A stretch of 64,000 nucleotides of DNA from a virus: IMG/VR virus record IMGVR_UViG_3300025646_000012, positions 1 through 64,000 of that record; one strand, written 5' to 3'. The stretch's first letter is position 1, and each line of letters opens with the position of its first letter. The notes beneath the pieces are model-generated. The model saw nothing but the letters and a program-made list of their open reading frames with translations, searched no databases and was not told the DNA's origin. A program made the position numbers and the translations under genes. Below are positions 1 to 64,000 of the stretch, in pieces.

Positions 1-5
1 TAACT

Positions 6-81
6 TGGTGGAGAATAGCGGGATCGAACCGCTGACCTACTGCTTGCAAAACAGTCGCTCTCCCAACTGAGCTAATTCCCC
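6..81 (-). tRNA. tRNA-Ala (TGC)
   Basis: Cloverleaf with a 7-bp acceptor stem (one G-U pair), anticodon loop TTTGCAA reading TGC, normal T arm and encoded CCA. It is the last gene of the left tRNA array visible here; the array may continue beyond position 1. Confidence 0.95.
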
Positions 82-85
82 AAAA

Positions 86-175
86 TGGCGGTGAGGGTGG
101 GATTCGAACCCACGGTAGACTTCCGCCTACGCTGGTTTTCAAGACCAGATCCTTAAACCACTCGGACACCTCACC
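86..175 (-). tRNA. tRNA-Ser (TGA)
   Basis: A 90-nt tRNA with a long variable arm. Acceptor GGTGAGG pairs perfectly with CCTCACC, the discriminator is G, CCA is encoded and the anticodon loop CTTGAAA reads TGA. The long variable arm confirms serine identity. Confidence 0.95.
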
Positions 176-177
176 AT

Positions 178-251
178 TGGTTGCGCAGGGAGGAATTGCA
201 CCTCCGTCTCCAGTTTATGAGACTGGTGAGTTACTTTTACTCTACCGCGCG
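178..251 (-). tRNA. tRNA-Met (CAT), initiator-like
   Basis: Anticodon loop CTCATAA reads CAT. Position 1 is C facing A72, followed by six paired positions, A73 and encoded CCA; the D stem has A11-U24. C1:A72 and purine-11/pyrimidine-24 are hallmarks of bacterial initiator tRNA. The three G-C pairs at the bottom of the anticodon stem are absent (stem CCAGT/ACTGG), the D loop lacks GG and T-loop position 55 is G, so the elbow is also atypical. It may be an initiator-like tRNA or a derived elongator. Confidence 0.85.
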
Positions 252-258
252 TCAGTAT

Positions 259-335
259 TGGCGTTCCCGGAAGGACTCGAACCCTCAACCTACTGATTAG
301 AAGTCAGTTGCTCTATCCTGTTGAGCTACGGAAAC
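259..335 (-). tRNA. tRNA-Arg (TCT)
   Basis: Full cloverleaf. Acceptor GTTTCCG pairs with CGGGAAC, discriminator G, CCA encoded, anticodon loop CTTCTAA reading TCT, which suits AGA codons common in AT-rich phage genes. Confidence 0.95.
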
Positions 336-337
336 AT

Positions 338-413
338 TGGCTCCCCAGGATGGATTCGAACCACCGACACACTGATTAACAGTCAGTTGCAACTACCGCT
401 GTGCTACTGGGGA
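338..413 (-). tRNA. tRNA-Asn (GTT)
   Basis: First tRNA of the left array, directly after the boxA-like leader. Acceptor TCCCCAG pairs perfectly with CTGGGGA, discriminator G, CCA encoded, anticodon loop CTGTTAA reading GTT. Confidence 0.95.
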
Positions 414-419
414 ATAAAT

Positions 420-431
420 TGTCAAAGAGCA
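420..431 (-). promoter_or_regulatory. boxA-like antitermination element, left tRNA array
   Basis: On the minus strand TGCTCTTTGACA followed by ATTTA lies 6 nt before the first tRNA. It differs at one base from the E. coli rrn boxA region as I recall it (TGCTCTTTAACA). A shared GAACGAAGCG (459-468) and a TGAGC/GCTCA stem-loop lie upstream. The same arrangement precedes the second array. Function is inferred. Confidence 0.6.
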
Positions 432-477
432 TGAGCCTTTTAACGTCTTGCTCAGGACCGCTTCGTTCACATCGTAA

Positions 478-483
478 ATTATA
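478..483 (-). promoter_or_regulatory. Possible extended -10 promoter for left tRNA array
   Basis: The minus strand carries TATAAT preceded by TG and an AT alternation, just downstream of the 37-aa ORF stop. No convincing -35 is seen at 16-18 bp. The array could equally be read through from the promoter near 1032-1059. Confidence 0.25.
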
Positions 484-487
484 TATA

Positions 488-601
488 TCAGTCTTTGGAG
501 AATTCTTTCACACGGCGCCGGAATTCATTGAACTCACTGAGCAAGTAACCAGCACCAAATGAAATAAAGATGATAGCTGCAAGAGCGATGTACATTTCCA
601 T
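488..601 (-). CDS. Small single-pass membrane peptide (37 aa)
   Basis: This 37-codon frame reads a short N-terminus, a hydrophobic stretch of about 19 residues (roughly 4-22, rich in A, I, F and L), then an acidic-basic tail with RRR and ending in KD. The layout predicts one transmembrane helix with the positive tail in the cytoplasm. A good ribosome site (AAGGAAA, about 8 nt before ATG) supports translation. It follows the 613-996 gene by 11 bp, so the two likely share the early promoter at 1032-1059. No family is recognised. Such early membrane peptides could act in lysis control, superinfection exclusion or host envelope remodelling, but nothing here decides this. Confidence 0.6.
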   Translation of the reverse strand: MEMYIALAAIIFISFGAGYLLSEFNEFRRRVKEFSKD

Positions 602-612
602 GATATATTTCC

Positions 613-996
613 TTATGCTGCGTGCTTCAGTTCAAATTCAAGATCAGCAAACCGAGGATCGGTATCATTACAAGCGTAGTACCAACCAAAACCATCAAAG
701 AGATAGAGATAGTGAGCACCACAGTAATCGTAACCATTCTTCATGAAGTCCTCAACGGATTCGTAAGGGACCGTAGGTTCATTTACATGAACCGAATCTG
801 CAATCGATGTATCCAGATCATCCTGGAGAGAGGAAAGATAACCAACCGTAGCAACTGCTTTTGCCAATTCAGGAGTATTGTAGAGATTTACAAGAGTACG
901 ACCAACACCTTCAACATAACCATCATAATGAACATATGACGCCTCAACCGAACCATCTTCGTGGTTGTAGAAGCCGATCATTGCATGAGTACCCAT
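613..996 (-). CDS. Early protein of unknown function (127 aa)
   Basis: I do not recognise this protein. It is acidic and rich in tyrosine and aspartate, has no obvious signal peptide or membrane segment, and looks globular and cytosolic. ATG is preceded by AAAGGAAA at good spacing, and an early promoter (1032-1059) lies about 35 bp upstream, so it is the first gene of an early leftward unit that continues into the 37-aa membrane peptide and perhaps the left tRNA array. Location beside tRNAs and other small early genes suggests a host-takeover role; that is inference from position only. Confidence 0.75.
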   Translation of the reverse strand: MGTHAMIGFYNHEDGSVEASYVHYDGYVEGVGRTLVNLYNTPELAKAVATVGYLSSLQDDLDTSIADSVHVNEPTVPYESVEDFMKNGYDYCGAHYLYLFDGFGWYYACNDTDPRFADLEFELKHAA

Positions 997-1031
997 AGTG
1001 TAGTTTCCTTTGTTTCAAACCTTATATTAGT

Positions 1032-1059
1032 AATATAAACCATTCTACACAAATGTAAA
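1032..1059 (-). promoter_or_regulatory. Early promoter (leftward) with dyad over -10
   Basis: Minus strand: G run, -35 TTTACA (1054-1059), 16-bp spacer, -10 TATATT (1032-1037). A perfect 17-bp dyad, TTATATTA-G-TAATATAA, covers 1022-1038 and overlaps the -10, suggesting an operator or a 5' hairpin. Matches the T4 early style GTTTAC. Confidence 0.7.
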
Positions 1060-1108
1060 CCCCCCATTTGCATTTTTTTTAAAAATAGTTTTGAGGGATT
1101 TCAATCAC

Positions 1109-1609
1109 TTATACTTTTTCTGCAAAATTTGTTTGATCACCACGACCGTTGACGATGCCATCCGCACCAAAGCTTGCAGCCCAACTCTCTGGTTTCAACT
1201 TTGGTTGGATACCAGTCACACCAAGGACATACCCTGCTGCTTCACTTGCTGCACAGTTTGAACCGTGCTTAGGATCAGTGTTGATATCAAGGTGGATCTC
1301 AATATCAAATTCATCAATGAATGGAGCCAGTTGTGTGTAGAGTTCTACAACCTTCTGAACTTCTTTCATCATACGAACCTTAGGTCGATTCGGCTTCAGA
1401 TCAAAGTCTCTCTCACGTGATACACTTGAAAAGATTCTGCAACCATTCTTGCCGTTCTTGTGTACGATAGCAACAGCGGCAAATCTTGCCATTTGATTGT
1501 TATTGCGATCAATATAACGAACTGAGTCACAACCGAGATAGATCTTTGTTTCTGCATTACATTGAATCAGAAGATCTACCATATCTGTGATTTGGTCTTC
1601 GGTAAGCAT
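1109..1609 (-). CDS. YkuK/DUF458-like RNase H-fold protein
   Basis: A 166-aa protein with features of the DUF458 (YkuK) family, an RNase H-like fold: an early strand with YLGCDS (the position of the first acidic residue), a strand carrying FAAVAIVHKNG, a helix with RMMKEV, then IHLDINTD followed by GSN and a C-terminal half with AAGYVLGVTG and KPESWAASFGAD. The acidic residues in the first and third blocks could bind metal. The cellular role of the family is not settled; a nuclease role is inference. ATG has AAGGAAA upstream and follows the 1622-2110 gene by 12 bp, so both probably use the early promoter at 2141-2168. Confidence 0.75.
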   Translation of the reverse strand: MLTEDQITDMVDLLIQCNAETKIYLGCDSVRYIDRNNNQMARFAAVAIVHKNGKNGCRIFSSVSRERDFDLKPNRPKVRMMKEVQKVVELYTQLAPFIDEFDIEIHLDINTDPKHGSNCAASEAAGYVLGVTGIQPKLKPESWAASFGADGIVNGRGDQTNFAEKV

Positions 1610-1621
1610 GGTATTTCCTTT

Positions 1622-2110
1622 TTATTTTTTCTGGGTACTGAGATAAAGATCCTCACCTTCTATTTCAGCTCGTTCAGTCCACTTGGTTTCAATTGCACCT
1701 ATTTGAGGTGCATAAATTTCAATAATTTCACCTGTAACATTATCAATGTAATTATTTTTTATTCTAGGTATTGAGTGGGCATAAATTTCAATTTTTACAT
1801 GCCCAAATGCAAAACGTTTATCAATTTCAATACGAATTTTTTTATTTGTTCGTTCATTAGGATTTGGATTACAATAGGTCCCTGCACGATTGTAAAAGCC
1901 GGTAGCTCCACCAGCCTTACCAATTTTTACAAGTTCATCATAAATATACATGCCATAGACAACATCACCCATGGCAATAAGTTCTTTGCGTGTTAAATTG
2001 GTATTGAACTTCATGCGCATCATCTTCTCTCCAGAAGAATCAATGCCTTCTACAAATGTAAAGTAACCTAAGTAAACACCTTTTACCTTGATATTTTCGG
2101 CAAGTGACAT
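1622..2110 (-). CDS. Early protein, possible GIY-YIG-like fold (162 aa)
   Basis: Near residues 48-75 it reads VVYGMYIYDELVKIGKAGG and then an arginine-containing YNRAGTY block. That spacing resembles the GIY...YIG core and following arginine of GIY-YIG nucleases, but the canonical GIY and YIG triplets are altered, so catalytic activity is doubtful. The C-terminal half has beta-rich segments with paired lysines. It is the first gene after the early promoter at 2141-2168 and is followed closely by the YkuK-like gene. The start ATG has AAGGG about 10 nt upstream. It could also be an unrelated DNA-binding protein. Confidence 0.65.
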   Translation of the reverse strand: MSLAENIKVKGVYLGYFTFVEGIDSSGEKMMRMKFNTNLTRKELIAMGDVVYGMYIYDELVKIGKAGGATGFYNRAGTYCNPNPNERTNKKIRIEIDKRFAFGHVKIEIYAHSIPRIKNNYIDNVTGEIIEIYAPQIGAIETKWTERAEIEGEDLYLSTQKK

Positions 2111-2140
2111 TGGGTCGGCCCTTTTTCATTTCATAGTAGT

Positions 2141-2168
2141 AATATAATCACTTCTACGAGAATGTAAA
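2141..2168 (-). promoter_or_regulatory. Early promoter (leftward)
   Basis: Minus strand: G run, -35 TTTACA (2163-2168), 16-bp spacer, -10 TATATT (2141-2146). Same G-run and spacing as at 1032-1059 and 54133-54160. It drives the 2110-1109 gene pair. Confidence 0.7.
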
Positions 2169-2198
2169 CCCCTAAAATGCAAATAAATGCAAAAATTT

Positions 2199-2274
2199 TG
2201 GTACTGAGTTCAGGATTCGAGCCTGACCTTCCAGATCCACAATCTGGTGTGCTGACCGCTAACACTAACTCAGC
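2199..2274 (-). tRNA. tRNA-His (GTG), no G-1, A73
   Basis: Anticodon loop TTGTGGA reads GTG. The acceptor is GCTGAGT with ACTCAGT (first pair G-U), then A73 and encoded CCA, giving exactly 76 nt with no room for the extra G-1:C73 pair required by most bacterial HisRS. This variant is known from several alphaproteobacterial orders. Last gene of the 13-gene array. Confidence 0.92.
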
Positions 2275-2275
2275 A

Positions 2276-2363
2276 TGGCGGAACGACTGGGAGTCGAACC
2301 CAGTGAACCTCGAAAGGTTCTACAGATTAGCAATCTGCTGCATTACCATCCTGCCCTCGTTCC
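2276..2363 (-). tRNA. tRNA-Ser (GCT)
   Basis: An 88-nt tRNA with a long variable arm. Acceptor GGAACGA pairs with TCGTTCC, discriminator G, CCA encoded, loop TTGCTAA reading GCT. Confidence 0.95.
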
Positions 2364-2367
2364 ATTT

Positions 2368-2443
2368 TGGTGCCTAGAGAGGGAATTGAACCCCCGACAC
2401 CATGCTCTTCAGGCACGTGCTCTACCAACTGAGCTATCTAGGC
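2368..2443 (-). tRNA. tRNA-Phe (GAA)
   Basis: Acceptor GCCTAGA pairs with TCTAGGC, A73, CCA encoded, anticodon loop CTGAAGA reading GAA, normal D and T arms. Confidence 0.95.
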
Positions 2444-2448
2444 GTTAT

Positions 2449-2525
2449 TGGAGCTCCCGGAAGGACTCAAACCCTCAACCTTCTGGTTCGTAGCCAGGTG
2501 CTCTATTCAGTTGAGCTACGGAAGC
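2449..2525 (-). tRNA. tRNA-Arg (ACG)
   Basis: Acceptor GCTTCCG pairs with CGGGAGC, discriminator T, CCA encoded, loop CTACGAA reading ACG. The A34 would need the host TadA deaminase to read CGC and CGA. Its body resembles the Arg (TCT) gene at 259-335, suggesting a duplication. Confidence 0.93.
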
Positions 2526-2530
2526 AAACT

Positions 2531-2607
2531 TGGTAGACCCTGCGGGTGTCGATCCCGCTTCTTCACCTTGAAAGGGTGAGATCCTAGCCAGCGTAGACGA
2601 AGGGTCC
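2531..2607 (-). tRNA. tRNA-Glu (TTC)
   Basis: Acceptor GGACCCT pairs with AGGGTCT (first pair G-U), A73, CCA encoded, loop CTTTCAA reading TTC. The 5' half resembles canonical tRNA-Glu. Confidence 0.94.
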
Positions 2608-2611
2608 GTAT

Positions 2612-2695
2612 TGGTGGGTGTCTTAGGAATCGAACCTAACATGCTTCTCAGCGACGGAGTTACAGTCCGCTGCCTCACCTTGAGGCGACACACCC
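2612..2695 (-). tRNA. tRNA-Tyr (GTA)
   Basis: An 84-nt class II tRNA with a long variable arm, anticodon loop CTGTAAC reading GTA, A73 and CCA encoded. The acceptor stem has six pairs with a G-G at position 7:66. Confidence 0.93.
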
Positions 2696-2697
2696 AT

Positions 2698-2771
2698 TGG
2701 TTGTCCTAGGAAGAATCGAACTTCCATATGACGATTATCAGTCGCCCGCTCTACCGTTGAGCTATAGGACA
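2698..2771 (-). tRNA. tRNA-Ile (GAT)
   Basis: Acceptor TGTCCTA pairs perfectly with TAGGACA, A73, CCA encoded, loop CTGATAA reading GAT. Confidence 0.94.
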
Positions 2772-2777
2772 GTATTT

Positions 2778-2853
2778 TGGTGAACCGGGTGGGGATCGAA
2801 CCCACGTTGACACGGATTAAAAGTCCATCGCTACACCACTCAGCTACCGGTCC
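2778..2853 (-). tRNA. tRNA-Lys (TTT)
   Basis: Acceptor GGACCGG pairs with CCGGTTC, A73, CCA encoded, loop CTTTTAA reading TTT; serves AAA, a very frequent codon in these genes. Confidence 0.95.
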
Positions 2854-2859
2854 TTAAAT

Positions 2860-2936
2860 TGGAGTGCGTGACTGGACTCGAACCAGCATGAAACGGATTT
2901 GCAATCCGTGGCCTAACCATTCGGCTACACACGCAC
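2860..2936 (-). tRNA. tRNA-Cys (GCA)
   Basis: Acceptor GTGCGTG pairs perfectly with CACGCAC, discriminator T (U73 is the cysteine identity base), CCA encoded, loop TTGCAAA reading GCA. Confidence 0.94.
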
Positions 2937-2941
2937 AATAT

Positions 2942-3016
2942 TGGCGAAGGTGGAGAGAATCGAACTCCCGACACGCGGTTTTGGAGACCGCTGCTCTACC
3001 ACTGAGCTACACCAAC
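2942..3016 (-). tRNA. tRNA-Trp (CCA), mismatched acceptor
   Basis: Anticodon loop CTCCAAA reads CCA, G73 and encoded CCA fit tryptophan identity and the T arm is good. The acceptor GTTGGTG faces CACCTTC, giving two adjacent U-U mismatches at 2:71 and 3:70. It may be weakened, edited or decaying. Confidence 0.85.
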
Positions 3017-3023
3017 GTATTCT

Positions 3024-3097
3024 TGGATGCCCGAATAGGGGTCGAACCTATATTCTCTGACTCAAAATCAGATGTCCTGCCATTAGACGATCGGGCA
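3024..3097 (-). tRNA. tRNA-Gln (TTG)
   Basis: Acceptor TGCCCGA pairs perfectly with TCGGGCA, CCA encoded, loop TTTTGAG reading TTG; the U1-A72 pair is typical of tRNA-Gln. Confidence 0.94.
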
Positions 3098-3098
3098 A

Positions 3099-3169
3099 TG
3101 GGGGTAACTGATTGAATTGAACAATCTCTACAGGCTTATGAGACCCGTGCCTAGACCACTAGAGTTACC
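3099..3169 (-). tRNA. tRNA-Met or Ile2 (CAT), short D arm
   Basis: A 71-nt tRNA with loop CTCATAA reading CAT, perfect acceptor GGTAACT/AGTTACC and a perfect T arm. The D region is only 15 nt and the discriminator is C, unusual for Met or for lysidine-modified Ile2. Elongator Met is the default call. Confidence 0.82.
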
Positions 3170-3173
3170 ATTA

Positions 3174-3248
3174 TGGTGCCGGTGGAGAGATTTGAACTCC
3201 CGACCTTTGCTTTACAAGAGCACTGCACTACCACTGTGCTACACCGGC
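3174..3248 (-). tRNA. tRNA-Thr (TGT)
   Basis: First tRNA of the 13-gene array, directly after the boxA-like leader. Acceptor GCCGGTG pairs with CACCGGC, A73, CCA encoded, loop CTTGTAA reading TGT; one mismatch at the top of the anticodon stem. Confidence 0.93.
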
Positions 3249-3259
3249 GTTTTCTAAAT

Positions 3260-3271
3260 TGTCAAAGAGCA
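3260..3271 (-). promoter_or_regulatory. boxA-like antitermination element, second tRNA array
   Basis: Minus strand TGCTCTTTGACA followed by ATTTA, identical to 420-431, located 11 nt before tRNA-Thr and about 30 nt after the likely transcription start. The shared upstream element GAACGAAGCG is at 3289-3298. This looks like a miniature rrn-type leader for NusB/NusE-dependent antitermination; function is inferred. Confidence 0.65.
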
Positions 3272-3308
3272 AGGAAGATTGATGTGATCGCTTCGTTCCA
3301 ATTTGTAT

Positions 3309-3337
3309 AGTATAACCAGTTCTTTTGTAAAAGTAAA
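3309..3337 (-). promoter_or_regulatory. Early promoter of the 13-tRNA array
   Basis: Minus strand: GTTTACTT with -35 TTTACT (3332-3337), 17-bp spacer, -10 TATACT (3309-3314). GTTTACTT is the T4 early -35 form. Transcription would start near 3302, just before the boxA leader. Confidence 0.8.
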
Positions 3338-3379
3338 CAACTTTGTTTTGTTACTTTTCAATTACTTAGCATTTTTATC

Positions 3380-3416
3380 AAAAAAAACCCTCCGAACCGG
3401 TTGGTTGGAGGGTTTT
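3380..3416 (-). terminator. Leftward rho-independent terminator
   Basis: The stem ACCCTCC/GGAGGGT extends through A-T pairs, with an inner AACC/GGTT arm, and on the minus strand is followed by eight T. It would stop transcripts from the 8698-4113 leftward tail module before they enter the tRNA promoter. Confidence 0.85.
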
Positions 3417-3420
3417 GGTA

Positions 3421-3614
3421 CTCGTTAACTTACTAACCTGTTAACTTCCATACCCCTCCACGTGCTTAGTCCATTCTGAGCCCATAGTGAATCGGCCACA
3501 GAAGACTGTGTTCGTAATCTGGAGTGGATATGTGGTTATAGTAATCATTGAAAGTAGTATTCCTGTTTTGTCAATATTATATATACATTAGATTTATTGT
3601 AAGTAAATAGTTTA
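3421..3614. other. Intergenic stretch with inverted repeats
   Basis: No ORF or tRNA found. It holds a repeat GTTAACTT (twice near 3424-3445), a perfect CACAG-AAGA-CTGTG hairpin near 3500 and flanking CTCCA/TGGAG complements, so a structured RNA is possible. The last 50 bp are AT-rich (ATATTATATATAC) and should hold the promoter of the 3615 gene, but no clear -35 is seen. Confidence 0.4.
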
Positions 3615-4112
3615 ATGAAATATTTAGCAATTTTTGTTTTATTGGGTGGTTGTTTGCCCATTCTACAATTAGAGTCCACCCAATCAACATTTTCTATAGA
3701 TGTTGCCGATGAATTTGTGGGTATGGATGAAAGAAATCACAGAGAAGAACTTAAAGAATTTATGGGTATTGACCCAGTACGATATGAATGGTGCGCTGCA
3801 TTTGTAAATGCTGTGCTTAATATTCAAGGAATTCCTGGATCTGAGTCTGTAAGTGAATACCCACTCTTGGCAAGAAGTTTTTTAACCTGGGGTGAAGAAG
3901 TAACCGACGAACTGAAACCAGGTGATATTATTATTTTTCCACGTGGCAGAGAAGGTTGGCAAGGACACGTTGGTTTTTATGTTCGGACAAAATATATTGA
4001 TGATGTAAAATATTATTTAATACTTGGCGGAAACCAAGATAACAGTGTTACATATGAATTATTTCCAGCAAGGTTTATGATAGCTCAACGAAGATATGTA
4101 ACCGAGGAATAA
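3615..4112 (+). CDS. Lipoprotein-type NlpC/CHAP-like peptidase (TIGR02594-like)
   Basis: A 165-aa protein beginning with a short hydrophobic segment ending LLGGC, a good lipobox with the lipidated cysteine at residue 13, so it should be an envelope lipoprotein. The body matches the TIGR02594/CHAP-NlpC layout: WCAAFVNAVL (catalytic Cys near 60), a block with LKPGDIIIFPRG, GHVGFYV (catalytic His near 117) and GGNQDN. Members cleave peptidoglycan peptide cross-links. It sits alone, convergent with the tape measure gene with stop codons abutting. It could be the lysis endopeptidase, an outer-membrane-anchored lysis factor or a superinfection barrier; no holin is recognised beside it. Confidence 0.8.
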   Translation: MKYLAIFVLLGGCLPILQLESTQSTFSIDVADEFVGMDERNHREELKEFMGIDPVRYEWCAAFVNAVLNIQGIPGSESVSEYPLLARSFLTWGEEVTDELKPGDIIIFPRGREGWQGHVGFYVRTKYIDDVKYYLILGGNQDNSVTYELFPARFMIAQRRYVTEE

Positions 4113-5999
4113 TTATCTAGCGTTTCCAGCACCACCTCCTCCACCACGTCTGACAATTAAATCATTTCCATCTACGGCACCATTACTTGGAAACTGGAAT
4201 GTTTCATATTGTTGTGCAAAATTATTTACAACCGTTTGATTCACACCTTGGGTATTAGCAGCTCTAGCTAATACAGCTTCAGTCTCAGATCTTACAAGCC
4301 GCAGATCTCTTTCAGCCGCTTCAAGTTGTTCTGCATAAAATCCTCCAGTGTCGCCTGTTGCTGCAATATTTTCATTAATTGAAGTGATGCGATCAGCTAA
4401 AGCTTGCATTGTTTCAAATTGAGTGGATAATATATTTTCTGCTTCCTCAGTTGATGAAAATGGAAGATAACCTGATAATCCTAGAAAATCAACAATTCTA
4501 CCAGGCCCGAGAGCTCTTGCAATGCTTGCTTTAATTTCGTCCATACTTGGAATTAAACCTATTAAAAATTCACCAAGTTGAGTTACATATCTGGTAATTT
4601 TTTGAGTAAATGTTTCACCTTCAGGGACAATATTCTCATCTCCAGTAAATGCTCTTTCAATCTCGGATAAGAGTACATTTATTGGATGGAAAACTATATT
4701 AGCTAATACTCTAAAAATTCCTCCGACATTTGATGCAATACCTCTTACTGATGTCCAATTTCCCCACCAAGTATTCCAAGCTTCTCTTGCTTTTGCCTGC
4801 CCTTCTTCGGTAGTATCTTTAGCACCAGTTAGATTTCTTACATGATCAATGGCACGACCAACAGCATCAAATGGTGCTTGAATTAATTCTTTGATCATTC
4901 TAACAAAATCTACATCTTCAACTGTAGCAAGTAATGATGTAAACCAGTTACCACCTTCCTCACCTCTTTTGAAAGTACCATCCTCATTTAACCAGTCTGC
5001 TGGGACAATTTGTTTGATAAGCCACAAAGGCATATCTTTTATTAAATTTGCAAATTCACCAAAGAATGAACCTAAGGTTCCAGAAACAAATCCACCAATA
5101 CCACCACCAATTAAACGATCAAATGTACCCTCTCTATCTTCCATTTCAGCCGCGGCATTTTCAACACCATCAAATAATGAAAATATAAAAGCAATAGGTT
5201 GAAGGAATCTAAAAATACCGCGTACAAGCCTACTATTTGCAAAACCACTAACCGCACCTCTTGCACCACCACCAAGTGCATTTGATATAGTTTTAGTTAC
5301 ACCAGTAAATGTGTTTAAAATTGCTGGTGGAACTCTTAATGCTTTAAAGAAATTACCAATTCTACCAAAAAGATTATTAAGTGAAATAAGAGTTTTTTGA
5401 TAAAAACTTACATCTCTTGCAGAAACAAATCGAGTATTGCCAAATCTAGCAAGTCTTTGAAATTGACCTGCAGCTGCATTAAATGAATATCTTCTTGCAA
5501 AGAAATTATCAATGGCTTTTATTTGATTTGAAAGATATGTTCCAATATTGCCAATACCTCTACCAATACGAAATTCTTTATTCAGATTGGATGCCAAAAT
5601 TCTTAATGGCATAAAAAATGTATTGGCAATTGATCTTACAAAAAAACGAAAATTAGCAAGTGATGGTCCAAGACCTTCTGTAGCAAGAACAAGTCCGGTA
5701 GCAAAAGAAGCAACGCCGCCGACAAATCTAATTACATAACTAATAGCATCGCCAAACATACCACTACCAAAACCCAAGTCTCTCTCTTCAGATCTTGCAA
5801 TGGAAGCTGATTTTCTTCTTTCTTTTTCAGAGTCTGCCTCTTTTTGTCTTAACGCCTGTAATTCCAAGTACTCAAGGAATCCTCGAAGCGTACCAGAAAG
5901 ATTCTCAACAGCTTTAGTGGTATCACCTTGCTCTCTGAGTTGTCTTTCATTATCCGAACGTAATCTAGCAATTACATCGTTAAGAGTTGCATCAGCCAT
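4113..5999 (-). CDS. gp29-like: Tail tape measure protein (gp29 counterpart)
   Basis: A 628-aa protein close to T4 gp29 (590 aa). The N-terminal 85 residues are charged and helical, then come hydrophobic segments near 80-125, 260-285 and 295-315 with glycine-rich turns, and a helical C-terminal half, ending in a GGGGGAG tail. Hydrophobic patches in a long helical protein are typical of tape measures, which set tail length and pass into the host envelope. It lies directly downstream of the gp26-like gene with its frameshift extension, the standard place of a tape measure after its chaperones, and its ATG overlaps the extension's stop. Sequence similarity to gp29 is weak by eye; the call rests on composition and context. 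Confidence 0.8.
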   Translation of the reverse strand: MADATLNDVIARLRSDNERQLREQGDTTKAVENLSGTLRGFLEYLELQALRQKEADSEKERRKSASIARSEERDLGFGSGMFGDAISYVIRFVGGVASFATGLVLATEGLGPSLANFRFFVRSIANTFFMPLRILASNLNKEFRIGRGIGNIGTYLSNQIKAIDNFFARRYSFNAAAGQFQRLARFGNTRFVSARDVSFYQKTLISLNNLFGRIGNFFKALRVPPAILNTFTGVTKTISNALGGGARGAVSGFANSRLVRGIFRFLQPIAFIFSLFDGVENAAAEMEDREGTFDRLIGGGIGGFVSGTLGSFFGEFANLIKDMPLWLIKQIVPADWLNEDGTFKRGEEGGNWFTSLLATVEDVDFVRMIKELIQAPFDAVGRAIDHVRNLTGAKDTTEEGQAKAREAWNTWWGNWTSVRGIASNVGGIFRVLANIVFHPINVLLSEIERAFTGDENIVPEGETFTQKITRYVTQLGEFLIGLIPSMDEIKASIARALGPGRIVDFLGLSGYLPFSSTEEAENILSTQFETMQALADRITSINENIAATGDTGGFYAEQLEAAERDLRLVRSETEAVLARAANTQGVNQTVVNNFAQQYETFQFPSNGAVDGNDLIVRRGGGGGAGNAR

Positions 6000-6890
6000 A
6001 TTTCATAGACCTTCGTTTTTCTTCTTCTTTTTGTTCTTTCAGATGATCAAGTAGCATGTTCAAATAAACTTCCCTTTCCCAAGGTATTAGCATTTCAATT
6101 TCAGTCAAAGAGTAATGATGATGCTGCATTAATGAAAAGTTTACAGTATAATGATTTGCTAAATTATCATGAGAAAGGCATATTAAAAAAAATCGGACAT
6201 ACCTTCCAGTTTAATATTATTAGTTTCACCACAGCTAACACAATTAAAATCTACATTATGAATCAATCTAGGCATTTGTTCAATATAAGCACTTACTTTT
6301 TGGAATTGATCCTTTGTCATTGAATCAATAAATTCTTCAAGTTCTTTCACTGGAACATCTTTAGTACTAATACGTTCATCATTTGTATGAATAGCTGCAA
6401 TACACTTACCGATCATAGCAAAAGCATTTTGTGCCATAGATTTAGTATCTTTAATTCCAAGAGAAATAAGATCATCATAACTTGGCCATTTCATTTCCAA
6501 AGTAATTTCAGATGTTAATTCAATAGTGTTTGAAATCTTAGGTACATCAATTTTAATAGATGAAACATCAATAGCTATTTCATTACTAGTTTCACAATGT
6601 TTACACTTAATACCAACCTTTGATGTTTCACCAACAGATTTAGCTCTAATCTGAGTAAACATATACTCAACATCAAAGATTGTAAGTTTATCTTTTTCAA
6701 TATCGTTCTGGACACAAGCTGTAATTGTATCCACAACCGCATTTAGAATCGCGTTCATATCTTGCGATTCCATTGCCATCATTAAAACTTTTTCTTCTTT
6801 TACCAAATATGGACGATATTTTACCTTTTTATTCTGAGAAGGGATTACAATATCATACTTTGGTGTGTCATTCAACTTAGGTAAAGTCAT
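5992..6890 (-). CDS. Predicted -1 frameshift product: gp26-like plus 64-aa extension
   Basis: The gp26-like frame ends at GAT TTT TTT TAA. A run of eight T (6185-6192) forms the slippery heptamer T TTT TTT. A -1 shift there opens a frame that runs 64 codons without a stop to TGA at 5992-5994, overlapping the tape measure ATG. The extension contains YSLTEIEMLIPWEREVYL then a charged EEEKRR tail, the pattern of gpT-type tape measure chaperone extensions. The product would be about 299 aa. The alternative, a separate start at an in-frame ATG before QHHHYSL, lacks a ribosome site. Confidence 0.7.
6183..6890 (-). CDS. gp26: gp26-like baseplate hub/tape measure chaperone
   Basis: A 235-aa protein of the T4 baseplate gp26 family (PF12322 type): N-terminal KYDIVIPSQNKKVKYRPYLVKEEK, a helical block with the LTIFDVEYMFTQIRAKSVGE motif, then a zinc-ribbon-like pair of cysteines KCKHC (near 109-112), a central WPSYDDL segment and a second FNCVSCGE pair near 220. 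In T4 gp26 acts in hub assembly with gp51, gp27, gp28 and gp29. Here it directly precedes the tape measure and ends on a slippery T run. The start ATG lies 10 bp after the gp54-like gene, in the same late leftward operon. Confidence 0.85.
   Translation of the reverse strand: MTLPKLNDTPKYDIVIPSQNKKVKYRPYLVKEEKVLMMAMESQDMNAILNAVVDTITACVQNDIEKDKLTIFDVEYMFTQIRAKSVGETSKVGIKCKHCETSNEIAIDVSSIKIDVPKISNTIELTSEITLEMKWPSYDDLISLGIKDTKSMAQNAFAMIGKCIAAIHTNDERISTKDVPVKELEEFIDSMTKDQFQKVSAYIEQMPRLIHNVDFNCVSCGETNNIKLEGMSDFF
6185..6192 (-). promoter_or_regulatory. Candidate -1 ribosomal frameshift slippery site
   Basis: Eight consecutive T on the minus strand at the very end of the gp26-like frame, in register as T TTT TTT before the stop TAA. 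Shifting by -1 joins a conserved-looking 64-codon extension. No clear downstream pseudoknot was worked out by eye. Confidence 0.65.
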
Positions 6891-6899
6891 GGTTTATCC

Positions 6900-7607
6900 T
6901 CATAGTCTTGTTAATATAGTCCCGATAGATGATGTAGCAAAATCAGCTACGGGAGTTGCTTGTCTATTTCGTGTAGTATATTTAGTGTATGCAAAGCTAA
7001 CAGTAAATTCTAAAGGTTGGTCATTTAATGCATTACCTAATGTAATATCCGTAAAAGTTGTTGGAAATGCATTTTCAAGAGTAACTTCGTAAACAACTTG
7101 ATCATTTGTAATAAAATTAAGATCAAATTGACCACGAGCTAAATCAAATCCAAGAATTGTTGGTAAACGATTCTGAATCTCTGTTGGTAAAAGTGGCAAT
7201 CCAATTGGTGTTGAATATACAGGTAGTCCTATACCTTTTTTTAATTGTTCAATTTTAATTTGTGCTGTATATTCGTTTTTATACCCAGGTTCATATGTAT
7301 TTGGATCTACAATTAAACTAGCCCATTGTTCAAAATAATTACGAATACCATAATCATTTAACAATAAAAATGTCATACTAATATCACCGTAAAGATTACG
7401 ATATGCTACTTTTTCTATCTTACCGCCGATTTCTCTATCATATGTTGCAATCTGTTTTCCTGGCATAGTTACATTTGTACAAAGAAGATTTACTTCTTCT
7501 GACGTAACATTACCAATTGAAGGAAGTTGTACTCGAAAGACTGAGCCATTTGCAATGCCGCCTTTACGAGACATAAGTCCTTTCATCTGATCTATGCTAT
7601 ATGTCAT
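6900..7607 (-). CDS. gp54: gp54-like tail tube initiator
   Basis: A 235-aa protein with the gp19/gp54 tube fold: N-terminal SRKGGIANGSVFRVQLP, then NVTMPGKQIATYDREIGG, the NLYGDISMTFLLLNDYGIRNYFEQW block, and a C-terminal EFTVSFAYTKY strand, all matching the T4 gp54 layout (MPxxxxxYET, ISFRMD, FDVTFAYR). T4 gp54 (320 aa) caps the baseplate and starts tube polymerisation; this version is shorter at the N-terminus. It overlaps the upstream 196-aa gene by 4 bp and precedes gp26 by 10 bp. Confidence 0.8.
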   Translation of the reverse strand: MTYSIDQMKGLMSRKGGIANGSVFRVQLPSIGNVTSEEVNLLCTNVTMPGKQIATYDREIGGKIEKVAYRNLYGDISMTFLLLNDYGIRNYFEQWASLIVDPNTYEPGYKNEYTAQIKIEQLKKGIGLPVYSTPIGLPLLPTEIQNRLPTILGFDLARGQFDLNFITNDQVVYEVTLENAFPTTFTDITLGNALNDQPLEFTVSFAYTKYTTRNRQATPVADFATSSIGTILTRL

Positions 7608-8194
7608 TGATTAATCTTTCTTCTTGAATCTGCCCAAACTTTTTGTTGACTTTCCTTCTGGAAATCTGCTGTCGGTAAGAATGTAGCAATTTCCCATTCG
7701 GGCGGTTCAACTCTAGCAAATCTACTTCTTACATGATCATTCAAATAATGTTTAATACAAGGTTTAAAGTATTTGTACTTAGAAGCTCTTTTCATTAAAT
7801 CATATGTAATATCAAATTTTGTAGTTTCATTATATCGTTTATTATTTGTTGCATCTAATAAAGCATCTAAAAACTTAGCACGTAATGTTGGTGGAAGATA
7901 ATGTAAATTTAATCCTAAGAATCCACCTTCCGCAGGACCTATTACAATAACCAAAGGAAAAGAATCATAAAAGGGTAGTTCTTTTTTACCTTTTGGATCA
8001 TAGAAAAACATAAACATTGAACCGATAATTGTTCTATTTCTGAGAACAATCGGATCTTCTTTCATTAAGGCATTTCGGTTTATATTACGAAGTTCGGCTG
8101 CTTTCTTACGGAACCACTCACGTGACTGATCAGTCCTAGGTGTGATACCATTACGAAACGCTTCTAATTCAAGTGTTTGAAATAAATTACTCAT
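7604..8194 (-). CDS. Conserved T4-type assembly protein, gp2 candidate (196 aa)
   Basis: It contains IIGSMFMFFYDPKGKKELPFYD then FLGLNLHYLPPTLRAKFLDAL, a block I associate with a conserved protein of marine T4-type phages sometimes called the DNA end protector gp2. The neighbour gp4-like gene fits, since 2 and 4 are adjacent in T4, but I cannot confirm homology by eye. The N-terminus is helical and charged and the C-terminus basic. It overlaps the gp54-like gene by 4 bp. A late promoter octamer (8200-8207) stands 5 nt before the ATG, which would give a leaderless mRNA if used; read-through from gp4 is the alternative. Confidence 0.6.
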   Translation of the reverse strand: MSNLFQTLELEAFRNGITPRTDQSREWFRKKAAELRNINRNALMKEDPIVLRNRTIIGSMFMFFYDPKGKKELPFYDSFPLVIVIGPAEGGFLGLNLHYLPPTLRAKFLDALLDATNNKRYNETTKFDITYDLMKRASKYKYFKPCIKHYLNDHVRSRFARVEPPEWEIATFLPTADFQKESQQKVWADSRRKINQ

Positions 8195-8199
8195 ATGAT

Positions 8200-8207
8200 T
8201 ATTTATA
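8200..8207 (-). promoter_or_regulatory. T4-type late promoter (leftward), adjacent to start codon
   Basis: TATAAATA on the minus strand. With T4 spacing the transcript would begin at about 8194, the A of the next ATG. It lies between gp4 and the 196-aa gene. Confidence 0.5.
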
Positions 8208-8209
8208 TG

Positions 8210-8698
8210 TTATTTCTTGGTCTTTTTAAATGGCTTTAATGGTTTCAAAGGTTTTAAAGCCTTCGGTAGTATTCCCATGTTTTGGAGAGTTCGTTCGGTC
8301 CAGATTTCAAATATCCAGCCGTTATCTTTTGCAAACTCAGTAGCTGCTTTCCACTTATTTTGATTTTTAACATATGTTAAAGCTTCTGTCAAATATCTTT
8401 TAGATTTATCTGGCCGTTTTGGTAATTGAACTTCTTTTTCTGGTTTGATTTCCACCAGAATTGTTTTACCGTTTGTAAATGTAATTTTTAAATCTACAAA
8501 ATAACGATGATATCTTTTATCAACATCATAAAAATATGGTATAATTATTTCTTCTGATGACCATTCTTTTATTTCTGAATTATCATCACACCAAGCAAAA
8601 CAATTTCTTTCCCACATTGATCGAAAAACTACATTGCTTGAGTCACCTTTATATTTTAAAGGATTTTTAACTTTATATTTACCGGAGTATGTCTTCAT
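8210..8698 (-). CDS. gp4: gp4-like head completion protein (nuclease fold)
   Basis: A 162-aa protein close to T4 gp4/gp50 (about 150 aa). Signature blocks: YKVKNPLKYKGD, VFRSMWERNCFAWCDDN, EWSSEEIIIPYFYDVDKRYHRYFVDLKI and ILVEIKPEKEVQLP. The D...EIK arrangement (near residues 72 and 84-86) is the TnsA/restriction-endonuclease-like catalytic pattern proposed for this family. gp4 completes filled heads before tail joining. The C-terminus has a proline-lysine repeat (ALKPLKPLKPFKKTKK). First gene of the leftward tail module, divergent from gp48; a TATATAA stretch on its 5' side may serve as its late promoter. Confidence 0.9.
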   Translation of the reverse strand: MKTYSGKYKVKNPLKYKGDSSNVVFRSMWERNCFAWCDDNSEIKEWSSEEIIIPYFYDVDKRYHRYFVDLKITFTNGKTILVEIKPEKEVQLPKRPDKSKRYLTEALTYVKNQNKWKAATEFAKDNGWIFEIWTERTLQNMGILPKALKPLKPLKPFKKTKK

Positions 8699-8705
8699 TT
8701 TTTTA

Positions 8706-8713
8706 TATAAATA
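8706..8713 (+). promoter_or_regulatory. T4-type late promoter for gp48 operon
   Basis: TATAAATA in the 47-bp divergent gap between gp4 and gp48. Expected start is near 8719, leaving a leader of about 27 nt before the gp48 ATG. The overlapping TTATATAA palindrome could serve both directions. Confidence 0.8.
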
Positions 8714-8745
8714 ATCCCAAATGCACTTATATTTATAGGATAAAA

Positions 8746-9789
8746 ATGGTTTACAGGAGAAGAGAACTAGCGCCTGGTACTAAGAGATTTCCCCTTGAAA
8801 GACAGGAAGATTACAAGGGTACAATTACATTTAGACCTATAAAGTATACTCCGCCCGAAATAGCTGGTACTGCTTTTGCTTCACTGCGAAGACGAGCAGG
8901 GGAAGGTCTTATTACACAGCTTTTAAATATAGATGAAAGTGTTGTATTTGGTGCTGCAGCAGAAGGATTTCGAGCTGGTTATACCGGTATAGAGGATGTT
9001 GCTGCATCATTTGAAGAAGAAGCATCTGTAACGTTAGATCCAGTCCCAAATGACACAGAAACAATTGTTGATCCTTCACAATCTACGGTTTTAAGAGACC
9101 GTGGAGTAATACTTTATTTACCGACAAATATTGCTATTAATGACGCCGTTAATTATGAAGAATTTGATCTTGGTGCCATAGGAGGAATTGGTCTTGCAGG
9201 AGTACAAGCAGGGCAAGGAGCTTTAAGTGCTCTTGCAAGAGGAACTGGTCAAGCAACTGGTAGTTTAGCTGCTCTTTTATCAGGTAATGTTGCTGATCAA
9301 CGCGGAGCAAGACTTGCTGCATCCAGATTAGCAGAACAAGGCAATGCTACGGTTAGTGGTGTTGTTAGAGCAGGTACTGCAACCACAGTTAACCCTAATA
9401 CAATTAACTTATTTAAAAGTGTTAGATTAAGGGAATTTACTTTTACTTTTAGATTAATTGCAAATTCAGCAAGAGAAGCTCAGGAAATTGAAGATATTAT
9501 AAAATTCTTTAGAACTACAATGTATCCTGATACAATTAATTTTGATCCTGCGGGATTAAATGTTCCTATCGGTTATGAATTTCCAGATAAATTTGAAATT
9601 ACAATGAGATATAATAATGAACCCGTAGCTGTTAAAATTCTTCCTTCCGTTCTTAGAACAATACAAACATCATTAAATGCTACATCTGGAATATGGTACA
9701 GAGATGGTAAACCTGCTGAGGTAGAAATTCAACTTAGCTTTGGTGAAGAAAGAACTCTTAACCGCAACGACATTATTGAAGGTTACTAA
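8746..9789 (+). CDS. gp48: gp48-like baseplate tail tube cap
   Basis: 347 aa, like T4 gp48 (364 aa). The N-terminus carries RRRELAPGTKRFPLERQ and the YKGTITFRPIKYTPPE block; an alanine- and glycine-rich middle (about residues 150-215) is followed by a tube-fold C-terminal domain (LREFTFTFRLIANS, AQEIEDIIKFFRTTMYP, VEIQLSFGEERTLNR). gp48 sits on the hub and, with gp54, starts the tail tube. An upstream ATG at 8689 is rejected because it places the late promoter inside the gene; ATG at 8746 has TAGGA at good spacing. Confidence 0.87.
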   Translation: MVYRRRELAPGTKRFPLERQEDYKGTITFRPIKYTPPEIAGTAFASLRRRAGEGLITQLLNIDESVVFGAAAEGFRAGYTGIEDVAASFEEEASVTLDPVPNDTETIVDPSQSTVLRDRGVILYLPTNIAINDAVNYEEFDLGAIGGIGLAGVQAGQGALSALARGTGQATGSLAALLSGNVADQRGARLAASRLAEQGNATVSGVVRAGTATTVNPNTINLFKSVRLREFTFTFRLIANSAREAQEIEDIIKFFRTTMYPDTINFDPAGLNVPIGYEFPDKFEITMRYNNEPVAVKILPSVLRTIQTSLNATSGIWYRDGKPAEVEIQLSFGEERTLNRNDIIEGY

Positions 9790-9791
9790 TA

Positions 9792-10529
9792 ATGTTTTTT
9801 ACAAACTATCCAAGAACATTATATCAATTTGGGACAGAACAATCTGCTACTGCAATCCAAAATATTTCAGTTTATGTTGATATTATTGATCAAATAAAAG
9901 ATAATATTAATTTTTATGAAACAACTGAAATTCAAGATGGTGAAAGACCTGATACATTATCACAGGAACTATATGGCACCGTAAGATATTATTGGACTTT
10001 TTATTTACTTAATGATAATATTCGTGAAAGAGGTTGGCCTTTAACTGTTCAAGAAATTAGAGCAAGAGCAATTGAAGATTATCCTAATGTTGTATTAACA
10101 ACCAGAGATGGTAATACTCTTATTGAACATTTCCAAGTTGGTGATACAATCATAGGTCAAACCTCTGGTGCAACTGGTGTGATACTAAAACGCAATTTAG
10201 ATCTAGGTCAGATATTTATAAAACCAATAAATGGTCTAACTTTTATAAGTACTGAAGTTATTAGAGATAACAGTGATCCTGAGTTCCCTCAATCAGTCCA
10301 ACTTGTTTCTGCTGTAAATGAGTATAATGCAATACATCATTATGAGGATGGTAACGGTGTATGGACAGATATAGATCCATTTTCAGCACCAAGTGTTTTA
10401 TTAACTCCTGTAACTTATCTTGACCGTTATCAATCTGCAAATGATGAATTAAGAAAAATAAAAGTTATAAAAAGATCCGCAATTAATCAAATTGCAAAAG
10501 CTTATCAGGAAGCATTGAGAACAGCATAA
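9792..10529 (+). CDS. gp53: gp53-like baseplate wedge protein
   Basis: A 245-aa homologue of T4 gp53 (196 aa). Shared layout: N-terminal FTNYPRTLYQ, a LysM-like helix-strand block ERPDTLSQELYGTVRYYWTF, then a small inserted beta domain (about residues 95-150, GNTLIEHFQVGDTIIGQTSG) absent in T4, and the C-terminal YNAIHHYEDGNGVW and DELRKIKVIKRSAINQ segments that match T4. gp53 joins neighbouring wedges around the hub. It follows gp48 by 2 bp and is followed by a methyltransferase gene that overlaps its stop codon. Confidence 0.87.
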   Translation: MFFTNYPRTLYQFGTEQSATAIQNISVYVDIIDQIKDNINFYETTEIQDGERPDTLSQELYGTVRYYWTFYLLNDNIRERGWPLTVQEIRARAIEDYPNVVLTTRDGNTLIEHFQVGDTIIGQTSGATGVILKRNLDLGQIFIKPINGLTFISTEVIRDNSDPEFPQSVQLVSAVNEYNAIHHYEDGNGVWTDIDPFSAPSVLLTPVTYLDRYQSANDELRKIKVIKRSAINQIAKAYQEALRTA

Positions 10530-11173
10530 TGAATAAAGATATTAATAAAAATATTCTTGAAGAAGTGCATAAAATTGCATTATACTCTACTGCAGAATAT
10601 GTAGTAGAACATATGCATAATATTCTGCCAGAAAAAAATTGGAAAGATGTACATACAAAAGCAATTAAACAAATTTTAAATGATGGATTAATTTTAGAAT
10701 TTGGAGTTTACTCTGGAGAAACTATTAATCACATTGCAAGACATTTACAATCAAGAAAAGTTCATGGTTTTGATTCATTTGAAGGTTTACCTGAAGCATG
10801 GATGCCAGGATACGATAAAGGTAGATTTAAAAGAAATGATATTCCTGAAGTATCAGGAAATGTAAAATTACATATCGGTTGGTTTAAAGATAGTATTCCT
10901 AAATTTTTAAAAGATTATAATGAAAAAATTGCATATCTTCATGTAGACTGTGATTTGTATAGCTCAACCAAAACAATTTTTGATTTATTAGGACATTTAA
11001 TTAAAAAAGGTACTATTATTGTATTTGATGAATACTTTAATTATCCTGGATGGAAAAATGGTGAGTATAAAGCTTTTCAAGAGTTTGTAAATAGTAATAA
11101 TATTACTTATGAATATTTAACATATAATTGTGTATCAGAACAAGTTGCTGTAAAAATAGTGGAAACTAATTAA
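10529..11173 (+). CDS. TylF-like SAM-dependent methyltransferase
   Basis: 214 aa with the class I methyltransferase core of the TylF/macrocin O-methyltransferase family: LEFGVYSGET (SAM-binding glycine loop near 55-65), HGFDSFEGLPEAW, LHVDCDLYSSTK (metal-binding aspartates near 138-140) and IVFDEYFNYPGW. Relatives methylate sugar hydroxyls, so its target could be a glycan made or modified by the phage glycosyltransferases here; that is inference. It is wedged between gp53 and the hub gene with one-base overlaps on both sides and is noticeably AT-rich, consistent with late insertion into the core operon. Confidence 0.85.
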   Translation: MNKDINKNILEEVHKIALYSTAEYVVEHMHNILPEKNWKDVHTKAIKQILNDGLILEFGVYSGETINHIARHLQSRKVHGFDSFEGLPEAWMPGYDKGRFKRNDIPEVSGNVKLHIGWFKDSIPKFLKDYNEKIAYLHVDCDLYSSTKTIFDLLGHLIKKGTIIVFDEYFNYPGWKNGEYKAFQEFVNSNNITYEYLTYNCVSEQVAVKIVETN

Positions 11174-12531
11174 TGGTTGGTACACCACAAAATAGAGCGG
11201 AAACACCGTTTGATTATGAACTGGAAAGAGCTATAATAACCTCACCTCAGTTTAATGATGGTGCTACTCTTGATATTAAAAATGTAATTACAGATATTGA
11301 AATTTTCGAGCATTTAGATAAGCCTTATCTAACTGGTAATATTATTCTTGTCGACGATAATAATATTTACAATAACGTTAATTTTTCTGGTTCCGAAAAA
11401 ATATCATTAAGATTTAGATTACCTGATGCTGATGCAATACCTATTGATAAAGATTTTATTATTGAAAAAACTATAAAAAATGCAAGAGGCAACGATAAAC
11501 AGTCTGCAATTCTTTTTCACATTGTTGAACAACACGCATTTGATTCTACAATTATAAATGTAAATAAAGCTTATACTGGTAAACCTGTAGAGATTATCCA
11601 AAAAATTATTACTGATAATCTAGGTAAGGAATTTTCAACACCAATTATTTTAGATGCTCAAGAACCAATGAAGGTTTTAATACCAAACCTTACTCCATTA
11701 CAAGCAGCAACTTGGATTCGTGATAGAGCAACAACAATTGACGGTGTTCCTTTTTATTTTTTTGCTACATTAGCAAATGATAAGCTTCATATAATTCCGT
11801 TAGATGATATGCTTGCTACTGCACCTGATTCTAGACCGTATGTTTACTCACAAATATCAGCATCATTATTAGTATCAAGATCTATAGATGAACAAGCCTA
11901 TTTAATACAGGAATTTAGTACTAGATCAAATGATAATATTATATCACTTGTAAAAATGGGTTATGTAGGCTCACAGAATTATTTTTATAATTCAATTACC
12001 GGAAATTTTGTAGATAATAGAGGTACATTTTTTAATCTATCAGAAGTTTTAAATACCTTAAAAAATAAAGATATAATTCGTAATAATCAAAATCAATTCG
12101 GTTATGCAAGTAATTATAAATTAAATAATGTTTCATTTACACAATTAAAATCTGTGGTTCGTACTGATATTACACCTACAAATACATATAATAATATTAA
12201 TAATTATAATCAAGCCCCAGATGCAAACAAACATAAATTAAAAATTGTTTCTGAGGCGTTAAGAGAATTAATAGTAAGAAATTCAATTGATATTGCATTA
12301 CCAGGACGCAATTTTCTAAATGGCAGATATAGTAATACAATTGGTAATCAAATTAGATTAAGATTTCTTTCAACATCGACTGCATCTAGACCTGGTACTG
12401 AACAAATAGATACTAAAAAATCTGGTGATTATTTAATGTATGCAGTAAAGCATCATTTTAAAAAAGAAAGATATGATGTGATTGCAAGTTGTGTTAAGCT
12501 TGCAGATCTAAATGAGGAGCCACCTGAATGA
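11173..12531 (+). CDS. gp27: gp27-like baseplate hub
   Basis: A 452-aa hub protein (T4 gp27 is 391 aa). The N-terminal tube-like domain carries the VITDIEIFEHLDKPYLTGNI block seen in T4-type gp27, followed by FIIEKTIKN and ILFHIVEQHAFDSTIINVNKAY, the linker VEIIQKIITDN and a second tube-like domain ending in YLMYAVKHHFKK. gp27 forms the trimer that joins the spike to the tube and tape measure. The next gene overlaps its end by 4 bp and supplies the gp5 OB domain, as expected for the hub-spike pair. Confidence 0.87.
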   Translation: MVGTPQNRAETPFDYELERAIITSPQFNDGATLDIKNVITDIEIFEHLDKPYLTGNIILVDDNNIYNNVNFSGSEKISLRFRLPDADAIPIDKDFIIEKTIKNARGNDKQSAILFHIVEQHAFDSTIINVNKAYTGKPVEIIQKIITDNLGKEFSTPIILDAQEPMKVLIPNLTPLQAATWIRDRATTIDGVPFYFFATLANDKLHIIPLDDMLATAPDSRPYVYSQISASLLVSRSIDEQAYLIQEFSTRSNDNIISLVKMGYVGSQNYFYNSITGNFVDNRGTFFNLSEVLNTLKNKDIIRNNQNQFGYASNYKLNNVSFTQLKSVVRTDITPTNTYNNINNYNQAPDANKHKLKIVSEALRELIVRNSIDIALPGRNFLNGRYSNTIGNQIRLRFLSTSTASRPGTEQIDTKKSGDYLMYAVKHHFKKERYDVIASCVKLADLNEEPPE

Positions 12532-13370
12532 GTTTCTATGGTGATAATATTAATAGATTCTTTTTTGGTATTGTTGTTAATAATAATGATGCTGATTTAA
12601 ATCTTGGTAGAGTTCAAATTAGAATCCCTGGTTTACACAGCTCAGAAATTCGTAATTATGACCTACCTTGGGCACAAGTTATGTTACCAACAACTGAGCC
12701 AGGTGTAGGTGGTGTTGGAGCAAACCCTATGATTGCAAATGGTGCTCAAGTATTTGGTGTGTTTTTGGATGGAAAAGATTCACAGATTCCTTTGGTACTC
12801 GGCACAGTACCTAAAATTGATAGACCATCAGTACAACAAAGATCTACATTTATCGGTGATACAATACCACCTGCATATACTACAACTAGTCAAGATAACG
12901 GACCAAGAAATGGATCAAGGATTATACCTCCTGAATCATTAGAAGGTTCAACTAATGCAGAAAAAGTATATAGATTTTTTGTAAATAATGGATTTAATCC
13001 AGAACAAGCTGCAGGTTGGGTTGGTAACTTTGCTGTAGAATCTACGGTCAATATTGACCCAACCGCTTATAATCCAAACGATGTTGGTGCTGAAGCCTTC
13101 GGTATTGCCCAGTGGCGAAAGGAAAGATATGATGCACTAAGAGCTTGGGCAGGAGAAACTGCACAAGATTATAGGACATTGGAAACTCAGCTTGGATTTG
13201 TACTATATGAATTAGAAGGTAGTGAAAGAACTGCTGCAACAAATATTCGTTCAACACGTACTGTTGAAGATGCAGCAAGAACAATTGATTTATTATATGA
13301 AAGAAGTGATGGAACAAAAAGAGAAGTAAGAGTCACATATGCCCGTGATGCATTAGCGAGGTTCAGATAA
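12528..13370 (+). CDS. gp5: gp5-like hub protein: OB fold plus tail lysozyme domain
   Basis: 280 aa. Residues 1-110 form the gp5-type OB fold (FFFGIVVNN, GRVQIRIPGLHS, LPWAQVMLPTTEPG, VFGVFLDGKDSQIPLVLGTV). After a linker rich in proline and threonine, residues 145-280 match the Phage_lysozyme2 type (KVYRFFVNNGFNPEQAAGWVG, a glutamate near 170 in NFAVEST as candidate catalytic acid, AFGIAQW). T4 gp5 has a T4-lysozyme domain followed by a beta-helix; here the lysozyme is of a different family and the beta-helix is absent, apparently supplied by the 14917 gene. Confidence 0.85.
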   Translation: MSFYGDNINRFFFGIVVNNNDADLNLGRVQIRIPGLHSSEIRNYDLPWAQVMLPTTEPGVGGVGANPMIANGAQVFGVFLDGKDSQIPLVLGTVPKIDRPSVQQRSTFIGDTIPPAYTTTSQDNGPRNGSRIIPPESLEGSTNAEKVYRFFVNNGFNPEQAAGWVGNFAVESTVNIDPTAYNPNDVGAEAFGIAQWRKERYDALRAWAGETAQDYRTLETQLGFVLYELEGSERTAATNIRSTRTVEDAARTIDLLYERSDGTKREVRVTYARDALARFR

Positions 13371-14920
13371 TGGTTACGGTTCCGCAAATTAATATAACTA
13401 ATTTAAATCAATCTTTATCTTCTTTATTAAATAGAGTTAATTTTGATGTAATTCAAACTGCTGCTGCAAATACAGCAACACAACTTCAAGCTGCAACAAC
13501 TACTACCTTAGGAGTCAACGTAAATGATGTGGTAGGAGGTTGGCAAGGCCTAACTGCTGAAGTTGATGTTGTTGATATTACTTCTGTTTCTAATCGTGGT
13601 ATTGCATTATTACAAGAAAATCCACCAGGTGTAAATTTAGTAAGTACTTTTGATGGAGGTGCTAAAACTGCACTTCAATCCATTACTGGTCTAAATTCCG
13701 AAATTACGGAAGGATTAAATGTAATAGTTGCAGCACTTCCTACAGCTGAGGGTGTTGGTGCCGCATTAGAAAATCTTTCAACCTTAAATATAGATCAACT
13801 TGCACCAGCAATGCAATCAATTGCACCACAAGAATTACAGTCACTTGCTGCTACATCTGCTATTAGCCAATTAACTAATTCTGGTATTTTTAATAATTTT
13901 TCAAGTACAGTTACTGCGGTTACTTCTAGTTTCCAAAATTATTTAAATCAAGGATTTGGCCAAACTATAAAAGATTTAATTGAAGCTGATACTCAACCAG
14001 TTAGATTTGCAATTACTCAGTTAACTCAAGATACAGGTATTCGTGTACCAGAATCTATTAAACGACAAGTAACTTTACTTTTAGATCAAAAAGACTTTCT
14101 TGGAGCAGCTCAACTTTTAGAGCCGTTTTCAAATCTTGATATTATTTCTTTAGAAACTGAATTATCTCAAGTAAATACAACTGCAAGTAGTTTAATTAAT
14201 CAATTTAATCCAGCAACAAGCGCATTTGGTACTTCAACAGCACCAGTTTTTTCTTTAGGAAGTTTAGAAAATACTTGGAATGATACGGATACATCTGTTC
14301 GAAGACCGGGATCAAGTAGTAGTAATTCATATGCATTTACTATTATAGGTAGTATGGAAGAATTGGAAGCTGAGTTAAGAACAGCAACAAGAGAAATTAC
14401 AGAAACAGTTATTCATTGGACAGCTAACTATATTGATCAAGCTCACATTGGTGCTGAAGATGTACATGCTTGGCATTTAGAACGTGGATTTAGTGGTTGT
14501 GGTTATCATTATATTATTAAACGTGATGGTAGTATTCAACGTGGTAGACCAATTAATCTTGAAGGAGCTCATGCTGCTGACTTAGGTCACAATAATTATA
14601 GTATTGGTATTTCACATGTGGCCGGTTACAATTGTACTTCCGGAACACCAAATCCAGATAGATATATTTCAGCTGAATCAATTAATGATGCACAATGGAG
14701 ATCGCAGCGTGATTTCCTTGAAGTATTCTATAGAGTATTTCCAGGCGGACAAGTACTCGGTCATAATCAAATTGCACAGAGTGGTAAAGTTGATCCGGGT
14801 TTTGATGTTGACGCATATATCCTAAATACATTTGGTAAAAGAAATGTATACGCATATAATAGAGACCTACCACCATTGAGTAGAGCCGAACTTATTGCGG
14901 CACGAGGAGTAGTTGTATGA
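13370..14920 (+). CDS. Tail protein with C-terminal amidase domain
   Basis: 516 aa in two parts. The first 300 residues are low-complexity, rich in T, N, Q, A and S, with helical repeats and no recognised domain. Residues about 340-500 form an N-acetylmuramoyl-L-alanine amidase of the Amidase_2/T7 lysozyme type: VIHWTANY (zinc His near 347), GFSGCGYHYIIKRDGSIQRGR, a histidine in GLGHN-like VLGHN and KVDPGFD (near 474), the conserved zinc and catalytic positions. It would cut the stem peptide from glycan strands during infection. It lies between the gp5 OB-lysozyme gene and the spike gene with overlapping stop-start codons, so it is probably part of the spike complex. Confidence 0.8.
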   Translation: MVTVPQINITNLNQSLSSLLNRVNFDVIQTAAANTATQLQAATTTTLGVNVNDVVGGWQGLTAEVDVVDITSVSNRGIALLQENPPGVNLVSTFDGGAKTALQSITGLNSEITEGLNVIVAALPTAEGVGAALENLSTLNIDQLAPAMQSIAPQELQSLAATSAISQLTNSGIFNNFSSTVTAVTSSFQNYLNQGFGQTIKDLIEADTQPVRFAITQLTQDTGIRVPESIKRQVTLLLDQKDFLGAAQLLEPFSNLDIISLETELSQVNTTASSLINQFNPATSAFGTSTAPVFSLGSLENTWNDTDTSVRRPGSSSSNSYAFTIIGSMEELEAELRTATREITETVIHWTANYIDQAHIGAEDVHAWHLERGFSGCGYHYIIKRDGSIQRGRPINLEGAHAADLGHNNYSIGISHVAGYNCTSGTPNPDRYISAESINDAQWRSQRDFLEVFYRVFPGGQVLGHNQIAQSGKVDPGFDVDAYILNTFGKRNVYAYNRDLPPLSRAELIAARGVVV

Positions 14921-16893
14921 CAACAATTAATGATGAATTACAGGAACGTATAGCCAGACTCGGCCCTATTATTATAGAGCAAGGTTTAGAGCAGGATTTG
15001 TCTGTAGATCCTACCGGTTTATTTCCACAAATTCAAACATGGTTTACGTCAAGTCTAAATAGACTTTCCTATGGTGCTGATGTTAGTACAATAAATCTTG
15101 GCGGAGGATTTAATCAAACTGATGTAGCATTAGGTACACCAGTAGCATCAATGCGTACACGTAATCGTGCAATTACAACTGGTTCAGGTCATAGTTTAGA
15201 GTTAGATGATACACCTGGTAATCAACGTATTATTTTTCGTCATAATACAGGTAATGGTATAGAAATTAAATCAGATGGTAGCATGATTATTTCTGCCGGG
15301 AAACAAATCATTTCAGTTACCGAAGACCAAAAAATTATTATTGAAGGTAATGCTACAATTATATATGGCGGTAATGTTGATATGCAAGTAGCAGGAGATT
15401 TTAATCTTTCAGTTGCTGGTGATTATAATTTATCTGTTGGTGAAAATAGAAATGAAAATGTAGAAGGAGCATATCGTTCTACAACTGAAGGTAATCAAGG
15501 TCATATTATTAAAGGTAGTTTATCAAATACTATCCTTAAAACTTCAACAAATACTATTCTTGGTGATAATAATACAATTACAAAAGGTAAAGCACGTTAT
15601 ACATCACAAGGTGATATGCAGATTGCTTCTGGTGCAACTACTAGACTATCCGCAAAAACAAATATGTTCCAAAGTGCTTCAAATATGAATATTGCGGCAT
15701 CTGATTTATCTGTATTTGGTGCAACAGGTACATTCGGTGGGGAAAATATAGTAATATATGGTAAAGGTGCTACATTTGGTGAAGGTGTAACGGCACCAAC
15801 ATTTCATGGTGATTTGGATGGTAATGCTGCAAATACATTTGCTCAATCATATGGTGAAGCAGCTACATCTGGGGGCGGATCAATTACAAATACTGCAACT
15901 CCAACCACATCACAACCAACATCCACTGTTCTGAGTAATTATTTAAATAATACACCATATGGAACAGTAACAGTAAGTGTTGATATTGGTGATCACTTCT
16001 TACGTGCGCTGAATCGTTCTGATGCAACTGGAGGTCTTTCCTCTAGAGATCTTACTACTTCAGAAATCCGTGCTCTACTAAGAACTGAAGGTGTTCGTAA
16101 TGATCCTAAATTTATTGGTAATGCAATTGCATCAGGTACACTTTCTCCATCTTATTCACAAATAAATCCACCAAATATTACCCGAATATCTGGTCGTGCT
16201 CCTGAACCTTATAGAGGTAATAATCCAGCCGGGCGTAGAGCCCCAGGTTCAGATACAAGATTCTTGGTACCTGATGATTTAACTGAAACAGGATTCTTAC
16301 CTTATATTCCAATTACATCTTCAACAATAATTACAAGAAAAACACCTATTGCTGAAGGTGTATATCTTTCTCGTTATCTTGGTGGTATAGGACAGCAAGG
16401 TAGATTATCACAAATACCTGTAACAAGACGTCAACAAATTGCCAGAAATTTACAACCAAATGCAGAAATATTTAGAAGAATTCTTTCAAATAAAGAATCA
16501 GATTTTAATAATCATAGATTAATAGTTGCGGAAGGATTATATCAACCAACTGATGCTGAACAAGCATTTTCAGGTTGGTCAACAAGTATTAATAAATTAC
16601 GTTCTGAAGGTAGAGCAGTTGTATATGAATTTCATAACTCAAACGGCTTAATTGATATTGCAAAGACATTTGATCTTGCTGTTTACTTAAAAACAGTAAC
16701 AGTATTTGAAAAATTAATTTTGGATTATGACACATATGCTATTGATGGGGCATTAAATACTCAGATTATTATTATTATGCCAGAACTCAGTTCCAATTAT
16801 GAGGTTTCCGATGGTGGGTTTATAAAAGATGTGGAAACACGTTATAATGGATCAATTATGTCAAGTACGGATCTTTTGGAAATTAACTTATAA
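14917..16893 (+). CDS. Beta-helix spike protein (gp5 C-terminal counterpart)
   Basis: 658 aa. Residues about 90-300 are short repeating strands (IEIKSDGSMIISAGKQ, VDMQVAGDFNLSVAGDYNLSV, GNTI/LGDN patterns) like the gp5C triple-stranded beta-helix. A threonine/serine linker near 310-340 follows, then a globular C-terminal region of about 300 residues that I do not recognise (SGRAPEPYRG, LPYIPITSS, VVYEFHNSNGLID, IIIIMPELS). It overlaps the amidase gene by 4 bp. I infer that it forms the membrane-piercing needle; the C-terminal domain could be an extra enzyme or binding module. The gene is followed by an unusual regulatory gap (16894-16995). Confidence 0.75.
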   Translation: MTTINDELQERIARLGPIIIEQGLEQDLSVDPTGLFPQIQTWFTSSLNRLSYGADVSTINLGGGFNQTDVALGTPVASMRTRNRAITTGSGHSLELDDTPGNQRIIFRHNTGNGIEIKSDGSMIISAGKQIISVTEDQKIIIEGNATIIYGGNVDMQVAGDFNLSVAGDYNLSVGENRNENVEGAYRSTTEGNQGHIIKGSLSNTILKTSTNTILGDNNTITKGKARYTSQGDMQIASGATTRLSAKTNMFQSASNMNIAASDLSVFGATGTFGGENIVIYGKGATFGEGVTAPTFHGDLDGNAANTFAQSYGEAATSGGGSITNTATPTTSQPTSTVLSNYLNNTPYGTVTVSVDIGDHFLRALNRSDATGGLSSRDLTTSEIRALLRTEGVRNDPKFIGNAIASGTLSPSYSQINPPNITRISGRAPEPYRGNNPAGRRAPGSDTRFLVPDDLTETGFLPYIPITSSTIITRKTPIAEGVYLSRYLGGIGQQGRLSQIPVTRRQQIARNLQPNAEIFRRILSNKESDFNNHRLIVAEGLYQPTDAEQAFSGWSTSINKLRSEGRAVVYEFHNSNGLIDIAKTFDLAVYLKTVTVFEKLILDYDTYAIDGALNTQIIIIMPELSSNYEVSDGGFIKDVETRYNGSIMSSTDLLEINL

Positions 16894-16899
16894 AAGGTA

Positions 16900-16907
16900 T
16901 ATAAATA
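16900..16907 (+). promoter_or_regulatory. T4-type late promoter upstream of gp25
   Basis: TATAAATA 7 bp after the spike gene stop. The expected start near 16913 puts the whole 16911-16953 dyad at the very 5' end of the gp25-gp6 transcript, with a leader of about 80 nt. Confidence 0.75.
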
Positions 16908-16910
16908 ATG

Positions 16911-16953
16911 TGGTATACTATAACCCCCATATAGGAACTATATTATTATACCA
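16911..16953. repeat. 43-bp dyad with inner palindrome
   Basis: Outer arms TGGTATA and TATACCA; inner perfect arms ATATAG and CTATAT around GAA (16929-16943). It overlaps the -10 of the leftward promoter (16945-16950) and begins at the late transcript start, so it may be an operator, a 5' hairpin or a termination stem for the antisense transcript. Confidence 0.7.
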
Positions 16954-16972
16954 TGTTTTTTGAAAATGTAAA
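16945..16972 (-). promoter_or_regulatory. Early-type promoter facing leftward inside the late block
   Basis: Minus strand: five G, -35 TTTACA (16967-16972), 16-bp spacer, perfect -10 TATAAT (16945-16950). It would transcribe antisense to the spike gene; no leftward gene lies ahead. Confidence 0.75.
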
Positions 16973-16995
16973 CCCCCTTTTTAGAAAAAAGTAAG

Positions 16996-17439
16996 ATGGT
17001 AACAAGAGCTTTTGCAGTTGAAGATGGTAATTTAAATACGGCGTCATTGGTGACCAGCCGTAATAGATTATATAAAGATATTGATCTTACTTTTGCTAAA
17101 AAACCATCAGGTGAGATTTATAAGAAAACCGATGCAGCTGCCGTAAAACAAGCGGTAAAAAATTTATTATTAACAAATAAATTTGAAAAACCATTTCAGC
17201 CAGAATTCGGCGGCGATTTAAATAATTTACTTTTTGAATTGGTTGATAATGATACCGTATATGAAATTGATGGCGCAATTAGAGAAGCAATTAGAAAATA
17301 TGAACCAAGGGCAAGAGTTAGACAAGTTGCAACAAATCTACAGCCTGATGCAAATAGCATAAGTGTTACAGTAACATTTCAGATTATTAGTACAGAAGAA
17401 ATAGTAACGCTTGATACAACCATTACGAGGTTAAGATAA
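16996..17439 (+). CDS. gp25: gp25-like baseplate wedge protein
   Basis: A 147-aa protein of the GPW/gp25 family (T4 gp25 is 132 aa): YKDIDLTFAKKPSGEIYKKTDAAAVKQAVKNLLLTNKFEKPFQPEFG pattern, then LLFELVDNDTVYEI and a C-terminal AIREAIRKYEPRARV with strands. The conserved glutamate of EPR is present. gp25 is the sheath-like adaptor that starts sheath polymerisation on the wedge. It has its own late promoter 90 bp upstream and precedes gp6 by 1 bp. Confidence 0.92.
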   Translation: MVTRAFAVEDGNLNTASLVTSRNRLYKDIDLTFAKKPSGEIYKKTDAAAVKQAVKNLLLTNKFEKPFQPEFGGDLNNLLFELVDNDTVYEIDGAIREAIRKYEPRARVRQVATNLQPDANSISVTVTFQIISTEEIVTLDTTITRLR

Positions 17440-17440
17440 T

Positions 17441-19276
17441 ATGGCTACAAATATTCAGTCAACCCAGCTTGACTTTGCCACAATTAAGAATAGCTTAAAA
17501 ACTTATTTAGCTCAACAAACTGAGTTTACAGATTATAATTTTGAAGCCTCTGGTTTATCAAATATCTTAGATGTTCTTGCACATAATACACACTTTAATG
17601 GTTTAATTGCAAACTTTGCTTTAAATGAATCATTTCTTAATACCGCACAGTTAAGATCATCTGTTGTATCACACGCTGAATCACTTGGTTATAATCCAAG
17701 ATCAATTACATCCGCAATTGCTTATTTAAATATTTCCGTAAGAAATACGGATACTGGACGACCAACAACGGCAACACTTCCTAAGTATTCAATATTTACA
17801 GCTACAGTTGATGATGTAACATATTCTTTTTATACTCTTGAAGCATATACTGCAACTGATGATGGAACCGGAAATTATGTATTTTTAAATTCCAATGGTA
17901 CTACTGGTATACCAGTTGTTGAAGGTACATTAAGAACAAAGACATTTTATGTTGGTTCCACAACAGATAGATTAATTTATATTGTACCTGATACTACCAT
18001 TGATACCTCAACCGTCACAGTAAATGTATTTAATTCAGCAACATCATCAGATTTTCTTACATATACACCTTTATATGATGCAATAACTGTAAATACAGCT
18101 TCAACATTATATCAATTAAGAGAAGCACCGAATGGTTATTATGAATTAATTTTCAGTGATGGTATTACAACAGGTAGAGCTCCTGTTGCCGGCAATAAAA
18201 TTGTTCTTACATATCTCTCATCAAATGGAGCAGTTGCAAATACTGCATCAGGCTTTGTTGCATCAAATCAAATTGATATTGGTGGTACAAATTATAGTTT
18301 AATTGTAACAACATCATCTGCAGCATCTGGAGCCAGTGCCAAAGAATCAATTGAATCAATTCGTCAAAATGCTCCAATTTCATTTGCTGCACAGCAAAGA
18401 CTTGTGACCGCGGATGATTATAAAGCTTTAATTCTTACTAAATATCCAGTAGTATCAGATTGTATTGCATGGGGGGGAGAAGATAATTTACCTGAACCAG
18501 AATATGGAAAAGTATTTGTAAGTTTAAAATTTCCTGATAATTATTCCGAAGCAGCAAAGACTACAATTAAAAATAGTATTCAATCAAACTTGATTACACC
18601 ACTCTCAATTATGACAATTAATACTGAATTTGTTGATCCTACTACAACATTTCTTGAGTGTTCAACTTTCTTTAGATTTAACCCGAACAGAACTAATGTA
18701 ACATTAAAAACTACCGAGAATAGTGTTTCAAATCTTATTACAAATTATTTTACAACTAATCTAAATGTATTTGGTGAACCATTTAGAAGATCAAATTTAT
18801 TAACACAAATTGATAATTTAAGTGATGCCATTTTAAATTCAAGAATGGATGTAAATATTCAACAAAGATTTACTCCGGTTCTAGGTACATCAAATTCATA
18901 TACTCTATCATTTCCTGTTGCTCTTGCAGCACCAGATGATGTTAATTATATCATTACATCAAATCAATTTACATTGAATAATAAAATTTGCATTATTAGA
19001 AATAAACTTGGGACAAATACTCTTCAAGTTGTGGATACAGATAATAATGTCCAAGTTAGTAGTATAGGTTCTTATAATCAAAATAATGGCGTTGTAACAA
19101 TTACTGGATTTGCACCAATAAGTATATCTGGTGGATTAAATTATATTAGAATTACTGCAACTCCAGCTAATCAAAGTACAATTATTCCTCTTAGAAATTA
19201 TGTCCTAAATATTGATACAACCAGATCATTTGCATCAGGTATAGTTGATTACGGTAAGACACAAGTAGCTCTTTAA
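17441..19276 (+). CDS. gp6: gp6-like baseplate wedge protein (J-type)
   Basis: A 611-aa homologue of T4 gp6 (660 aa). The N-terminus carries LDFATIKNSLKTYLAQQ, GLSNILDVLAHNTHFN and NESFLNTAQLRSSVVSHAESLGYNPRS, the conserved J/gp6 signature, followed by beta-rich domains and a VTADDYKALILTKYP segment typical of baseplate J proteins (about residue 320). gp6 dimers form the iris-like ring that drives sheath contraction. It overlaps the next gene by one base, suggesting coupled translation and fixed stoichiometry. Confidence 0.93.
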   Translation: MATNIQSTQLDFATIKNSLKTYLAQQTEFTDYNFEASGLSNILDVLAHNTHFNGLIANFALNESFLNTAQLRSSVVSHAESLGYNPRSITSAIAYLNISVRNTDTGRPTTATLPKYSIFTATVDDVTYSFYTLEAYTATDDGTGNYVFLNSNGTTGIPVVEGTLRTKTFYVGSTTDRLIYIVPDTTIDTSTVTVNVFNSATSSDFLTYTPLYDAITVNTASTLYQLREAPNGYYELIFSDGITTGRAPVAGNKIVLTYLSSNGAVANTASGFVASNQIDIGGTNYSLIVTTSSAASGASAKESIESIRQNAPISFAAQQRLVTADDYKALILTKYPVVSDCIAWGGEDNLPEPEYGKVFVSLKFPDNYSEAAKTTIKNSIQSNLITPLSIMTINTEFVDPTTTFLECSTFFRFNPNRTNVTLKTTENSVSNLITNYFTTNLNVFGEPFRRSNLLTQIDNLSDAILNSRMDVNIQQRFTPVLGTSNSYTLSFPVALAAPDDVNYIITSNQFTLNNKICIIRNKLGTNTLQVVDTDNNVQVSSIGSYNQNNGVVTITGFAPISISGGLNYIRITATPANQSTIIPLRNYVLNIDTTRSFASGIVDYGKTQVAL

Positions 19277-20244
19277 TGGTACAACAAACTTTATTAGATT
19301 TTAATAGAAGAGATTTAAATCTTACCGAAAGTAAGATAAAAGAAGTATTACCTTCTTACTATCTTTCAGAATATCCAGATCTTGTAAAATTTCTTGAATA
19401 TTATTATGATTGGTTGGATTCTGATGCTACTTATGGTTTTGATAATAAAATACAAAATCTTTATAAATTAAGAGATTTAAGATCAACTGAATTATCTTTT
19501 CTAAATCAAATATTTTATGAAATAGGTCAGGGATTAGTTTCTGCTGATTATTTTGTTGATCCACAATTGGTTTCAGGTTTACTTGCAAACTTTTATAGAA
19601 TTAAAGGTTCTCTATATTCTGCCGAAGGTTTCTTTAGAGCATTTTATGGTGTTCAACCTGATATCATATATCCAAAAAATAGTTTGTTTATTGTCGGTCA
19701 ATCCCAGATAGGACCTGAATCATTAAAAATTATTCAAAATGGAGCTTTATATCAGGTATTGTCTGTATTAGTTAGATCAGGTATACCTATTTCCAATTGG
19801 AGAGATATCTATAAAGCCTTTGTACACCCGGCTGGATTTTATTTAGGCGGTGAGGTTGTTATTGAATCGATAGGTAATCTAAATCTAGGATTAATGCCTG
19901 ATATTTTTGCTGATAGTAATGCAGGACTATTCGGAATTGAAGAAACATCATTTATAACACCAATTTCAGTTTCTTCTATCACACTTATTGTACCAGATGA
20001 GGGTGATGCTGATTCAGCTGCTGAACGTCTTGTTACAACAACAATACGTGATTATCAAACTATTACCGTTGAACAACTTATTAATTCTTATAATGATATT
20101 CAAGAACTTCTTGATGCAAACTCACCAACGTTTGATGATGATAGTTCACTTGGTAATAAAGCAATTAAATTCTCTAGCGGTCTTGAAACTATGGATCAAG
20201 ATGCATTTGCTGGTCTATATGGTACCGATAGTACTGGATTCTAA
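19276..20244 (+). CDS. Baseplate wedge protein adjacent to gp6 (gp7-position)
   Basis: A 322-aa protein with ESKIKEVLPSYYLSEYPDLVKFLEYYYDWLD, LRDLRSTELSFLNQIFYEIGQGL, the YRIKGSLYSAEGFFRAFYGV block and IIYPKNSLF. This set is conserved directly after gp6 in many marine T4-type phages as I recall, where the large T4 gp7 is missing. It probably caps or links the gp6 ring, but similarity to T4 gp7 is not evident. The C-terminus (about 225-322) is acidic and serine-rich. A late promoter follows 10 bp after its stop. Confidence 0.7.
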   Translation: MVQQTLLDFNRRDLNLTESKIKEVLPSYYLSEYPDLVKFLEYYYDWLDSDATYGFDNKIQNLYKLRDLRSTELSFLNQIFYEIGQGLVSADYFVDPQLVSGLLANFYRIKGSLYSAEGFFRAFYGVQPDIIYPKNSLFIVGQSQIGPESLKIIQNGALYQVLSVLVRSGIPISNWRDIYKAFVHPAGFYLGGEVVIESIGNLNLGLMPDIFADSNAGLFGIEETSFITPISVSSITLIVPDEGDADSAAERLVTTTIRDYQTITVEQLINSYNDIQELLDANSPTFDDDSSLGNKAIKFSSGLETMDQDAFAGLYGTDSTGF

Positions 20245-20253
20245 TAGAAACTA

Positions 20254-20261
20254 TATAAATA
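20254..20261 (+). promoter_or_regulatory. T4-type late promoter before the 20295 fibre gene
   Basis: TATAAATA, 34 bp before the ATG; predicted leader about 28 nt including an AAAGGG ribosome site. Confidence 0.8.
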
Positions 20262-20294
20262 ATATTAATCTAATTCGTTAAAGGGCTTTATTAA

Positions 20295-21284
20295 ATGACT
20301 AGGCAAAATATCGGCATAGGTACTTCAGCTAATGACGGTACTGGAGATACACTCCGCATTGCCGGTGAAAAAATTAATGACAATTTTATTGAGTTATATC
20401 AAAAACTTGGTGGTGATAGTGATGCATTATCAACAGGTATTACATTTACTGATGAGGCAATTGTCTTTGAAGGTTCCTCTACTGATGATTATGAAACATT
20501 TCTATCAGCAATAAACCCTACTGCTGATAGAGATATCTATTTGCCTAATGCTAGCGGAACGATTTTACTTGATTCTGCATCTCAAACACTTACAAATAAA
20601 ACTTTAACATCACCAGTTTTAACAACACCACAAATTAATGATACATCTGCTGATCATCAATATATTGTAGCTGTAAGTGAATTAACTGCAGATAGAACCA
20701 TTACTTTTCCTTTACTTGCAGGTAATGATACATTTGTATTTGCAGATCATATTCAGACACTTACAAATAAAACACTGACATCACCTATTCTCAATACAGC
20801 AAGAATAGGAACATCAATTAATGATACAAATGGTGCTGAATTAATTAAAGTTACAGCTACTGCTTCTGCCGTAAATGAAATTACTCTTGCCAATGCTGCA
20901 ACTGGTAATAAACCAACAATTACAGCTTCAGGTAACGATACTAATATTACCGTTCAAATTAACGGTAAAGGTACTGGTTCTGTAGAGATAAATAAATTTG
21001 CAATTACTTCTTCTACAATTACAGTAGATGGTGCTGCATCAACTAGTGCAGGTTATATTATCTGTAATAAAGGGACTGCTCTTGCGGTTTCTCTTGCTGA
21101 TGGTACTGTTGTTGGAGAAACTAAAATTTTTACAAATAAAGGTGTCGGCACTGCAACAATTACACCATCTAATTTTGCCTCTGGAACAAGTTTTGCAATT
21201 GCACAAAATGAAGGTGCTCAAGTTATTTGGGATGGGACAAATTGGTTCTTAATTGGTAACCAAAGCGTTACAACCATAGCATAA
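20295..21284 (+). CDS. Fibre-like structural protein (329 aa)
   Basis: The N-terminus NIGIGTSANDGTGDTLRIAGEKINDNFIELY is a motif common to many phage tail and baseplate fibre proteins. The middle carries two copies of TLTNKTLTSP (near residues 97 and 157) with intervening beta-rich repeats, and the C-terminus ends in VIWDGTNWFLIGNQS, a common fibre-tip or trimer end. It stands between wedge proteins and gp8, so a baseplate-attached fibre or spike is likely. Receptor is unknown. Confidence 0.75.
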   Translation: MTRQNIGIGTSANDGTGDTLRIAGEKINDNFIELYQKLGGDSDALSTGITFTDEAIVFEGSSTDDYETFLSAINPTADRDIYLPNASGTILLDSASQTLTNKTLTSPVLTTPQINDTSADHQYIVAVSELTADRTITFPLLAGNDTFVFADHIQTLTNKTLTSPILNTARIGTSINDTNGAELIKVTATASAVNEITLANAATGNKPTITASGNDTNITVQINGKGTGSVEINKFAITSSTITVDGAASTSAGYIICNKGTALAVSLADGTVVGETKIFTNKGVGTATITPSNFASGTSFAIAQNEGAQVIWDGTNWFLIGNQSVTTIA

Positions 21285-21304
21285 TACTATAACAGGAAAA
21301 ACAA

Positions 21305-22657
21305 ATGACAGGTATTATTACTGACAGTCTTAAAAGGGTTCTCCTTGATAATTTAATCACGGAAGTAGCTACTGCTGGAGCTTCTTATTATATCGGTATT
21401 GGTAATTCACAAGACTGGGATAGTTCTGATACTGCGCCTACGCCAACTAACACCCTAAGAGAAGAACGTAATTTAAGACTTAGATTACAATCAATTAAAT
21501 CTGCGGAAGATGTATCTTATGTTGTACCAAGAAATAACTGGACAGCAGGTACAATTTATTCAGGTTGGGATGATAATGCTTCCAGCCATCCAACCACACC
21601 TTATTTTGTTATAACTGATGATAACTCTGTTTATATGTGTCTTAAACAAGGTAGAGATAATACTGGTGCTGCAATTGCATCAACTGTAAAACCAACTGGA
21701 GCATCTATATCATCATTTCTTACAGCTGATGGTTATATGTGGAAGTTTCTATACACTCTTACAGCTGGTGATGCAAATAAATATTTAACTGCAAATTATA
21801 TGCCTGTAAAATTTATAACATCAACCGATAGTTCCTCTCCTGCTGCTGATATTGAACAAAAAGGAATTCAGGATGCTGCAATTCCAGGTCAAATAGGCTC
21901 AGTTCGTATTATTAATGGCGGTTCTGGATATGTATCAGCACCAACGGTAACCATAATTGGAGATGGTGATAGTGCTCAAGCAACTGCAATTATTTCTGGT
22001 GGATCAGTTGTAAATATTTCATTGGATTCAAATGGTAGTGGAACAATACTTCATGGATCTGGATATACAAGTGCAACTGTTTTATTTAGTACCGGTACTG
22101 CAACAGCAAGAGTAGTTCTACCTCCTGTAGGTGGTTTTGGTGCTAATCCAATTAATGATCTACGTGCAAAAGCTGTTATGTTTAATACCAAACCATCAGG
22201 TGCTGAAAATGATACTTTTATTACAGATAATGATTTCAGACAAATAGCTTTAATAAAAAATCCAAAAGTACCTGTTACTGATTCGGATTTTACACAATCG
22301 TCTGGCTTTGCGGCAAAAGCATTAAAATTTGTAACTCCAGTTGCTACAGCATTTACCGCTGATAATACCATTGAAGGTGCATCATCTGGAGCTAAAGCAT
22401 ACGTTGATACATATAATGTATCAACTGGGATTCTTCGTTATCATCAAACAGAGGCTACTGGATTTACTAATTTCTCAGGTGGTGAAGCTGTAAGTGAAAC
22501 CGATGGCGCTGGATCTGGTACTCTAGATAGTAGTGGTACTTTTGATCCGGGTGCAATTGATTTTAGATCTGGCGAAATTCTTTATATTGAAAACCGTGCA
22601 GCTATTTCAAGAGCAGTAGATCAAACTGAAGATATTAAAATTGTAATTCAACTATAA
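21305..22657 (+). CDS. gp8: gp8-like baseplate wedge protein
   Basis: A 450-aa homologue of T4 gp8 (334 aa). Recognised pattern: N-terminal YYIGIGNSQDW, PYFVITDDNSVYMCLKQGR, SSFLTADGYMWKFLYTL and KYLTANYMPVKFI, followed by a beta-rich region with GGSGYVSAPTVTI and a C-terminal extension of about 100 residues beyond T4. gp8 dimers link gp7, gp10 and gp6 on the outside of the wedge. The ribosome site is CAGGAAA. Confidence 0.87.
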   Translation: MTGIITDSLKRVLLDNLITEVATAGASYYIGIGNSQDWDSSDTAPTPTNTLREERNLRLRLQSIKSAEDVSYVVPRNNWTAGTIYSGWDDNASSHPTTPYFVITDDNSVYMCLKQGRDNTGAAIASTVKPTGASISSFLTADGYMWKFLYTLTAGDANKYLTANYMPVKFITSTDSSSPAADIEQKGIQDAAIPGQIGSVRIINGGSGYVSAPTVTIIGDGDSAQATAIISGGSVVNISLDSNGSGTILHGSGYTSATVLFSTGTATARVVLPPVGGFGANPINDLRAKAVMFNTKPSGAENDTFITDNDFRQIALIKNPKVPVTDSDFTQSSGFAAKALKFVTPVATAFTADNTIEGASSGAKAYVDTYNVSTGILRYHQTEATGFTNFSGGEAVSETDGAGSGTLDSSGTFDPGAIDFRSGEILYIENRAAISRAVDQTEDIKIVIQL

Positions 22658-22671
22658 GATATGGAATAAAA

Positions 22672-25600
22672 ATGGTAAGTAACGTTACAAGCACCACATT
22701 CAGCCAAACTTATAGAGATGATTTTGCTGATAGTGATAACTACTATAGAATCTTATTCAGAGGTGGTAGAGCTCTTCAAGCAAGAGAACTAACCCAATTA
22801 CAAACAATCATCCAAAGAGAAGCAGAAGCACACGCAAGATTTGTATTTAAAGAAGGTGCTGCGGTTCACTCAGGTGGTGTTCAAGTTAATACAAGATTTG
22901 AATTTGCTAAATTAAATACTGGTACTTATACATTACCTACAAATTTTTCAACACTTATTGGTGAAACTTTTACAGGTTTAACTTCAACAATTAAAGTTAG
23001 AATTGTAGATATTGTTGAAGCTGAAGGTTCAGATCCTGCTACAATTTATATTGAATATGTAAATAATAATTCAATTTCTGGTACCACTAGTCCTGTTCGT
23101 CTTACTCCCGGTGAGATTATTAATGGTGATGTGAGCGGTACAAATCTTCAAATTCAAACTACTAATACCACAGCTAATCCAGCGGTTGGTCGTGGTACTA
23201 GACTTTCTGTAAAAGAAGCAGTATATTTTGTAAACGGTCATTTTGTATTTACTGCTTCTCAGGATATTCTTGTTTCAAAATATACTAGCACACCAACAGA
23301 AAAAGTTGGATTTACTGTAACAGAACAAATTGTTACAGCACTTGATGATACAGCTCTTTATGATAATTCAAATGACACTCCTAATCTAACTGCTCCTGGT
23401 GCTGATCGTTATAAGATTTTCTTAACTCTTGCTCTTGAAACAAATGTTGATTCAGATACTACATTTATTCCTGCCTTCGATATTGTTGATGGTAATTTAG
23501 CTGCAGCTAAAATGCCCGGCGATGAAAGTCTAAGTATCATCCGTGATATTATGGCAAAAAGAACATTTGAAGAATCAGGTAATTATACTGTTAAACCGTT
23601 TATTATGAAAACTCTGGATAATGATTCAGATAATACCAAACTTGATATTAATATTGCACCTGGTATTGCATATGTTCAAGGTTATAGATACGAAACATTC
23701 TCACCAATACGTATTCCAATTGCAAAACCAAGAACTACTGTTACAATTAATAACGACGTAATTGCCGCCGAATATGGTAACTATGTTCTTGCAAGTAACT
23801 TTCTGGGCATGCCAGCTATTGACACATTTGCTACGGTTAATTTAAGATCTGCGGTAACACATGGTGGTTCAACAATCGGTTCTGCTAGAATCAGAGCAGT
23901 TGAAAAGTTCGGATCAACTTATAGAATATATCTTTTTGATGTATCAATGAATGCCGGCCAACAATTTAGTTCCGTAAGAAGTATTGGCACAAGTACTGCA
24001 CAATATTCGGATTTAATACTTGAGAATGGTGTTGCAGTTATTAAAGATACTGCAAATAACAATCTTCTTTTTGACTTATCCAAAACTAGACCTTCAGCCC
24101 TATCTGATATTTCTCTCACAACTCAGAGAAAACTTACAGGCACAACTACAGGTTCTGGTACAATTCAATTTAATCTATCCGCCCCTGGCGAAACATTTGC
24201 CAATTCATCAAATTGGTTATTAACTGTTGATAGCTCTGGTGCAGAACAAACAATTAATATTACCGCAGGTGGTAATGGAAATGCATCTGTAACTCTTGGT
24301 ACTCTACCCACTAGTTCTGCGGTCTCATTGGCGGCTTACATTAATAAGGGTTCCGCAACGGTTAAGACCAAGACCCTAACTAATAGAACGGCTACTATCG
24401 CACCAGAAGGTGATAATAGTGTACAATTGGAAAGAGCAGATATCTATAGAATCAACGAGATTCGTGATGGGTCTGCTTCAGGTAATATAATTACAAATTA
24501 CTATATTCTTGACAATGGTCAAAGAGATAATTTCTATGCTGAAGGCGTATTGTATCTAAGAAGCGGATATAGTGCTCCTGCTGGTAACGTATATGTAGAT
24601 TTTGACTTCTTTGATCACGGTGCTTCAGGCGATTTCTTTGCGGTTAACTCTTACACCGGACAAGTTAATTATGAAGATATTCCTGCTCACAGACAAAGAA
24701 ATGGTGAAATTGTCCAGCTAAGAAATGCAGTAGACTTTAGATCCAGAAAAGCGAATACCGCTGGTGATTTTACCAGTACTGGTGCTGTTCGTATGGAAAT
24801 CCCTGCAAATACAGATTTAATCACAGCTGATGTATCTTATTATCTAGGCCAAGCATATAGAATTGTAATTGATCAAAGTGGTTCATTCCAGGCAATTGCT
24901 GGAGAAAGATCTTTATATCCCATATATCCATCAACTCCAGAAAATTCAATGGAGCTTTATAGATTACTAGTTAATCCATATACACTTGATGATAGTGATG
25001 TGTCTCTGACTTATGTTGATAATAGACGATATACAATGAGAGACATTGCAGATCTTGAAACTCGTATGGATAAAATTGAGGAAATTACTACTCTTAATCT
25101 ATTAGAACTTGAAACAGCAACTCTTGAAGTTCTTGATTCAAATGGTAATAATCGTCTAAAAATTGGTTTAACAGCTGATAACTTTACCGATCACTTCCAA
25201 AGTGCTAGAAATAGCATTGAATATAAAGCATCAACCGATGCATTTAACAGAGAATTAAGACCTTCATTTGTAACTAGATCTTCGGAACTTGTTTATGATT
25301 CAGATAATTCACAATTTGTGTCATTAATTGGTGATACCGTATATCCTTTATATGAAGAAGTTCTTTATACTGTAAATGATAAAGCTTCAGATGCAATTCC
25401 TGTAAACCAATTTAATCTTGGTGTTACTGTAGGCCATATTAAATTATCACCATCAACTGATACTTGGTTTGATACAGAAAGAGTTCCTGCAAAAATTATT
25501 GATGGTGGAACCAAAATTGATCCTAAAAATAATTCTCTTTGGAATGATTGGGGCTTTAACTGGTCTGGTGTTTCGGAAAGTAAATTAAAAGAAAATTATT

Positions 25601-26736
25601 CTGAAACATTAACTAAAAAAGAGGGTAGAACAACTACCACTGTTACAAGTACCGTAAAGAAAGATGAAATTGTTGCAACATCAATGGGTGATCAAATCCT
25701 TTATGAAACCTCAATTCAATATCAAAGATCTAGATTTATATTCTTCAAAGCTCAAGGTTTAAGACCGAATACTAGATATTTTCCATTCTATAATGGAACT
25801 GATGTTTCAAATTGGATAAGAGCAGGATCAGGTTTATTCCAATATTTTGCTGCATTACCAACAAATAGTGTCTATCTTGATCCTGGTGATAAATATAAAA
25901 ATGCAACAGAGTTTCCACTTGACCTTGGCGGAAAAACAAGTCAAATATTTAGTAATTCACAAGGTGTTGTTGAAGGTATTTTCTTTGTACCAAATACCGA
26001 TTCTATTAAATTCCTAACAGGAACTAGACAATTTGTATTAATAGATATTAGCACACTTGATAGAACTTCTGCTCTATCTTATGCTCAAACTGAATTTGTT
26101 TCAACTGGTACAATGCAAACATATCAAGAATCCATTAAACATACTAGAAGATATATTGTTGATACATCAATTGTTACAACTACTGAACCTTCATACGATA
26201 AAAGAGATGATGCTACTAATAGTTCTAGTGGTGGTGATGGTGGTAATGATGGTCCTATGAATTGGTATAGCGCCGATGGATCCTGGGTAGGTGCCGGTTA
26301 TGCTGGTTATCCATCAACTACAGAGTATGGTAAGTCTTATTCAAAAGAATTTGCTGCGGCTGATAAAGCTGGAGATGTAGCTGGACCAAACGGCGGATCA
26401 AATGATAAAATTATTTGTACCGCAATGAATGAAACATATGGATTTGGTTCTTTCCGTCAAAAGATCTGGCTTGAACAATCTCGTGATCTACCAGAAGAAT
26501 ATCAAATTGGTTATCATGCAATTGGTCTACCTCTCATTCAGTATGCTTATCGTACTAAGAAACCTGGTCACATGGCAATTAGAAGAACTCTGGAACACAT
26601 TGCTAGACATAGAACTGCGGATATTTGGAAACAGAAACATGGTAAAAGAGATTATGTTGGCGCAATAGAACGTGCTATTTTAGAACCTATATGTTATGTA
26701 ACTGGATGGGCAATTAAAAGAATAGGAAACCGCTAA
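22672..26736 (+). CDS. Large DUF4815-type baseplate/fibre protein (1354 aa)
   Basis: The N-terminal 500 residues start with FADSDNYYRILFRGGRALQARELTQLQTIIQREAEAHARFVFKEGA, which I recognise as the DUF4815 type of large structural proteins in marine T4-type phages. Further on are YVQGYRYET, a TRMDKIEEITTLNLLELET coiled coil (about residues 800-820) and a C-terminal globular domain ending in a helical EHIARHRTADIWKQKHGKRD segment. It likely takes the place of the T4 gp10/gp9 complex that carries fibres. It overlaps the following 534-aa gene by one base. Confidence 0.78.
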   Translation: MVSNVTSTTFSQTYRDDFADSDNYYRILFRGGRALQARELTQLQTIIQREAEAHARFVFKEGAAVHSGGVQVNTRFEFAKLNTGTYTLPTNFSTLIGETFTGLTSTIKVRIVDIVEAEGSDPATIYIEYVNNNSISGTTSPVRLTPGEIINGDVSGTNLQIQTTNTTANPAVGRGTRLSVKEAVYFVNGHFVFTASQDILVSKYTSTPTEKVGFTVTEQIVTALDDTALYDNSNDTPNLTAPGADRYKIFLTLALETNVDSDTTFIPAFDIVDGNLAAAKMPGDESLSIIRDIMAKRTFEESGNYTVKPFIMKTLDNDSDNTKLDINIAPGIAYVQGYRYETFSPIRIPIAKPRTTVTINNDVIAAEYGNYVLASNFLGMPAIDTFATVNLRSAVTHGGSTIGSARIRAVEKFGSTYRIYLFDVSMNAGQQFSSVRSIGTSTAQYSDLILENGVAVIKDTANNNLLFDLSKTRPSALSDISLTTQRKLTGTTTGSGTIQFNLSAPGETFANSSNWLLTVDSSGAEQTINITAGGNGNASVTLGTLPTSSAVSLAAYINKGSATVKTKTLTNRTATIAPEGDNSVQLERADIYRINEIRDGSASGNIITNYYILDNGQRDNFYAEGVLYLRSGYSAPAGNVYVDFDFFDHGASGDFFAVNSYTGQVNYEDIPAHRQRNGEIVQLRNAVDFRSRKANTAGDFTSTGAVRMEIPANTDLITADVSYYLGQAYRIVIDQSGSFQAIAGERSLYPIYPSTPENSMELYRLLVNPYTLDDSDVSLTYVDNRRYTMRDIADLETRMDKIEEITTLNLLELETATLEVLDSNGNNRLKIGLTADNFTDHFQSARNSIEYKASTDAFNRELRPSFVTRSSELVYDSDNSQFVSLIGDTVYPLYEEVLYTVNDKASDAIPVNQFNLGVTVGHIKLSPSTDTWFDTERVPAKIIDGGTKIDPKNNSLWNDWGFNWSGVSESKLKENYSETLTKKEGRTTTTVTSTVKKDEIVATSMGDQILYETSIQYQRSRFIFFKAQGLRPNTRYFPFYNGTDVSNWIRAGSGLFQYFAALPTNSVYLDPGDKYKNATEFPLDLGGKTSQIFSNSQGVVEGIFFVPNTDSIKFLTGTRQFVLIDISTLDRTSALSYAQTEFVSTGTMQTYQESIKHTRRYIVDTSIVTTTEPSYDKRDDATNSSSGGDGGNDGPMNWYSADGSWVGAGYAGYPSTTEYGKSYSKEFAAADKAGDVAGPNGGSNDKIICTAMNETYGFGSFRQKIWLEQSRDLPEEYQIGYHAIGLPLIQYAYRTKKPGHMAIRRTLEHIARHRTADIWKQKHGKRDYVGAIERAILEPICYVTGWAIKRIGNR

Positions 26737-28340
26737 TGTCAGCTCAAACATCTGAAAAATCACAACCGATTGCTCAAACATTTATGGTAAATCACGCAAG
26801 CGGCATTTATATAACAAAGGTTGGGTTATTTTTTGCCACAAAAGCTGATAATGCGGATTATCCAGTTCAAGTTCATATTAGACCAACCGTAAATGGTGTT
26901 CCTGATAGTCATAAAATTTTGGAAAATAGTATTGTATTTAAAGCAGCAAGTGCAATTACAACATCAACTGATGCTACAGCTGAAACTATTTTCCAATTTG
27001 AAGAACCAGTATATTTAGAAGGTGGTAAAGAATATGCGGTTTGTGTAAATTCAAATGCAAAAAGTAATGCATATCAAATTTATTCATCAAAACTAGGTGA
27101 ATTTGCCTTAGGTAGTACAACAGCAAGAATTCAAAGCGATCCTTATGCTGGGGTATTTTTCAAATCTTCAAATGGGAAAACATTTGAAGCTGATAATACA
27201 CGAGATCTTACATTTAAAATTTATAGAGCAAACTTTTTATATGAAAATGCGCTGGTAAGATTTAATGCAGCACCACCACCGGTAAAACTTCTACCAACGG
27301 ATCCATTTAAGTTTACTGCATCAGATGCAACGTTAAGAGTGTATCATTCAAATCATGGATTCCAGGTAAATGATACAGTTTACATTTCTACTGATTCAAG
27401 TGGATTTGATTCATCATCTACTGTAAATGGTGTTTTTGGTTCAAGTATTCTAGGATCAAGAGTTATTACAGCAATTGACCAAACCGGTTATACTTTTGAG
27501 ATGGATTCTACAGCAGATTCATCAATCTTTGGTGGTGGCACTGGTATTCTTGCAACCCAACAATATATGTTAGATGCATTTAAACCTAATGTTGAAATTC
27601 TACAACCAACTGGTTCTACTTATAGTATGTACTCCACATTAACTTCAGGTAAATCATATGCTGGATCTGAAACTGCATATGGAACAATCGGACCTATTCC
27701 GACTGAAAATAAAAATGATACTTTTTTAAGAAATCCTGCTGTAATTACAACTGAAGCAAAAGAAACCTCATTAGGTAGAAATACATTTACTCTTGAAGTT
27801 GAATTAAATTCAAAAAGTACATACGCGGCACCTTCTGTGGATCTACAAAGAGCATCAATAATTACTATTCATAACATTATTGATAATCAAGATTCATCAG
27901 CTACTGTAGGCTTTAATGTTCCAATTGATTTTGTAAATGAAACAACTGCTGGATTTGGTTCAGCATCTGCTAAACACTTAACGGTACCGTTTGTATTAAC
28001 TGAACCTGCTACAGGTATAAAAGTTCTAGTTGATGTAAATAGACCAAACGGAACAGATTTTGATCTTTATTATAGAACTTTACCAACAGGTTCTGATAGC
28101 GTTATTAATGAAATTGATTGGACTCTTGCATCAAAAGTAGAACCATCATCAAATCATAATAATCTACCTACGGATACTAATCCAAATCTATTCAGAGAAT
28201 ATAGATATACCATTGGTGGTGATTATGTAGGTCAATTAATTCCATTCAGTACTTATCAAATTAAGATTGTAATGAAATCAACATCATCAACTGATGTTCC
28301 AAGATTTAAAGCACTCAGAACTATTGCTCTAGGTACATAA
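26736..28340 (+). CDS. Baseplate/fibre partner protein (534 aa)
   Basis: It opens with KSQPIAQTFMVNHASGIYITKVGLFFATK and continues with strands typical of a jelly-roll (YPVQVHIRPTVNGVPDS, FQFEEPVYLEGGKEYAVCVNSN), a domain that accompanies DUF4815 proteins in related phages and resembles carbohydrate-binding modules. A central insertion with FNAAPPPVKLLPTDPFKF separates it from a second similar beta domain (about 380-534, ending RFKALRTIALGT). Translation is coupled to the upstream 1354-aa gene. It probably forms one complex with that protein. Confidence 0.65.
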   Translation: MSAQTSEKSQPIAQTFMVNHASGIYITKVGLFFATKADNADYPVQVHIRPTVNGVPDSHKILENSIVFKAASAITTSTDATAETIFQFEEPVYLEGGKEYAVCVNSNAKSNAYQIYSSKLGEFALGSTTARIQSDPYAGVFFKSSNGKTFEADNTRDLTFKIYRANFLYENALVRFNAAPPPVKLLPTDPFKFTASDATLRVYHSNHGFQVNDTVYISTDSSGFDSSSTVNGVFGSSILGSRVITAIDQTGYTFEMDSTADSSIFGGGTGILATQQYMLDAFKPNVEILQPTGSTYSMYSTLTSGKSYAGSETAYGTIGPIPTENKNDTFLRNPAVITTEAKETSLGRNTFTLEVELNSKSTYAAPSVDLQRASIITIHNIIDNQDSSATVGFNVPIDFVNETTAGFGSASAKHLTVPFVLTEPATGIKVLVDVNRPNGTDFDLYYRTLPTGSDSVINEIDWTLASKVEPSSNHNNLPTDTNPNLFREYRYTIGGDYVGQLIPFSTYQIKIVMKSTSSTDVPRFKALRTIALGT

Positions 28341-28342
28341 TA

Positions 28343-28558
28343 ATGGATTTAATTAAAGTTGAAGGTCAGCCTGGGTTAGCAAGAGATAAAAGAACTGGTG
28401 CAATTTTAAATATAAATAGTACCGAGGTTAACCGAATTAAAGAACTGAGAAAAAATCAAAGAGATTTAAAAAAGGTTGAGCGCGAAGAAATTAACCAGCT
28501 TAAAAGTGATGTTGCAGAAATTAAAATGATATTAAGCAAAATTGTAGAGAAGCTATAA
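28343..28558 (+). CDS. Small coiled-coil structural protein (71 aa)
   Basis: The sequence starts VEGQPGLARDKRTGAILNIN, then a charged heptad-like helix (residues 30-71, LRKNQRDLKKVEREEINQLK) predicted to be a coiled coil. Small proteins of this type accompany fibre genes in marine T4-type phages. It follows the 534-aa gene by 2 bp and overlaps the next start by one base. Function is unknown; a trimerisation clamp or fibre chaperone is plausible. Confidence 0.7.
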   Translation: MDLIKVEGQPGLARDKRTGAILNINSTEVNRIKELRKNQRDLKKVEREEINQLKSDVAEIKMILSKIVEKL

Positions 28559-28878
28559 TGTCAGTTATTAATATTGATCTTTCGGATACTATTATAAGTT
28601 GGAGAAATAAAACCAACCAAATAGCTACAAATCTTGGTGATCTTTCTCTTCTGACTGATTCAGCAGCATCAATTGTATCATCAATTAACACTTTACAAGC
28701 CGGATATGATAGTGATATAATAGCACTAAGAACTGATGTTTATGGCGATAGTGGTGGTATTCTAGATTTATCTGCACTAAATACTACTGATAAAACATCT
28801 ATCATTTCTGCAATTAATGAACTTGATCGTAGATTAGTTGATGTATATAATTCAAGCGGCGTTTTATTGAATACATAA
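28558..28878 (+). CDS. Small fibre-associated protein with shared C-terminal tag (106 aa)
   Basis: N-terminal DTIISWRNKTNQIATNLGDLS, then helices with heptads (SAINELDRRL). Its last residues, VDVYNSSGVLLNT, closely match the end of the 1502-aa fibre gene (IDVYNAAGTLLN). Such a shared tail suggests a common attachment or folding module. It lies within the fibre operon, coupled to the preceding coiled-coil gene. Confidence 0.7.
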   Translation: MSVINIDLSDTIISWRNKTNQIATNLGDLSLLTDSAASIVSSINTLQAGYDSDIIALRTDVYGDSGGILDLSALNTTDKTSIISAINELDRRLVDVYNSSGVLLNT

Positions 28879-28888
28879 GGAATAAAAT

Positions 28889-30181
28889 ATGGGAACCCCA
28901 ATAAAACTTGAAGGTGGCTCTGGTGACCTAAAGGAAATGTCAACAGGTGAAGAAGCTTGGTTAGCATATCAGTGCGGTTTACAACTTGCTGCTTCCACAA
29001 CTTCTGATCCGGGTGCTTTAACTACATCATCGGCTGGTAATACCAATATTGGTTCATATACAAATACATTTTTTAATGAAGCCGTGGGTACTCATCCTGG
29101 TTCATCTATTACATCAGGCTCAACAACTACTACAGTTTATCAAGCAACAGGTACTGCAACTGAAGCTGGCGCTGATTTTCATAGACCTATCCGTTGGAAC
29201 GGAACTGGTTTTGAGGAAATGGATGATACCGAATTAAATACTTTAGTTGATAGACTTTTAGGTCTTGTTTTTGCTAATTCATATCCTGGTGATTATTATT
29301 TGGCATCGTCATCTCCCGGCGGAACTTATGATACCCATATTTCAAGTATATTTTCAGATACAAGAACTGATGGAACTACGGTAACTTACAATATCTATCA
29401 AAGACAATCTATAGCCTCACCACCGAGTGAAGTTAAATGTGTTAAGATATTTAATGATACAACATCATTTGATGGTCTTAAGGAAATGAGCAATACTGAA
29501 ATTGCTTATACTTTGGGACAAAGAATGAAAACTCGTATTATGAGTTCTGCAAATAATATTGGTGCATATCAACTCAGAAGTTCTGCCCAGGGTGCTCCTG
29601 TTTCTGGTGGTACTTGGGTATCTAGAGGAACTGCAACCGATACTAAAAATACAACTGCTGATGTAGATTATTCTGCAATTTATACTCAAGTTATAGCAGA
29701 AAACTATATAGGTAATTACACCAGAGATAGAACACAGAACTTTGTGGGTAACTATACCAGAGATAGAACACAGAACTTTGTGGGTACTTATACCAGAGAT
29801 AGAACACAGAACTTTGTTGGTAATTATACTAATCCTAATGCTATTAATTATCAAAGAACTAGAATTGTAAGCAGGGTTACGTATTATGCAGGCCGTATAG
29901 ATTATCCGTATTGGATAGGTAATTATGTTGGTGATTATTTAGGCCCCGCATCATATGCTGGAGATTATGTCGGTAACTTTATTGGTAACTATGCTGGCGA
30001 TTATGTGGCTAATTACGTTGGTAACTATGATGGAGACTATGTAGGTAACTTTATTGGTAACTATGATGGTGACTATGAAGGTAACTTTGAAGGCAATTAC
30101 TTAGGAAATTATTTGGGTGAAACAATTAATTCCGGAACAACAACCATAGAAACATATACATTATATGTGAGAACTGCTTAA
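28889..30181 (+). CDS. Repeat-rich fibre protein with GNY/GDY repeats (430 aa)
   Basis: The first 265 residues contain two similar halves (LKEMSTGEEAWLAYQCGLQL near 15 and LKEMSNTEIAYTLGQRMKT near 200), probably folded domains. Residues 272-310 are three exact-length 12-aa repeats NFVGNYTRDRTQ; residues 350-415 are a long run of 4- and 8-aa repeats such as VGNYDGDY and IGNYAGDY, followed by a short strand-rich end. Repeats of this kind form thin fibrous shafts and vary by recombination. Probably a receptor-contacting or accessory fibre. Confidence 0.75.
   Translation: MGTPIKLEGGSGDLKEMSTGEEAWLAYQCGLQLAASTTSDPGALTTSSAGNTNIGSYTNTFFNEAVGTHPGSSITSGSTTTTVYQATGTATEAGADFHRPIRWNGTGFEEMDDTELNTLVDRLLGLVFANSYPGDYYLASSSPGGTYDTHISSIFSDTRTDGTTVTYNIYQRQSIASPPSEVKCVKIFNDTTSFDGLKEMSNTEIAYTLGQRMKTRIMSSANNIGAYQLRSSAQGAPVSGGTWVSRGTATDTKNTTADVDYSAIYTQVIAENYIGNYTRDRTQNFVGNYTRDRTQNFVGTYTRDRTQNFVGNYTNPNAINYQRTRIVSRVTYYAGRIDYPYWIGNYVGDYLGPASYAGDYVGNFIGNYAGDYVANYVGNYDGDYVGNFIGNYDGDYEGNFEGNYLGNYLGETINSGTTTIETYTLYVRTA
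29711..29818 (+). repeat. Three tandem 36-bp direct repeats
   Basis: Copies at 29711-29746, 29747-29782 and 29783-29818 differ at only a few bases and keep the reading frame (12 codons each). Confidence 0.95.
29921..30120 (+). repeat. Degenerate GGTAACTATGATGGAGAC-type repeats
   Basis: Tandem 12- and 24-bp units encode the G-N-Y and G-D-Y series; longer blocks such as GTAACTTTATTGGTAACTAT occur twice (near 29972 and 30044). Confidence 0.85.
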
Positions 30182-30197
30182 TTATACGGAGATAATA

Positions 30198-30659
30198 ATG
30201 ATTGATAGAAAATGGGCTGATGATTCTTTTTGGGAAAGCTATGATCGAAATAGAATTACCACAGTTTTAATGACCACAGACGCTGAAGGTAGAGTAACAA
30301 AACAACAATTAACGGTAAATCGACTTAATCCTGACGGCACCGAAAATTCGGACTTCCAAGAAATTCTAAATTCTCTTACAGAAGAAAAAATTACGGAAAA
30401 TACTCAAAAACGTAACGAAAAAAAAGCCGCTGAAAGAGAAGCTAAAGAACAACAAAGACTAGAAAGAGAAAAAGCAGCGGAATTACAAAAGCTTTTTGAA
30501 GCAAAAATTCAAGCATTTGAAATTGATGAAATTAAGAATTCCAGAAATAGACTTTTAAAAGCTAAATTAAGAAAAGCTAAAAACCTAATTGAAGTGAATC
30601 TCTATTCAATGATGATTGTTATGGAAGAACTAGAAAATGGATCAGAAGCAACCGAGTAA
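30198..30659 (+). CDS. Coiled-coil protein of unknown function (153 aa)
   Basis: The N-terminal 45 residues look globular (RKWADDSFWESYDRNRITTVL, TKQQLTVNRLNPDG) and residues 55-105 form a highly charged alpha-helix (RNEKKAAEREAKEQQRLERE), ending in a helical segment. I recognise no family with certainty; similar proteins lie at the end of fibre operons in marine T4-type phages, so a structural or chaperone role is likely. The next gene starts inside its last codons (23-bp overlap). Confidence 0.7.
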   Translation: MIDRKWADDSFWESYDRNRITTVLMTTDAEGRVTKQQLTVNRLNPDGTENSDFQEILNSLTEEKITENTQKRNEKKAAEREAKEQQRLEREKAAELQKLFEAKIQAFEIDEIKNSRNRLLKAKLRKAKNLIEVNLYSMMIVMEELENGSEATE

Positions 30660-31377
30660 AGGTTATTTAATAGTAGCTTCTCGTACAAAAGAATTTTATA
30701 AGATGGGTATTAATCTTATAAGATCTTTAAAAGAATTTTATCCTGAAGCACAAGTATGTTTCGTCACAGAAAAACTATTCTGTGACGGCAATGAATCTAT
30801 TGCTGATCATCTTTTTTATTGTGGCGATAATCACAGAGAAAAACTTTGGGCATTATCTCAAACACCATTTGATATTACAATGTATATTGATGCTGATTGT
30901 GAAATATTTCACGAAGATATAAAAAATGCGTTTGATATGTTAGATGGTCACGACTTAATGTTTACGCCTTTAATTGAGGAAAGAGCACATTATTTTAAAA
31001 AAGGTATATGGGAAAACGGCCGTTTAAAATTAAATGGAGGTGTATTTGTTTATGATATAAGAAATCCTTTAGTAAAAGATTTTATGAATGATTGGAATAT
31101 TTATTATAAACAACAACTTTTAGGTATATGGTGGCCAGATTTAAAAGATGGTAAACCTGATTATGATAAACATCCGGAACATTTAAGGCGATGGGATCAA
31201 TTCACATTATGGTGGTTAACTAATGTTAACGAAAAATATAAAGATATAAAATTAAAAATATTTAGTGAAGATGAAAGATGGAATTGGTATTCGTCTTTTA
31301 ATGAAAAAGAAAATAAATCTGGTAAAGATATAATCATTTATCATTATTCATCACATGCTTATAAAGGAAAATATTAA
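30637..31377 (+). CDS. GT-A-type glycosyltransferase (GT8-like)
   Basis: 246 aa. The Rossmann-like N-terminus (KGYLIVASRTKEFYKMGINLI) leads to the MYIDADCEIF block, whose DAD (near 84-87) is the metal- and nucleotide-sugar-binding DxD motif, and to LNGGVFVYDIRNPLVKDFM, the acceptor-side block of GT8-like enzymes. A late HYSSHAYKGKY carries a histidine often used as a third metal ligand. It probably transfers a sugar to DNA, virion protein or host surface glycan. First of four overlapping cargo genes (30637-33411). Confidence 0.8.
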   Translation: MDQKQPSKGYLIVASRTKEFYKMGINLIRSLKEFYPEAQVCFVTEKLFCDGNESIADHLFYCGDNHREKLWALSQTPFDITMYIDADCEIFHEDIKNAFDMLDGHDLMFTPLIEERAHYFKKGIWENGRLKLNGGVFVYDIRNPLVKDFMNDWNIYYKQQLLGIWWPDLKDGKPDYDKHPEHLRRWDQFTLWWLTNVNEKYKDIKLKIFSEDERWNWYSSFNEKENKSGKDIIIYHYSSHAYKGKY

Positions 31378-32039
31378 TGAATAATATAATGAAATCAGTG
31401 GATATAAAAAATAAGGATATTTTAAATATTCTTAATGAATTTATAGATTTATGGTGGGATAAAAAAGAAACGGATTTACAAAAATTTTATCTTGGTGCAA
31501 AAGAAGAAAATAGAGAAGACTATATTAGTGATGAATATAAAATTAAAATTATGAATATGGGATCATTTCATAATGGATACCCTGAAAAATTAAGAGGATA
31601 TAGTATAAAACCAACTGAAAGTAGCACAAGATTTTCTGATATTGAAATTACAAAAAAATATATTGAAATAAATGAAAAATTACAAGTATTACTGAGTACA
31701 AAACATAATGCATTATGTGCAATATATCCACCTGAAGGATTTATTTCATGGCACAATAATGCAAATGCCTCTGCATATAATCTCATTTTTACATGGTCCG
31801 AGAATGGAAATGGTTATTGGAAGCATATAGATCCATATACAGGTAAAGATGTGGTTGTACAAGATATTCCAGGTTGGCAATGTAAGGCATTTTATTTTGG
31901 TGCTTATGAGGATAAACCAGAAGATATTGTATATCACATGGCATCCACTGATTGTTGGAGAATGACGGTTTCATATATGTTTGATAGACATCATAAGCAA
32001 TTCTGGGAAGATGTTATTGAGGAAATTGAAACTGAATGA
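31377..32039 (+). CDS. Oxygenase-like double-stranded beta-helix protein (220 aa)
   Basis: The C-terminal half reads PPEGFISWHNNANASAYNLIFTWSENGNGYW and later YHMASTDCWRMTVSYMF. This resembles 2-oxoglutarate/Fe(II) oxygenases and related beta-helix proteins: first metal His in WHNN (HxN instead of the usual HxD), distal His in YHMAS and an arginine in RMTVSY positioned to bind 2OG. With Asn replacing the Asp ligand, activity is uncertain. It is embedded among glycosyltransferases, overlapping neighbours on both sides, so it may hydroxylate a side chain that is then glycosylated. That scheme is inference. Confidence 0.55.
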   Translation: MNNIMKSVDIKNKDILNILNEFIDLWWDKKETDLQKFYLGAKEENREDYISDEYKIKIMNMGSFHNGYPEKLRGYSIKPTESSTRFSDIEITKKYIEINEKLQVLLSTKHNALCAIYPPEGFISWHNNANASAYNLIFTWSENGNGYWKHIDPYTGKDVVVQDIPGWQCKAFYFGAYEDKPEDIVYHMASTDCWRMTVSYMFDRHHKQFWEDVIEEIETE

Positions 32040-32701
32040 TCGACATATGTGTTACACATTTTGGTAACAAGTATAGTACAAAATATCTAGATAATTTACA
32101 AAATGGAATTGCCAGGAATTACTCTGGCAATTTTAATTTTTTAGTATTATCAGACTGCCCAAATGGTCATTGGGATAAAATAAGTTTTTTTGAAACTGAT
32201 AATCCAACAATTATTATGGACATTGATATATTAGTTACTGGTAATTTAGATGAATTAATTAATTATAATGTGCAAGAAAATACCCTTGCTGCATTTCCAA
32301 GATGGTGGAGAAATGGCGGTTGTCCTATTAATGGTGGGTTTTATAAAATAAATCCTGGACCAAATATATGGTCCGTAATTGATAAGTTCTATTCGGATCC
32401 AGAATTTTGGATTGAATATTATGGTAAGCTTGTAGGAACACCAGGTAAAGGCGAGCAAGATTTTATCAATGACTCAGTATACTATATCAATAAATTACCC
32501 GGTCAGTGGTTAGGTATTCATACCGAAGGTTCTAAAAGATATGATCCAAATATAATGAATAAATATTATAATGAATATAATATGCCTTTAATGAAAAAAG
32601 ATAAATTTGGTGATCAGGTAAAACTAGTTCACTTTATTTACGATGATAATATGATTGAAAATAAATCACAAATGGTTTTGGATCTTTGGAATACAACGTA
32701 A
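32036..32701 (+). CDS. GT-A-type glycosyltransferase
   Basis: 221 aa beginning IDICVTHFGNKYSTKYLDNLQNG, then FLVLSDCPNG, the IIMDIDILVTGNLDEL block with a DxD motif near 61-64, and PINGGFYKINPG as acceptor-side loop; a late LVHFIYDDNM holds the C-terminal histidine. Layout equals the neighbouring GT genes but sequences differ, so this is a paralogous or independently acquired set. Overlaps the oxygenase-like gene by 4 bp and the next GT by 16 bp. Confidence 0.75.
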   Translation: MIDICVTHFGNKYSTKYLDNLQNGIARNYSGNFNFLVLSDCPNGHWDKISFFETDNPTIIMDIDILVTGNLDELINYNVQENTLAAFPRWWRNGGCPINGGFYKINPGPNIWSVIDKFYSDPEFWIEYYGKLVGTPGKGEQDFINDSVYYINKLPGQWLGIHTEGSKRYDPNIMNKYYNEYNMPLMKKDKFGDQVKLVHFIYDDNMIENKSQMVLDLWNTT

Positions 32702-33411
32702 TTGTAGTAAAATGGGGAACTAAATTCACCCCAGAACATGTAAATAGACTTTATAGAATGGCAAAGCGTAATATAACTTTGCCATTTAATTTTTATTGCT
32801 ACACTGAAGATCCAACCGGAATATATGATGAAGTGAATATCATACCACTTGATATATCACTAGAATTAGAAAAATGGTGGTGGAAACTTACATTATTCAG
32901 GAAAAATAATTTAGGTAATGGAGTTAATTTATTTTTGGATTTGGACGTAGTAATACAAAGTAATATTGATTATTTTTTTATAAAAGCAAAACATAATAAA
33001 ATAATACTAATATCACAAGATGATGATAACTGGCACATTTTTGCACAATTGAACCATGATCCTAAAACAACCCCGGCATATAATTCTTCTATTATGATTT
33101 GGTATAATAATGAAAATCAGGAAATTTATAAAAAATTTATAGATAATTACAAATTATATACAAAAATTTATTACGGTATTGATAGATTTTTAAGTTACGA
33201 AATATCTTCAACAAAATTTTTAAGTTTAAATAATAGTGATTATTATTATAGAAATTCAATTCGGGAAAATGAAATTTCTGAGAAATTATATTTCATAAGA
33301 TTTCCAGGTGGTAAAACGTTAGTTAATTTTAATAAAAATATACCAATATGTGTATTTAATGGTTGTCATGAAGATTTTTTTTATCAAGGTATGGAAAAGT
33401 TTTTATTATAA
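32686..33411 (+). CDS. GT-A-type glycosyltransferase (TTG start)
   Basis: 241 aa. VIVVKWGTKFTPEHVNRLYRM, YCYTEDPTGI, KLTLFRKNNLGNG, then FLDLDVVIQSNID with the DxD motif near 84-87 and SSIMIWYN on the acceptor side. The frame opens with TTG inside the end of the preceding gene; no in-frame ATG is close, so TTG is the likely start. It is the last cargo gene of the set, and its stop overlaps the next late promoter (33407-33414). Confidence 0.75.
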   Translation: MEYNVIVVKWGTKFTPEHVNRLYRMAKRNITLPFNFYCYTEDPTGIYDEVNIIPLDISLELEKWWWKLTLFRKNNLGNGVNLFLDLDVVIQSNIDYFFIKAKHNKIILISQDDDNWHIFAQLNHDPKTTPAYNSSIMIWYNNENQEIYKKFIDNYKLYTKIYYGIDRFLSYEISSTKFLSLNNSDYYYRNSIRENEISEKLYFIRFPGGKTLVNFNKNIPICVFNGCHEDFFYQGMEKFLL

Positions 33412-33414
33412 ATA
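33407..33414 (+). promoter_or_regulatory. T4-type late promoter for the 33445 operon
   Basis: TATAAATA overlapping the stop codon of the preceding glycosyltransferase; leader about 25 nt with AAAAAGG ahead of the ATG. Confidence 0.8.
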
Positions 33415-33444
33415 GTACAAATCTCTATAATAAAAAGGTCCGAA

Positions 33445-33777
33445 ATGGCACAATATGAAGAATTATATATTGAACAAGGATCCACTTTTCAATATGTTAT
33501 CACTCTATCCAACCCAGCTGGCGGAGCTTTTGATTTAACTTCTTATACAGCAAGATCACAGTTGAAAAGAAGTTATAAATCCGTATCAGCTACAGATTTT
33601 ACAATTACATATCCTAATCGTGCAGCTGGGCAAATTCAGTTAAATTTAACTGATGAAAATACTGCTCTATTAAAACATGGTAATTATGTTTTTGATGTTA
33701 TTATTGAAAGTTCGTCAGGAGAAATTTATAGGGTAATAGAAGGAATTGCTTTTATTGACCCTGGTGTTACAGAATAA
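33445..33777 (+). CDS. Ig-like/BppU-type structural protein (110 aa)
   Basis: A small all-beta protein: YIEQGSTFQYVITLSNPAG, DLTSYTARSQLKRSY, GQIQLNLTDENTALLKHGNYVFDVIIE, YRVIEGIAFIDPGVTE. This pattern is common to a phage structural family resembling the N-terminal domain of BppU-like baseplate proteins. It opens a late operon of fibre genes. It may act as an adaptor that plugs a fibre into the baseplate or neck. Confidence 0.75.
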   Translation: MAQYEELYIEQGSTFQYVITLSNPAGGAFDLTSYTARSQLKRSYKSVSATDFTITYPNRAAGQIQLNLTDENTALLKHGNYVFDVIIESSSGEIYRVIEGIAFIDPGVTE

Positions 33778-33792
33778 CGAGTGTAACTAGGT

Positions 33793-34947
33793 ATGGTCAA
33801 TAGAATCAATAATAATTTACCACCTTTTCTTGTAAAATCTGAAGATGTAAGTAAAAATAATCTTTTTACCGTATCTAATGTAAATCAAGGTGTTAAATTA
33901 TCAAGTTATGCTTATACTGATAGTACTGGTACTCTTGATACTATTTTGGTTAGTATTTTAAGAAGATTTTTCTATAATGATTCTTCTTTAGCATCTGATA
34001 TTAATATATTAAATATTGGAAAATTTCTTAGTGATTCTACTGGCGTAATAACCGACATTTTAAATTATGATTTTTCTAAAAGATTTATAGAAGGAACGGA
34101 TCCTTCTACAGATCAATTTGTTTATAGTGCCTTAAAAGCCATTCTAGATTCCGCATCACCTATAGATTTTATTAATTTTAACTTTAATAAAACTCTTAAT
34201 GATAATATAACTGTATCAGAAAGATTAAGTTTATCTAAATCCAAACTAGTTGATAGTAGCGTTACTTCTGCTTTAGATCTTCTAGGTATTGATGATGGTA
34301 TTACATATGGATTGAGTAAAGTCTTTAATGATAGCATTAATGTATCTGATCTCTTTACATCTCTTTATGCGGTAGGTAGACAACCTTTAGATTCATCGTC
34401 TATATCAGACGTAAATACCATATCATTTGATAAAGTTAATTTTGATTCTTCCACAATTTCAGAAGATCATATCTATACGCTAGATAAAATTCTAAATGAT
34501 AGTAGTTTTATATCAGAATTATTAGCTAATTCTCTTACAAAACCTTTTTCAGATTCAGAAGAAGCTACTGATCTTATTTCTCTAGAATCACATAAGGTTT
34601 TCTTTGATTCCATAGAATCACCAACCGATTTAATTAATACATTAGCGGTTGTAAAAAATCTTAATGATTCACTTAATCCAAGTGAAATTTTAAATTATAA
34701 TATTGATAAAATAATAACTAGTGAAGTTCTATCTCCTATAGAAATATTAGTTAGAAACTTTTCTAAATCCTTGACTGATAGTTCCTTTGCAACCGATCTT
34801 CCCCAATTGAATTTGAACAAACCAAATTTTGCAGATGATAGCGTTAATATTAGTGATACAGGATTGATTTCTGTCCAAGATTATTTCTTAGAAATATATG
34901 TGTCTGATTTACAACCTTATGTTGAAAAATCAAATACCACTTTCTAA
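33793..34947 (+). CDS. Repeat-containing fibre-like protein (384 aa)
   Basis: Made almost entirely of a degenerate unit of about 20-24 residues with pattern K-x-(L/F)-x-D-S...(S/T)-D-L (for example KVFNDSINVSDLF, KILNDSSFISELL, KPFSDSEEATDLI). About a dozen copies run from residue 50 to 360. Such regular aspartate-serine repeats suggest an elongated beta-solenoid or calcium-binding shaft. The first 45 and last 20 residues differ. Not recognised as a named family; context says virion fibre. Confidence 0.7.
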   Translation: MVNRINNNLPPFLVKSEDVSKNNLFTVSNVNQGVKLSSYAYTDSTGTLDTILVSILRRFFYNDSSLASDINILNIGKFLSDSTGVITDILNYDFSKRFIEGTDPSTDQFVYSALKAILDSASPIDFINFNFNKTLNDNITVSERLSLSKSKLVDSSVTSALDLLGIDDGITYGLSKVFNDSINVSDLFTSLYAVGRQPLDSSSISDVNTISFDKVNFDSSTISEDHIYTLDKILNDSSFISELLANSLTKPFSDSEEATDLISLESHKVFFDSIESPTDLINTLAVVKNLNDSLNPSEILNYNIDKIITSEVLSPIEILVRNFSKSLTDSSFATDLPQLNLNKPNFADDSVNISDTGLISVQDYFLEIYVSDLQPYVEKSNTTF

Positions 34948-34951
34948 TTTA

Positions 34952-34959
34952 TATAAATA
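34952..34959 (+). promoter_or_regulatory. T4-type late promoter for the 35007 gene
   Basis: TATAAATA five bases after the preceding stop codon; leader of about 42 nt with TTAGGAG before the ATG. Confidence 0.8.
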
Positions 34960-35006
34960 ACCACATAACCATTCAAATTACCCTAGATATTAGGAGAAAA
35001 ATAAAA

Positions 35007-35450
35007 ATGATAAACGATATCGTTAAACCAAAAGGTAATCTTCAAATTCTTTTGACTGGACCTGATGGTATTGTTAAAACCAATCATAATGTAGATAACC
35101 TAGTTGTAACTACTGGTAAACAGTGGATTGCAGCTCGTATGTATGATTCCGCAGAACCTGCACAAATGTCACATATGGCAGTTGGTACAGATAATACAGC
35201 GGCGGACGTTGCAGATACTACTTTGGCTGTTGAAGCTGCTCGTGTAGCTTTAACTTCAACAACTGTTTCAACTAATACTACTCAGTATGTAGCTTCATTC
35301 CCAGCAGGTACTGGTACTGGTGCTCTTGTTGAAGCTGGTATCTTAAATGACTCTTCAGCTGGTACTCTACTTTGCAGAACTGTGTTCCCAGTTGTTAACA
35401 AAGGTGCTGATGACACTCTATCTATTACCTGGACTATTACAATTAACTAA
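35007..35450 (+). CDS. Small structural (fibre/neck) protein (147 aa)
   Basis: NLQILLTGPDGIVKTNHNVDNLVVTTGKQWIAARM, then MSHMAVGTDNTAADVADTTL and AGILNDSSAGTLLCRTVFPVVNKGADDTLSITWTITIN. This beta-rich protein recurs in many tailed phages beside fibre genes as I recall, with the GT(G/D)NTA and FPxVNKG motifs. Independent late promoter and strong ribosome site (TAGGAG) suggest high expression. Precise position in the virion is unknown. Confidence 0.72.
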   Translation: MINDIVKPKGNLQILLTGPDGIVKTNHNVDNLVVTTGKQWIAARMYDSAEPAQMSHMAVGTDNTAADVADTTLAVEAARVALTSTTVSTNTTQYVASFPAGTGTGALVEAGILNDSSAGTLLCRTVFPVVNKGADDTLSITWTITIN

Positions 35451-35497
35451 TTAATTAATTTAATAAGTAATTGTAATTTATTGGGAGTATAATAGGC

Positions 35498-38400
35498 GTG
35501 ACTAGTATTACATTAAGATCTGTAAAAGGATCACCGCTTACAAATAATGAAGTTGATTCAAACTTTAATAGTCTTAATGTATATAAAGTTGAATTAACTG
35601 ATTCAACAGGATCAATCATTGTTCCTGCTGGTACCACTGCTGAAAGGGATGATAGCCCTGTCAATGGGTATTTAAGGTATAATACCGAGACAGATAAGCT
35701 AGAGGTATATGCAGGAGGTAGTTGGTCCAATATTGGTGAACTTACATCATCAATATCTTATAATACTTCCAATGGTACTTTAACTCTAACAACAAGTGAT
35801 AGTAGTTATACAACTGTCATAAATTTACAACCTTTTACCACTACAAATCTAACCGAAGGTGATAATCAGTACTTTACAACTGCTCGAGCAAGAAACTCTT
35901 TAGTAGCAGGTTCTGGTATTCTATATGATTCTGCTACTGGTGTTATTAGCCAAGGAGAATCACCATTTGATTTATTTGACTCGGCTGATTTTGATATTTC
36001 TTTTGCAGCTAAAACTACAGATGATCTTACTGAAGGTTCTACCAATCTTTATTATGATTCAGCTACAACTGTAACTGTAGCAAGAAATTCTGTAAGTGTT
36101 ACTGATGCAGGTGGTGATGGTAGTTTAACATATAATGCTGGTACTGGTGTTATAACTTATACTGGTCCAAGTGCGTCTGAAGTTAGAGCACATATCTCTG
36201 CAGGCACTGGCGTATCTATTACGGACGGTCAAATATCAATTGGCCAAGCAGTAGCAACAACTAGTGATGTAACCTTTGCGCAGATTACCGGCGATTCAGC
36301 TATTCTTGATGCAATTGCATTTAATGCTCAAACTTTTCCACCAGGCGGTGGAGCTATTCCTGGTACTCTATTCTGGGATTCAGATGAACAAAAAGGTCTT
36401 AGCTTTGTAACAAGAACCCGTGAAGGATTTGTTGGTGCTACTATTAACGTAGGTCAAGAATTACTGGTTTACGTTCATAACCAAACCGGCGAACAAATTA
36501 ATAATGGTGACGTTGTTTATGTCTCTGGTACTGCACATGGTTTACACCCATCAATTACAAAAGCGCAAGCAAACGTAGGTGCACCAGGTCAATTCCTGGT
36601 TGCTACTCAGGACATTGCCGATAATGCTCATGGTTATGTCACCAAATTTGGTTTAGTAAGAGATGTTAATACCGGAGGATTAGTTGCTGGTGATGATATT
36701 TACCTTTCAGCTGACTCAGCTGGTAAATGGACAACTACTTCTGTAACAATTGATAATGGATATCCTGCCCATATAGGTGTAGTTGTTAAGGTTGATTCTT
36801 CAGAAGGTACAATCCTTGTTGATCCTTGGAACGAAAACTTTGAATATCTTCGTATTGAAGATCGTTTAAAAGTAACAGGATCTATTGAAGGTTCAACACT
36901 TTCACTTGACTCAAGTGCTTACTTTACACCAATTGATCAGCTTGTACGTCCTACTTACCTTGAAGGTACTGTATGGTATGACGAAGATGAAAAAGGTTTA
37001 GCTTTCCACGGTCCAGACTCAGAATTTACACATTATATTGACCAAAGAGATTTGGTAAGAGGCCGTAATAGTTCAGGTTCTTTAATTCCAAAAGGTACCC
37101 CAGTTTATACTGATGGTGTACATATTCCAGGTAACCCAGTTCACGGTCACCATCCTTTGATTTATCCTGCCGATGCAGCTGATGCCGCTAAGTACGAAGT
37201 AATTGGTATTACTGCTCATGACATTGCTGATGGTGCACATGGCTGGATAGTTGCACGTGGTTGGATTCAAGGAATTAATACTGCAGGTCTTGTATCTGGT
37301 GATAGATTCCATCTTGCTCCTGGTGGTGGTTTCCAATCTGCTGCACCATCATATCCTAACTATCCAATTGATCTTGGTATTGCTCTTACTGTTGATTCAA
37401 CCGGCGGTGGTGGATCAATCTATGTTGATATTAATAGCCATACCCAAGAACAAATTAGAATTACAGGAGATGGCCGTGTAGATGGAAACTGGACAATTGG
37501 AGGCAACTTAAACGTTGTTGGTACAACAACATCTACAGTTAATCAGTCTGTTACAGTACCAAGTCAATTTATTAGATTGGTTGATGGTAATACAGTTGGA
37601 ACAGGATTTCTTGGTACTACTGGTGCAGGCGGTTTAAATGACGCTACGTTCATTGGAAAATATTTAGGTGACTCTGATCTTTATTATTTTGTACGTATAA
37701 GTGCAATCGATTCTGCAGGTGGTGGTGGAGATACCATTGAATGGGGTATCTCAGACTCTGCTACGATGGGTTATGGTTCACTCTTAGGAGGTTATGGTTA
37801 CGGTCTTGGGTTTGAATCAGATGGCGGTCAAGCTACATGGAAACTTGGGGTAGATGGTACAATTGCACCACTTAGAAATGGTATCTCTATCCAGTTTATT
37901 AACTCTACCGGACACAAAGACTCAGATGAATGGGTAGCTAATCCAGTAGAGATTAATCTTGATCTTGGTCTAATTGGTAACTATAACCCAACTGGACCGG
38001 GCGGCTTAAGATATACTGGTATATTTAGAGATGTTACAGATAGCCGTTGGAAATTCTTTGAAGGCTATGATTCCTCAATTGATTCATCAACAACTATAAT
38101 TAATACATCTAATCCAGGTTTTACTTTATCTGATGTTCAAGCTGGTACATTCTACGGTGCACTAAGCGGTAATGCATCAAGTGCAACTACTGCTACACAA
38201 CTTACAACCGGTAGAACATTTAGCCTAACTGGGGATATTACTGCAACTGGCGTATCCTTTGATGGTACTGGAAACGTACAACTTACTACAGTATATAATC
38301 CAGGTTCTATTGTAAATGACGATATTAATGCTTCTGCAGCAATTGCTGATACAAAACTTGCTACAATCAGTAGTTCAGGTAAAGTTCAGAACTCAGCAAC

Positions 38401-40006
38401 TACTGCTACAAATGCAAACACAGCTTCAGCAATTGTAGCAAGAGATGCATCAGGTAACTTCTCTGCAGGTACAATTACCGCAGATATTAATAGAGACGCG
38501 TTTACAACAGTAACCGCTGGAGTATACGGTTCTGCTGCACTAGTACCAGTTATTACAGTAGATGCAAACGGCTTTATTGATAGTATTGGTGAAGTTTCAG
38601 TTGCAGGTGTTTCAGCAACAACATTTGATTCTGCGACTGCTACATACACAATCTCTACCGCAGATGGTGGTTCTTATGCAACAAGAGTATATTCACAAGA
38701 ATTAACAAGAACAGCGGTTAGTGCTGGTACTGGTATAACTTATAGTAGCTCAACAGGTGTTATTGCAACAAATGATGGAGCTATTGTTCACGATAACCTA
38801 TCAGGTTTTGTTTCCAACGAACACATAGATCACTCTACTGTTTCAATTACTGCAGGTGCTGGTTTAACCGGCGGTGGCACAATTGCAGCAACAAGAACTC
38901 TTAATATTGGTGCTGGTACTGGTATCACAGTTAATGCAGATGATATTGCAATTAGTAATACTGGTGTGGTTGCAGCAACATATGGCGATTCATCAACAAT
39001 CCCAAGAATTACTGTTAATGCTCAAGGTCAAATTACGGCTGTAGTGGGAGCAACTGTTAATATTCCTCCTGGTTATGGTGATGCTGATGTTGATGCGCAT
39101 CTATCCGGTGGTACTGGTATTACCTATAGTGCAGGTGTAATCAGTACTAATGATGGGCAAATTATTCACGATAACCTATCAGGTTTTGTATCTGATGAAC
39201 ACGTAGCTCACTCTGGAGTTACCATTACGGCTGGTTCCGGTTTAACTGGTGGTGGTACAATTGCTGCCTCAAGAACACTAAATGTTGGCGCCGGTTCTTA
39301 TATTATAGTTAATGCTGACGATGTTGCTGTAGATGCTACATCTGCTAATACTGCCTCAAAGGTTGTGGCAAGAGATGCTTCCGGAAACTTCTCTGCAGGA
39401 ACAATTACTGCGACTCTTACAGGTAATGCTTCTACCGCAACTACCCTACAAACGGCTAGAACAATTGGTGGTGTATCATTTGATGGTTCTGCTAATATCA
39501 ACTTACCGGGTGTTAATACAACAGGTAACCAGAATACTACAGGTAACGCAGCTTCAGCTACATATGCATCAGCTGTAACATTAACCGCAGATAATAGTAC
39601 TGATGCAACTAACTATCCTTTATTTGCAAATGCTGCTACTGGTAACCTATCACCAAGAACCGATACTGGGTTAACATATAATCCATCAACTGGTGTATTA
39701 ACATCCACAACATTTACTGGTGCATTAAGCGGAAATGCTTCTACCGCTACTGCATTACAAACGGCTAGAACTATCGGTGGGGTAAGCTTTGATGGTACTG
39801 CCAATATTAACTTGCCTGGAGTTAATACTACTGGTAACCAAAACACAACTGGTACTGCTGCAGGTATTACCGGATATAGTGGAACATATTGGACTTCTAA
39901 TAACGACGGTGCCGGTACTGGTCTTGATGCAGATTTACTTGATGGTCAACATGGATCTTACTATCGTATCGATGTTTATAACGCGGCAGGTACATTATTG
40001 AACTGA
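35498..40006 (+). CDS. Long tail fibre protein (1502 aa, GTG start)
   Basis: Opens SITLRSVKGSPLTNNEVDSNFNSLN, a fibre N-terminal attachment motif. Residues about 110-250 carry TTxNLTEGxxxY repeats. Two related domains follow at about 275-455 and 480-655, each with FWD(S/E)DE-KG, a phrase ending HGLHPS or HGHHPL, then DIADxAHGxV and NTxGLVxGDxxxLS. The second half (850-1480) is a shaft of collagen-like and GTGIT/HDNLSGFVS repeats in near-duplicate copies, ending LDADLLDGQHGSYY and the tag DVYNAAGTLLN. GTG at 35498 has GGGAG upstream. Probable receptor-binding or long side fibre; chaperone not identified. Confidence 0.8.
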   Translation: MTSITLRSVKGSPLTNNEVDSNFNSLNVYKVELTDSTGSIIVPAGTTAERDDSPVNGYLRYNTETDKLEVYAGGSWSNIGELTSSISYNTSNGTLTLTTSDSSYTTVINLQPFTTTNLTEGDNQYFTTARARNSLVAGSGILYDSATGVISQGESPFDLFDSADFDISFAAKTTDDLTEGSTNLYYDSATTVTVARNSVSVTDAGGDGSLTYNAGTGVITYTGPSASEVRAHISAGTGVSITDGQISIGQAVATTSDVTFAQITGDSAILDAIAFNAQTFPPGGGAIPGTLFWDSDEQKGLSFVTRTREGFVGATINVGQELLVYVHNQTGEQINNGDVVYVSGTAHGLHPSITKAQANVGAPGQFLVATQDIADNAHGYVTKFGLVRDVNTGGLVAGDDIYLSADSAGKWTTTSVTIDNGYPAHIGVVVKVDSSEGTILVDPWNENFEYLRIEDRLKVTGSIEGSTLSLDSSAYFTPIDQLVRPTYLEGTVWYDEDEKGLAFHGPDSEFTHYIDQRDLVRGRNSSGSLIPKGTPVYTDGVHIPGNPVHGHHPLIYPADAADAAKYEVIGITAHDIADGAHGWIVARGWIQGINTAGLVSGDRFHLAPGGGFQSAAPSYPNYPIDLGIALTVDSTGGGGSIYVDINSHTQEQIRITGDGRVDGNWTIGGNLNVVGTTTSTVNQSVTVPSQFIRLVDGNTVGTGFLGTTGAGGLNDATFIGKYLGDSDLYYFVRISAIDSAGGGGDTIEWGISDSATMGYGSLLGGYGYGLGFESDGGQATWKLGVDGTIAPLRNGISIQFINSTGHKDSDEWVANPVEINLDLGLIGNYNPTGPGGLRYTGIFRDVTDSRWKFFEGYDSSIDSSTTIINTSNPGFTLSDVQAGTFYGALSGNASSATTATQLTTGRTFSLTGDITATGVSFDGTGNVQLTTVYNPGSIVNDDINASAAIADTKLATISSSGKVQNSATTATNANTASAIVARDASGNFSAGTITADINRDAFTTVTAGVYGSAALVPVITVDANGFIDSIGEVSVAGVSATTFDSATATYTISTADGGSYATRVYSQELTRTAVSAGTGITYSSSTGVIATNDGAIVHDNLSGFVSNEHIDHSTVSITAGAGLTGGGTIAATRTLNIGAGTGITVNADDIAISNTGVVAATYGDSSTIPRITVNAQGQITAVVGATVNIPPGYGDADVDAHLSGGTGITYSAGVISTNDGQIIHDNLSGFVSDEHVAHSGVTITAGSGLTGGGTIAASRTLNVGAGSYIIVNADDVAVDATSANTASKVVARDASGNFSAGTITATLTGNASTATTLQTARTIGGVSFDGSANINLPGVNTTGNQNTTGNAASATYASAVTLTADNSTDATNYPLFANAATGNLSPRTDTGLTYNPSTGVLTSTTFTGALSGNASTATALQTARTIGGVSFDGTANINLPGVNTTGNQNTTGTAAGITGYSGTYWTSNNDGAGTGLDADLLDGQHGSYYRIDVYNAAGTLLN

Positions 40007-40012
40007 TAAATA
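40005..40012 (+). promoter_or_regulatory. Late promoter variant before gp13
   Basis: GATAAATA overlapping the fibre gene stop codon; leader about 16 nt with AAAAAGGA. Confidence 0.6.
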
Positions 40013-40033
40013 CTTAAAAAAGGATTTAATATA

Positions 40034-40789
40034 ATGGCTGTAGTCAGTTCAAGACAAGGACTTATAGATCATTGCCTAAGAAGATTAGGTGCTCCTGTAA
40101 TTGAAATTAACGTCGATGATGATCAAATTGAAGATCGCGTTGATGATGCATTACAATTTTATCAGGAATATCATTCTGATGCAACATCTAGAATCTATTA
40201 TGCTTATCAATTTACTCAAGCAGATTTAGATAACGCATATATCACATTACCGGATAATACCTTATTTGTTATTCGTGCGTTACCTCTTACTCAATCATAT
40301 GCAGCATCTAGAAGTTTCTTTGATGTAAAATATCAGTTAATGTTAAATGATATGGCACAAATGGGAACTTATATTGGTGATCTTGCTTATTACGAGCAAA
40401 TGCAGCAATATATTTCCTTACTTGATAGACAATTAAGTGGTATGCCACAGGTTTCATATCGCAGACATCAAAATAGATTGCTTTGGTATAGTGATATGAA
40501 TGACCAAGATATTAGAGTTAATGATTATATTGTTTTGGAAATGTACACTATAATTGATCCACAAACTCATACCAAAATCTATAATGATATGTTTGTAAAA
40601 GATTATACAACCCAGCTAATTAAACAACAGTGGGGTGCCAATCTTATCAAGTTTGAGGGTATGCAACTTCCCGGTGGTGTTACATTAAATGGTAGACAAC
40701 TCTACGATGATGCTACTTCAGAAATAGCAACATTAAGAGAAAATATGAGATTGGAACACGAACTCCCGCCTGATTTCTTTGTGGGTTAA
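40034..40789 (+). CDS. gp13: gp13-like neck protein
   Basis: A 251-aa homologue of T4 gp13 (309 aa): SRQGLIDHCLRRLGAPVIEINVDDDQIEDRVDDALQFYQEYHSD at the N-terminus, a helical body with YEQMQQYISLLDRQL, and LEMYTIIDPQTHTKIYNDMFVKDYTTQLIKQQWGANL, a strongly conserved gp13 block. gp13 and gp14 close the portal after packaging and give the tail its docking surface. It precedes gp14 by 2 bp. Confidence 0.92.
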   Translation: MAVVSSRQGLIDHCLRRLGAPVIEINVDDDQIEDRVDDALQFYQEYHSDATSRIYYAYQFTQADLDNAYITLPDNTLFVIRALPLTQSYAASRSFFDVKYQLMLNDMAQMGTYIGDLAYYEQMQQYISLLDRQLSGMPQVSYRRHQNRLLWYSDMNDQDIRVNDYIVLEMYTIIDPQTHTKIYNDMFVKDYTTQLIKQQWGANLIKFEGMQLPGGVTLNGRQLYDDATSEIATLRENMRLEHELPPDFFVG

Positions 40790-40791
40790 TT

Positions 40792-41667
40792 ATGGCTACA
40801 AACCATTATTTTAATCAAGGTACAACCACAGAACAACTTCTGTATGAAGATATTGTCATTGAATCTTTAAAGATCTTTGGCCAAGATGTTGTGTATCTTC
40901 CCAGAGAATTAACTAATAAAGATACCATTTTTAATGATGATTCCATTTCTAAATTTACAAAATATAATAAAATAGAAATGTATATTGAAAATATAGAAGG
41001 TTTTGATGGAGAAGGTGATCTATTTACAAAATTTGGTGTAGAGATTCGTGATGAAGCTTCCTTTATTGTATCAAGACGTCGTTGGAATAGATTAGTAAAA
41101 TCAGAAAATAATCCAATTCAATTTTATAGACCTAGGGAAGGAGATTTAATTTATCTTCCTTTATCTAGATCAATTTTTGAAATTCAAAAAGTTGAAACTG
41201 AATCGCCTTTTTATCAATTAAAAAATCTTCCAGTATTTAGATTAAGAGCTAGCCTGTTTGAATACAATGATGAAGATTTTGATACGGGAATTGATGCAAT
41301 TGATACGGTTGAGTCTGTAGGTGCTTATCAAAATGCCCTTACTCTATCAACAACACCAATGTCATTCATTGTTGGTGAAACCGTTACACAAACACTTGCA
41401 AGTGGTGTTGTAATGAGAGGTGAAGTTACCGAAAAGAATGATTCCGATAGTATTCTATATATTGCGCACATAGGATCAAATGATGGTACATTTGGTCAGT
41501 TTACCACTGGAACCATTATTGGATCAACTTCTTCTGCTACTGCTACTGTAACTGCTGTAGGCGAAAGAAATAATATTGATCCGAATAATCAAAATTCAAT
41601 CTTCAGTAATATTGATTTTATAGATTTTAGTGAAACAAATCCATTTGGAGATCCTAATATTACATAA
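40792..41667 (+). CDS. gp14: gp14-like neck protein
   Basis: 291 aa (T4 gp14 is 256 aa). The N-terminus carries EQLLYEDIVIESLKIFGQDVVYLPRE, then YIENIEGFDGEGDLFTKFGVEIRDEASFIVSRRRW and FYRPREGDLIYLPLSRSIFEI, all typical of gp14. The C-terminal third has a beta insertion (VGETVTQTLASGVVMRGEV) like the one in the gp53 homologue here, and ends DFIDFSETNPFGDP. Its stop codon overlaps the start of a glycosyltransferase gene. Confidence 0.92.
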   Translation: MATNHYFNQGTTTEQLLYEDIVIESLKIFGQDVVYLPRELTNKDTIFNDDSISKFTKYNKIEMYIENIEGFDGEGDLFTKFGVEIRDEASFIVSRRRWNRLVKSENNPIQFYRPREGDLIYLPLSRSIFEIQKVETESPFYQLKNLPVFRLRASLFEYNDEDFDTGIDAIDTVESVGAYQNALTLSTTPMSFIVGETVTQTLASGVVMRGEVTEKNDSDSILYIAHIGSNDGTFGQFTTGTIIGSTSSATATVTAVGERNNIDPNNQNSIFSNIDFIDFSETNPFGDPNIT

Positions 41668-42371
41668 TGAAAATTTTATTATATCAATATTTTGATCCAC
41701 CAATAAATTTTAATAAAAATTATTGGGATTATTCAATTTCATCTATTAAAAAATATGCGGAAAAAATAGATGTTGAATATGAATTTATATCAGGGGGAGC
41801 ACCTTATCACCCTCAGTATGGTATACTAATACCTTTTATAGAAAGATGGTGTGATGATTATGATTTGTTAATTTATGTTGACTGTGATATATTAGCAACT
41901 TCAAATAGTAAAAATATTGTTGAATATGTAAATTTTGAAAATATTAATATAAATCATATGAATACAGGCCCTCTTATAGTAGATCCAATTGAATCACAAA
42001 GCCCTTGGTTTGAAGACGGTCATGCAAATTCTGGTGTTGTTGTATTTCCTAAAAAAATCTATTTAGATTTTATTAATTATTTGGGTAATTTAAAACACCA
42101 TTGGGCTAGAGATAAACTTAATGGTAATTTTAATGCTCCTAACACTTTCGGCGGTGGTGATCAACAAATTTTAAATATGTACGCAAAAGAAAATAATAGA
42201 AAACTATCAAACTTACATTATGATTTTAATTTTCACATGTCAAGATATGATCAAAGTCAAAGATTTTGTAGTTCATTAATACATTATCACGGTGGTTTAT
42301 CCAAGCGAAGAAATAATAATAATAGAAAATTAATGATAGAAGATTATTTCTGTGATAAAATATTAAAATAG
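41667..42371 (+). CDS. GT-A-type glycosyltransferase between gp14 and gp15
   Basis: 234 aa: KILLYQYFDPP, a DxD in LIYVDCDILATS (near 71-73), NSGVVVFPKKIYLDF on the acceptor side, NTFGGGDQQILNMY and SLIHYHGG with the C-terminal histidine. Same layout as the 30637-33411 set but little sequence likeness. One-base overlap with gp14 and a clean late promoter (42383-42390) for gp15 after it suggest insertion into a formerly continuous neck operon. Confidence 0.77.
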   Translation: MKILLYQYFDPPINFNKNYWDYSISSIKKYAEKIDVEYEFISGGAPYHPQYGILIPFIERWCDDYDLLIYVDCDILATSNSKNIVEYVNFENININHMNTGPLIVDPIESQSPWFEDGHANSGVVVFPKKIYLDFINYLGNLKHHWARDKLNGNFNAPNTFGGGDQQILNMYAKENNRKLSNLHYDFNFHMSRYDQSQRFCSSLIHYHGGLSKRRNNNNRKLMIEDYFCDKILK

Positions 42372-42382
42372 ATTTTTATTTT

Positions 42383-42390
42383 GATAAATA
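42383..42390 (+). promoter_or_regulatory. Late promoter variant before gp15
   Basis: GATAAATA 12 bp after the glycosyltransferase stop; leader about 19 nt including CTGGAG. Confidence 0.6.
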
Positions 42391-42414
42391 TATTAATAAC
42401 CTGGAGTTAAATTA

Positions 42415-43203
42415 ATGTTCGGCACATATTTTTATCATCAAAGAATCAGAAAATCTGTAGCCGTTTTTGGTGCTTTATTCAATAATTTATATGTTCTAAG
42501 AAAAGATGCGGCTGGAGCTGTTATTAGTCAAGTTAAAGTTCCATTAAGTTATGCACCAAAAAGGGACTTTATTGATAGAATTGCCAATATGGCAAAAGGT
42601 GAAGAAGCTGAACGTTTAATTGCGGTAAAACTTCCTCGTATGTCCTTTGAAATAATTGCTATTACTTATGATTCAACCAGACAATTATCCAAAACAAATA
42701 ATTTTGGTTTAACCAGTCCAACAGGTACTGGATTTAAAAGTAAATTTTTTGCACCGGTTCCATATAATATTAATTTTCAATTAAATATCTATGCTAAAAC
42801 TCATGATGACGCTCTACAAGTTGTAGAGCAAATTATACCATATTTTAATCCTCAGTATACTCTTACCATAAAACCTATTGAAAATTATACATCAATAAAA
42901 GAAGATAGTCAAGTTATTCTTCAAGCTGTTTCATTTACTGATGATTATGAAGGTGCTCTTGAACAAAGACGTAGTATAATATATACTCTTGACTTTGAAA
43001 TGAAAATTAATTTCTATGGTCCTGTTAATGATGGAAAAATTATTCGTAAAGCAGATGTTGATCTATATTCAATGGGCACTGGATTAAATGATTCGGATGA
43101 ATTCCTTGAAAAGATTCGAGTTCTACCTGATCCTGCCGATGCTAGTCCAGACAGCGATTATGGATTTACAACATTAATATTTGGAGCTTTAGATAGTGCA
43201 TGA
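42415..43203 (+). CDS. gp15: gp15-like tail terminator / sheath stabiliser
   Basis: 262 aa (T4 gp15 is 272 aa). FGTYFYHQRIRKSVAVFGALFNNLYV, LSYAPKRDFIDRI, ERLIAVKLPRMSFEI and PYNINFQLNIYAKTHDDALQVVEQIIPYF are diagnostic. gp15 hexamers cap the finished tail and bind the neck. Its stop overlaps gp16 by 4 bp. Confidence 0.95.
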   Translation: MFGTYFYHQRIRKSVAVFGALFNNLYVLRKDAAGAVISQVKVPLSYAPKRDFIDRIANMAKGEEAERLIAVKLPRMSFEIIAITYDSTRQLSKTNNFGLTSPTGTGFKSKFFAPVPYNINFQLNIYAKTHDDALQVVEQIIPYFNPQYTLTIKPIENYTSIKEDSQVILQAVSFTDDYEGALEQRRSIIYTLDFEMKINFYGPVNDGKIIRKADVDLYSMGTGLNDSDEFLEKIRVLPDPADASPDSDYGFTTLIFGALDSA

Positions 43204-43568
43204 TTGATTCTGATATTAAAGATAATGATTTTGAATATGCTAGACAAGTTTATCATGACATCTTGGTAAAAGGTTCCGAAGCTATGGATGATATGATGGA
43301 AGTTGCTAGATCAACTGAACATCCAAGAGCTTTTGAAGTTCTTTCTACAATGATGAAAACCCTTGCTGATGTAAATGGTAATCTTTTAGATCTTCATAAA
43401 AAGAAAAAAGATATTGATAAAAAAGATATAGCTGCTTTACCTATACAACAAAGTGGTACTACTAATAATCTATTTGTGGGATCAACTACGGAACTACAAA
43501 GATTCCTATTGAATCAGAATAGATCTGATAATGTAATTGATATAAATCAATACCAAAAAGATGAATGA
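43200..43568 (+). CDS. gp16: gp16-like small terminase subunit
   Basis: 122 aa (T4 gp16 is 164 aa). The N-terminal half DFEYARQVYHDILVKGSEAMDDMMEVARSTEHPRAFEVLSTMMKTLADVNGNLLDLHKKKKDI forms the central helical oligomerisation domain. The C-terminus (NNLFVGSTTELQRFL) matches the conserved end of T4-type gp16. It regulates gp17 during packaging initiation. Overlaps gp17 by 8 bp. Confidence 0.9.
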   Translation: MIDSDIKDNDFEYARQVYHDILVKGSEAMDDMMEVARSTEHPRAFEVLSTMMKTLADVNGNLLDLHKKKKDIDKKDIAALPIQQSGTTNNLFVGSTTELQRFLLNQNRSDNVIDINQYQKDE

Positions 43569-45168
43569 TTCATATAATGGCAACCTAAACGTTAAACGTG
43601 ATGGGGTTGTCCAAAATTTTACCGCACATGAAATACATGAGTATATGCAATGCATGCAAGATCCAGCATATTTTGCAAAAAATTATTGTAGGGTAATTTC
43701 TCTTGATAGGGGTTTAGTACCTTTTAATCTATATCCTTATCAAGAAAAAATGTTTAAACATTTTAATGATAATAGATTTAATATTGTATTAGCTTGTAGA
43801 CAATCTGGTAAATCAATTTCATCCGTTGCGTATCTTCTTTGGTATGCTTTATTTCATCCTGAAAAAACTATTGCTGTTCTTGCTAATAAAGGCGCTACTG
43901 CTCGTGAAATGTTAGCACGTATTACATTAATGTTGGAAAATTTACCATTTTTTCTACAACCTGGTACAAAAGCATTAAACAAGGGATCCATAGAGTTTAG
44001 CAATAATAGCCGTATAGTAGCTGCGGCTACATCAGGGTCCTCGATCCGAGGTATGTCAGTGAACCTTCTTTACTTGGACGAATTTGCGTTCGTAGAGAGA
44101 GCGTCTGAATTTTACACCTCAACATATCCGGTTATTTCGTCCGGTAAAGATACCAAGGTTATTATTACATCCACTGCAAACGGCATTGGTAATATGTTCC
44201 ATAAAATCTGGGAAGGTGCTGTTCAAGGAACAAATGAATATAAACCATTTCGTGTTGATTGGTGGGACGTTCCTGGACGAGATGAAAAATGGAAATTACA
44301 AACCATTGCAAATACCTCTCAGTTACAATTTGACCAAGAATTTGGAAATACATTCTTTGGTACTGGTGATACTTTAATTGCTTCTCATATTCTTTTGGAA
44401 CAAAGAGCTCATGAACATAGGTCATATCTTGAAGGTGGTTGCTTATTAATTTATGATGAGCCAATAAATAATCATAATTATGTTATGGTTGTTGATGTGA
44501 GTAAAGGTCGAGGTCAAGATTATTCAACATTTAATTTAATTGACATCAGTGTTAGACCTTTTAAGCAATCTGCTGTATATCGTAATAATACTATTTCACC
44601 AATTTTATTTCCAAATATCATTTATAAGTATGCAAAAGCATATAATGAAGCTTATGTTATTGTAGAATCTAATGACCAAGGATCCGTGGTTGTAAATGGA
44701 CTTTACTATGATTTAGAGTATGAAAATCTACACATGGAATCTATGATTAGATCAGATAGAATTGGTGTGGAAATGAATAAAAAGGTAAAACGTATCGGAT
44801 GTTCTGCAATTAAAGATATTATTGAAAATCGTAAATTACACATCGTAGATCCAGAAACAATTTTGGAAATGTCTACTTTTATTGCAAAAGGTACTTCATA
44901 TGAAGCATCCGAAGGTAATCATGATGATCTTATGATGAATTTAGTTCTATTTGGTTATTTTGCTACAGGTAGAAATTTTGAAGAATTAACTACTGTAAAT
45001 TTAAAAGAGATGATGTTTGCTCAAAGAGTAAAAGAAATTGAAGATGAATTAGTCCCATTTGGATATATTGAAGATGGTATTTCAAATAATGATACAGAAG
45101 TTCTTGGTGATATAAAAACTGTATGGACAGTAGATAGAGATTTCAAATTTGGTCAAGTGGATTTTTGA
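43561..45168 (+). CDS. gp17 (terL): Large terminase subunit gp17
   Basis: 535 aa, shorter than T4 gp17 (610 aa). ATPase: Walker A ACRQSGKS (residues 78-85), Walker B LLYLDEFAF (near 168-174), motif III VIITSTANG. The nuclease domain starts at MVVDVSKGRGQDYST (near 307, first acidic metal ligand), with VIVESNDQGSVV and a C-terminal NHDDLMMNLVLF carrying the last aspartates. It packages DNA from concatemers and makes the terminal cut. No intein or intron interruption is seen. Confidence 0.97.
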   Translation: MNDSYNGNLNVKRDGVVQNFTAHEIHEYMQCMQDPAYFAKNYCRVISLDRGLVPFNLYPYQEKMFKHFNDNRFNIVLACRQSGKSISSVAYLLWYALFHPEKTIAVLANKGATAREMLARITLMLENLPFFLQPGTKALNKGSIEFSNNSRIVAAATSGSSIRGMSVNLLYLDEFAFVERASEFYTSTYPVISSGKDTKVIITSTANGIGNMFHKIWEGAVQGTNEYKPFRVDWWDVPGRDEKWKLQTIANTSQLQFDQEFGNTFFGTGDTLIASHILLEQRAHEHRSYLEGGCLLIYDEPINNHNYVMVVDVSKGRGQDYSTFNLIDISVRPFKQSAVYRNNTISPILFPNIIYKYAKAYNEAYVIVESNDQGSVVVNGLYYDLEYENLHMESMIRSDRIGVEMNKKVKRIGCSAIKDIIENRKLHIVDPETILEMSTFIAKGTSYEASEGNHDDLMMNLVLFGYFATGRNFEELTTVNLKEMMFAQRVKEIEDELVPFGYIEDGISNNDTEVLGDIKTVWTVDRDFKFGQVDF

Positions 45169-45183
45169 CCAATTTTAAAAAAT

Positions 45184-45191
45184 TATAAATA
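45184..45191 (+). promoter_or_regulatory. T4-type late promoter for gp18-gp19
   Basis: TATAAATA after the gp17 stop; leader about 58 nt ending with AAAAGGATCG before the gp18 ATG. Confidence 0.82.
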
Positions 45192-45254
45192 ATGGTAATT
45201 GATAGTTTTACCGTATTATGAAAACATATTAATACCACTGAAAAGGATCGAGAT

Positions 45255-46997
45255 ATGGCAATTTTTAGTCCCTCTGAATCCCCAGCAATTGTCGTAAAAG
45301 AGATTGATTTAACAGGTGTAGTACCTAACGTTCAATCTACTACTGGCGCTTTTGTAGGGAATTTTCGCTGGGGTCCAGTTAGACAGGCAACTCTGGTAGA
45401 TACAGAGACTACACTAGCTTCGACCTTTGCAACACCAAATACTACAAACGCTGCGGATTTCTTGTCAGCAGCTTATTACTTGAGATATTCAAGTTCACTT
45501 TACGTTGTACGTGAAATTGATGCAGCTGCACGGAATGCAAATGCCGCTGGCTTAAGTTCAGTTGTAGTTAGAAATAAAAATCACTTTGATTCACTAGATG
45601 GAACTTTTGGTTCCGATTCTGGTGATACAAATACCGGAGCATGGGTTGCAAGATTTCCTGGTGCTCTAGGTAATTCATTACAAGTTTCAATCTGTCCTGT
45701 TGGTTCAGATTCTAATGGAACATACTTTTCACAATGGGCTTATGTAGCTCAGTTTGATGGAGCTCCTGGTACTTCAGCATATGCAAGTGCCAGAAGCGGA
45801 GCAAATGACGAGTGCCACGTAGTTGTTATTGACCAAGATGGTCTATTTACTGGAACTCCTGGTACCGTACTTGAAAGATATGCTTATGTATCTCTTGCAT
45901 CTGATGCAAAGAATGCAGATGGTTCAACCAATTATGTTAAAGACGTAATTAATAATGGATCAGCATACATTTATCTTGCAACTTTTGAAGGTACATTAGA
46001 TGATTTAACAAATGCTGGTACCAGCGCAGCAAATCAAACCTTTTCTGCATCAGCAACAGATGTAATTACAACGTCACTTACAGCCGGTGTTGATTCAAGT
46101 ACTCTAGGTACTGCGCAGTACGCAACAGGCTTTGATCTATTTGAAGATGTTGATACCATTACCGTTGACTTCCTTATTGCACCAGGTCTTGCATCTTCTG
46201 CAAATCAGGTTACTGTTGTTAATGATCTAGTATCAACTGCTCAAACAACCCGTAAGGATTGTATTGTTGTAACATCACCTAACAGAGAAGCAGTTGTAAA
46301 TGCAGCAACACCAGTTGCTACATCAATCATTACTACTGATCAATTTACTCGCTCATCATACTTGGTAGTTTCAAATAACTATCTAAAAGTATATGATAAG
46401 TATAATGATCAATATATCTTCATTCCGGATGCTTCATCAGTTGCTGGTATCATGGCTGCTTCAGATCTTTCAACAGCTCCTTGGTACTCACCTGCTGGAC
46501 AAAGACGTGGTGCTGTTCTTGGTGTAACTGGTCTTGCTTATTCTGCAACCAAAGCAGAAAGAGATACACTCTATAAAGCAGGTGTTAATCCAGTTGCAAA
46601 TATTCCTGGACAGGGTACACTCCTATTCGGTGATAAAACATTCCTAGCTAGACCATCAGCCTTCGACCGTATTAACGTTCGTCGCTTGTTCCTAACTATG
46701 GAAAGAGCAATTGCAATTGCAGCACGTAACGTTATGTTTGAATTTAACGATGAATTCACACGTGCGGAATTTGTAAATATCGTGGAACCATTCTTGAGAG
46801 AAATCCAAGGTAGACGCGGTATTACTGATTTCCGTGTAGTCTGTGACGAAACAAATAATACGGCTGCTGTTGTGGATAGAAACGAATTCATTGCTAACAT
46901 CTTCATTAAGCCTGCACGTTCAATCAACTACGTAACTCTAAACTTCGTAGCTGTTAGAACTGGTGTGGACTTTGAAGAAGTTGTCGGCACTGTATAA
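45255..46997 (+). CDS. gp18: Tail sheath protein gp18
   Basis: 580 aa (T4 gp18 is 659 aa). The N-terminus FSPSESPAIVVKEIDLTGVVPNVQSTTGAFVGNFRWGPV and the C-terminal FLTMERAIAIAARNVMFEFND, FLREIQGRRGITDFRVVCDETNNT and KPARSINYVTLNFVAVRTG are classic contractile sheath blocks that build the conserved inner domain. Middle domains are divergent. Codon use is less AT-extreme than neighbours, fitting high expression. Confidence 0.96.
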   Translation: MAIFSPSESPAIVVKEIDLTGVVPNVQSTTGAFVGNFRWGPVRQATLVDTETTLASTFATPNTTNAADFLSAAYYLRYSSSLYVVREIDAAARNANAAGLSSVVVRNKNHFDSLDGTFGSDSGDTNTGAWVARFPGALGNSLQVSICPVGSDSNGTYFSQWAYVAQFDGAPGTSAYASARSGANDECHVVVIDQDGLFTGTPGTVLERYAYVSLASDAKNADGSTNYVKDVINNGSAYIYLATFEGTLDDLTNAGTSAANQTFSASATDVITTSLTAGVDSSTLGTAQYATGFDLFEDVDTITVDFLIAPGLASSANQVTVVNDLVSTAQTTRKDCIVVTSPNREAVVNAATPVATSIITTDQFTRSSYLVVSNNYLKVYDKYNDQYIFIPDASSVAGIMAASDLSTAPWYSPAGQRRGAVLGVTGLAYSATKAERDTLYKAGVNPVANIPGQGTLLFGDKTFLARPSAFDRINVRRLFLTMERAIAIAARNVMFEFNDEFTRAEFVNIVEPFLREIQGRRGITDFRVVCDETNNTAAVVDRNEFIANIFIKPARSINYVTLNFVAVRTGVDFEEVVGTV

Positions 46998-47018
46998 TAG
47001 CGTCAGAGGAGAAATAAC

Positions 47019-47549
47019 ATGGCTATTCTAGGAGTTGATGACTTCAAGTCCAAATTAAGAGGTGGTGGCGCTAGACCGAATCTATTCAAAGCGACCATTA
47101 ACTTCCCAGCTTATGCACAGGGTGATGTAGAAATTACATCATTCCTTTGCTCTGCTGCTCAGCTACCGGCTTCAACAATGTCAACTATCACAATTCCTTT
47201 CCGTGGTAGAGAATTGAAAATGGCAGGAACCAGAACATTCGATAGTTGGACTCCGACTATTATAAATGATACCGACTTTGCAGTCCGTAATGCTATGGAA
47301 CGCTGGATGAACGGTATGAACAATCACAGACAGAATACTGGTCTTACTAATGTAAACGATTATTCTGCAGATCTTATTGTTGAACAACTTGACAAAGATG
47401 GGTCAACACTTAAGACTTACAACTTCCGTGGTTGTTTCCCGACCGCCGTTTCCGCAATTGAACTTGCCTATGGAACAAATGACGTCATTGAAGAATTTAC
47501 TGTTGAATTCCAAGTTCAATATTGGGAATCCGTTGGTACTACCAGCTGA
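47019..47549 (+). CDS. gp19: Tail tube protein gp19
   Basis: 176 aa (T4 gp19 is 163 aa). GVDDFKSKLRGGGARPNLFKATINFPAYA, SSxQLPxS-type QLPASTMSTITIPFRGRELKMAGTRTFDSWTPTIINDTDF, AMERWMNGMNNHRQNTG and GCFPTAVSAIELAYGTNDVIEEFTVEFQVQYWE mark the tube fold. It follows gp18 by 21 bp with a strong GAGGAG ribosome site, the typical sheath-tube pair. Confidence 0.96.
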   Translation: MAILGVDDFKSKLRGGGARPNLFKATINFPAYAQGDVEITSFLCSAAQLPASTMSTITIPFRGRELKMAGTRTFDSWTPTIINDTDFAVRNAMERWMNGMNNHRQNTGLTNVNDYSADLIVEQLDKDGSTLKTYNFRGCFPTAVSAIELAYGTNDVIEEFTVEFQVQYWESVGTTS

Positions 47550-47555
47550 TAAATA
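47548..47555 (+). promoter_or_regulatory. Late promoter variant before gp20
   Basis: GATAAATA overlapping the gp19 stop codon. The expected start near 47561 is directly before the hairpin at 47565-47586. Confidence 0.55.
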
Positions 47556-47564
47556 AAGATATAA

Positions 47565-47586
47565 GGTAGGGCTTAACGGCCCTACC
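47565..47586 (+). terminator. Hairpin between gp19 and gp20 (attenuator or 5' stem-loop)
   Basis: GGTAGGGC pairs with GCCCTACC around a 6-nt loop. A T5 run begins 7 nt downstream, too far for an ideal terminator, so it may only attenuate gp18-gp19 transcription or protect the mRNA 3' end, or form the 5' stem of transcripts from 47548. Confidence 0.6.
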
Positions 47587-47611
47587 ACTTCAATTTTTCT
47601 AAGGATAGATT

Positions 47612-49201
47612 ATGGCTGACGGTCCAGTAATGAAATTATTTGGCTTTGAATTAAGAAGAGCCAACCGTGAAGTAAAAGATAAGATTCCTTCTATAGTACC
47701 TCCATCTGATGAAGATGGTGCAGGTTATGTTACTGCGTCTGGTTCCCATTGGGGTCAATACATTGACTTTGATGGTGATAATACAAAAGATGCGGTTGAA
47801 TTAATTCAAAGATACAGAGCAGTATCCATGCATCCAGAAGTGGACATGGCAATTGATGAAATTGTAAACGAATCAATTACAACATCAGAACTAGAAGCTC
47901 CTGTAAAACTAAATTTAGATGAAGTTGATGATTTAAGTGAATCGCTTAAAAAACAATTCCAAGAAGAATTTGATAATATACTTGATATGTTATCATTTAC
48001 CGACAATGGTTCCGATATGTTCAAGCGTTGGTATATTGACGGAAGAATAGTACATCATCTTCTTATAAATGAATCTAACCCTAAAGCTGGTATCCAAGAG
48101 ATTCGTCCAATTGATGCACTTAAGATCCGTAAAGTAAAAGAAATTAAAAAGAAAAAAGATCCTAAAACTGGCGCATCAATTGTAGATACTGTAAGTGAAT
48201 TTTATATTTTCCAAGATAAGATTAACGGTAGTAATAATTATTCAAATAGTCATAATGCCGTTAGAATTTCTCCTGATGCAGTTAGTTACGTTACGTCAGG
48301 TTTGCTTGATGAACAGCGTAGAAAAGTAGTTTCATATCTTCATAAAGCATTGAAGCCGATTAATCAGCTTCGTATGATGGAAGACTCACTTGTTATCTAT
48401 CGTCTGGCTCGTGCTCCTGAACGCCGTATTTTCTATGTTGATGTTGGTAACCTACCACGTGGTAAAGCAGAAGAGTACATGAAGAATATCATGACTCGCT
48501 ATAAGAATAAAATTGTATATGATGCTGCAACAGGTGAGATTAAAGATGATCGTAAGCATATGTCAATGCTTGAAGATTTCTGGCTACCACGTCGTGAAGG
48601 TGGTAAAGGAACTGAGATTACAACGCTACCTGGTGGTGAAAACCTAGGTCAGATCGACGATATTATTTACTTCCAAAAGAAACTATATCGTGCATTAAAT
48701 GTTCCGGTAAATAGACTTGAACAAGAATCACAATTCTCTCTTGGTAGATCATCCGAAATTTCCAGAGATGAACTTAAATTTCAGAAGTTTATTGATAGAC
48801 TACGTAGAAGATTCTCTAATCTATTTCTAAATATTCTTAAGAAACAATTAATTCTAAAAAACATTATTACTGAAGAAGATTGGGAATCTTGGAAGTCAAA
48901 TATTATTGTTGACTTTGTAAGAGATAATCATTTTACAGAATTAAAAGATGCGGAAATTTTCCAATCAAGATTAAATGTTCTTTCACAAGCTCAAAATTAT
49001 GTTGGAGAATATTTTTCTAAAGAATGGATTATGAGAAAAGTACTTTATTTAGATGATGATGAAATTGAGAAAATGAAAGAAGAAATGGAAGCGGAAAAAG
49101 TAGAAGCACAACCGCCAGAAACCGAACAACCTGAACAAGATCAAGAAGAAGATCAAGAATCAGGTAATACACATACTATTAACTTAAAGGTGGCAAAATG
49201 A
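47612..49201 (+). CDS. gp20: Portal protein gp20
   Basis: 529 aa (T4 gp20 is 524 aa). MHPEVDMAIDEIVNESIT, WYIDGRIVHHLLINE, IQEIRPIDALKIRKVKEI, the LRMMEDSLVIYRLARAPERRIFYVDVGNLPRGKAEEYM block, SMLEDFWLPRREGGKGTEITTLPGG and DIIYFQKKLYRALNVP are highly conserved portal motifs. The acidic C-terminus ends EEDQESGNTH. Forms the dodecameric head vertex for packaging. Overlaps the gp67-like gene by 4 bp. Confidence 0.97.
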   Translation: MADGPVMKLFGFELRRANREVKDKIPSIVPPSDEDGAGYVTASGSHWGQYIDFDGDNTKDAVELIQRYRAVSMHPEVDMAIDEIVNESITTSELEAPVKLNLDEVDDLSESLKKQFQEEFDNILDMLSFTDNGSDMFKRWYIDGRIVHHLLINESNPKAGIQEIRPIDALKIRKVKEIKKKKDPKTGASIVDTVSEFYIFQDKINGSNNYSNSHNAVRISPDAVSYVTSGLLDEQRRKVVSYLHKALKPINQLRMMEDSLVIYRLARAPERRIFYVDVGNLPRGKAEEYMKNIMTRYKNKIVYDAATGEIKDDRKHMSMLEDFWLPRREGGKGTEITTLPGGENLGQIDDIIYFQKKLYRALNVPVNRLEQESQFSLGRSSEISRDELKFQKFIDRLRRRFSNLFLNILKKQLILKNIITEEDWESWKSNIIVDFVRDNHFTELKDAEIFQSRLNVLSQAQNYVGEYFSKEWIMRKVLYLDDDEIEKMKEEMEAEKVEAQPPETEQPEQDQEEDQESGNTHTINLKVAK

Positions 49202-49458
49202 GCATTGAAGATTTTATTAATAACGTAATGGATAAAGATTATACCACTGCACAACTAACGTTTGCAGATCTTATGCAAGCAAGAATGCAAGATGCACTTG
49301 ATCAACAAAAGATTGTTGTAGCTGGACAAATGTTTGGCGAAGAAGAAGATACTGATGATATTGAAGATGAAGATCTAGAAGATGCCTTTGAAGATGAAGA
49401 TCTAGAAGATGAAGATTTAGAAGATGACAACATAGAAGAAGATGACGAAGACGATTAA
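49198..49458 (+). CDS. gp67: gp67-like prohead core protein
   Basis: 86 aa (T4 gp67 is 80 aa). The N-terminal half SIEDFINNVMDKDYTTAQLTFADLMQARMQDALDQQK is helical; the C-terminal half is almost purely acidic (DEDLEDEDLEDD). Position directly after portal is diagnostic. It is part of the scaffold core cut up by gp21. The unrelated 209-aa gene starts inside its last codons. Confidence 0.88.
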   Translation: MSIEDFINNVMDKDYTTAQLTFADLMQARMQDALDQQKIVVAGQMFGEEEDTDDIEDEDLEDAFEDEDLEDEDLEDDNIEEDDEDD

Positions 49459-50071
49459 TGAAAATGATTATAAGAATATTTCACTTAATCATTTAAATTT
49501 TTGTCTATTAAATCAAAATCTTTTTACTGATGAACATTTTTCTATTATTCAATATTCAAATCCTATAGTATTAGATAGATATTTTTCTATTGGTAGACAA
49601 ATTTATAATGAAATAGCAAGAACACCCAGATCAAATACATATTTAAATATGGGAATGGGCGCTGGATTTTTAGAATATTATGTAAAGAATTATGGTAAAA
49701 TAAATTTAGAATCAGTTGAATGGGATCAACAAAATGAACATTTTTCTAAATTACGAAAAAGCTTTGACGTTGATGATCAATTAACATATACTTGTAATAA
49801 TATAAGAAATAACGATTTTAAAATATTTAATTGTGATAAAATGTATGATTTTATAATTTTAACAAGATTTTATCCTATTAATAAAAAATATTCGGATACA
49901 CTAAAAGTAAAAGAAATATTAAATAAACTTAAAATTTATTCAAATAAATTTATTATAGTTGATAATCCTATTAATTATAGATCTGAAACATTAGAATATT
50001 TTGAAAGTAAAAAATGTAATAAACTTCAGTTAAATAAAACTGATTTAAATCCTTGGATTATAGAACTTTAG
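49442..50071 (+). CDS. Class I methyltransferase-like protein (209 aa)
   Basis: After a helical N-terminus it reads NTYLNMGMGAGFLEYYVKNYG (glycine-rich loop like motif I), then NLESVEWDQQNEHF with an acidic residue where motif II binds the ribose, and DFIILTRFYPINKKYSD as a motif IV candidate. This suggests a Rossmann methyltransferase fold, but key glycines differ from the consensus and the target is unknown. It overlaps gp67 by 17 bp with no separate promoter, while the next gene has its own late promoter. Its AT-richness and position mark it as an insertion in the prohead operon. Confidence 0.6.
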   Translation: MTKTINENDYKNISLNHLNFCLLNQNLFTDEHFSIIQYSNPIVLDRYFSIGRQIYNEIARTPRSNTYLNMGMGAGFLEYYVKNYGKINLESVEWDQQNEHFSKLRKSFDVDDQLTYTCNNIRNNDFKIFNCDKMYDFIILTRFYPINKKYSDTLKVKEILNKLKIYSNKFIIVDNPINYRSETLEYFESKKCNKLQLNKTDLNPWIIEL

Positions 50072-50084
50072 AATTTTTATTTTA

Positions 50085-50092
50085 TATAAATA
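50085..50092 (+). promoter_or_regulatory. T4-type late promoter for the 50117-gp21 unit
   Basis: TATAAATA 13 bp after the methyltransferase-like gene; leader about 19 nt with AAAGAG. Confidence 0.8.
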
Positions 50093-50116
50093 ATTACAAT
50101 TAATAAAGAGTATGAG

Positions 50117-50314
50117 ATGAAAACACTAAAAGATCTAAGATCTAAATCAGAAACCAAAAAAATTAATGGTTACCCTGTAACATTCACAAATGCACCAGGT
50201 GGTAAAGTAAAGGTAACTATTGATGGTGATGAATTAGATACATATCCTACTCAAGCCGAAGCCGAAAAAATGGCTAAGGAATTTATGAAGCAATACAAAG
50301 GTAAAATGAAATGA
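50117..50314 (+). CDS. Small prohead core candidate, gp68 position (65 aa)
   Basis: A basic protein (LKDLRSKSETKKINGYPVTF, GKVKVTIDGDELDTYPTQAEAEKMAKEFM) with beta strands then an amphipathic helix. T4 has the small core protein gp68 between 67 and 21, and this gene holds that place, but no sequence likeness is evident. Translation is coupled to gp21 by a 4-bp overlap. Confidence 0.6.
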   Translation: MKTLKDLRSKSETKKINGYPVTFTNAPGGKVKVTIDGDELDTYPTQAEAEKMAKEFMKQYKGKMK

Positions 50315-50973
50315 AGTTGATTGCAGAGTATAATGACCAACATCTAGAGGTTATTACTGAAGCTCGTGAAAATGGTGGTAAGAATCATTTCATTGAAGGC
50401 GTGTTTATGCAATCAGAATCAAAGAATAGAAATGGGCGTATTTATCCAAGACCTGTTATGGAACAAGCTGTAAATAAATATGTCACAGAACAAGTTAAGA
50501 CTGGTAGAGCAGTAGGTGAATTAAATCACCCTGATGGTCCTACCATTAACTTGGATAAGGTATCCCACAAGATTGAAGCCCTTGATTGGAAGGGCAATGA
50601 TGTTGTGGGTAAGGCACGTATACTAGAAACTCCAATGGGTAATATCGTAAAAGGTTTACTTGAAGGTGGAGTCCAACTAGGTGTGTCAACTCGTGGTATG
50701 GGTAGTCTTGAGGAACGTAATGGCGTAATGTACGTCAAGGACGACTTTATTCTTAGTACGGTTGATATCGTACAAGATCCATCTGCACCGACAGCTTTCG
50801 TCAATGGTATCATGGAAGGTGTAGAATGGATTTGGAATAACGGCATTATTGAGCCTCAAGTAATTGAAAAAATGGAGACTGAAATTAAGACTGCATCACG
50901 TACTAATCTCTATGAGACACAGGTTCGTGAGTTCAAAAATTTCCTCTCGTTGCTGAAAAAGAAAACACATTAA
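50311..50973 (+). CDS. gp21: Prohead protease gp21
   Basis: 220 aa (T4 gp21 is 212 aa). Family blocks: SKNRNGRIYPRPVMEQAVNKYV, GELNHPDGPTINLDKVSHKIE with catalytic His near 73, and LGVSTRGMGSLEERNG with the nucleophile Ser near 126, followed by STVDIVQDPSAPTAF. A herpesvirus-assemblin-like serine protease that processes gp22, gp23, gp67 and itself during head maturation. Confidence 0.95.
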   Translation: MKLIAEYNDQHLEVITEARENGGKNHFIEGVFMQSESKNRNGRIYPRPVMEQAVNKYVTEQVKTGRAVGELNHPDGPTINLDKVSHKIEALDWKGNDVVGKARILETPMGNIVKGLLEGGVQLGVSTRGMGSLEERNGVMYVKDDFILSTVDIVQDPSAPTAFVNGIMEGVEWIWNNGIIEPQVIEKMETEIKTASRTNLYETQVREFKNFLSLLKKKTH

Positions 50974-50983
50974 GGAGTCAAAC

Positions 50984-51916
50984 ATGACTGATCAAGTAAA
51001 AGAACAGGATGTTGAGCTCGACGACGAGATCGAAGAAGCTCATGATCCTAAGAATGCAGAAGAGCAATCTATTGCTTCAGTAGCCAAAGCTGCAACTGCA
51101 ACCAAACAGGCACCTGCACGTAAGGGTGACAAAAGAAATTCAGAGCCAAGCCACCTCAAGGCAGCTCCGAAGAATGGGTCAGCGAAAATGGAATCTGCAG
51201 ATGTAGATATAGATTTCAATGACGAACTCGGTTCTCTAGTAGAATCAGAAGCAACTCTTTCAGAAGAATTTAAGGAAAAGGTTTCACTTATCTTTGAAGC
51301 AAATGTGAAGGCAAAAGTTGCGGAAGAAATCGATCGTCTTGAAGAAGCATATGCAACTCAACTTGAAGAAGAAGTATCTGCAACTAAAGCAGAGCTTGTA
51401 GAAAAAGTTGATAGCTACCTCAACTACGTGGTTGAAAATTGGATGGAAGAAAACAAACTGGCAATCCAGTCTGGTCTTCGTGCGGAAATTGCAGAGGATT
51501 TCATGAAGGGTCTTAAGACTCTATTCACTGAATCCTATGTTGATGTTCCTGAATCCAAGGTCGACCTAGTAGACGAACTTCACAGTTCAGTAGAAGATCT
51601 ATCTGATAGATTAAATGAAGCAACTGAAGCACTTCTGCAATCAGCTGCTGTAATCGAGTCATATCAGCGTGAAGAAATCATTCGTGAGCATTCACGTGGT
51701 TTAGCTGATACTCAGATAGAAAAGCTAAGAACTATGGTTGAAGGTTATGATGTTGATGAAGACTTTTCAAGAAAAGTTGAAACCATCAAAGAATCACTCT
51801 TCACCAAAAAAGCTGTAATCACTGAAAGCGTAGAAGAAGATGACACTACTGATACAGTAGAAGTTTCAGCAACTATGGCTCAGTATCTTGCAGCAATCCG
51901 TAAATCAAGTAACTAA
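50984..51916 (+). CDS. gp22: Prohead scaffold core protein gp22
   Basis: 310 aa (T4 gp22 is 269 aa). Acidic and helical throughout, with long charged heptads (EEFKEKVSLIFEANVKAKVAEEIDRLEEAYATQLEEE) and the conserved SYLNYVVENWMEENKLAIQSGLRAEIAEDFMKGL block. An N-terminal extension of about 60 residues is rich in K, A and E. It is the internal scaffold digested by gp21. Ribosome site AAGGAG. Confidence 0.93.
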   Translation: MTDQVKEQDVELDDEIEEAHDPKNAEEQSIASVAKAATATKQAPARKGDKRNSEPSHLKAAPKNGSAKMESADVDIDFNDELGSLVESEATLSEEFKEKVSLIFEANVKAKVAEEIDRLEEAYATQLEEEVSATKAELVEKVDSYLNYVVENWMEENKLAIQSGLRAEIAEDFMKGLKTLFTESYVDVPESKVDLVDELHSSVEDLSDRLNEATEALLQSAAVIESYQREEIIREHSRGLADTQIEKLRTMVEGYDVDEDFSRKVETIKESLFTKKAVITESVEEDDTTDTVEVSATMAQYLAAIRKSSN

Positions 51917-51938
51917 TAATACCAAGGAGTAAATTCCA

Positions 51939-53291
51939 ATGATGGAATCATATGACAATCTAATTAAAAAATGGGCTCCCGTTCTTAATGAAGAATCAGC
52001 CGGCAAAATCGCAGACTCTCACCGCCGTGCAGTTACTGCAGCGGTTCTAGAGAACACTGAGAAGGCTCTTCAGGAACAGCGCACCCAGCAGAACTTCCTA
52101 GCAGAAACTCCAGCAAACAATGTTGCTTCTGCTTCAAACTGGGATCCAGTTCTTATCTCACTCGTACGTCGTGCAATGCCAAATATGATTGCATACGACA
52201 TCTGCGGTGTGCAGCCAATGACTGGCCCAACTGGCTTGATCTTCGCAATGAAGTCACGCTATTCAGCAGGTAATACCAATGCAACTGAAGCGCTTTTCAA
52301 TGAAGCAAACACTGCATTCTCAGGCGACTCATCAGTCACTCAGACTTCAGGTCCATCAGGTCTTTCAGGTCTTGCGGATGACTCTTCAAACTCTGATCCA
52401 GTTCGTACTGTTGACTCATCTATCGATGATGCTCGTGGTACTGGTCCAGATGTTGCTGGCGGTATGCCAACTGCAGATGCAGAACGTCTAGGTTCATCTG
52501 CTTCAGGTTCAACTTTCAATGAGATGGGCTTCACCATTGAACGTGCAACTGTTACTGCAAAGTCACGTGCATTGAAAGCAGAATACTCACTAGAACTTGC
52601 TCAGGATCTTAAGGCAATTCACGGCCTTGATGCTGAGACAGAACTAGCAAACATTCTGTCAACTGAAATCCTTGCAGAAATCAACCGTGAAGTTGTTCGC
52701 ACTATCAACAGCCAAGCTAAGACTGGTGCTCTTACTTCAAACGTTGCTATTCAGGGTATCTTCGACCTTTCAACTGATGCCGACGGCCGTTGGTCAGTAG
52801 AAAAGTTCAAGGGTCTGATCATGCAGATCGAGCGTGAAGCTAACGTAATTGCAAAAGAAACTCGTCGTGGTAAGGGTAACTTCATCCTTTGCTCATCAGA
52901 CGTAGCTTCTGCACTTGCAGCTGCTGGTATGCTTGACTACACTCCAGCTCTTTCAACTAACCTAAACGTTGATGATACTGGCAACACTTTTGCTGGTGTT
53001 CTTAACGGTCGTACTCGTGTGTACATCGACCCATATGCGGTTGCTGACTATGTAACTGTTGGTTACAAAGGTACTAACGCATACGATGCTGGTCTCTTCT
53101 ACTGCCCATATGTACCTCTAACTATGGTACGTGCGGTTGGTGAAGCAGACTTCCAGCCAAAAATCGGCTTCAAGACTCGTTACGGTATGGTATCCAACCC
53201 ATTCGTTGGTTCCACTCCTGCAAACGGTCTTGCAACTGCTAAGACTAACCAGTACTACAGAATCTTTCGCGTGGACAACATTCTGCAGTAA
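51939..53291 (+). CDS. gp23: Major capsid protein gp23
   Basis: 450 aa before processing (T4 gp23 is 521 aa). SASNWDPVLISLVRRAMPNMIAYDICGVQPMTGPTGLIFAMKSRY and the FNEMGFTIERATVTAKSRALKAEYSLELAQDLKAIHGLDAETELANILSTEI segment are hallmarks. The N-terminal propeptide probably ends at NFLAE (Glu56), matching the gp21 L-x-E cleavage rule. Codons are clearly more C-ending and less AT-rich than surrounding genes, as expected for the most abundant virion protein. Followed by a strong terminator. Confidence 0.98.
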   Translation: MMESYDNLIKKWAPVLNEESAGKIADSHRRAVTAAVLENTEKALQEQRTQQNFLAETPANNVASASNWDPVLISLVRRAMPNMIAYDICGVQPMTGPTGLIFAMKSRYSAGNTNATEALFNEANTAFSGDSSVTQTSGPSGLSGLADDSSNSDPVRTVDSSIDDARGTGPDVAGGMPTADAERLGSSASGSTFNEMGFTIERATVTAKSRALKAEYSLELAQDLKAIHGLDAETELANILSTEILAEINREVVRTINSQAKTGALTSNVAIQGIFDLSTDADGRWSVEKFKGLIMQIEREANVIAKETRRGKGNFILCSSDVASALAAAGMLDYTPALSTNLNVDDTGNTFAGVLNGRTRVYIDPYAVADYVTVGYKGTNAYDAGLFYCPYVPLTMVRAVGEADFQPKIGFKTRYGMVSNPFVGSTPANGLATAKTNQYYRIFRVDNILQ

Positions 53292-53300
53292 TCTGCTAAT

Positions 53301-53327
53301 AAAAAGGGAGGGGAATCAACCCCTCCC
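53301..53327 (-). terminator. Leftward terminator after early gene trio
   Basis: GGGAGGGG and CCCCTCCC around a 6-nt loop; on the minus strand the stem is followed by TTTTTATT. It ends transcripts from the 54102-53361 genes before they enter gp23 antisense. Confidence 0.8.
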
Positions 53328-53336
53328 ACACAAACT

Positions 53337-53362
53337 AGGGCGGCTTCGGTCGCCCTTTTTTT
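53337..53362 (+). terminator. Strong rho-independent terminator after gp23
   Basis: AGGGCGGC and GTCGCCCT closed by a TTCG tetraloop, followed by seven T. A textbook terminator for the capsid transcript; the T run overlaps the stop codon of the convergent 53361 gene. Confidence 0.95.
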
Positions 53363-53657
53363 ATGCTACTTTCCAGTCAAAGCTATCCTTGGTTTCAAGA
53401 CTTTCGGCACCATCGTACTCAGTAATGATAAACTCAGTACCAATAGGAATCCATTCAATCCTTACACCACTGGCACCACCTGCATAACCAAGGGCTTCAT
53501 CATCACAGATACGTACGATCTCATCAATTTTACCATCCAAAAACAATTGGTTGAAACGTGCATCCATTGGATCAATTTCGTTCCAAGTGGACCAACCAGC
53601 ACCAAAGCCACCGGATACGGCAACTGCTACCATTCCATCACGAATAATCTTTTCCAT
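53361..53657 (-). CDS. Early protein of unknown function (98 aa)
   Basis: I do not recognise a family. The N-terminus has a glycine-rich AVAVSGGFGAGWSTWNEID, the middle FNQLFLDGKIDEIVRICDDEA is helical and acidic, followed by GASGVRIEWIPIGTEFIITEYDGAE. Looks like a small globular cytosolic protein. It is the last gene of the leftward trio; the ATG is just before the end of the 53660 gene. Sits between gp23 and the 54292 tube-fold gene, an early island inside late genes. Confidence 0.7.
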   Translation of the reverse strand: MEKIIRDGMVAVAVSGGFGAGWSTWNEIDPMDARFNQLFLDGKIDEIVRICDDEALGYAGGASGVRIEWIPIGTEFIITEYDGAESLETKDSFDWKVA

Positions 53658-53659
53658 TT

Positions 53660-53872
53660 TTATACTCCAAGAATCCTAGAAATTTCCTTTGATTCACTCG
53701 GTAGAGGTTTACCGGTCATCATATGTTCTTCTAATTGTTCAAAATAAAATGCTGAATCAGGTTCGTCTGCATTTTTTAGAATATTTTTACATTCACGGAA
53801 GAAGTTTTTGAGCCTCATATCTTGAAGCCCATCACTTGCTGCGGCTTTATGTGTTTTACCTGCACGTTGCAT
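53660..53872 (-). CDS. Early protein of unknown function (70 aa)
   Basis: Basic N-terminus (RAGKTHKAAASDG) followed by helices RLKNFFRECKNILKN and SAFYFEQLEEHM. No family is recognised. It is spaced 2 bp from both neighbours, consistent with one operon under the promoter at 54133-54160. A small nucleic-acid or host protein-binding factor is possible. Confidence 0.6.
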   Translation of the reverse strand: MQRAGKTHKAAASDGLQDMRLKNFFRECKNILKNADEPDSAFYFEQLEEHMMTGKPLPSESKEISRILGV

Positions 53873-53874
53873 TT

Positions 53875-54102
53875 TCAGAAGTTCTCCCAGTTCATTTTCA
53901 TTCCAACATTTGTCTCTGCATTACGCTTAGCAGATTCAAAATCAACAAAAGGACCGGCGGAAGTAAAATCATCCAGAAGGCGGCCCTCGGGGGTATAGAT
54001 CATAAACTTTCCATCACACATCCGATAGATCTCAACGGGTTTGATCGAGTTGGTTGCTTTGTAGATGTGTGAGTGAGTTTCAGATTGATTGAAGGTCATC
54101 AT
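53875..54102 (-). CDS. Early protein of unknown function (75 aa)
   Basis: Starts at ATG 54102 with AAAGGAA 7 nt upstream, reading MMTFNQSETHSHIYKATNSI. A longer frame from 54183 is rejected because it would run through the promoter. The protein has strands (KPVEIYRMCDGKFMIYTPEG) and a short helix (DFESAKRNAET) and resembles a small KTSC- or WGR-like beta sheet domain only loosely. First gene of the trio. Confidence 0.65.
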   Translation of the reverse strand: MMTFNQSETHSHIYKATNSIKPVEIYRMCDGKFMIYTPEGRLLDDFTSAGPFVDFESAKRNAETNVGMKMNWENF

Positions 54103-54132
54103 GGTGTGGTTCCTTTCACTTCCTATAGTTAT

Positions 54133-54160
54133 AATATAATCATTTCTTCTTAAATGTAAA
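54133..54160 (-). promoter_or_regulatory. Early promoter of the leftward trio
   Basis: Minus strand: G run, -35 TTTACA (54155-54160), 16-bp spacer, -10 TATATT (54133-54138). The upstream 50 bp closely repeat those upstream of the promoter at 1032-1059, including TGCA, an A-T tract and GTGATTGAAAT. Confidence 0.72.
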
Positions 54161-54259
54161 CCCCCTACGTGCATTTTTTTCAAAAAAAGTTTTATGGAAT
54201 TTCAATCACTTGTAACTTTTTTGCATTATTTACATCTATGGTGTGATGTGATATAATTA

Positions 54260-54267
54260 TATAAATA
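54260..54267 (+). promoter_or_regulatory. T4-type late promoter for the 54292 gene
   Basis: TATAAATA, leader about 19 nt with AGAGGA. Late genes resume here. Confidence 0.8.
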
Positions 54268-54291
54268 GTAGAAAGGAACAGAGGATACGTC

Positions 54292-54855
54292 ATGCCATCT
54301 CTTAACCCCAATGCATCGGTAGATCTATCACCTACCAGTAATAATAGTTCATTGACCACAACCAACTTCTTGCAGCCTACTGGTTTCAAGATGGTGATCA
54401 ATCGTAAGAATTTTCCTAACTTACAATTCTTTTGTAATGGATTTACACACCCTGATGTTGGCGTGAATGCTGCTGATGTTGCATATAAGCGTATTAGTTC
54501 CATTCCGTTTGCTGGTGATAAATTTACCTTTGGTGAACTTTCGGTCCAGGTTCTTCTTGACGAAGAGATGAATTCATATGAAGAAATGTATAACTGGATG
54601 GAAAGAGTTGTAGAAACAAATGAAACCAGACCAATGGGTAAACCTGGTGAACCTATTGACTATGGTACACTACCACCAACTTATGCAGACGTAACATTAT
54701 CCATCCTAAATAGTTCAAACAACCTTTCAAGAGAAATACGATATATTGATTGTATGCCTACATCCTTAGGTAGTATTAACTTTGAAACCGTTGCAGGTGA
54801 CCAGTTCTTAACTTACACAGTAAGCTTTAGATACTCTTATTTTGAATTCCGTTAA
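54292..54855 (+). CDS. gp19-fold tail protein at the gp3 position
   Basis: 187 aa with tube-fold traits: TNFLQPTGFKMVINRKNFPNLQFFCNGFTHPDV, SIPFAGDKFTFGELSVQVLLDEEMNSYEEMYNWMERVVE, DVTLSILNSSNNLSREIRYIDCMPTSLGSINFE and a C-terminal TYTVSFRYSYFEFR. The strand-helix order matches gp19, and the length and location before uvsY fit the gene called gp3 (tail completion/sheath stabiliser, T4 176 aa) in marine T4-type genomes. Which of the two it resembles functionally is not certain. Confidence 0.7.
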   Translation: MPSLNPNASVDLSPTSNNSSLTTTNFLQPTGFKMVINRKNFPNLQFFCNGFTHPDVGVNAADVAYKRISSIPFAGDKFTFGELSVQVLLDEEMNSYEEMYNWMERVVETNETRPMGKPGEPIDYGTLPPTYADVTLSILNSSNNLSREIRYIDCMPTSLGSINFETVAGDQFLTYTVSFRYSYFEFR

Positions 54856-54871
54856 TTTATGAAGGTTTATT

Positions 54872-55318
54872 ATGATCGACTTGAACACTATCTTGGATAT
54901 GTGGGCAGAAGACTGCCAAATTAATAATCTGAAGTTGGATGAAACTTCAAAAAATACACCAACATTGCATGCAAAGTATCTTCGGCTTCTGTCGGAGGCA
55001 AAACTTATGCTCAAAAAAACGGAGCGTGACCAAAAAGTATTGCTTCGAGATAAATGGCTATATTATAATGGTAAAATGGATCAAGAACAATTAGAATCAA
55101 AAGGTTGGTCACCAGATCCGTTTGATGGTCTTAGAATTTTAAAAGGTGAAATGGATTATTACTATAATTCAGACCCTGAAATTCAAAAATCAGAAGAAAA
55201 AATTGAGTACTGGAAAACGGTTATAAGTACTCTGACTGAAATAGTAGATAATCTTAAATGGCGCCATCAAACCATCGGCAATATTATAAGATGGAAACAA
55301 TTTGAAGCTGGTGGTTAA
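54872..55318 (+). CDS. uvsY: Recombination mediator UvsY
   Basis: 148 aa (T4 UvsY 137 aa). DLNTILDMWAEDCQINNLKLDETSKNTPTLHAKYLRLLSEAKLMLKK and WLYYNGKMDQEQLESKGWSPDPFDGL are diagnostic; the C-terminal helix LKWRHQTIGNIIRWKQFEAG is conserved. It loads UvsX recombinase onto gp32-coated single strands. One-base overlap with uvsW. Confidence 0.95.
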   Translation: MIDLNTILDMWAEDCQINNLKLDETSKNTPTLHAKYLRLLSEAKLMLKKTERDQKVLLRDKWLYYNGKMDQEQLESKGWSPDPFDGLRILKGEMDYYYNSDPEIQKSEEKIEYWKTVISTLTEIVDNLKWRHQTIGNIIRWKQFEAGG

Positions 55319-56793
55319 TGGTTGATATAGTTGTAAAGCTTAAAGATTATAGTATGCTTACTATCCAGTGTGATAGAGGCATATCTGCAGAGTTGAGTGA
55401 TTACTTTTCATTCTTTGTACCTGGTTATCGTTTCATGCCAGCCTTTAAAGCACGTGTATGGGATGGTAAAATTCGTTTGTTTAATCAAATGACAGGTGAA
55501 TTAAATGCGGGGCTTTACATTTATGTAGTTAAATTTTGTTCTGAACGTGGCTATACAATGGATACCGAGGAAACCGATTATGGTTTACCTATCGGTATCA
55601 CCAAAATAGATTCCGATAAGCTACAGGAGTTCTATAAGGTACTAAAGTTACCATATGATACCCGTGATTACCAACACGATGCAGTAAAAATCGGCTTAGA
55701 ACGTAAGAGAGCGATCCTGGTATCGCCTACCGGCTCTGGTAAATCGTTTATTATGTATTTGTTGATGCGGCATATACTTGGTACAGAAAAAGGTAAAATT
55801 CTAATCATTGTTCCAACAACATCTCTTGTTGAACAACTCTGGCAAGACTTTGCTGATTACGGTTATGATTCTGAAAATAAAGTACATAAGATTTATTCAG
55901 GTAAAGATAAGACTACAAATAAAAGAGTTATTATTTCCACATGGCAATCCATTTATAAGTTTCCTAAAAAGTGGTTTGAACAATTTGATGCCGTTTTTGG
56001 TGACGAGTGTCATGGCTTTAAATCAAAATCACTATCATCCATTATGAATAAATCAACCGAAGCAAAATATAGATTCGGGTTGACAGGTACTTTAGACGGC
56101 ACCCAAACGCATAAGCTGGTGTTGGAGGGGTTATTTGGTCCAGTATATCAGGTTACCATGACCAAAAAGTTACAAGAAGAAGGTACACTAGCACCACTTG
56201 ATATTACCATTCTAATGCTTAAATATACCAGTGAAACTAGACAGATAAATACCAATAATGATTACCAAAAGGAAATTGAATTCCTAATTAATCATGAGAA
56301 AAGAAATAAATTTATTCGTAATCTAGCCCTATCACAGACAGGTAATACACTCGTATTATATCTGAGAGTTGATGGTCATGGAAAACCTTTGTTTAATATG
56401 ATTCGTGAAAAAGCTGATGAGAATAGAAAAATATTTTTTGTATCTGGTGATGTTGAAGCTGAGGATAGAGAATCAATAAGAAAAATTGTTGAGACACAAA
56501 AAGATGCTATCATTGTTGCAAGTTTAGGGACCTTTAGTACTGGTATCAATATACGGAATTTGCATAACATTATTTTTGCGTCACCGTCCAAGTCCCAAAT
56601 TAAAGTTCTTCAGTCGATCGGCCGTGGACTACGAGTATCAGATGACGGAAGAGTAACAAAACTTTTTGATATTGCAGATGATTTACATTGGAAACAAAAG
56701 AAAAATTTTGCTCTTATACATTCTGCGGAACGTGTAAAAATATACTCAAAAGAAGAATTCAAATATAAAATTGTACAGGTGGAATTAGAATGA
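55318..56793 (+). CDS. uvsW: UvsW helicase
   Basis: 491 aa (T4 UvsW 587 aa incl. related product; core about 500). N-terminal double-stranded DNA-binding part, then SF2 motifs: Walker A SPTGSGKS (near 135), TTSLVEQLWQDF (Ia), GDECHGFKS (DExH, near 227), GLTGTLDG (III), and QSIGRGLR (VI, near 433). It unwinds R-loops and branched recombination intermediates and helps switch from origin- to recombination-dependent replication. Confidence 0.95.
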   Translation: MVDIVVKLKDYSMLTIQCDRGISAELSDYFSFFVPGYRFMPAFKARVWDGKIRLFNQMTGELNAGLYIYVVKFCSERGYTMDTEETDYGLPIGITKIDSDKLQEFYKVLKLPYDTRDYQHDAVKIGLERKRAILVSPTGSGKSFIMYLLMRHILGTEKGKILIIVPTTSLVEQLWQDFADYGYDSENKVHKIYSGKDKTTNKRVIISTWQSIYKFPKKWFEQFDAVFGDECHGFKSKSLSSIMNKSTEAKYRFGLTGTLDGTQTHKLVLEGLFGPVYQVTMTKKLQEEGTLAPLDITILMLKYTSETRQINTNNDYQKEIEFLINHEKRNKFIRNLALSQTGNTLVLYLRVDGHGKPLFNMIREKADENRKIFFVSGDVEAEDRESIRKIVETQKDAIIVASLGTFSTGINIRNLHNIIFASPSKSQIKVLQSIGRGLRVSDDGRVTKLFDIADDLHWKQKKNFALIHSAERVKIYSKEEFKYKIVQVELE

Positions 56794-57236
56794 GTGGATC
56801 AGATTTTAATAAAAGCATTAGACAATTTAAATTATCCAATGGTGATGAAATAGTATGTGATGTTGTAGAATGGCCAAGTGAGGATGATGATCATAATGGG
56901 TTAATAGTTCGTAATGCCTATAAAATTTTCATGGTAAATACTCTTAATCCAACAGAAAATAGATACTATCAATTTCGTCCTTGGTTGGTATATCAAGATA
57001 AAAAAGACTATTTCCAAGTATTAAATGCTGATCATATTATTGCGGAAGCAACACCTGCTGATGAACTTCTTGTACATTATTATAGAGTAATAAATGATAC
57101 TGATGAAAATGAAAAAGAATTGGAAGATAAAATTGCTAAATTGGAAAAAGTATTAGAAGAATATATGTCGGATAAAACATTTAATGATAGTGATTCAAAT
57201 AATCTAATCCAATTTCCGGGCAGAAAATTACATTAA
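56790..57236 (+). CDS. Conserved unknown, Sm-like N-terminus (148 aa)
   Basis: Reads QFKLSNGDEIVCDVVEW and LIVRNAYKIFMVNT, resembling the first strands of Sm/LSM-type barrels, followed by FRPWLVYQDKKDYFQVLNADHIIAEATPADEL. The C-terminal third is a charged coiled coil (EKELEDKIAKLEKVLEEYM). I recall similar proteins between uvsW and gp55 in marine T4-type phages, without function. Overlaps uvsW by 4 bp and the next gene by one base. Confidence 0.65.
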   Translation: MSGSDFNKSIRQFKLSNGDEIVCDVVEWPSEDDDHNGLIVRNAYKIFMVNTLNPTENRYYQFRPWLVYQDKKDYFQVLNADHIIAEATPADELLVHYYRVINDTDENEKELEDKIAKLEKVLEEYMSDKTFNDSDSNNLIQFPGRKLH

Positions 57237-57895
57237 TGATAAGAACTGATCAAGAAGCATGGGAACAATATCCCCATCACCACAACTGGTTTAACAAGCT
57301 ATGGGTATCTGAGAAGCTAGGATATAAATGTGGACCGGGCGGAACAGCACCCAAGACTAGTGGGTGGTATGTTGTTAGACCCACATATAATCTTTCCGGT
57401 ATGGGTGTAGGCGCTAAGAAAGTATTCATTGAGGCTGGCGACTTGAAAGCTGTTCCTGCCGGCTACTTCTGGTGTGAATGGTTTGAGGGAACTCATTACT
57501 CTGCCACATTCAAGTTTATTCATGATCACAAGCCTAGATGGGATGTTGTTTCTTGCTGGGAAGGACTTTCAAATCCAGCTATGTTGCAACAATTTAGAGA
57601 ATGGTATCGTACAGAAGAAGTTCCTTATGTTCCTTGGGCATTAAATGAATTATCTGATGTAGGAATTATAAATGTCGAATTCAAAGATGATAAAGTGATT
57701 GAGGTTCATCTGAGAGATACACCTGATCCTGACTATGATCATATTATTCCCACATGGATGTCAGATCAAGCCAATGGAAAAGTTCTTTCCGAACGTAATG
57801 ATCGGTTGACAAAAGATGGTTATAGATGGGTATCTGACTATGATGATGCCGATGGCCAACTTTCTGATCCTCGTACTGGTTTCTGGGTAAAGTGA
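57236..57895 (+). CDS. Conserved unknown, possibly ATP-grasp-like (219 aa)
   Basis: Contains HNWFNKLWVSEKLGYKCGPGG, GWYVVRPTYNLSGMGVGAKKVFI, GYFWCEWFEGTHYSATF and YVPWALNELSDVGIINVEFKDDKVIEVHLRD. The VVRP.YNL.GMGVGA block with a downstream E-x-H-L-R resembles the glycine loop and metal-binding end of ATP-grasp enzymes, but this is a weak call. Codons are less AT-rich than the cargo genes, indicating a long-standing resident. It lies immediately before gp55. Confidence 0.55.
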   Translation: MIRTDQEAWEQYPHHHNWFNKLWVSEKLGYKCGPGGTAPKTSGWYVVRPTYNLSGMGVGAKKVFIEAGDLKAVPAGYFWCEWFEGTHYSATFKFIHDHKPRWDVVSCWEGLSNPAMLQQFREWYRTEEVPYVPWALNELSDVGIINVEFKDDKVIEVHLRDTPDPDYDHIIPTWMSDQANGKVLSERNDRLTKDGYRWVSDYDDADGQLSDPRTGFWVK

Positions 57896-57926
57896 TATAC
57901 CACCCATCTCTAACATGTACTATGTT

Positions 57927-57954
57927 ATTATATCAACATTTCTAATCTTGTAAA
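57927..57954 (-). promoter_or_regulatory. Early-type promoter facing leftward before gp55
   Basis: Minus strand: GTTTACA with -35 TTTACA (57949-57954), 16-bp spacer, perfect -10 TATAAT (57927-57932). A TAACAT/ATGTTA stem-loop (57911-57927) follows immediately. The predicted transcript is antisense to the 57236 gene. Confidence 0.7.
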
Positions 57955-57967
57955 CAACTATTTTTTG

Positions 57968-57996
57968 TTTACATATCAATATTTTTGTGTTACAAT
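57968..57996 (+). promoter_or_regulatory. Early promoter of gp55
   Basis: GTTTACA with -35 TTTACA (57968-57973), 17-bp spacer, -10 TACAAT (57991-57996). Predicted start near 58003, giving a leader of under 20 nt to the ATG at 58021. Confidence 0.8.
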
Positions 57997-58020
57997 ATAA
58001 AAAACAAAATGGATTTTATT

Positions 58021-58620
58021 ATGGCAAAAGAAAAACGAGCAAGCATTCATTATGTAAACAATAAGGATTTTTCCGAAGCAGTGGTAGAATACTGCACTCT
58101 AATTGCTGAAGCAAAAGAGAAAAAACAACCATTACCTGTTGTACCGGATTATATTGCATTATCTTTCCTACGAATTGCCGAAGGTCTTTCACATAAATCT
58201 AATTTCATTAGATATACTTACCGTGAAGAAATGGTAATGGATGCAGTTGAAAATTGTTTAAGAGCAATTGAAAATTATAATATTGATGCTGCAACAAGAA
58301 CTGGTTTACCAAATGCCTTTGCTTATTTTACCCAAATTTCCTGGTATGCATTCCTTCGTCGAATTGCAAAAGAGAAAAAGCATCAGGATGTCAGACTAAG
58401 ATATCTCTCTCAATCTGGTATTGAGGATTATATTGTATCAGGTGATCTGGATCCAGTATCAATCCAAGCAATGCAAAGCTTTATTGACACACTTAAGGAT
58501 CGTATTGATAAGGTAAAAGAAAAAGATGATGATCTAAAAGAATTTGTAAAAAAAGAAAAGCATAGAAAAAAATATCAACTTTCAGTAGATTCTGATTTAA
58601 TGGACTTTTTTGAAGAATGA
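58021..58620 (+). CDS. gp55: Late-promoter sigma factor gp55
   Basis: 199 aa from ATG 58021 (T4 gp55 is 185 aa). LRIAEGLSHKSNFIRYTYREEMVMDAVENCLRAIENYN is the region 2-like core of phage late sigma factors, followed by AFAYFTQISWYAFLRRIAKEKK that contacts the -10-like TATAAATA. The ATG at 58009 or an upstream TTG would lie at or inside the promoter; 58021 has GGAT in front. It directs host RNA polymerase to the late promoters marked in this window and overlaps gp47 by 4 bp. Confidence 0.93.
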   Translation: MAKEKRASIHYVNNKDFSEAVVEYCTLIAEAKEKKQPLPVVPDYIALSFLRIAEGLSHKSNFIRYTYREEMVMDAVENCLRAIENYNIDAATRTGLPNAFAYFTQISWYAFLRRIAKEKKHQDVRLRYLSQSGIEDYIVSGDLDPVSIQAMQSFIDTLKDRIDKVKEKDDDLKEFVKKEKHRKKYQLSVDSDLMDFFEE

Positions 58621-59678
58621 AATTTGCAATTTTGAATGATACCCATTGTGGTGTTCGTAATAGTTCTGATATATTTCTTGATAATGCAGAGAAATTCTAT
58701 AAAGAAATATTTTTTCCTTATTTAATTGAAAATGGAATTAAGCATATTCTCCACCTCGGCGATTACTATGACAATAGAAAATTTATTAACTTCCGTGCAT
58801 TGAATCGTAATCGTAATCATTTTCTTAAGAAACTAAGAGAATATGGAATTACAATGGACATTTTTGTAGGTAATCATGATACCTATTATAAAAATACTAA
58901 TAATCTAAATTCATTAAAAGAATTGTTTGGACATTATACCGATGTGGTGAATATTATCCATGAGCCAACAAATGTCCAATATGGTGATGTAACTTTTGCT
59001 TTGATTCCTTGGATTAATCAGGAAAATGAAAAGACAACCATGCAATTTCTAAAAGAAACCAAGGCAACACACGTTGGTGGACATTTTGATATTATTGGTT
59101 TTGAAATGCTAAAGGGTGTTGAAAGTACACATGGTTTGGATCCATCAATTTTTGAACGCTTCCAAGCCGTATATACTGGTCACTACCATGTAAAATCATC
59201 TAAGAATAATATCCATTACCTCGGATCCCAAATGGAATTTTTCTGGAGTGATGCACATAACGACAAATATTTCCATGTATTTGATACAGAGACCCAGGAA
59301 CTTATCAAGATCCGAAATCCACACACACTGTTCCATCGTATTCATTATGATGATACAAATTTTAATTATTTGGAATATGACTTCTCTTTGGTTGAAAATA
59401 AATTTGTAAAAATTGTTGTCATAAACAAAAGTGACGTGTTTACATTTGACCGGTTTGTTGATAAGATACAATCATGTAAAATACACGAGCTTAAAATCCA
59501 AGAGAACTTTAATGAGTTCATTGGTGAAAAAGTGGATGATGACACAATTCTGCTAGAAGATACCACGTCACTCCTCAATAGTTATATTGATGGTGTTGAT
59601 ACCGAACTTGACAAGGATCGGATTAAACTTCAAATGCATGAACTAATGACTGAGGCACAGACCCTAGAAGTAGCATGA
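58617..59678 (+). CDS. gp47: gp47 recombination nuclease subunit (Mre11/SbcD-like)
   Basis: 353 aa (T4 gp47 is 339 aa). Calcineurin-like phosphoesterase motifs: LNDTHCG (near 6-12), HLGDYYDN (near 42), VGNHDTYY (near 85), GHFD (near 158) and TGHYHVKS (near 190). With gp46 it resects double-strand ends for recombination-dependent replication and host DNA breakdown. Overlaps gp55 and gp46 by 4 bp on either side. Confidence 0.95.
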   Translation: MKFAILNDTHCGVRNSSDIFLDNAEKFYKEIFFPYLIENGIKHILHLGDYYDNRKFINFRALNRNRNHFLKKLREYGITMDIFVGNHDTYYKNTNNLNSLKELFGHYTDVVNIIHEPTNVQYGDVTFALIPWINQENEKTTMQFLKETKATHVGGHFDIIGFEMLKGVESTHGLDPSIFERFQAVYTGHYHVKSSKNNIHYLGSQMEFFWSDAHNDKYFHVFDTETQELIKIRNPHTLFHRIHYDDTNFNYLEYDFSLVENKFVKIVVINKSDVFTFDRFVDKIQSCKIHELKIQENFNEFIGEKVDDDTILLEDTTSLLNSYIDGVDTELDKDRIKLQMHELMTEAQTLEVA

Positions 59679-61390
59679 TTATATTTAAAAGTTTGAGATG
59701 GCGCAACTTTTTGTCCACAGGCAATAATTGGACAGAAGTTGATTTTCTTACCCATAAAACACATCTGGTTGTAGGACACAATGGTGCCGGAAAATCCACT
59801 ATGTTGGATGCATTGGCATTTGCTCTATTTGGTAAACCGCATCGTAATATCAATAAACCACAACTTGTAAATTCAATTAACAACAAAGATTGTTCCGTTG
59901 AGGTTATTTTTACCGTTGGTGGTTTTGAATATAAGATTATCCGTGGTTTAAAACCTGTTGTATTTGAAATTTATAGGAATAACGTCCTATTAAATCAAGA
60001 GTCACATAATAAAGAATACCAAAAGATTCTAGAACAAAACATTCTAAAACTTAATCACAAAAGTTTCCATCAGATTGTTGTTCTAGGTTCATCTTCGTTT
60101 ATTCCGTTTATGCAATTGCCTGCACAACATCGTAGGGATGTCATTGAAGATCTATTGGATATTGGTATCTTCTCAAAGATGAATATTATCCTTAAAGAGA
60201 AAAATTCCAATCTCAAAGATAAAATCCGTGATGTGGAATATCAAATTGAGGTTCTAAAAAATAAAATTGAAACTCAAAAGAAATACATTACCGATATTAA
60301 TAGGATTAATAAGGATCTTAGAGAACAAAAAGAGGCACATATCAGAACTCTTAGAGATGAATCTGCGGAACTCAGCCGTCAAAATGATGAGTTACTTATA
60401 AAAATTAGTCATAATAATGCGGTTTGGCCATTTACACTTCAAAAACTACAAAAGAAACAATCTTTATTGTTCCAATATCAAACACAATTTAATACAGATA
60501 TTAAAACTGTAGTTAAAGATGCTAAATTCTTTGAAGAGAATGATGATTGTCCAACATGTACACAAAAGATTGATGAGAGTGTAAGACAATCCAAATTGGA
60601 TTATGCTAAAAATAGAGCAAAAGAATTACAAGATGCTCTATCAAAACTTAACACAGAGATTGAAAATATTGCATCAGAATTAAAAACCGCACAAGATAGA
60701 ATTACCGATATAAATACATGGCAGAATGAATTGAACAATAATTCACAAACCATTCATCGGATCAATTCTCAAGTTAATTTGATTCACGATGAAATAGAAA
60801 ATCTTACAGATACAACCAGTGACATATCTCTGGCTAAAAATGATCTACAAAAATTTATTGATGAAAAAGACTCTAGGTTTGAGGAGAAGCTCAAGCATAG
60901 TGAACAATACCAATATAATGCAGCTATTGCAGAAATGCTCAAAGATACTGGTATCAAAACAAAGATTGTGAAGCAGTATCTTCCGGTCATCAATAAATTG
61001 GTAAATCAATATTTACAAACGCTTGACTTTTTTGTACACTTCCATTTGGATGAAGCATTTACGGAATCAATCAGATCTAGACATAGAGATAGTTTTTCGT
61101 ATGATTCGTTCTCTGAAGGTGAAAAACAACGCATTGACCTGGCTCTACTATTCACTTGGCGCCAGGTAGCTAAAATGAAAAATTCAATTGCTACAAATCT
61201 ATTGATTTTGGATGAAACATTTGATTCATCTCTTGACTATGAAGGTGTGGACAATCTAATGAAAATTATCTACAGCCTTGATGATAATACAAATGTTTTT
61301 GTTATTTCGCATAAAGGGGATATTCTGGACGGTAAATTTGAAAATAAAATTGAGTTTGTAAAAGATAAAAATTTCAGCAAAATTAAGTGA
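59675..61390 (+). CDS. gp46: gp46 recombination nuclease ATPase (Rad50/SbcC-like)
   Basis: 571 aa (T4 gp46 is 560 aa). Walker A VVGHNGAGKST (near 33-43), long coiled-coil arms around a CPTC zinc hook (near 291), signature FSEGEKQRIDLA (near 478) and Walker B LLILDETFDS (near 508). The complete ABC-type layout indicates an active enzyme. Followed by gp45 with 10 bp spacing. Confidence 0.96.
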   Translation: MIIFKSLRWRNFLSTGNNWTEVDFLTHKTHLVVGHNGAGKSTMLDALAFALFGKPHRNINKPQLVNSINNKDCSVEVIFTVGGFEYKIIRGLKPVVFEIYRNNVLLNQESHNKEYQKILEQNILKLNHKSFHQIVVLGSSSFIPFMQLPAQHRRDVIEDLLDIGIFSKMNIILKEKNSNLKDKIRDVEYQIEVLKNKIETQKKYITDINRINKDLREQKEAHIRTLRDESAELSRQNDELLIKISHNNAVWPFTLQKLQKKQSLLFQYQTQFNTDIKTVVKDAKFFEENDDCPTCTQKIDESVRQSKLDYAKNRAKELQDALSKLNTEIENIASELKTAQDRITDINTWQNELNNNSQTIHRINSQVNLIHDEIENLTDTTSDISLAKNDLQKFIDEKDSRFEEKLKHSEQYQYNAAIAEMLKDTGIKTKIVKQYLPVINKLVNQYLQTLDFFVHFHLDEAFTESIRSRHRDSFSYDSFSEGEKQRIDLALLFTWRQVAKMKNSIATNLLILDETFDSSLDYEGVDNLMKIIYSLDDNTNVFVISHKGDILDGKFENKIEFVKDKNFSKIK

Positions 61391-61400
61391 GGAACATATT

Positions 61401-62075
61401 ATGCAGCTGAACGAACAAGCAATGCAAGTGCTAAAAAACTTTGCAACAATTAATCCTAATATTGTTATCGAACAAGGTAACGTCATTCGAACACTTTCCG
61501 AAGGTAAAAATATCTTTGGTAAGGCAATTGTAGATCTTGACTTTCCAGTAAAGTTTGGTATCTACGACCTTAATGAGTTTTTGAATGTCCTTGGTCTTGT
61601 TGATGAACATTCACTTACCTTCAATGATAAATATGTTGTTGTAAATGACAACGTAGGTTTGTCAAAGGTAAAATATTTCTTTACGGATACGGATTATCTT
61701 ACCACGTCCAATAAGGATATTGCAATGCCTTCGACTGAGGTTAGATTTAACCTCACAAATGACACTCTAAATAAACTCAAGAGAGCGGCTTCTGCTCTTG
61801 GTCATGATGTTGTTTCTATCCGACCAAATAATGGTGCAATTAGTTTGACCGTATTTGATAAGGATAATCCGACCTCGAACTCTTTCACTATTGATGTTGA
61901 TGGATCTTATGAAGGTTCTGATTTTGATTTTATTATTACAATTTCAAATCTAAAACTCATTCCTAATGACTATCAAGTGGAAATTTCATCTAAACTTATC
62001 TCACATTTTATTAACAAAGATTCTAAGGTTGAATATTGGATTGCCTTGGAAAAATCATCTAAATATGGAGCTTAA
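61401..62075 (+). CDS. gp45: Sliding clamp gp45
   Basis: 224 aa, near T4 gp45 (228 aa). QAMQVLKNFATINPNIVIEQGNVIRTLSEGKNIFGKA, FGIYDLNEFLNVLGLV and the C-terminal FINKDSKVEYWIALEKSSKY are characteristic. The trimeric clamp tethers the replicative polymerase and also activates gp55-dependent late transcription, coupling it to replication. Ribosome site GAGGA. Confidence 0.95.
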   Translation: MQLNEQAMQVLKNFATINPNIVIEQGNVIRTLSEGKNIFGKAIVDLDFPVKFGIYDLNEFLNVLGLVDEHSLTFNDKYVVVNDNVGLSKVKYFFTDTDYLTTSNKDIAMPSTEVRFNLTNDTLNKLKRAASALGHDVVSIRPNNGAISLTVFDKDNPTSNSFTIDVDGSYEGSDFDFIITISNLKLIPNDYQVEISSKLISHFINKDSKVEYWIALEKSSKYGA

Positions 62076-62077
62076 TA

Positions 62078-62293
62078 ATGGCAACTAAAATTGCAAATCA
62101 AGAAAATCATTCACAAATTTACGATCTTTCCAACCGTGTAGCACGTAGTACAATTGCAGTAATTGATACTCTTACCCAACGTGGTGCATTTAAGGGTGAG
62201 GAACTTTCTACCATCGGCGGATTGAGGGATCAAGCTGCTCATCTAATTCAACTTGCAGAAGCATGGCAGGCTGAGAACGCATCAAATAGTTAA
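62078..62293 (+). CDS. Small helical protein between clamp and cargo gene (71 aa)
   Basis: Mostly alpha-helical: IYDLSNRVARSTIAVIDTLTQRG and LRDQAAHLIQLAEAWQ. It follows gp45 by 2 bp. No family is recognised with confidence; a gp45- or clamp-loader-associated regulator is possible from position only. The radical SAM gene starts in its stop codon. Confidence 0.6.
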   Translation: MATKIANQENHSQIYDLSNRVARSTIAVIDTLTQRGAFKGEELSTIGGLRDQAAHLIQLAEAWQAENASNS

Positions 62294-63117
62294 TGATAAA
62301 CGAAATTACATTAAATATTACAGAATTATGTAATCTTAAATGTGGATTTTGTCCTAGATCTACATGGTATCCGAATCAAAATTTAAATATGAGTTCGGAT
62401 ACCATTCATGCAATTTGTAACCAAATTTTAAAATTACCTAATTTTAAAGATTTTATTACCAATGGAAGTTTAAGAATTATAGGTAGAGGTGAACCTACAT
62501 TACATCCTGAATTTGATAAGATAATTGAGATTATATCATCATATAATATAGATAATATTGTTCTTTATACTAATGGGATAAAACTAAAAAAAATTAAACA
62601 CATTTCCCATAAAATTAAACAAATAAGATGGGCAGTATATTCTGATAATGATGCAGATTTTATAGAAGCAATTTCAGAAATAAAAACATATAATTCTAAA
62701 AATAAACTTGTTTTTATGAAACCCGATAATGAAAAAGAAGGTGGCACTGTCCGTCACTATTTTATAAATGGAACCTTATTTTTAAATAGTAATTATCCCT
62801 TTCTTGATAATAGAGCAGGATCTATAGAAAATCCCATTTATGAAAAACATTTTAATTATAAACACGCAACCTATCACGATGGTAAAAAATGTTATTATAT
62901 AGATAATAAAATTTACATAGATTGGAATGGTAATTATAATTTATGTTGTAATGATTGGTCGGGCAGAGTATTAGGTAACATATTTAAAGAAGATATTATA
63001 AGTTATTATGAAAAAAATAATATCCTAAAAAAATATAAAGAAGGCATAAAAAATAAAAAGCCTTTAAATCCTTGTAAAAGTTGTTCAATACTAACGTGCA
63101 TAAGAAATAATGTATGA
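62293..63117 (+). CDS. Radical SAM protein with SPASM-like C-terminus
   Basis: 274 aa. LNITELCNLKCGFCPRS carries CxxxCxxC (Cys13, 17, 20) for the [4Fe-4S] cluster, followed by RIIGRGEPTLHPEF (GGEP-type SAM loop), IVLYTNGI and later cysteines NLCCNDW and NPCKSCSILTC, which form a SPASM-like auxiliary cluster region. Relatives modify peptides or sugars. The substrate here is unknown and no precursor peptide gene is seen beside it. Inserted between gp45 and gp44; very AT-rich; a new early promoter follows for gp44. Confidence 0.85.
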   Translation: MINEITLNITELCNLKCGFCPRSTWYPNQNLNMSSDTIHAICNQILKLPNFKDFITNGSLRIIGRGEPTLHPEFDKIIEIISSYNIDNIVLYTNGIKLKKIKHISHKIKQIRWAVYSDNDADFIEAISEIKTYNSKNKLVFMKPDNEKEGGTVRHYFINGTLFLNSNYPFLDNRAGSIENPIYEKHFNYKHATYHDGKKCYYIDNKIYIDWNGNYNLCCNDWSGRVLGNIFKEDIISYYEKNNILKKYKEGIKNKKPLNPCKSCSILTCIRNNV

Positions 63118-63130
63118 CGTAATAAATGAG

Positions 63131-63159
63131 TTTACAAGTATAAGAAAATGATATAAAAT
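63131..63159 (+). promoter_or_regulatory. Early promoter of gp44
   Basis: GTTTACA with -35 TTTACA (63131-63136), 17-bp spacer, -10 TAAAAT (63154-63159), or TATAAA with a 15-bp spacer. It restores early expression of gp44 downstream of the inserted radical SAM gene. Confidence 0.6.
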
Positions 63160-63193
63160 TGATGTATGCACTATATAATGAAAAGGGCTTATA

Positions 63194-64000
63194 ATGTCTA
63201 ATGATTTTCTTTGGGTAGAAAAATATCGTCCTCGTAAAATTGCAGATACAATTCTACCAAAACCTCTTAAGGATACCTTCCAAAAAGTAGTTGATTCTGG
63301 TGAGATGCAAAACATGCTTTTTACCGGCACAGCAGGTCTTGGTAAAACAACTGTTGCCAAAGCCTTGTGTAATGAACTAGGTCTTGACTATATTATTATT
63401 AACGGATCCGAAGAAGGTAATATTGATACCCTCCGTGGTAAGGTAAAACAATTTGCCTCATCAGTTTCACTTCAAGGCGGCTATAAAGTTGTAATCCTTG
63501 ACGAAGCTGATTACCTTAACCCTCAATCAACACAACCTGCTCTCCGTGGGTTTATTGAGGAATTTAGTAATAATTGTCGCTTTATCCTTACCTGTAATTT
63601 TAAAAATCGTATCATTGAACCTCTCCATTCTCGGTGTGGTGTGTATGAATTCAATACCACCAAAAAGGAAATGGCAGAACTTGCCGCTCAATTTATGAAA
63701 AGAATTGAGTACATTCTTGATCAAGAGAATGTTGACTACGGTAAGAAAGATATTGCAAATCTTATTATGAAACACGCACCAGATTGGCGCCGTGTAATTA
63801 ATGAATTGCAGAGAAGAGTAAGTACCGGTGAATCGGCGCATAAAGAGGACATTAGCAATTATAATGATCTGTTTATGTATCTTAAAGATAAAGACTTTAA
63901 GAAAATGCGTGGTTGGGTTGTAAATAATATGGATGTGGATACCGCTGCTATTATGCGTTCACTCTATGATAATATGTTCCAATATGTGAAACCACACTCA
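63194..64000 (+). CDS. gp44: Clamp loader large subunit gp44 (partial)
   Basis: 269 codons visible, truncated by the window end (T4 gp44 is 319 aa). AAA+ motifs: WVEKYRPRKIADTILP, Walker A TGTAGLGKTT (near 43-52), Walker B VVILDEADYL (near 99-108), sensor 1 FILTCN and arginine finger PLHSRC (near 145). With gp62 it opens and loads the gp45 clamp. ATG at 63194 follows AAAAGGG. Confidence 0.95.
   Translation, partial: MSNDFLWVEKYRPRKIADTILPKPLKDTFQKVVDSGEMQNMLFTGTAGLGKTTVAKALCNELGLDYIIINGSEEGNIDTLRGKVKQFASSVSLQGGYKVVILDEADYLNPQSTQPALRGFIEEFSNNCRFILTCNFKNRIIEPLHSRCGVYEFNTTKKEMAELAAQFMKRIEYILDQENVDYGKKDIANLIMKHAPDWRRVINELQRRVSTGESAHKEDISNYNDLFMYLKDKDFKKMRGWVVNNMDVDTAAIMRSLYDNMFQYVKPHS

Follow-up and report, generated by a model that had tools for sequence, protein, structure and literature searches.

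The window analysed here comprises positions 1–64,000 of a virus record 121 kb long (IMG/VR IMGVR_UViG_3300025646_000012) and carries T4-type genes for a gp26-like baseplate hub protein, a tail tube protein, the end protector gp2, a head closure protein, and relatives of gp48 and gp53; the virus is a marine, uncultivated, T4-type relative of the Kyanoviridae cyanophages. The gp26-like gene (minus strand, positions 6186–6890, with a TAA stop at 6183–6185) encodes a 235-aa protein, the putative short tail assembly chaperone, that matches the Pfam family T4_baseplate (PF12322; E = 1e-61, 208.6 bits against a curated cut-off of 24.5) and the baseplate hub family PHROG_150 (E = 4e-63). Its identity to phage records does not exceed 40.5% among the matches listed.

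Read along the minus strand (6890–6183), the gene ends in ...GGT ATG TCC GAT TTT TTT TAA, so that the heptamer T TTT TTT (6186–6192) lies within a run of eight T's (6185–6192). After a −1 shift, the first codon would be TTA (6186–6184), and the new frame stays open for 64 codons until a TGA at 5994–5992. This −1 extension (5992–6186, minus strand; LICLSHDNLANHYTVNFSLMQHHHYSLTEIEMLIPWEREVYLNMLLDHLKEQKEEEKRRSMKYG) resembles the C terminus of T4 gp51, and its fusion to gp26 gives a predicted frameshift product of 299 aa. The extension overlaps the next gene, whose ATG is at 5999–5997, by eight bases (ATGGCTGA). Nine nucleotides 5′ of the heptamer lies a Shine-Dalgarno-like GGAAGG (6202–6207, minus strand), a presumed upstream stimulator. 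A preliminary description of this DNA had reported the T TTT TTT TAA end, the 64-codon −1 frame, and the overlap of its TGA with the tape measure gene; re-reading of the sequence and coordinates found all three correct.

The gene 3′ of the extension (628 aa, 4113–5999, minus strand) is the tape measure gene, as indicated by its position and by 6 of 15 aligned relatives that match tail length tape measure PHROGs; the window's own ORF gave no tape measure match in a PHROG search. In five related loci (L084, L089, L092, L093, and L097, from Mosig, Melnitz, and rhizobial phages), the extension and the tape measure gene are separated by one or two additional small genes. Convergent with the tape measure gene is a plus-strand gene (3615–4112) for a CHAP-domain protein with a lipoprotein-like start. 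Also on the plus strand, the function of T4 gp5 is split over three ORFs (12528–16893) carrying Gp5_OB plus Phage_lysozyme2, Amidase_2, and a Gp5_trimer_C spike, respectively; hence two types of enzyme acting on the cell wall may be present in the tail. The baseplate cluster contains a TylF-type methyltransferase gene as well (10529–11173, plus strand), located 3′ of the gp53 relative.

The slippery heptamer is conserved in relatives

Viral contigs were scanned three times with gp26 proteins, and these contigs and about twenty isolate-genome regions provided 251 gp26 loci. Of the heptamer loci, 203 are distinct and form 89 clusters that share less than 75% nucleotide identity. An in-frame T TTT TTN was present near the gp26 stop in 250 of the 251 loci. 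Among the distinct loci the six T's are invariant and the last base varies (C in 143, T in 44, G in 10, and A in 6), specifying Phe or Leu. In 203 of 203 cases the codon before the Phe of the heptamer is NNT, although it may specify Asp, Ser, Asn, Ala, Thr, or His; TTT is likewise the only codon used for the first Phe. In the bodies of the same genes the corresponding choices are made only 33%–80% of the time. Compared with same-gene codon use, the fixation of NNT and of TTT has a log10 P of about −16 and −13, respectively (89 clusters; the clusters are treated as independent, so that the strength is somewhat overstated). Simultaneous slippage of two tRNAs needs frozen NNT and TTT codons and leaves the last base free, while selection on the protein has no such need. 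The window contains 17 tRNA genes; one of them, tRNA-Phe(GAA) at 2368–2443 (minus strand), would decode the TTT codons of the heptamer.

Both the T run and the −1 frame are kept in Kyanoviridae, Schizotequatrovirus, Emdodecavirus, Pootjesviridae, Pseudomonas phages, and uncultivated marine relatives. The sole relative lacking the heptamer (L139, positions 2001–2891) has one T fewer, which places gp26 and the extension in one frame, and no second copy of gp26 was found in its 236-kb record. Either this locus contains an error of sequencing or assembly, or the phage makes the long form only and has no short one.

The −1 extension evolves as protein

All 197 complete distinct extensions are open in the −1 frame, over 57–73 codons. 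Together with the near-universal run, this is what an alignment of the junction across relatives, proposed in the preliminary description, was expected to give if the frameshift is real, and the stops in close relatives that would have spoken against it never occurred. The co-occurrence of the heptamer and the open −1 frame is more than chance. In 606 close pairs (80%–97% identity), substitutions at codon positions 1, 2, and 3 of the −1 frame numbered 3,156, 1,169, and 8,932. An excess at position 3 was also seen in extension codons 3–18, which lie 5′ of the first commonly available ATG (855, 815, and 2,558 substitutions). We conclude that the extension evolves as protein.

We also searched the relatives for a conserved start codon or ribosome site belonging to the extension, the other observation that would have counted against a frameshift, and found neither. 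Extension codon 20 is an ATG in 63% of clusters and also in the window (at 6129), and the Shine-Dalgarno energy before it is about zero (−0.05, compared with −3.7 at gp26 starts). Possible starts vary between loci: ATG, GTG, and TTG are all missing from extension codons 1–18 in 56 of 197 loci and from codons 1–22 in 12. In 36 loci a stop shuts the −1 frame within three bases of the heptamer, so that a ribosome arriving from gp26 must enter the frame at the run itself.

Sequences flanking the heptamer

The GGAAGG of the window (6207–6202) has a duplex energy with the anti-Shine-Dalgarno sequence of −6.8. In most clusters a similar stretch, made of LEG codons and often reading GAG GGN, ends 7–9 bases 5′ of the heptamer. 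Its energy is −5.9, compared with −4.5 in synonymous shuffles (p = 5e-9, 89 clusters) and −1.8 in gene bodies; within the clade of the window, too, the element is enriched over synonymous shuffles (p = 0.006). These data suggest that the element is under synonymous selection across relatives, presumably as a stimulator of slippage.

Downstream of the heptamer, folding exceeded that of shuffled sequence in other lineages (mean z of −1.98) and, mildly, in the window's clade (−0.67); control stretches showed no such excess. Folding of the window itself revealed no downstream stem (z = +1.2), and slippage there would thus depend on the T run together with the upstream element. In the P-SSM2-type group (one cyanophage group, 60 sequences), an 11-bp stem starts 5 nt 3′ of the heptamer. 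Its positions are paired in 86.7% of cases, with 33 double changes, while slid controls are 24%–46% paired; none of 500 shuffles, made without control for relatedness, reached as high a covariation. One pair of this stem is U-A, G-C, or A-U (25, 14, and 12 sequences, respectively) and joins a synonymous position of an Ala codon to a base whose change exchanges Glu, Ala, or Val. RNAalifold recovered only 4 of the 11 stem pairs in this group. Downstream stems differ between lineages.

Relationship to T4 gp26 and gp51

Both T4 gp26 and T4 gp51 align to the fused product. In a blastp comparison the alignment of T4 gp51 with the fusion crosses the junction, pairing SLTEIEMLIPWERE with SLNSISKMIPAERG (E = 1e-8), and a profile of the extension matches the C terminus of T4-type gp51 (E = 5e-5). 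By these alignments, the extension is homologous to the C terminus of T4 gp51, and T4 gp51 as a whole is a gp26-like domain followed by the extension. Hence gp26 and the gp26-gp51 fusion would correspond to short and long chaperones, encoded in T4 by two genes. T4 genes 26 and 51 lie apart, on opposite strands.

The preliminary description had called the extension gpT-like and linked gp26 to lambda G. A conserved −1 extension is indeed present, but it resembles the C terminus of T4 gp51 and not, detectably, lambda T. Likewise, gp26 shares the frameshift scheme of lambda G without sequence homology: profile comparison by hhalign found no relationship of gp26 to lambda G or of the extension to lambda T (probabilities of 0.15 and 0.08 percent). 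In structural comparisons, neither the gp26 sequence searched against solved structures nor its AlphaFold2 model (pLDDT 89.5) searched against the PDB gave a significant match. Weak matches of the model included HK97 gp13 (2ob9, probability 0.41) and 3fgx (rmsd 1.8 Å, TMt 0.44), both of which have been termed tail assembly chaperones (PMC9603447). The link to lambda is thus one of scheme, with at best a weak fold resemblance to HK97-type chaperones. In a model of the natural fusion in L139 (pLDDT 88.9), the extension is predicted with less confidence (block means 61–89) to form helices, one of them long and C-terminal.

Separate gp51 genes were found in 1,339 phage records, mainly from phages of Escherichia, Klebsiella, and Acinetobacter and also of other hosts. 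The extension was found in 584 records, a minority of which (e.g., Aeromonas phages) match through a separate gp51; they are mainly cyanophages and include Vibrio, Rhizobium, Sinorhizobium, and Pseudomonas phages. The taxonomic range of the frameshift form is wider than that of the separate gene, and this spread suggests that it may be the older of the two.

Discussion

The comparative data lead us to propose, with a probability of about 0.93, that a single gene yields the short and long tail assembly chaperones of this T4-type phage through −1 ribosomal slippage at the T run. Most ribosomes would terminate at the TAA and release the 235-aa gp26. We infer that a fraction of ribosomes, with tRNA-Phe on TTT TTT, would shift back by one base within T TTT TTT and go on to make the 299-aa gp26-gp51 protein. 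The GGAAGG element, nine bases 5′ of the heptamer, would probably aid this step, as would a downstream hairpin in related groups though not here. If the pair works like lambda G and GT, the short form may coat the tape measure protein and the helical tail of the long form may bind it, so that it stays soluble and ordered until the tube is built.

That the extension is instead a small gene "gp51" with its own start, perhaps translated by coupled reinitiation after the gp26 stop, is how many phage records annotate it, and the frequent codon-20 ATG, shared by the window, would suit such a start. We nevertheless consider this very improbable: the protein is conserved 5′ of that ATG, which is preceded by next to no Shine-Dalgarno energy, many loci have no start codon in the region at all, and T4 gp51 has the extension fused to a gp26-like domain. 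A separate gene would also leave the frozen heptamer and the covarying stem unexplained. Long runs of T or A provoke transcriptional slippage, and the eight T's of the window might similarly cause RNA polymerase to slip, producing a mixed mRNA pool from which both proteins are made. The odds of this are just as slim, since only six T's are present in 159 of the 203 distinct loci, the NNT TTT TTN register is the one that tandem slippage on the ribosome predicts, and the conserved Shine-Dalgarno-like element and the RNA stem would both act on ribosomes.

Homopolymers are prone to sequencing error, and the in-frame fusion of L139 might suggest that the gene is really one frame broken by such errors. 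However, the same frame break recurs in hundreds of assemblies and in the isolates P-SSM2, P-SSM4, S-PM2, phi-pp2, and phiN3, whose genomes rule out this explanation in practice.

Ribosomal slippage as proposed here has counterparts in several known systems. The Kyanoviridae S-PM2, P-SSM2, and P-SSM4 have gp26, the heptamer, the extension ("gp51"), and a long downstream gene in the order seen in the window, although the P-SSM2-type group has the downstream stem that the window lacks. T4 shares with the window the PF12322 domain of gp26 and the C-terminal extension of gp51, but has two separate genes where the window has one with a proposed −1 shift. Lambda G and GT are likewise a short protein and a −1 frameshifted long protein encoded directly 5′ of the tape measure gene, with no detectable sequence homology to gp26 or the extension of the window; the lambda heptamer is G GGA AAG, that of the window T TTT TTT. 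The E. coli dnaX signal consists of an upstream Shine-Dalgarno-like element, a slippery heptamer, and a downstream stem. Its upstream element, about 10 nt 5′ of the heptamer, is matched by the GGAAGG of the window, whereas the gene is unrelated, its heptamer is A-rich rather than T-rich, and its downstream stem has no equivalent here. The tail assembly chaperone locus of Vandenendeviridae, as described for phage Adele (PMC12846349), likewise has a −1 shift at a GTTTTT run ending the short chaperone gene; this is a different phage family.

The preliminary description had left room for the scheme being new to this phage group. Tail assembly chaperones of T4-like phages were, however, already identified by Vladimirov, Gautam and Davidson (Virology 2022, 566:9–15), as its title and two papers citing it indicate. 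In the PRFect paper (PMC10885494) it is cited in connection with T4-like phages that have one short gene and one long fused gene, and in the Adele paper for slippery poly-T sites within the short chaperone genes of T4-like phages. To judge from these citations, this kind of system was known, and very probably the T4-type frameshift itself as well. In the accessible literature we found nothing stated on the covarying stem, the clade of the window, or synonymous selection for the Shine-Dalgarno-like element. T4 gp51 has been reported to be absent from the final particle (PMC3004832). None of the GenBank records examined has the joined gene; they list the extension as a separate "gp51" or as "hypothetical," or omit it.

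The proposed frameshifted chaperone of this virus thus appears ordinary in kind and, on sequence grounds, unusually well supported. Several hundred phage records list a "gp51 baseplate hub assembly catalyst" separately or omit it, an annotation that recognition of the frameshift corrects. With the covariation and synonymous-site data in hand, reporters could test the frameshift signal directly. On balance, we lean slightly toward a reading in which the chaperone frameshift of T4-type phages is throughout a complete dnaX-like signal, with a constant T TTT TTN and synonymously selected Shine-Dalgarno-like core and with interchangeable downstream stems that lineages gain and lose; the frameshift arrangement would be ancestral, and the T4 gene pair a derived duplication that replaced it.
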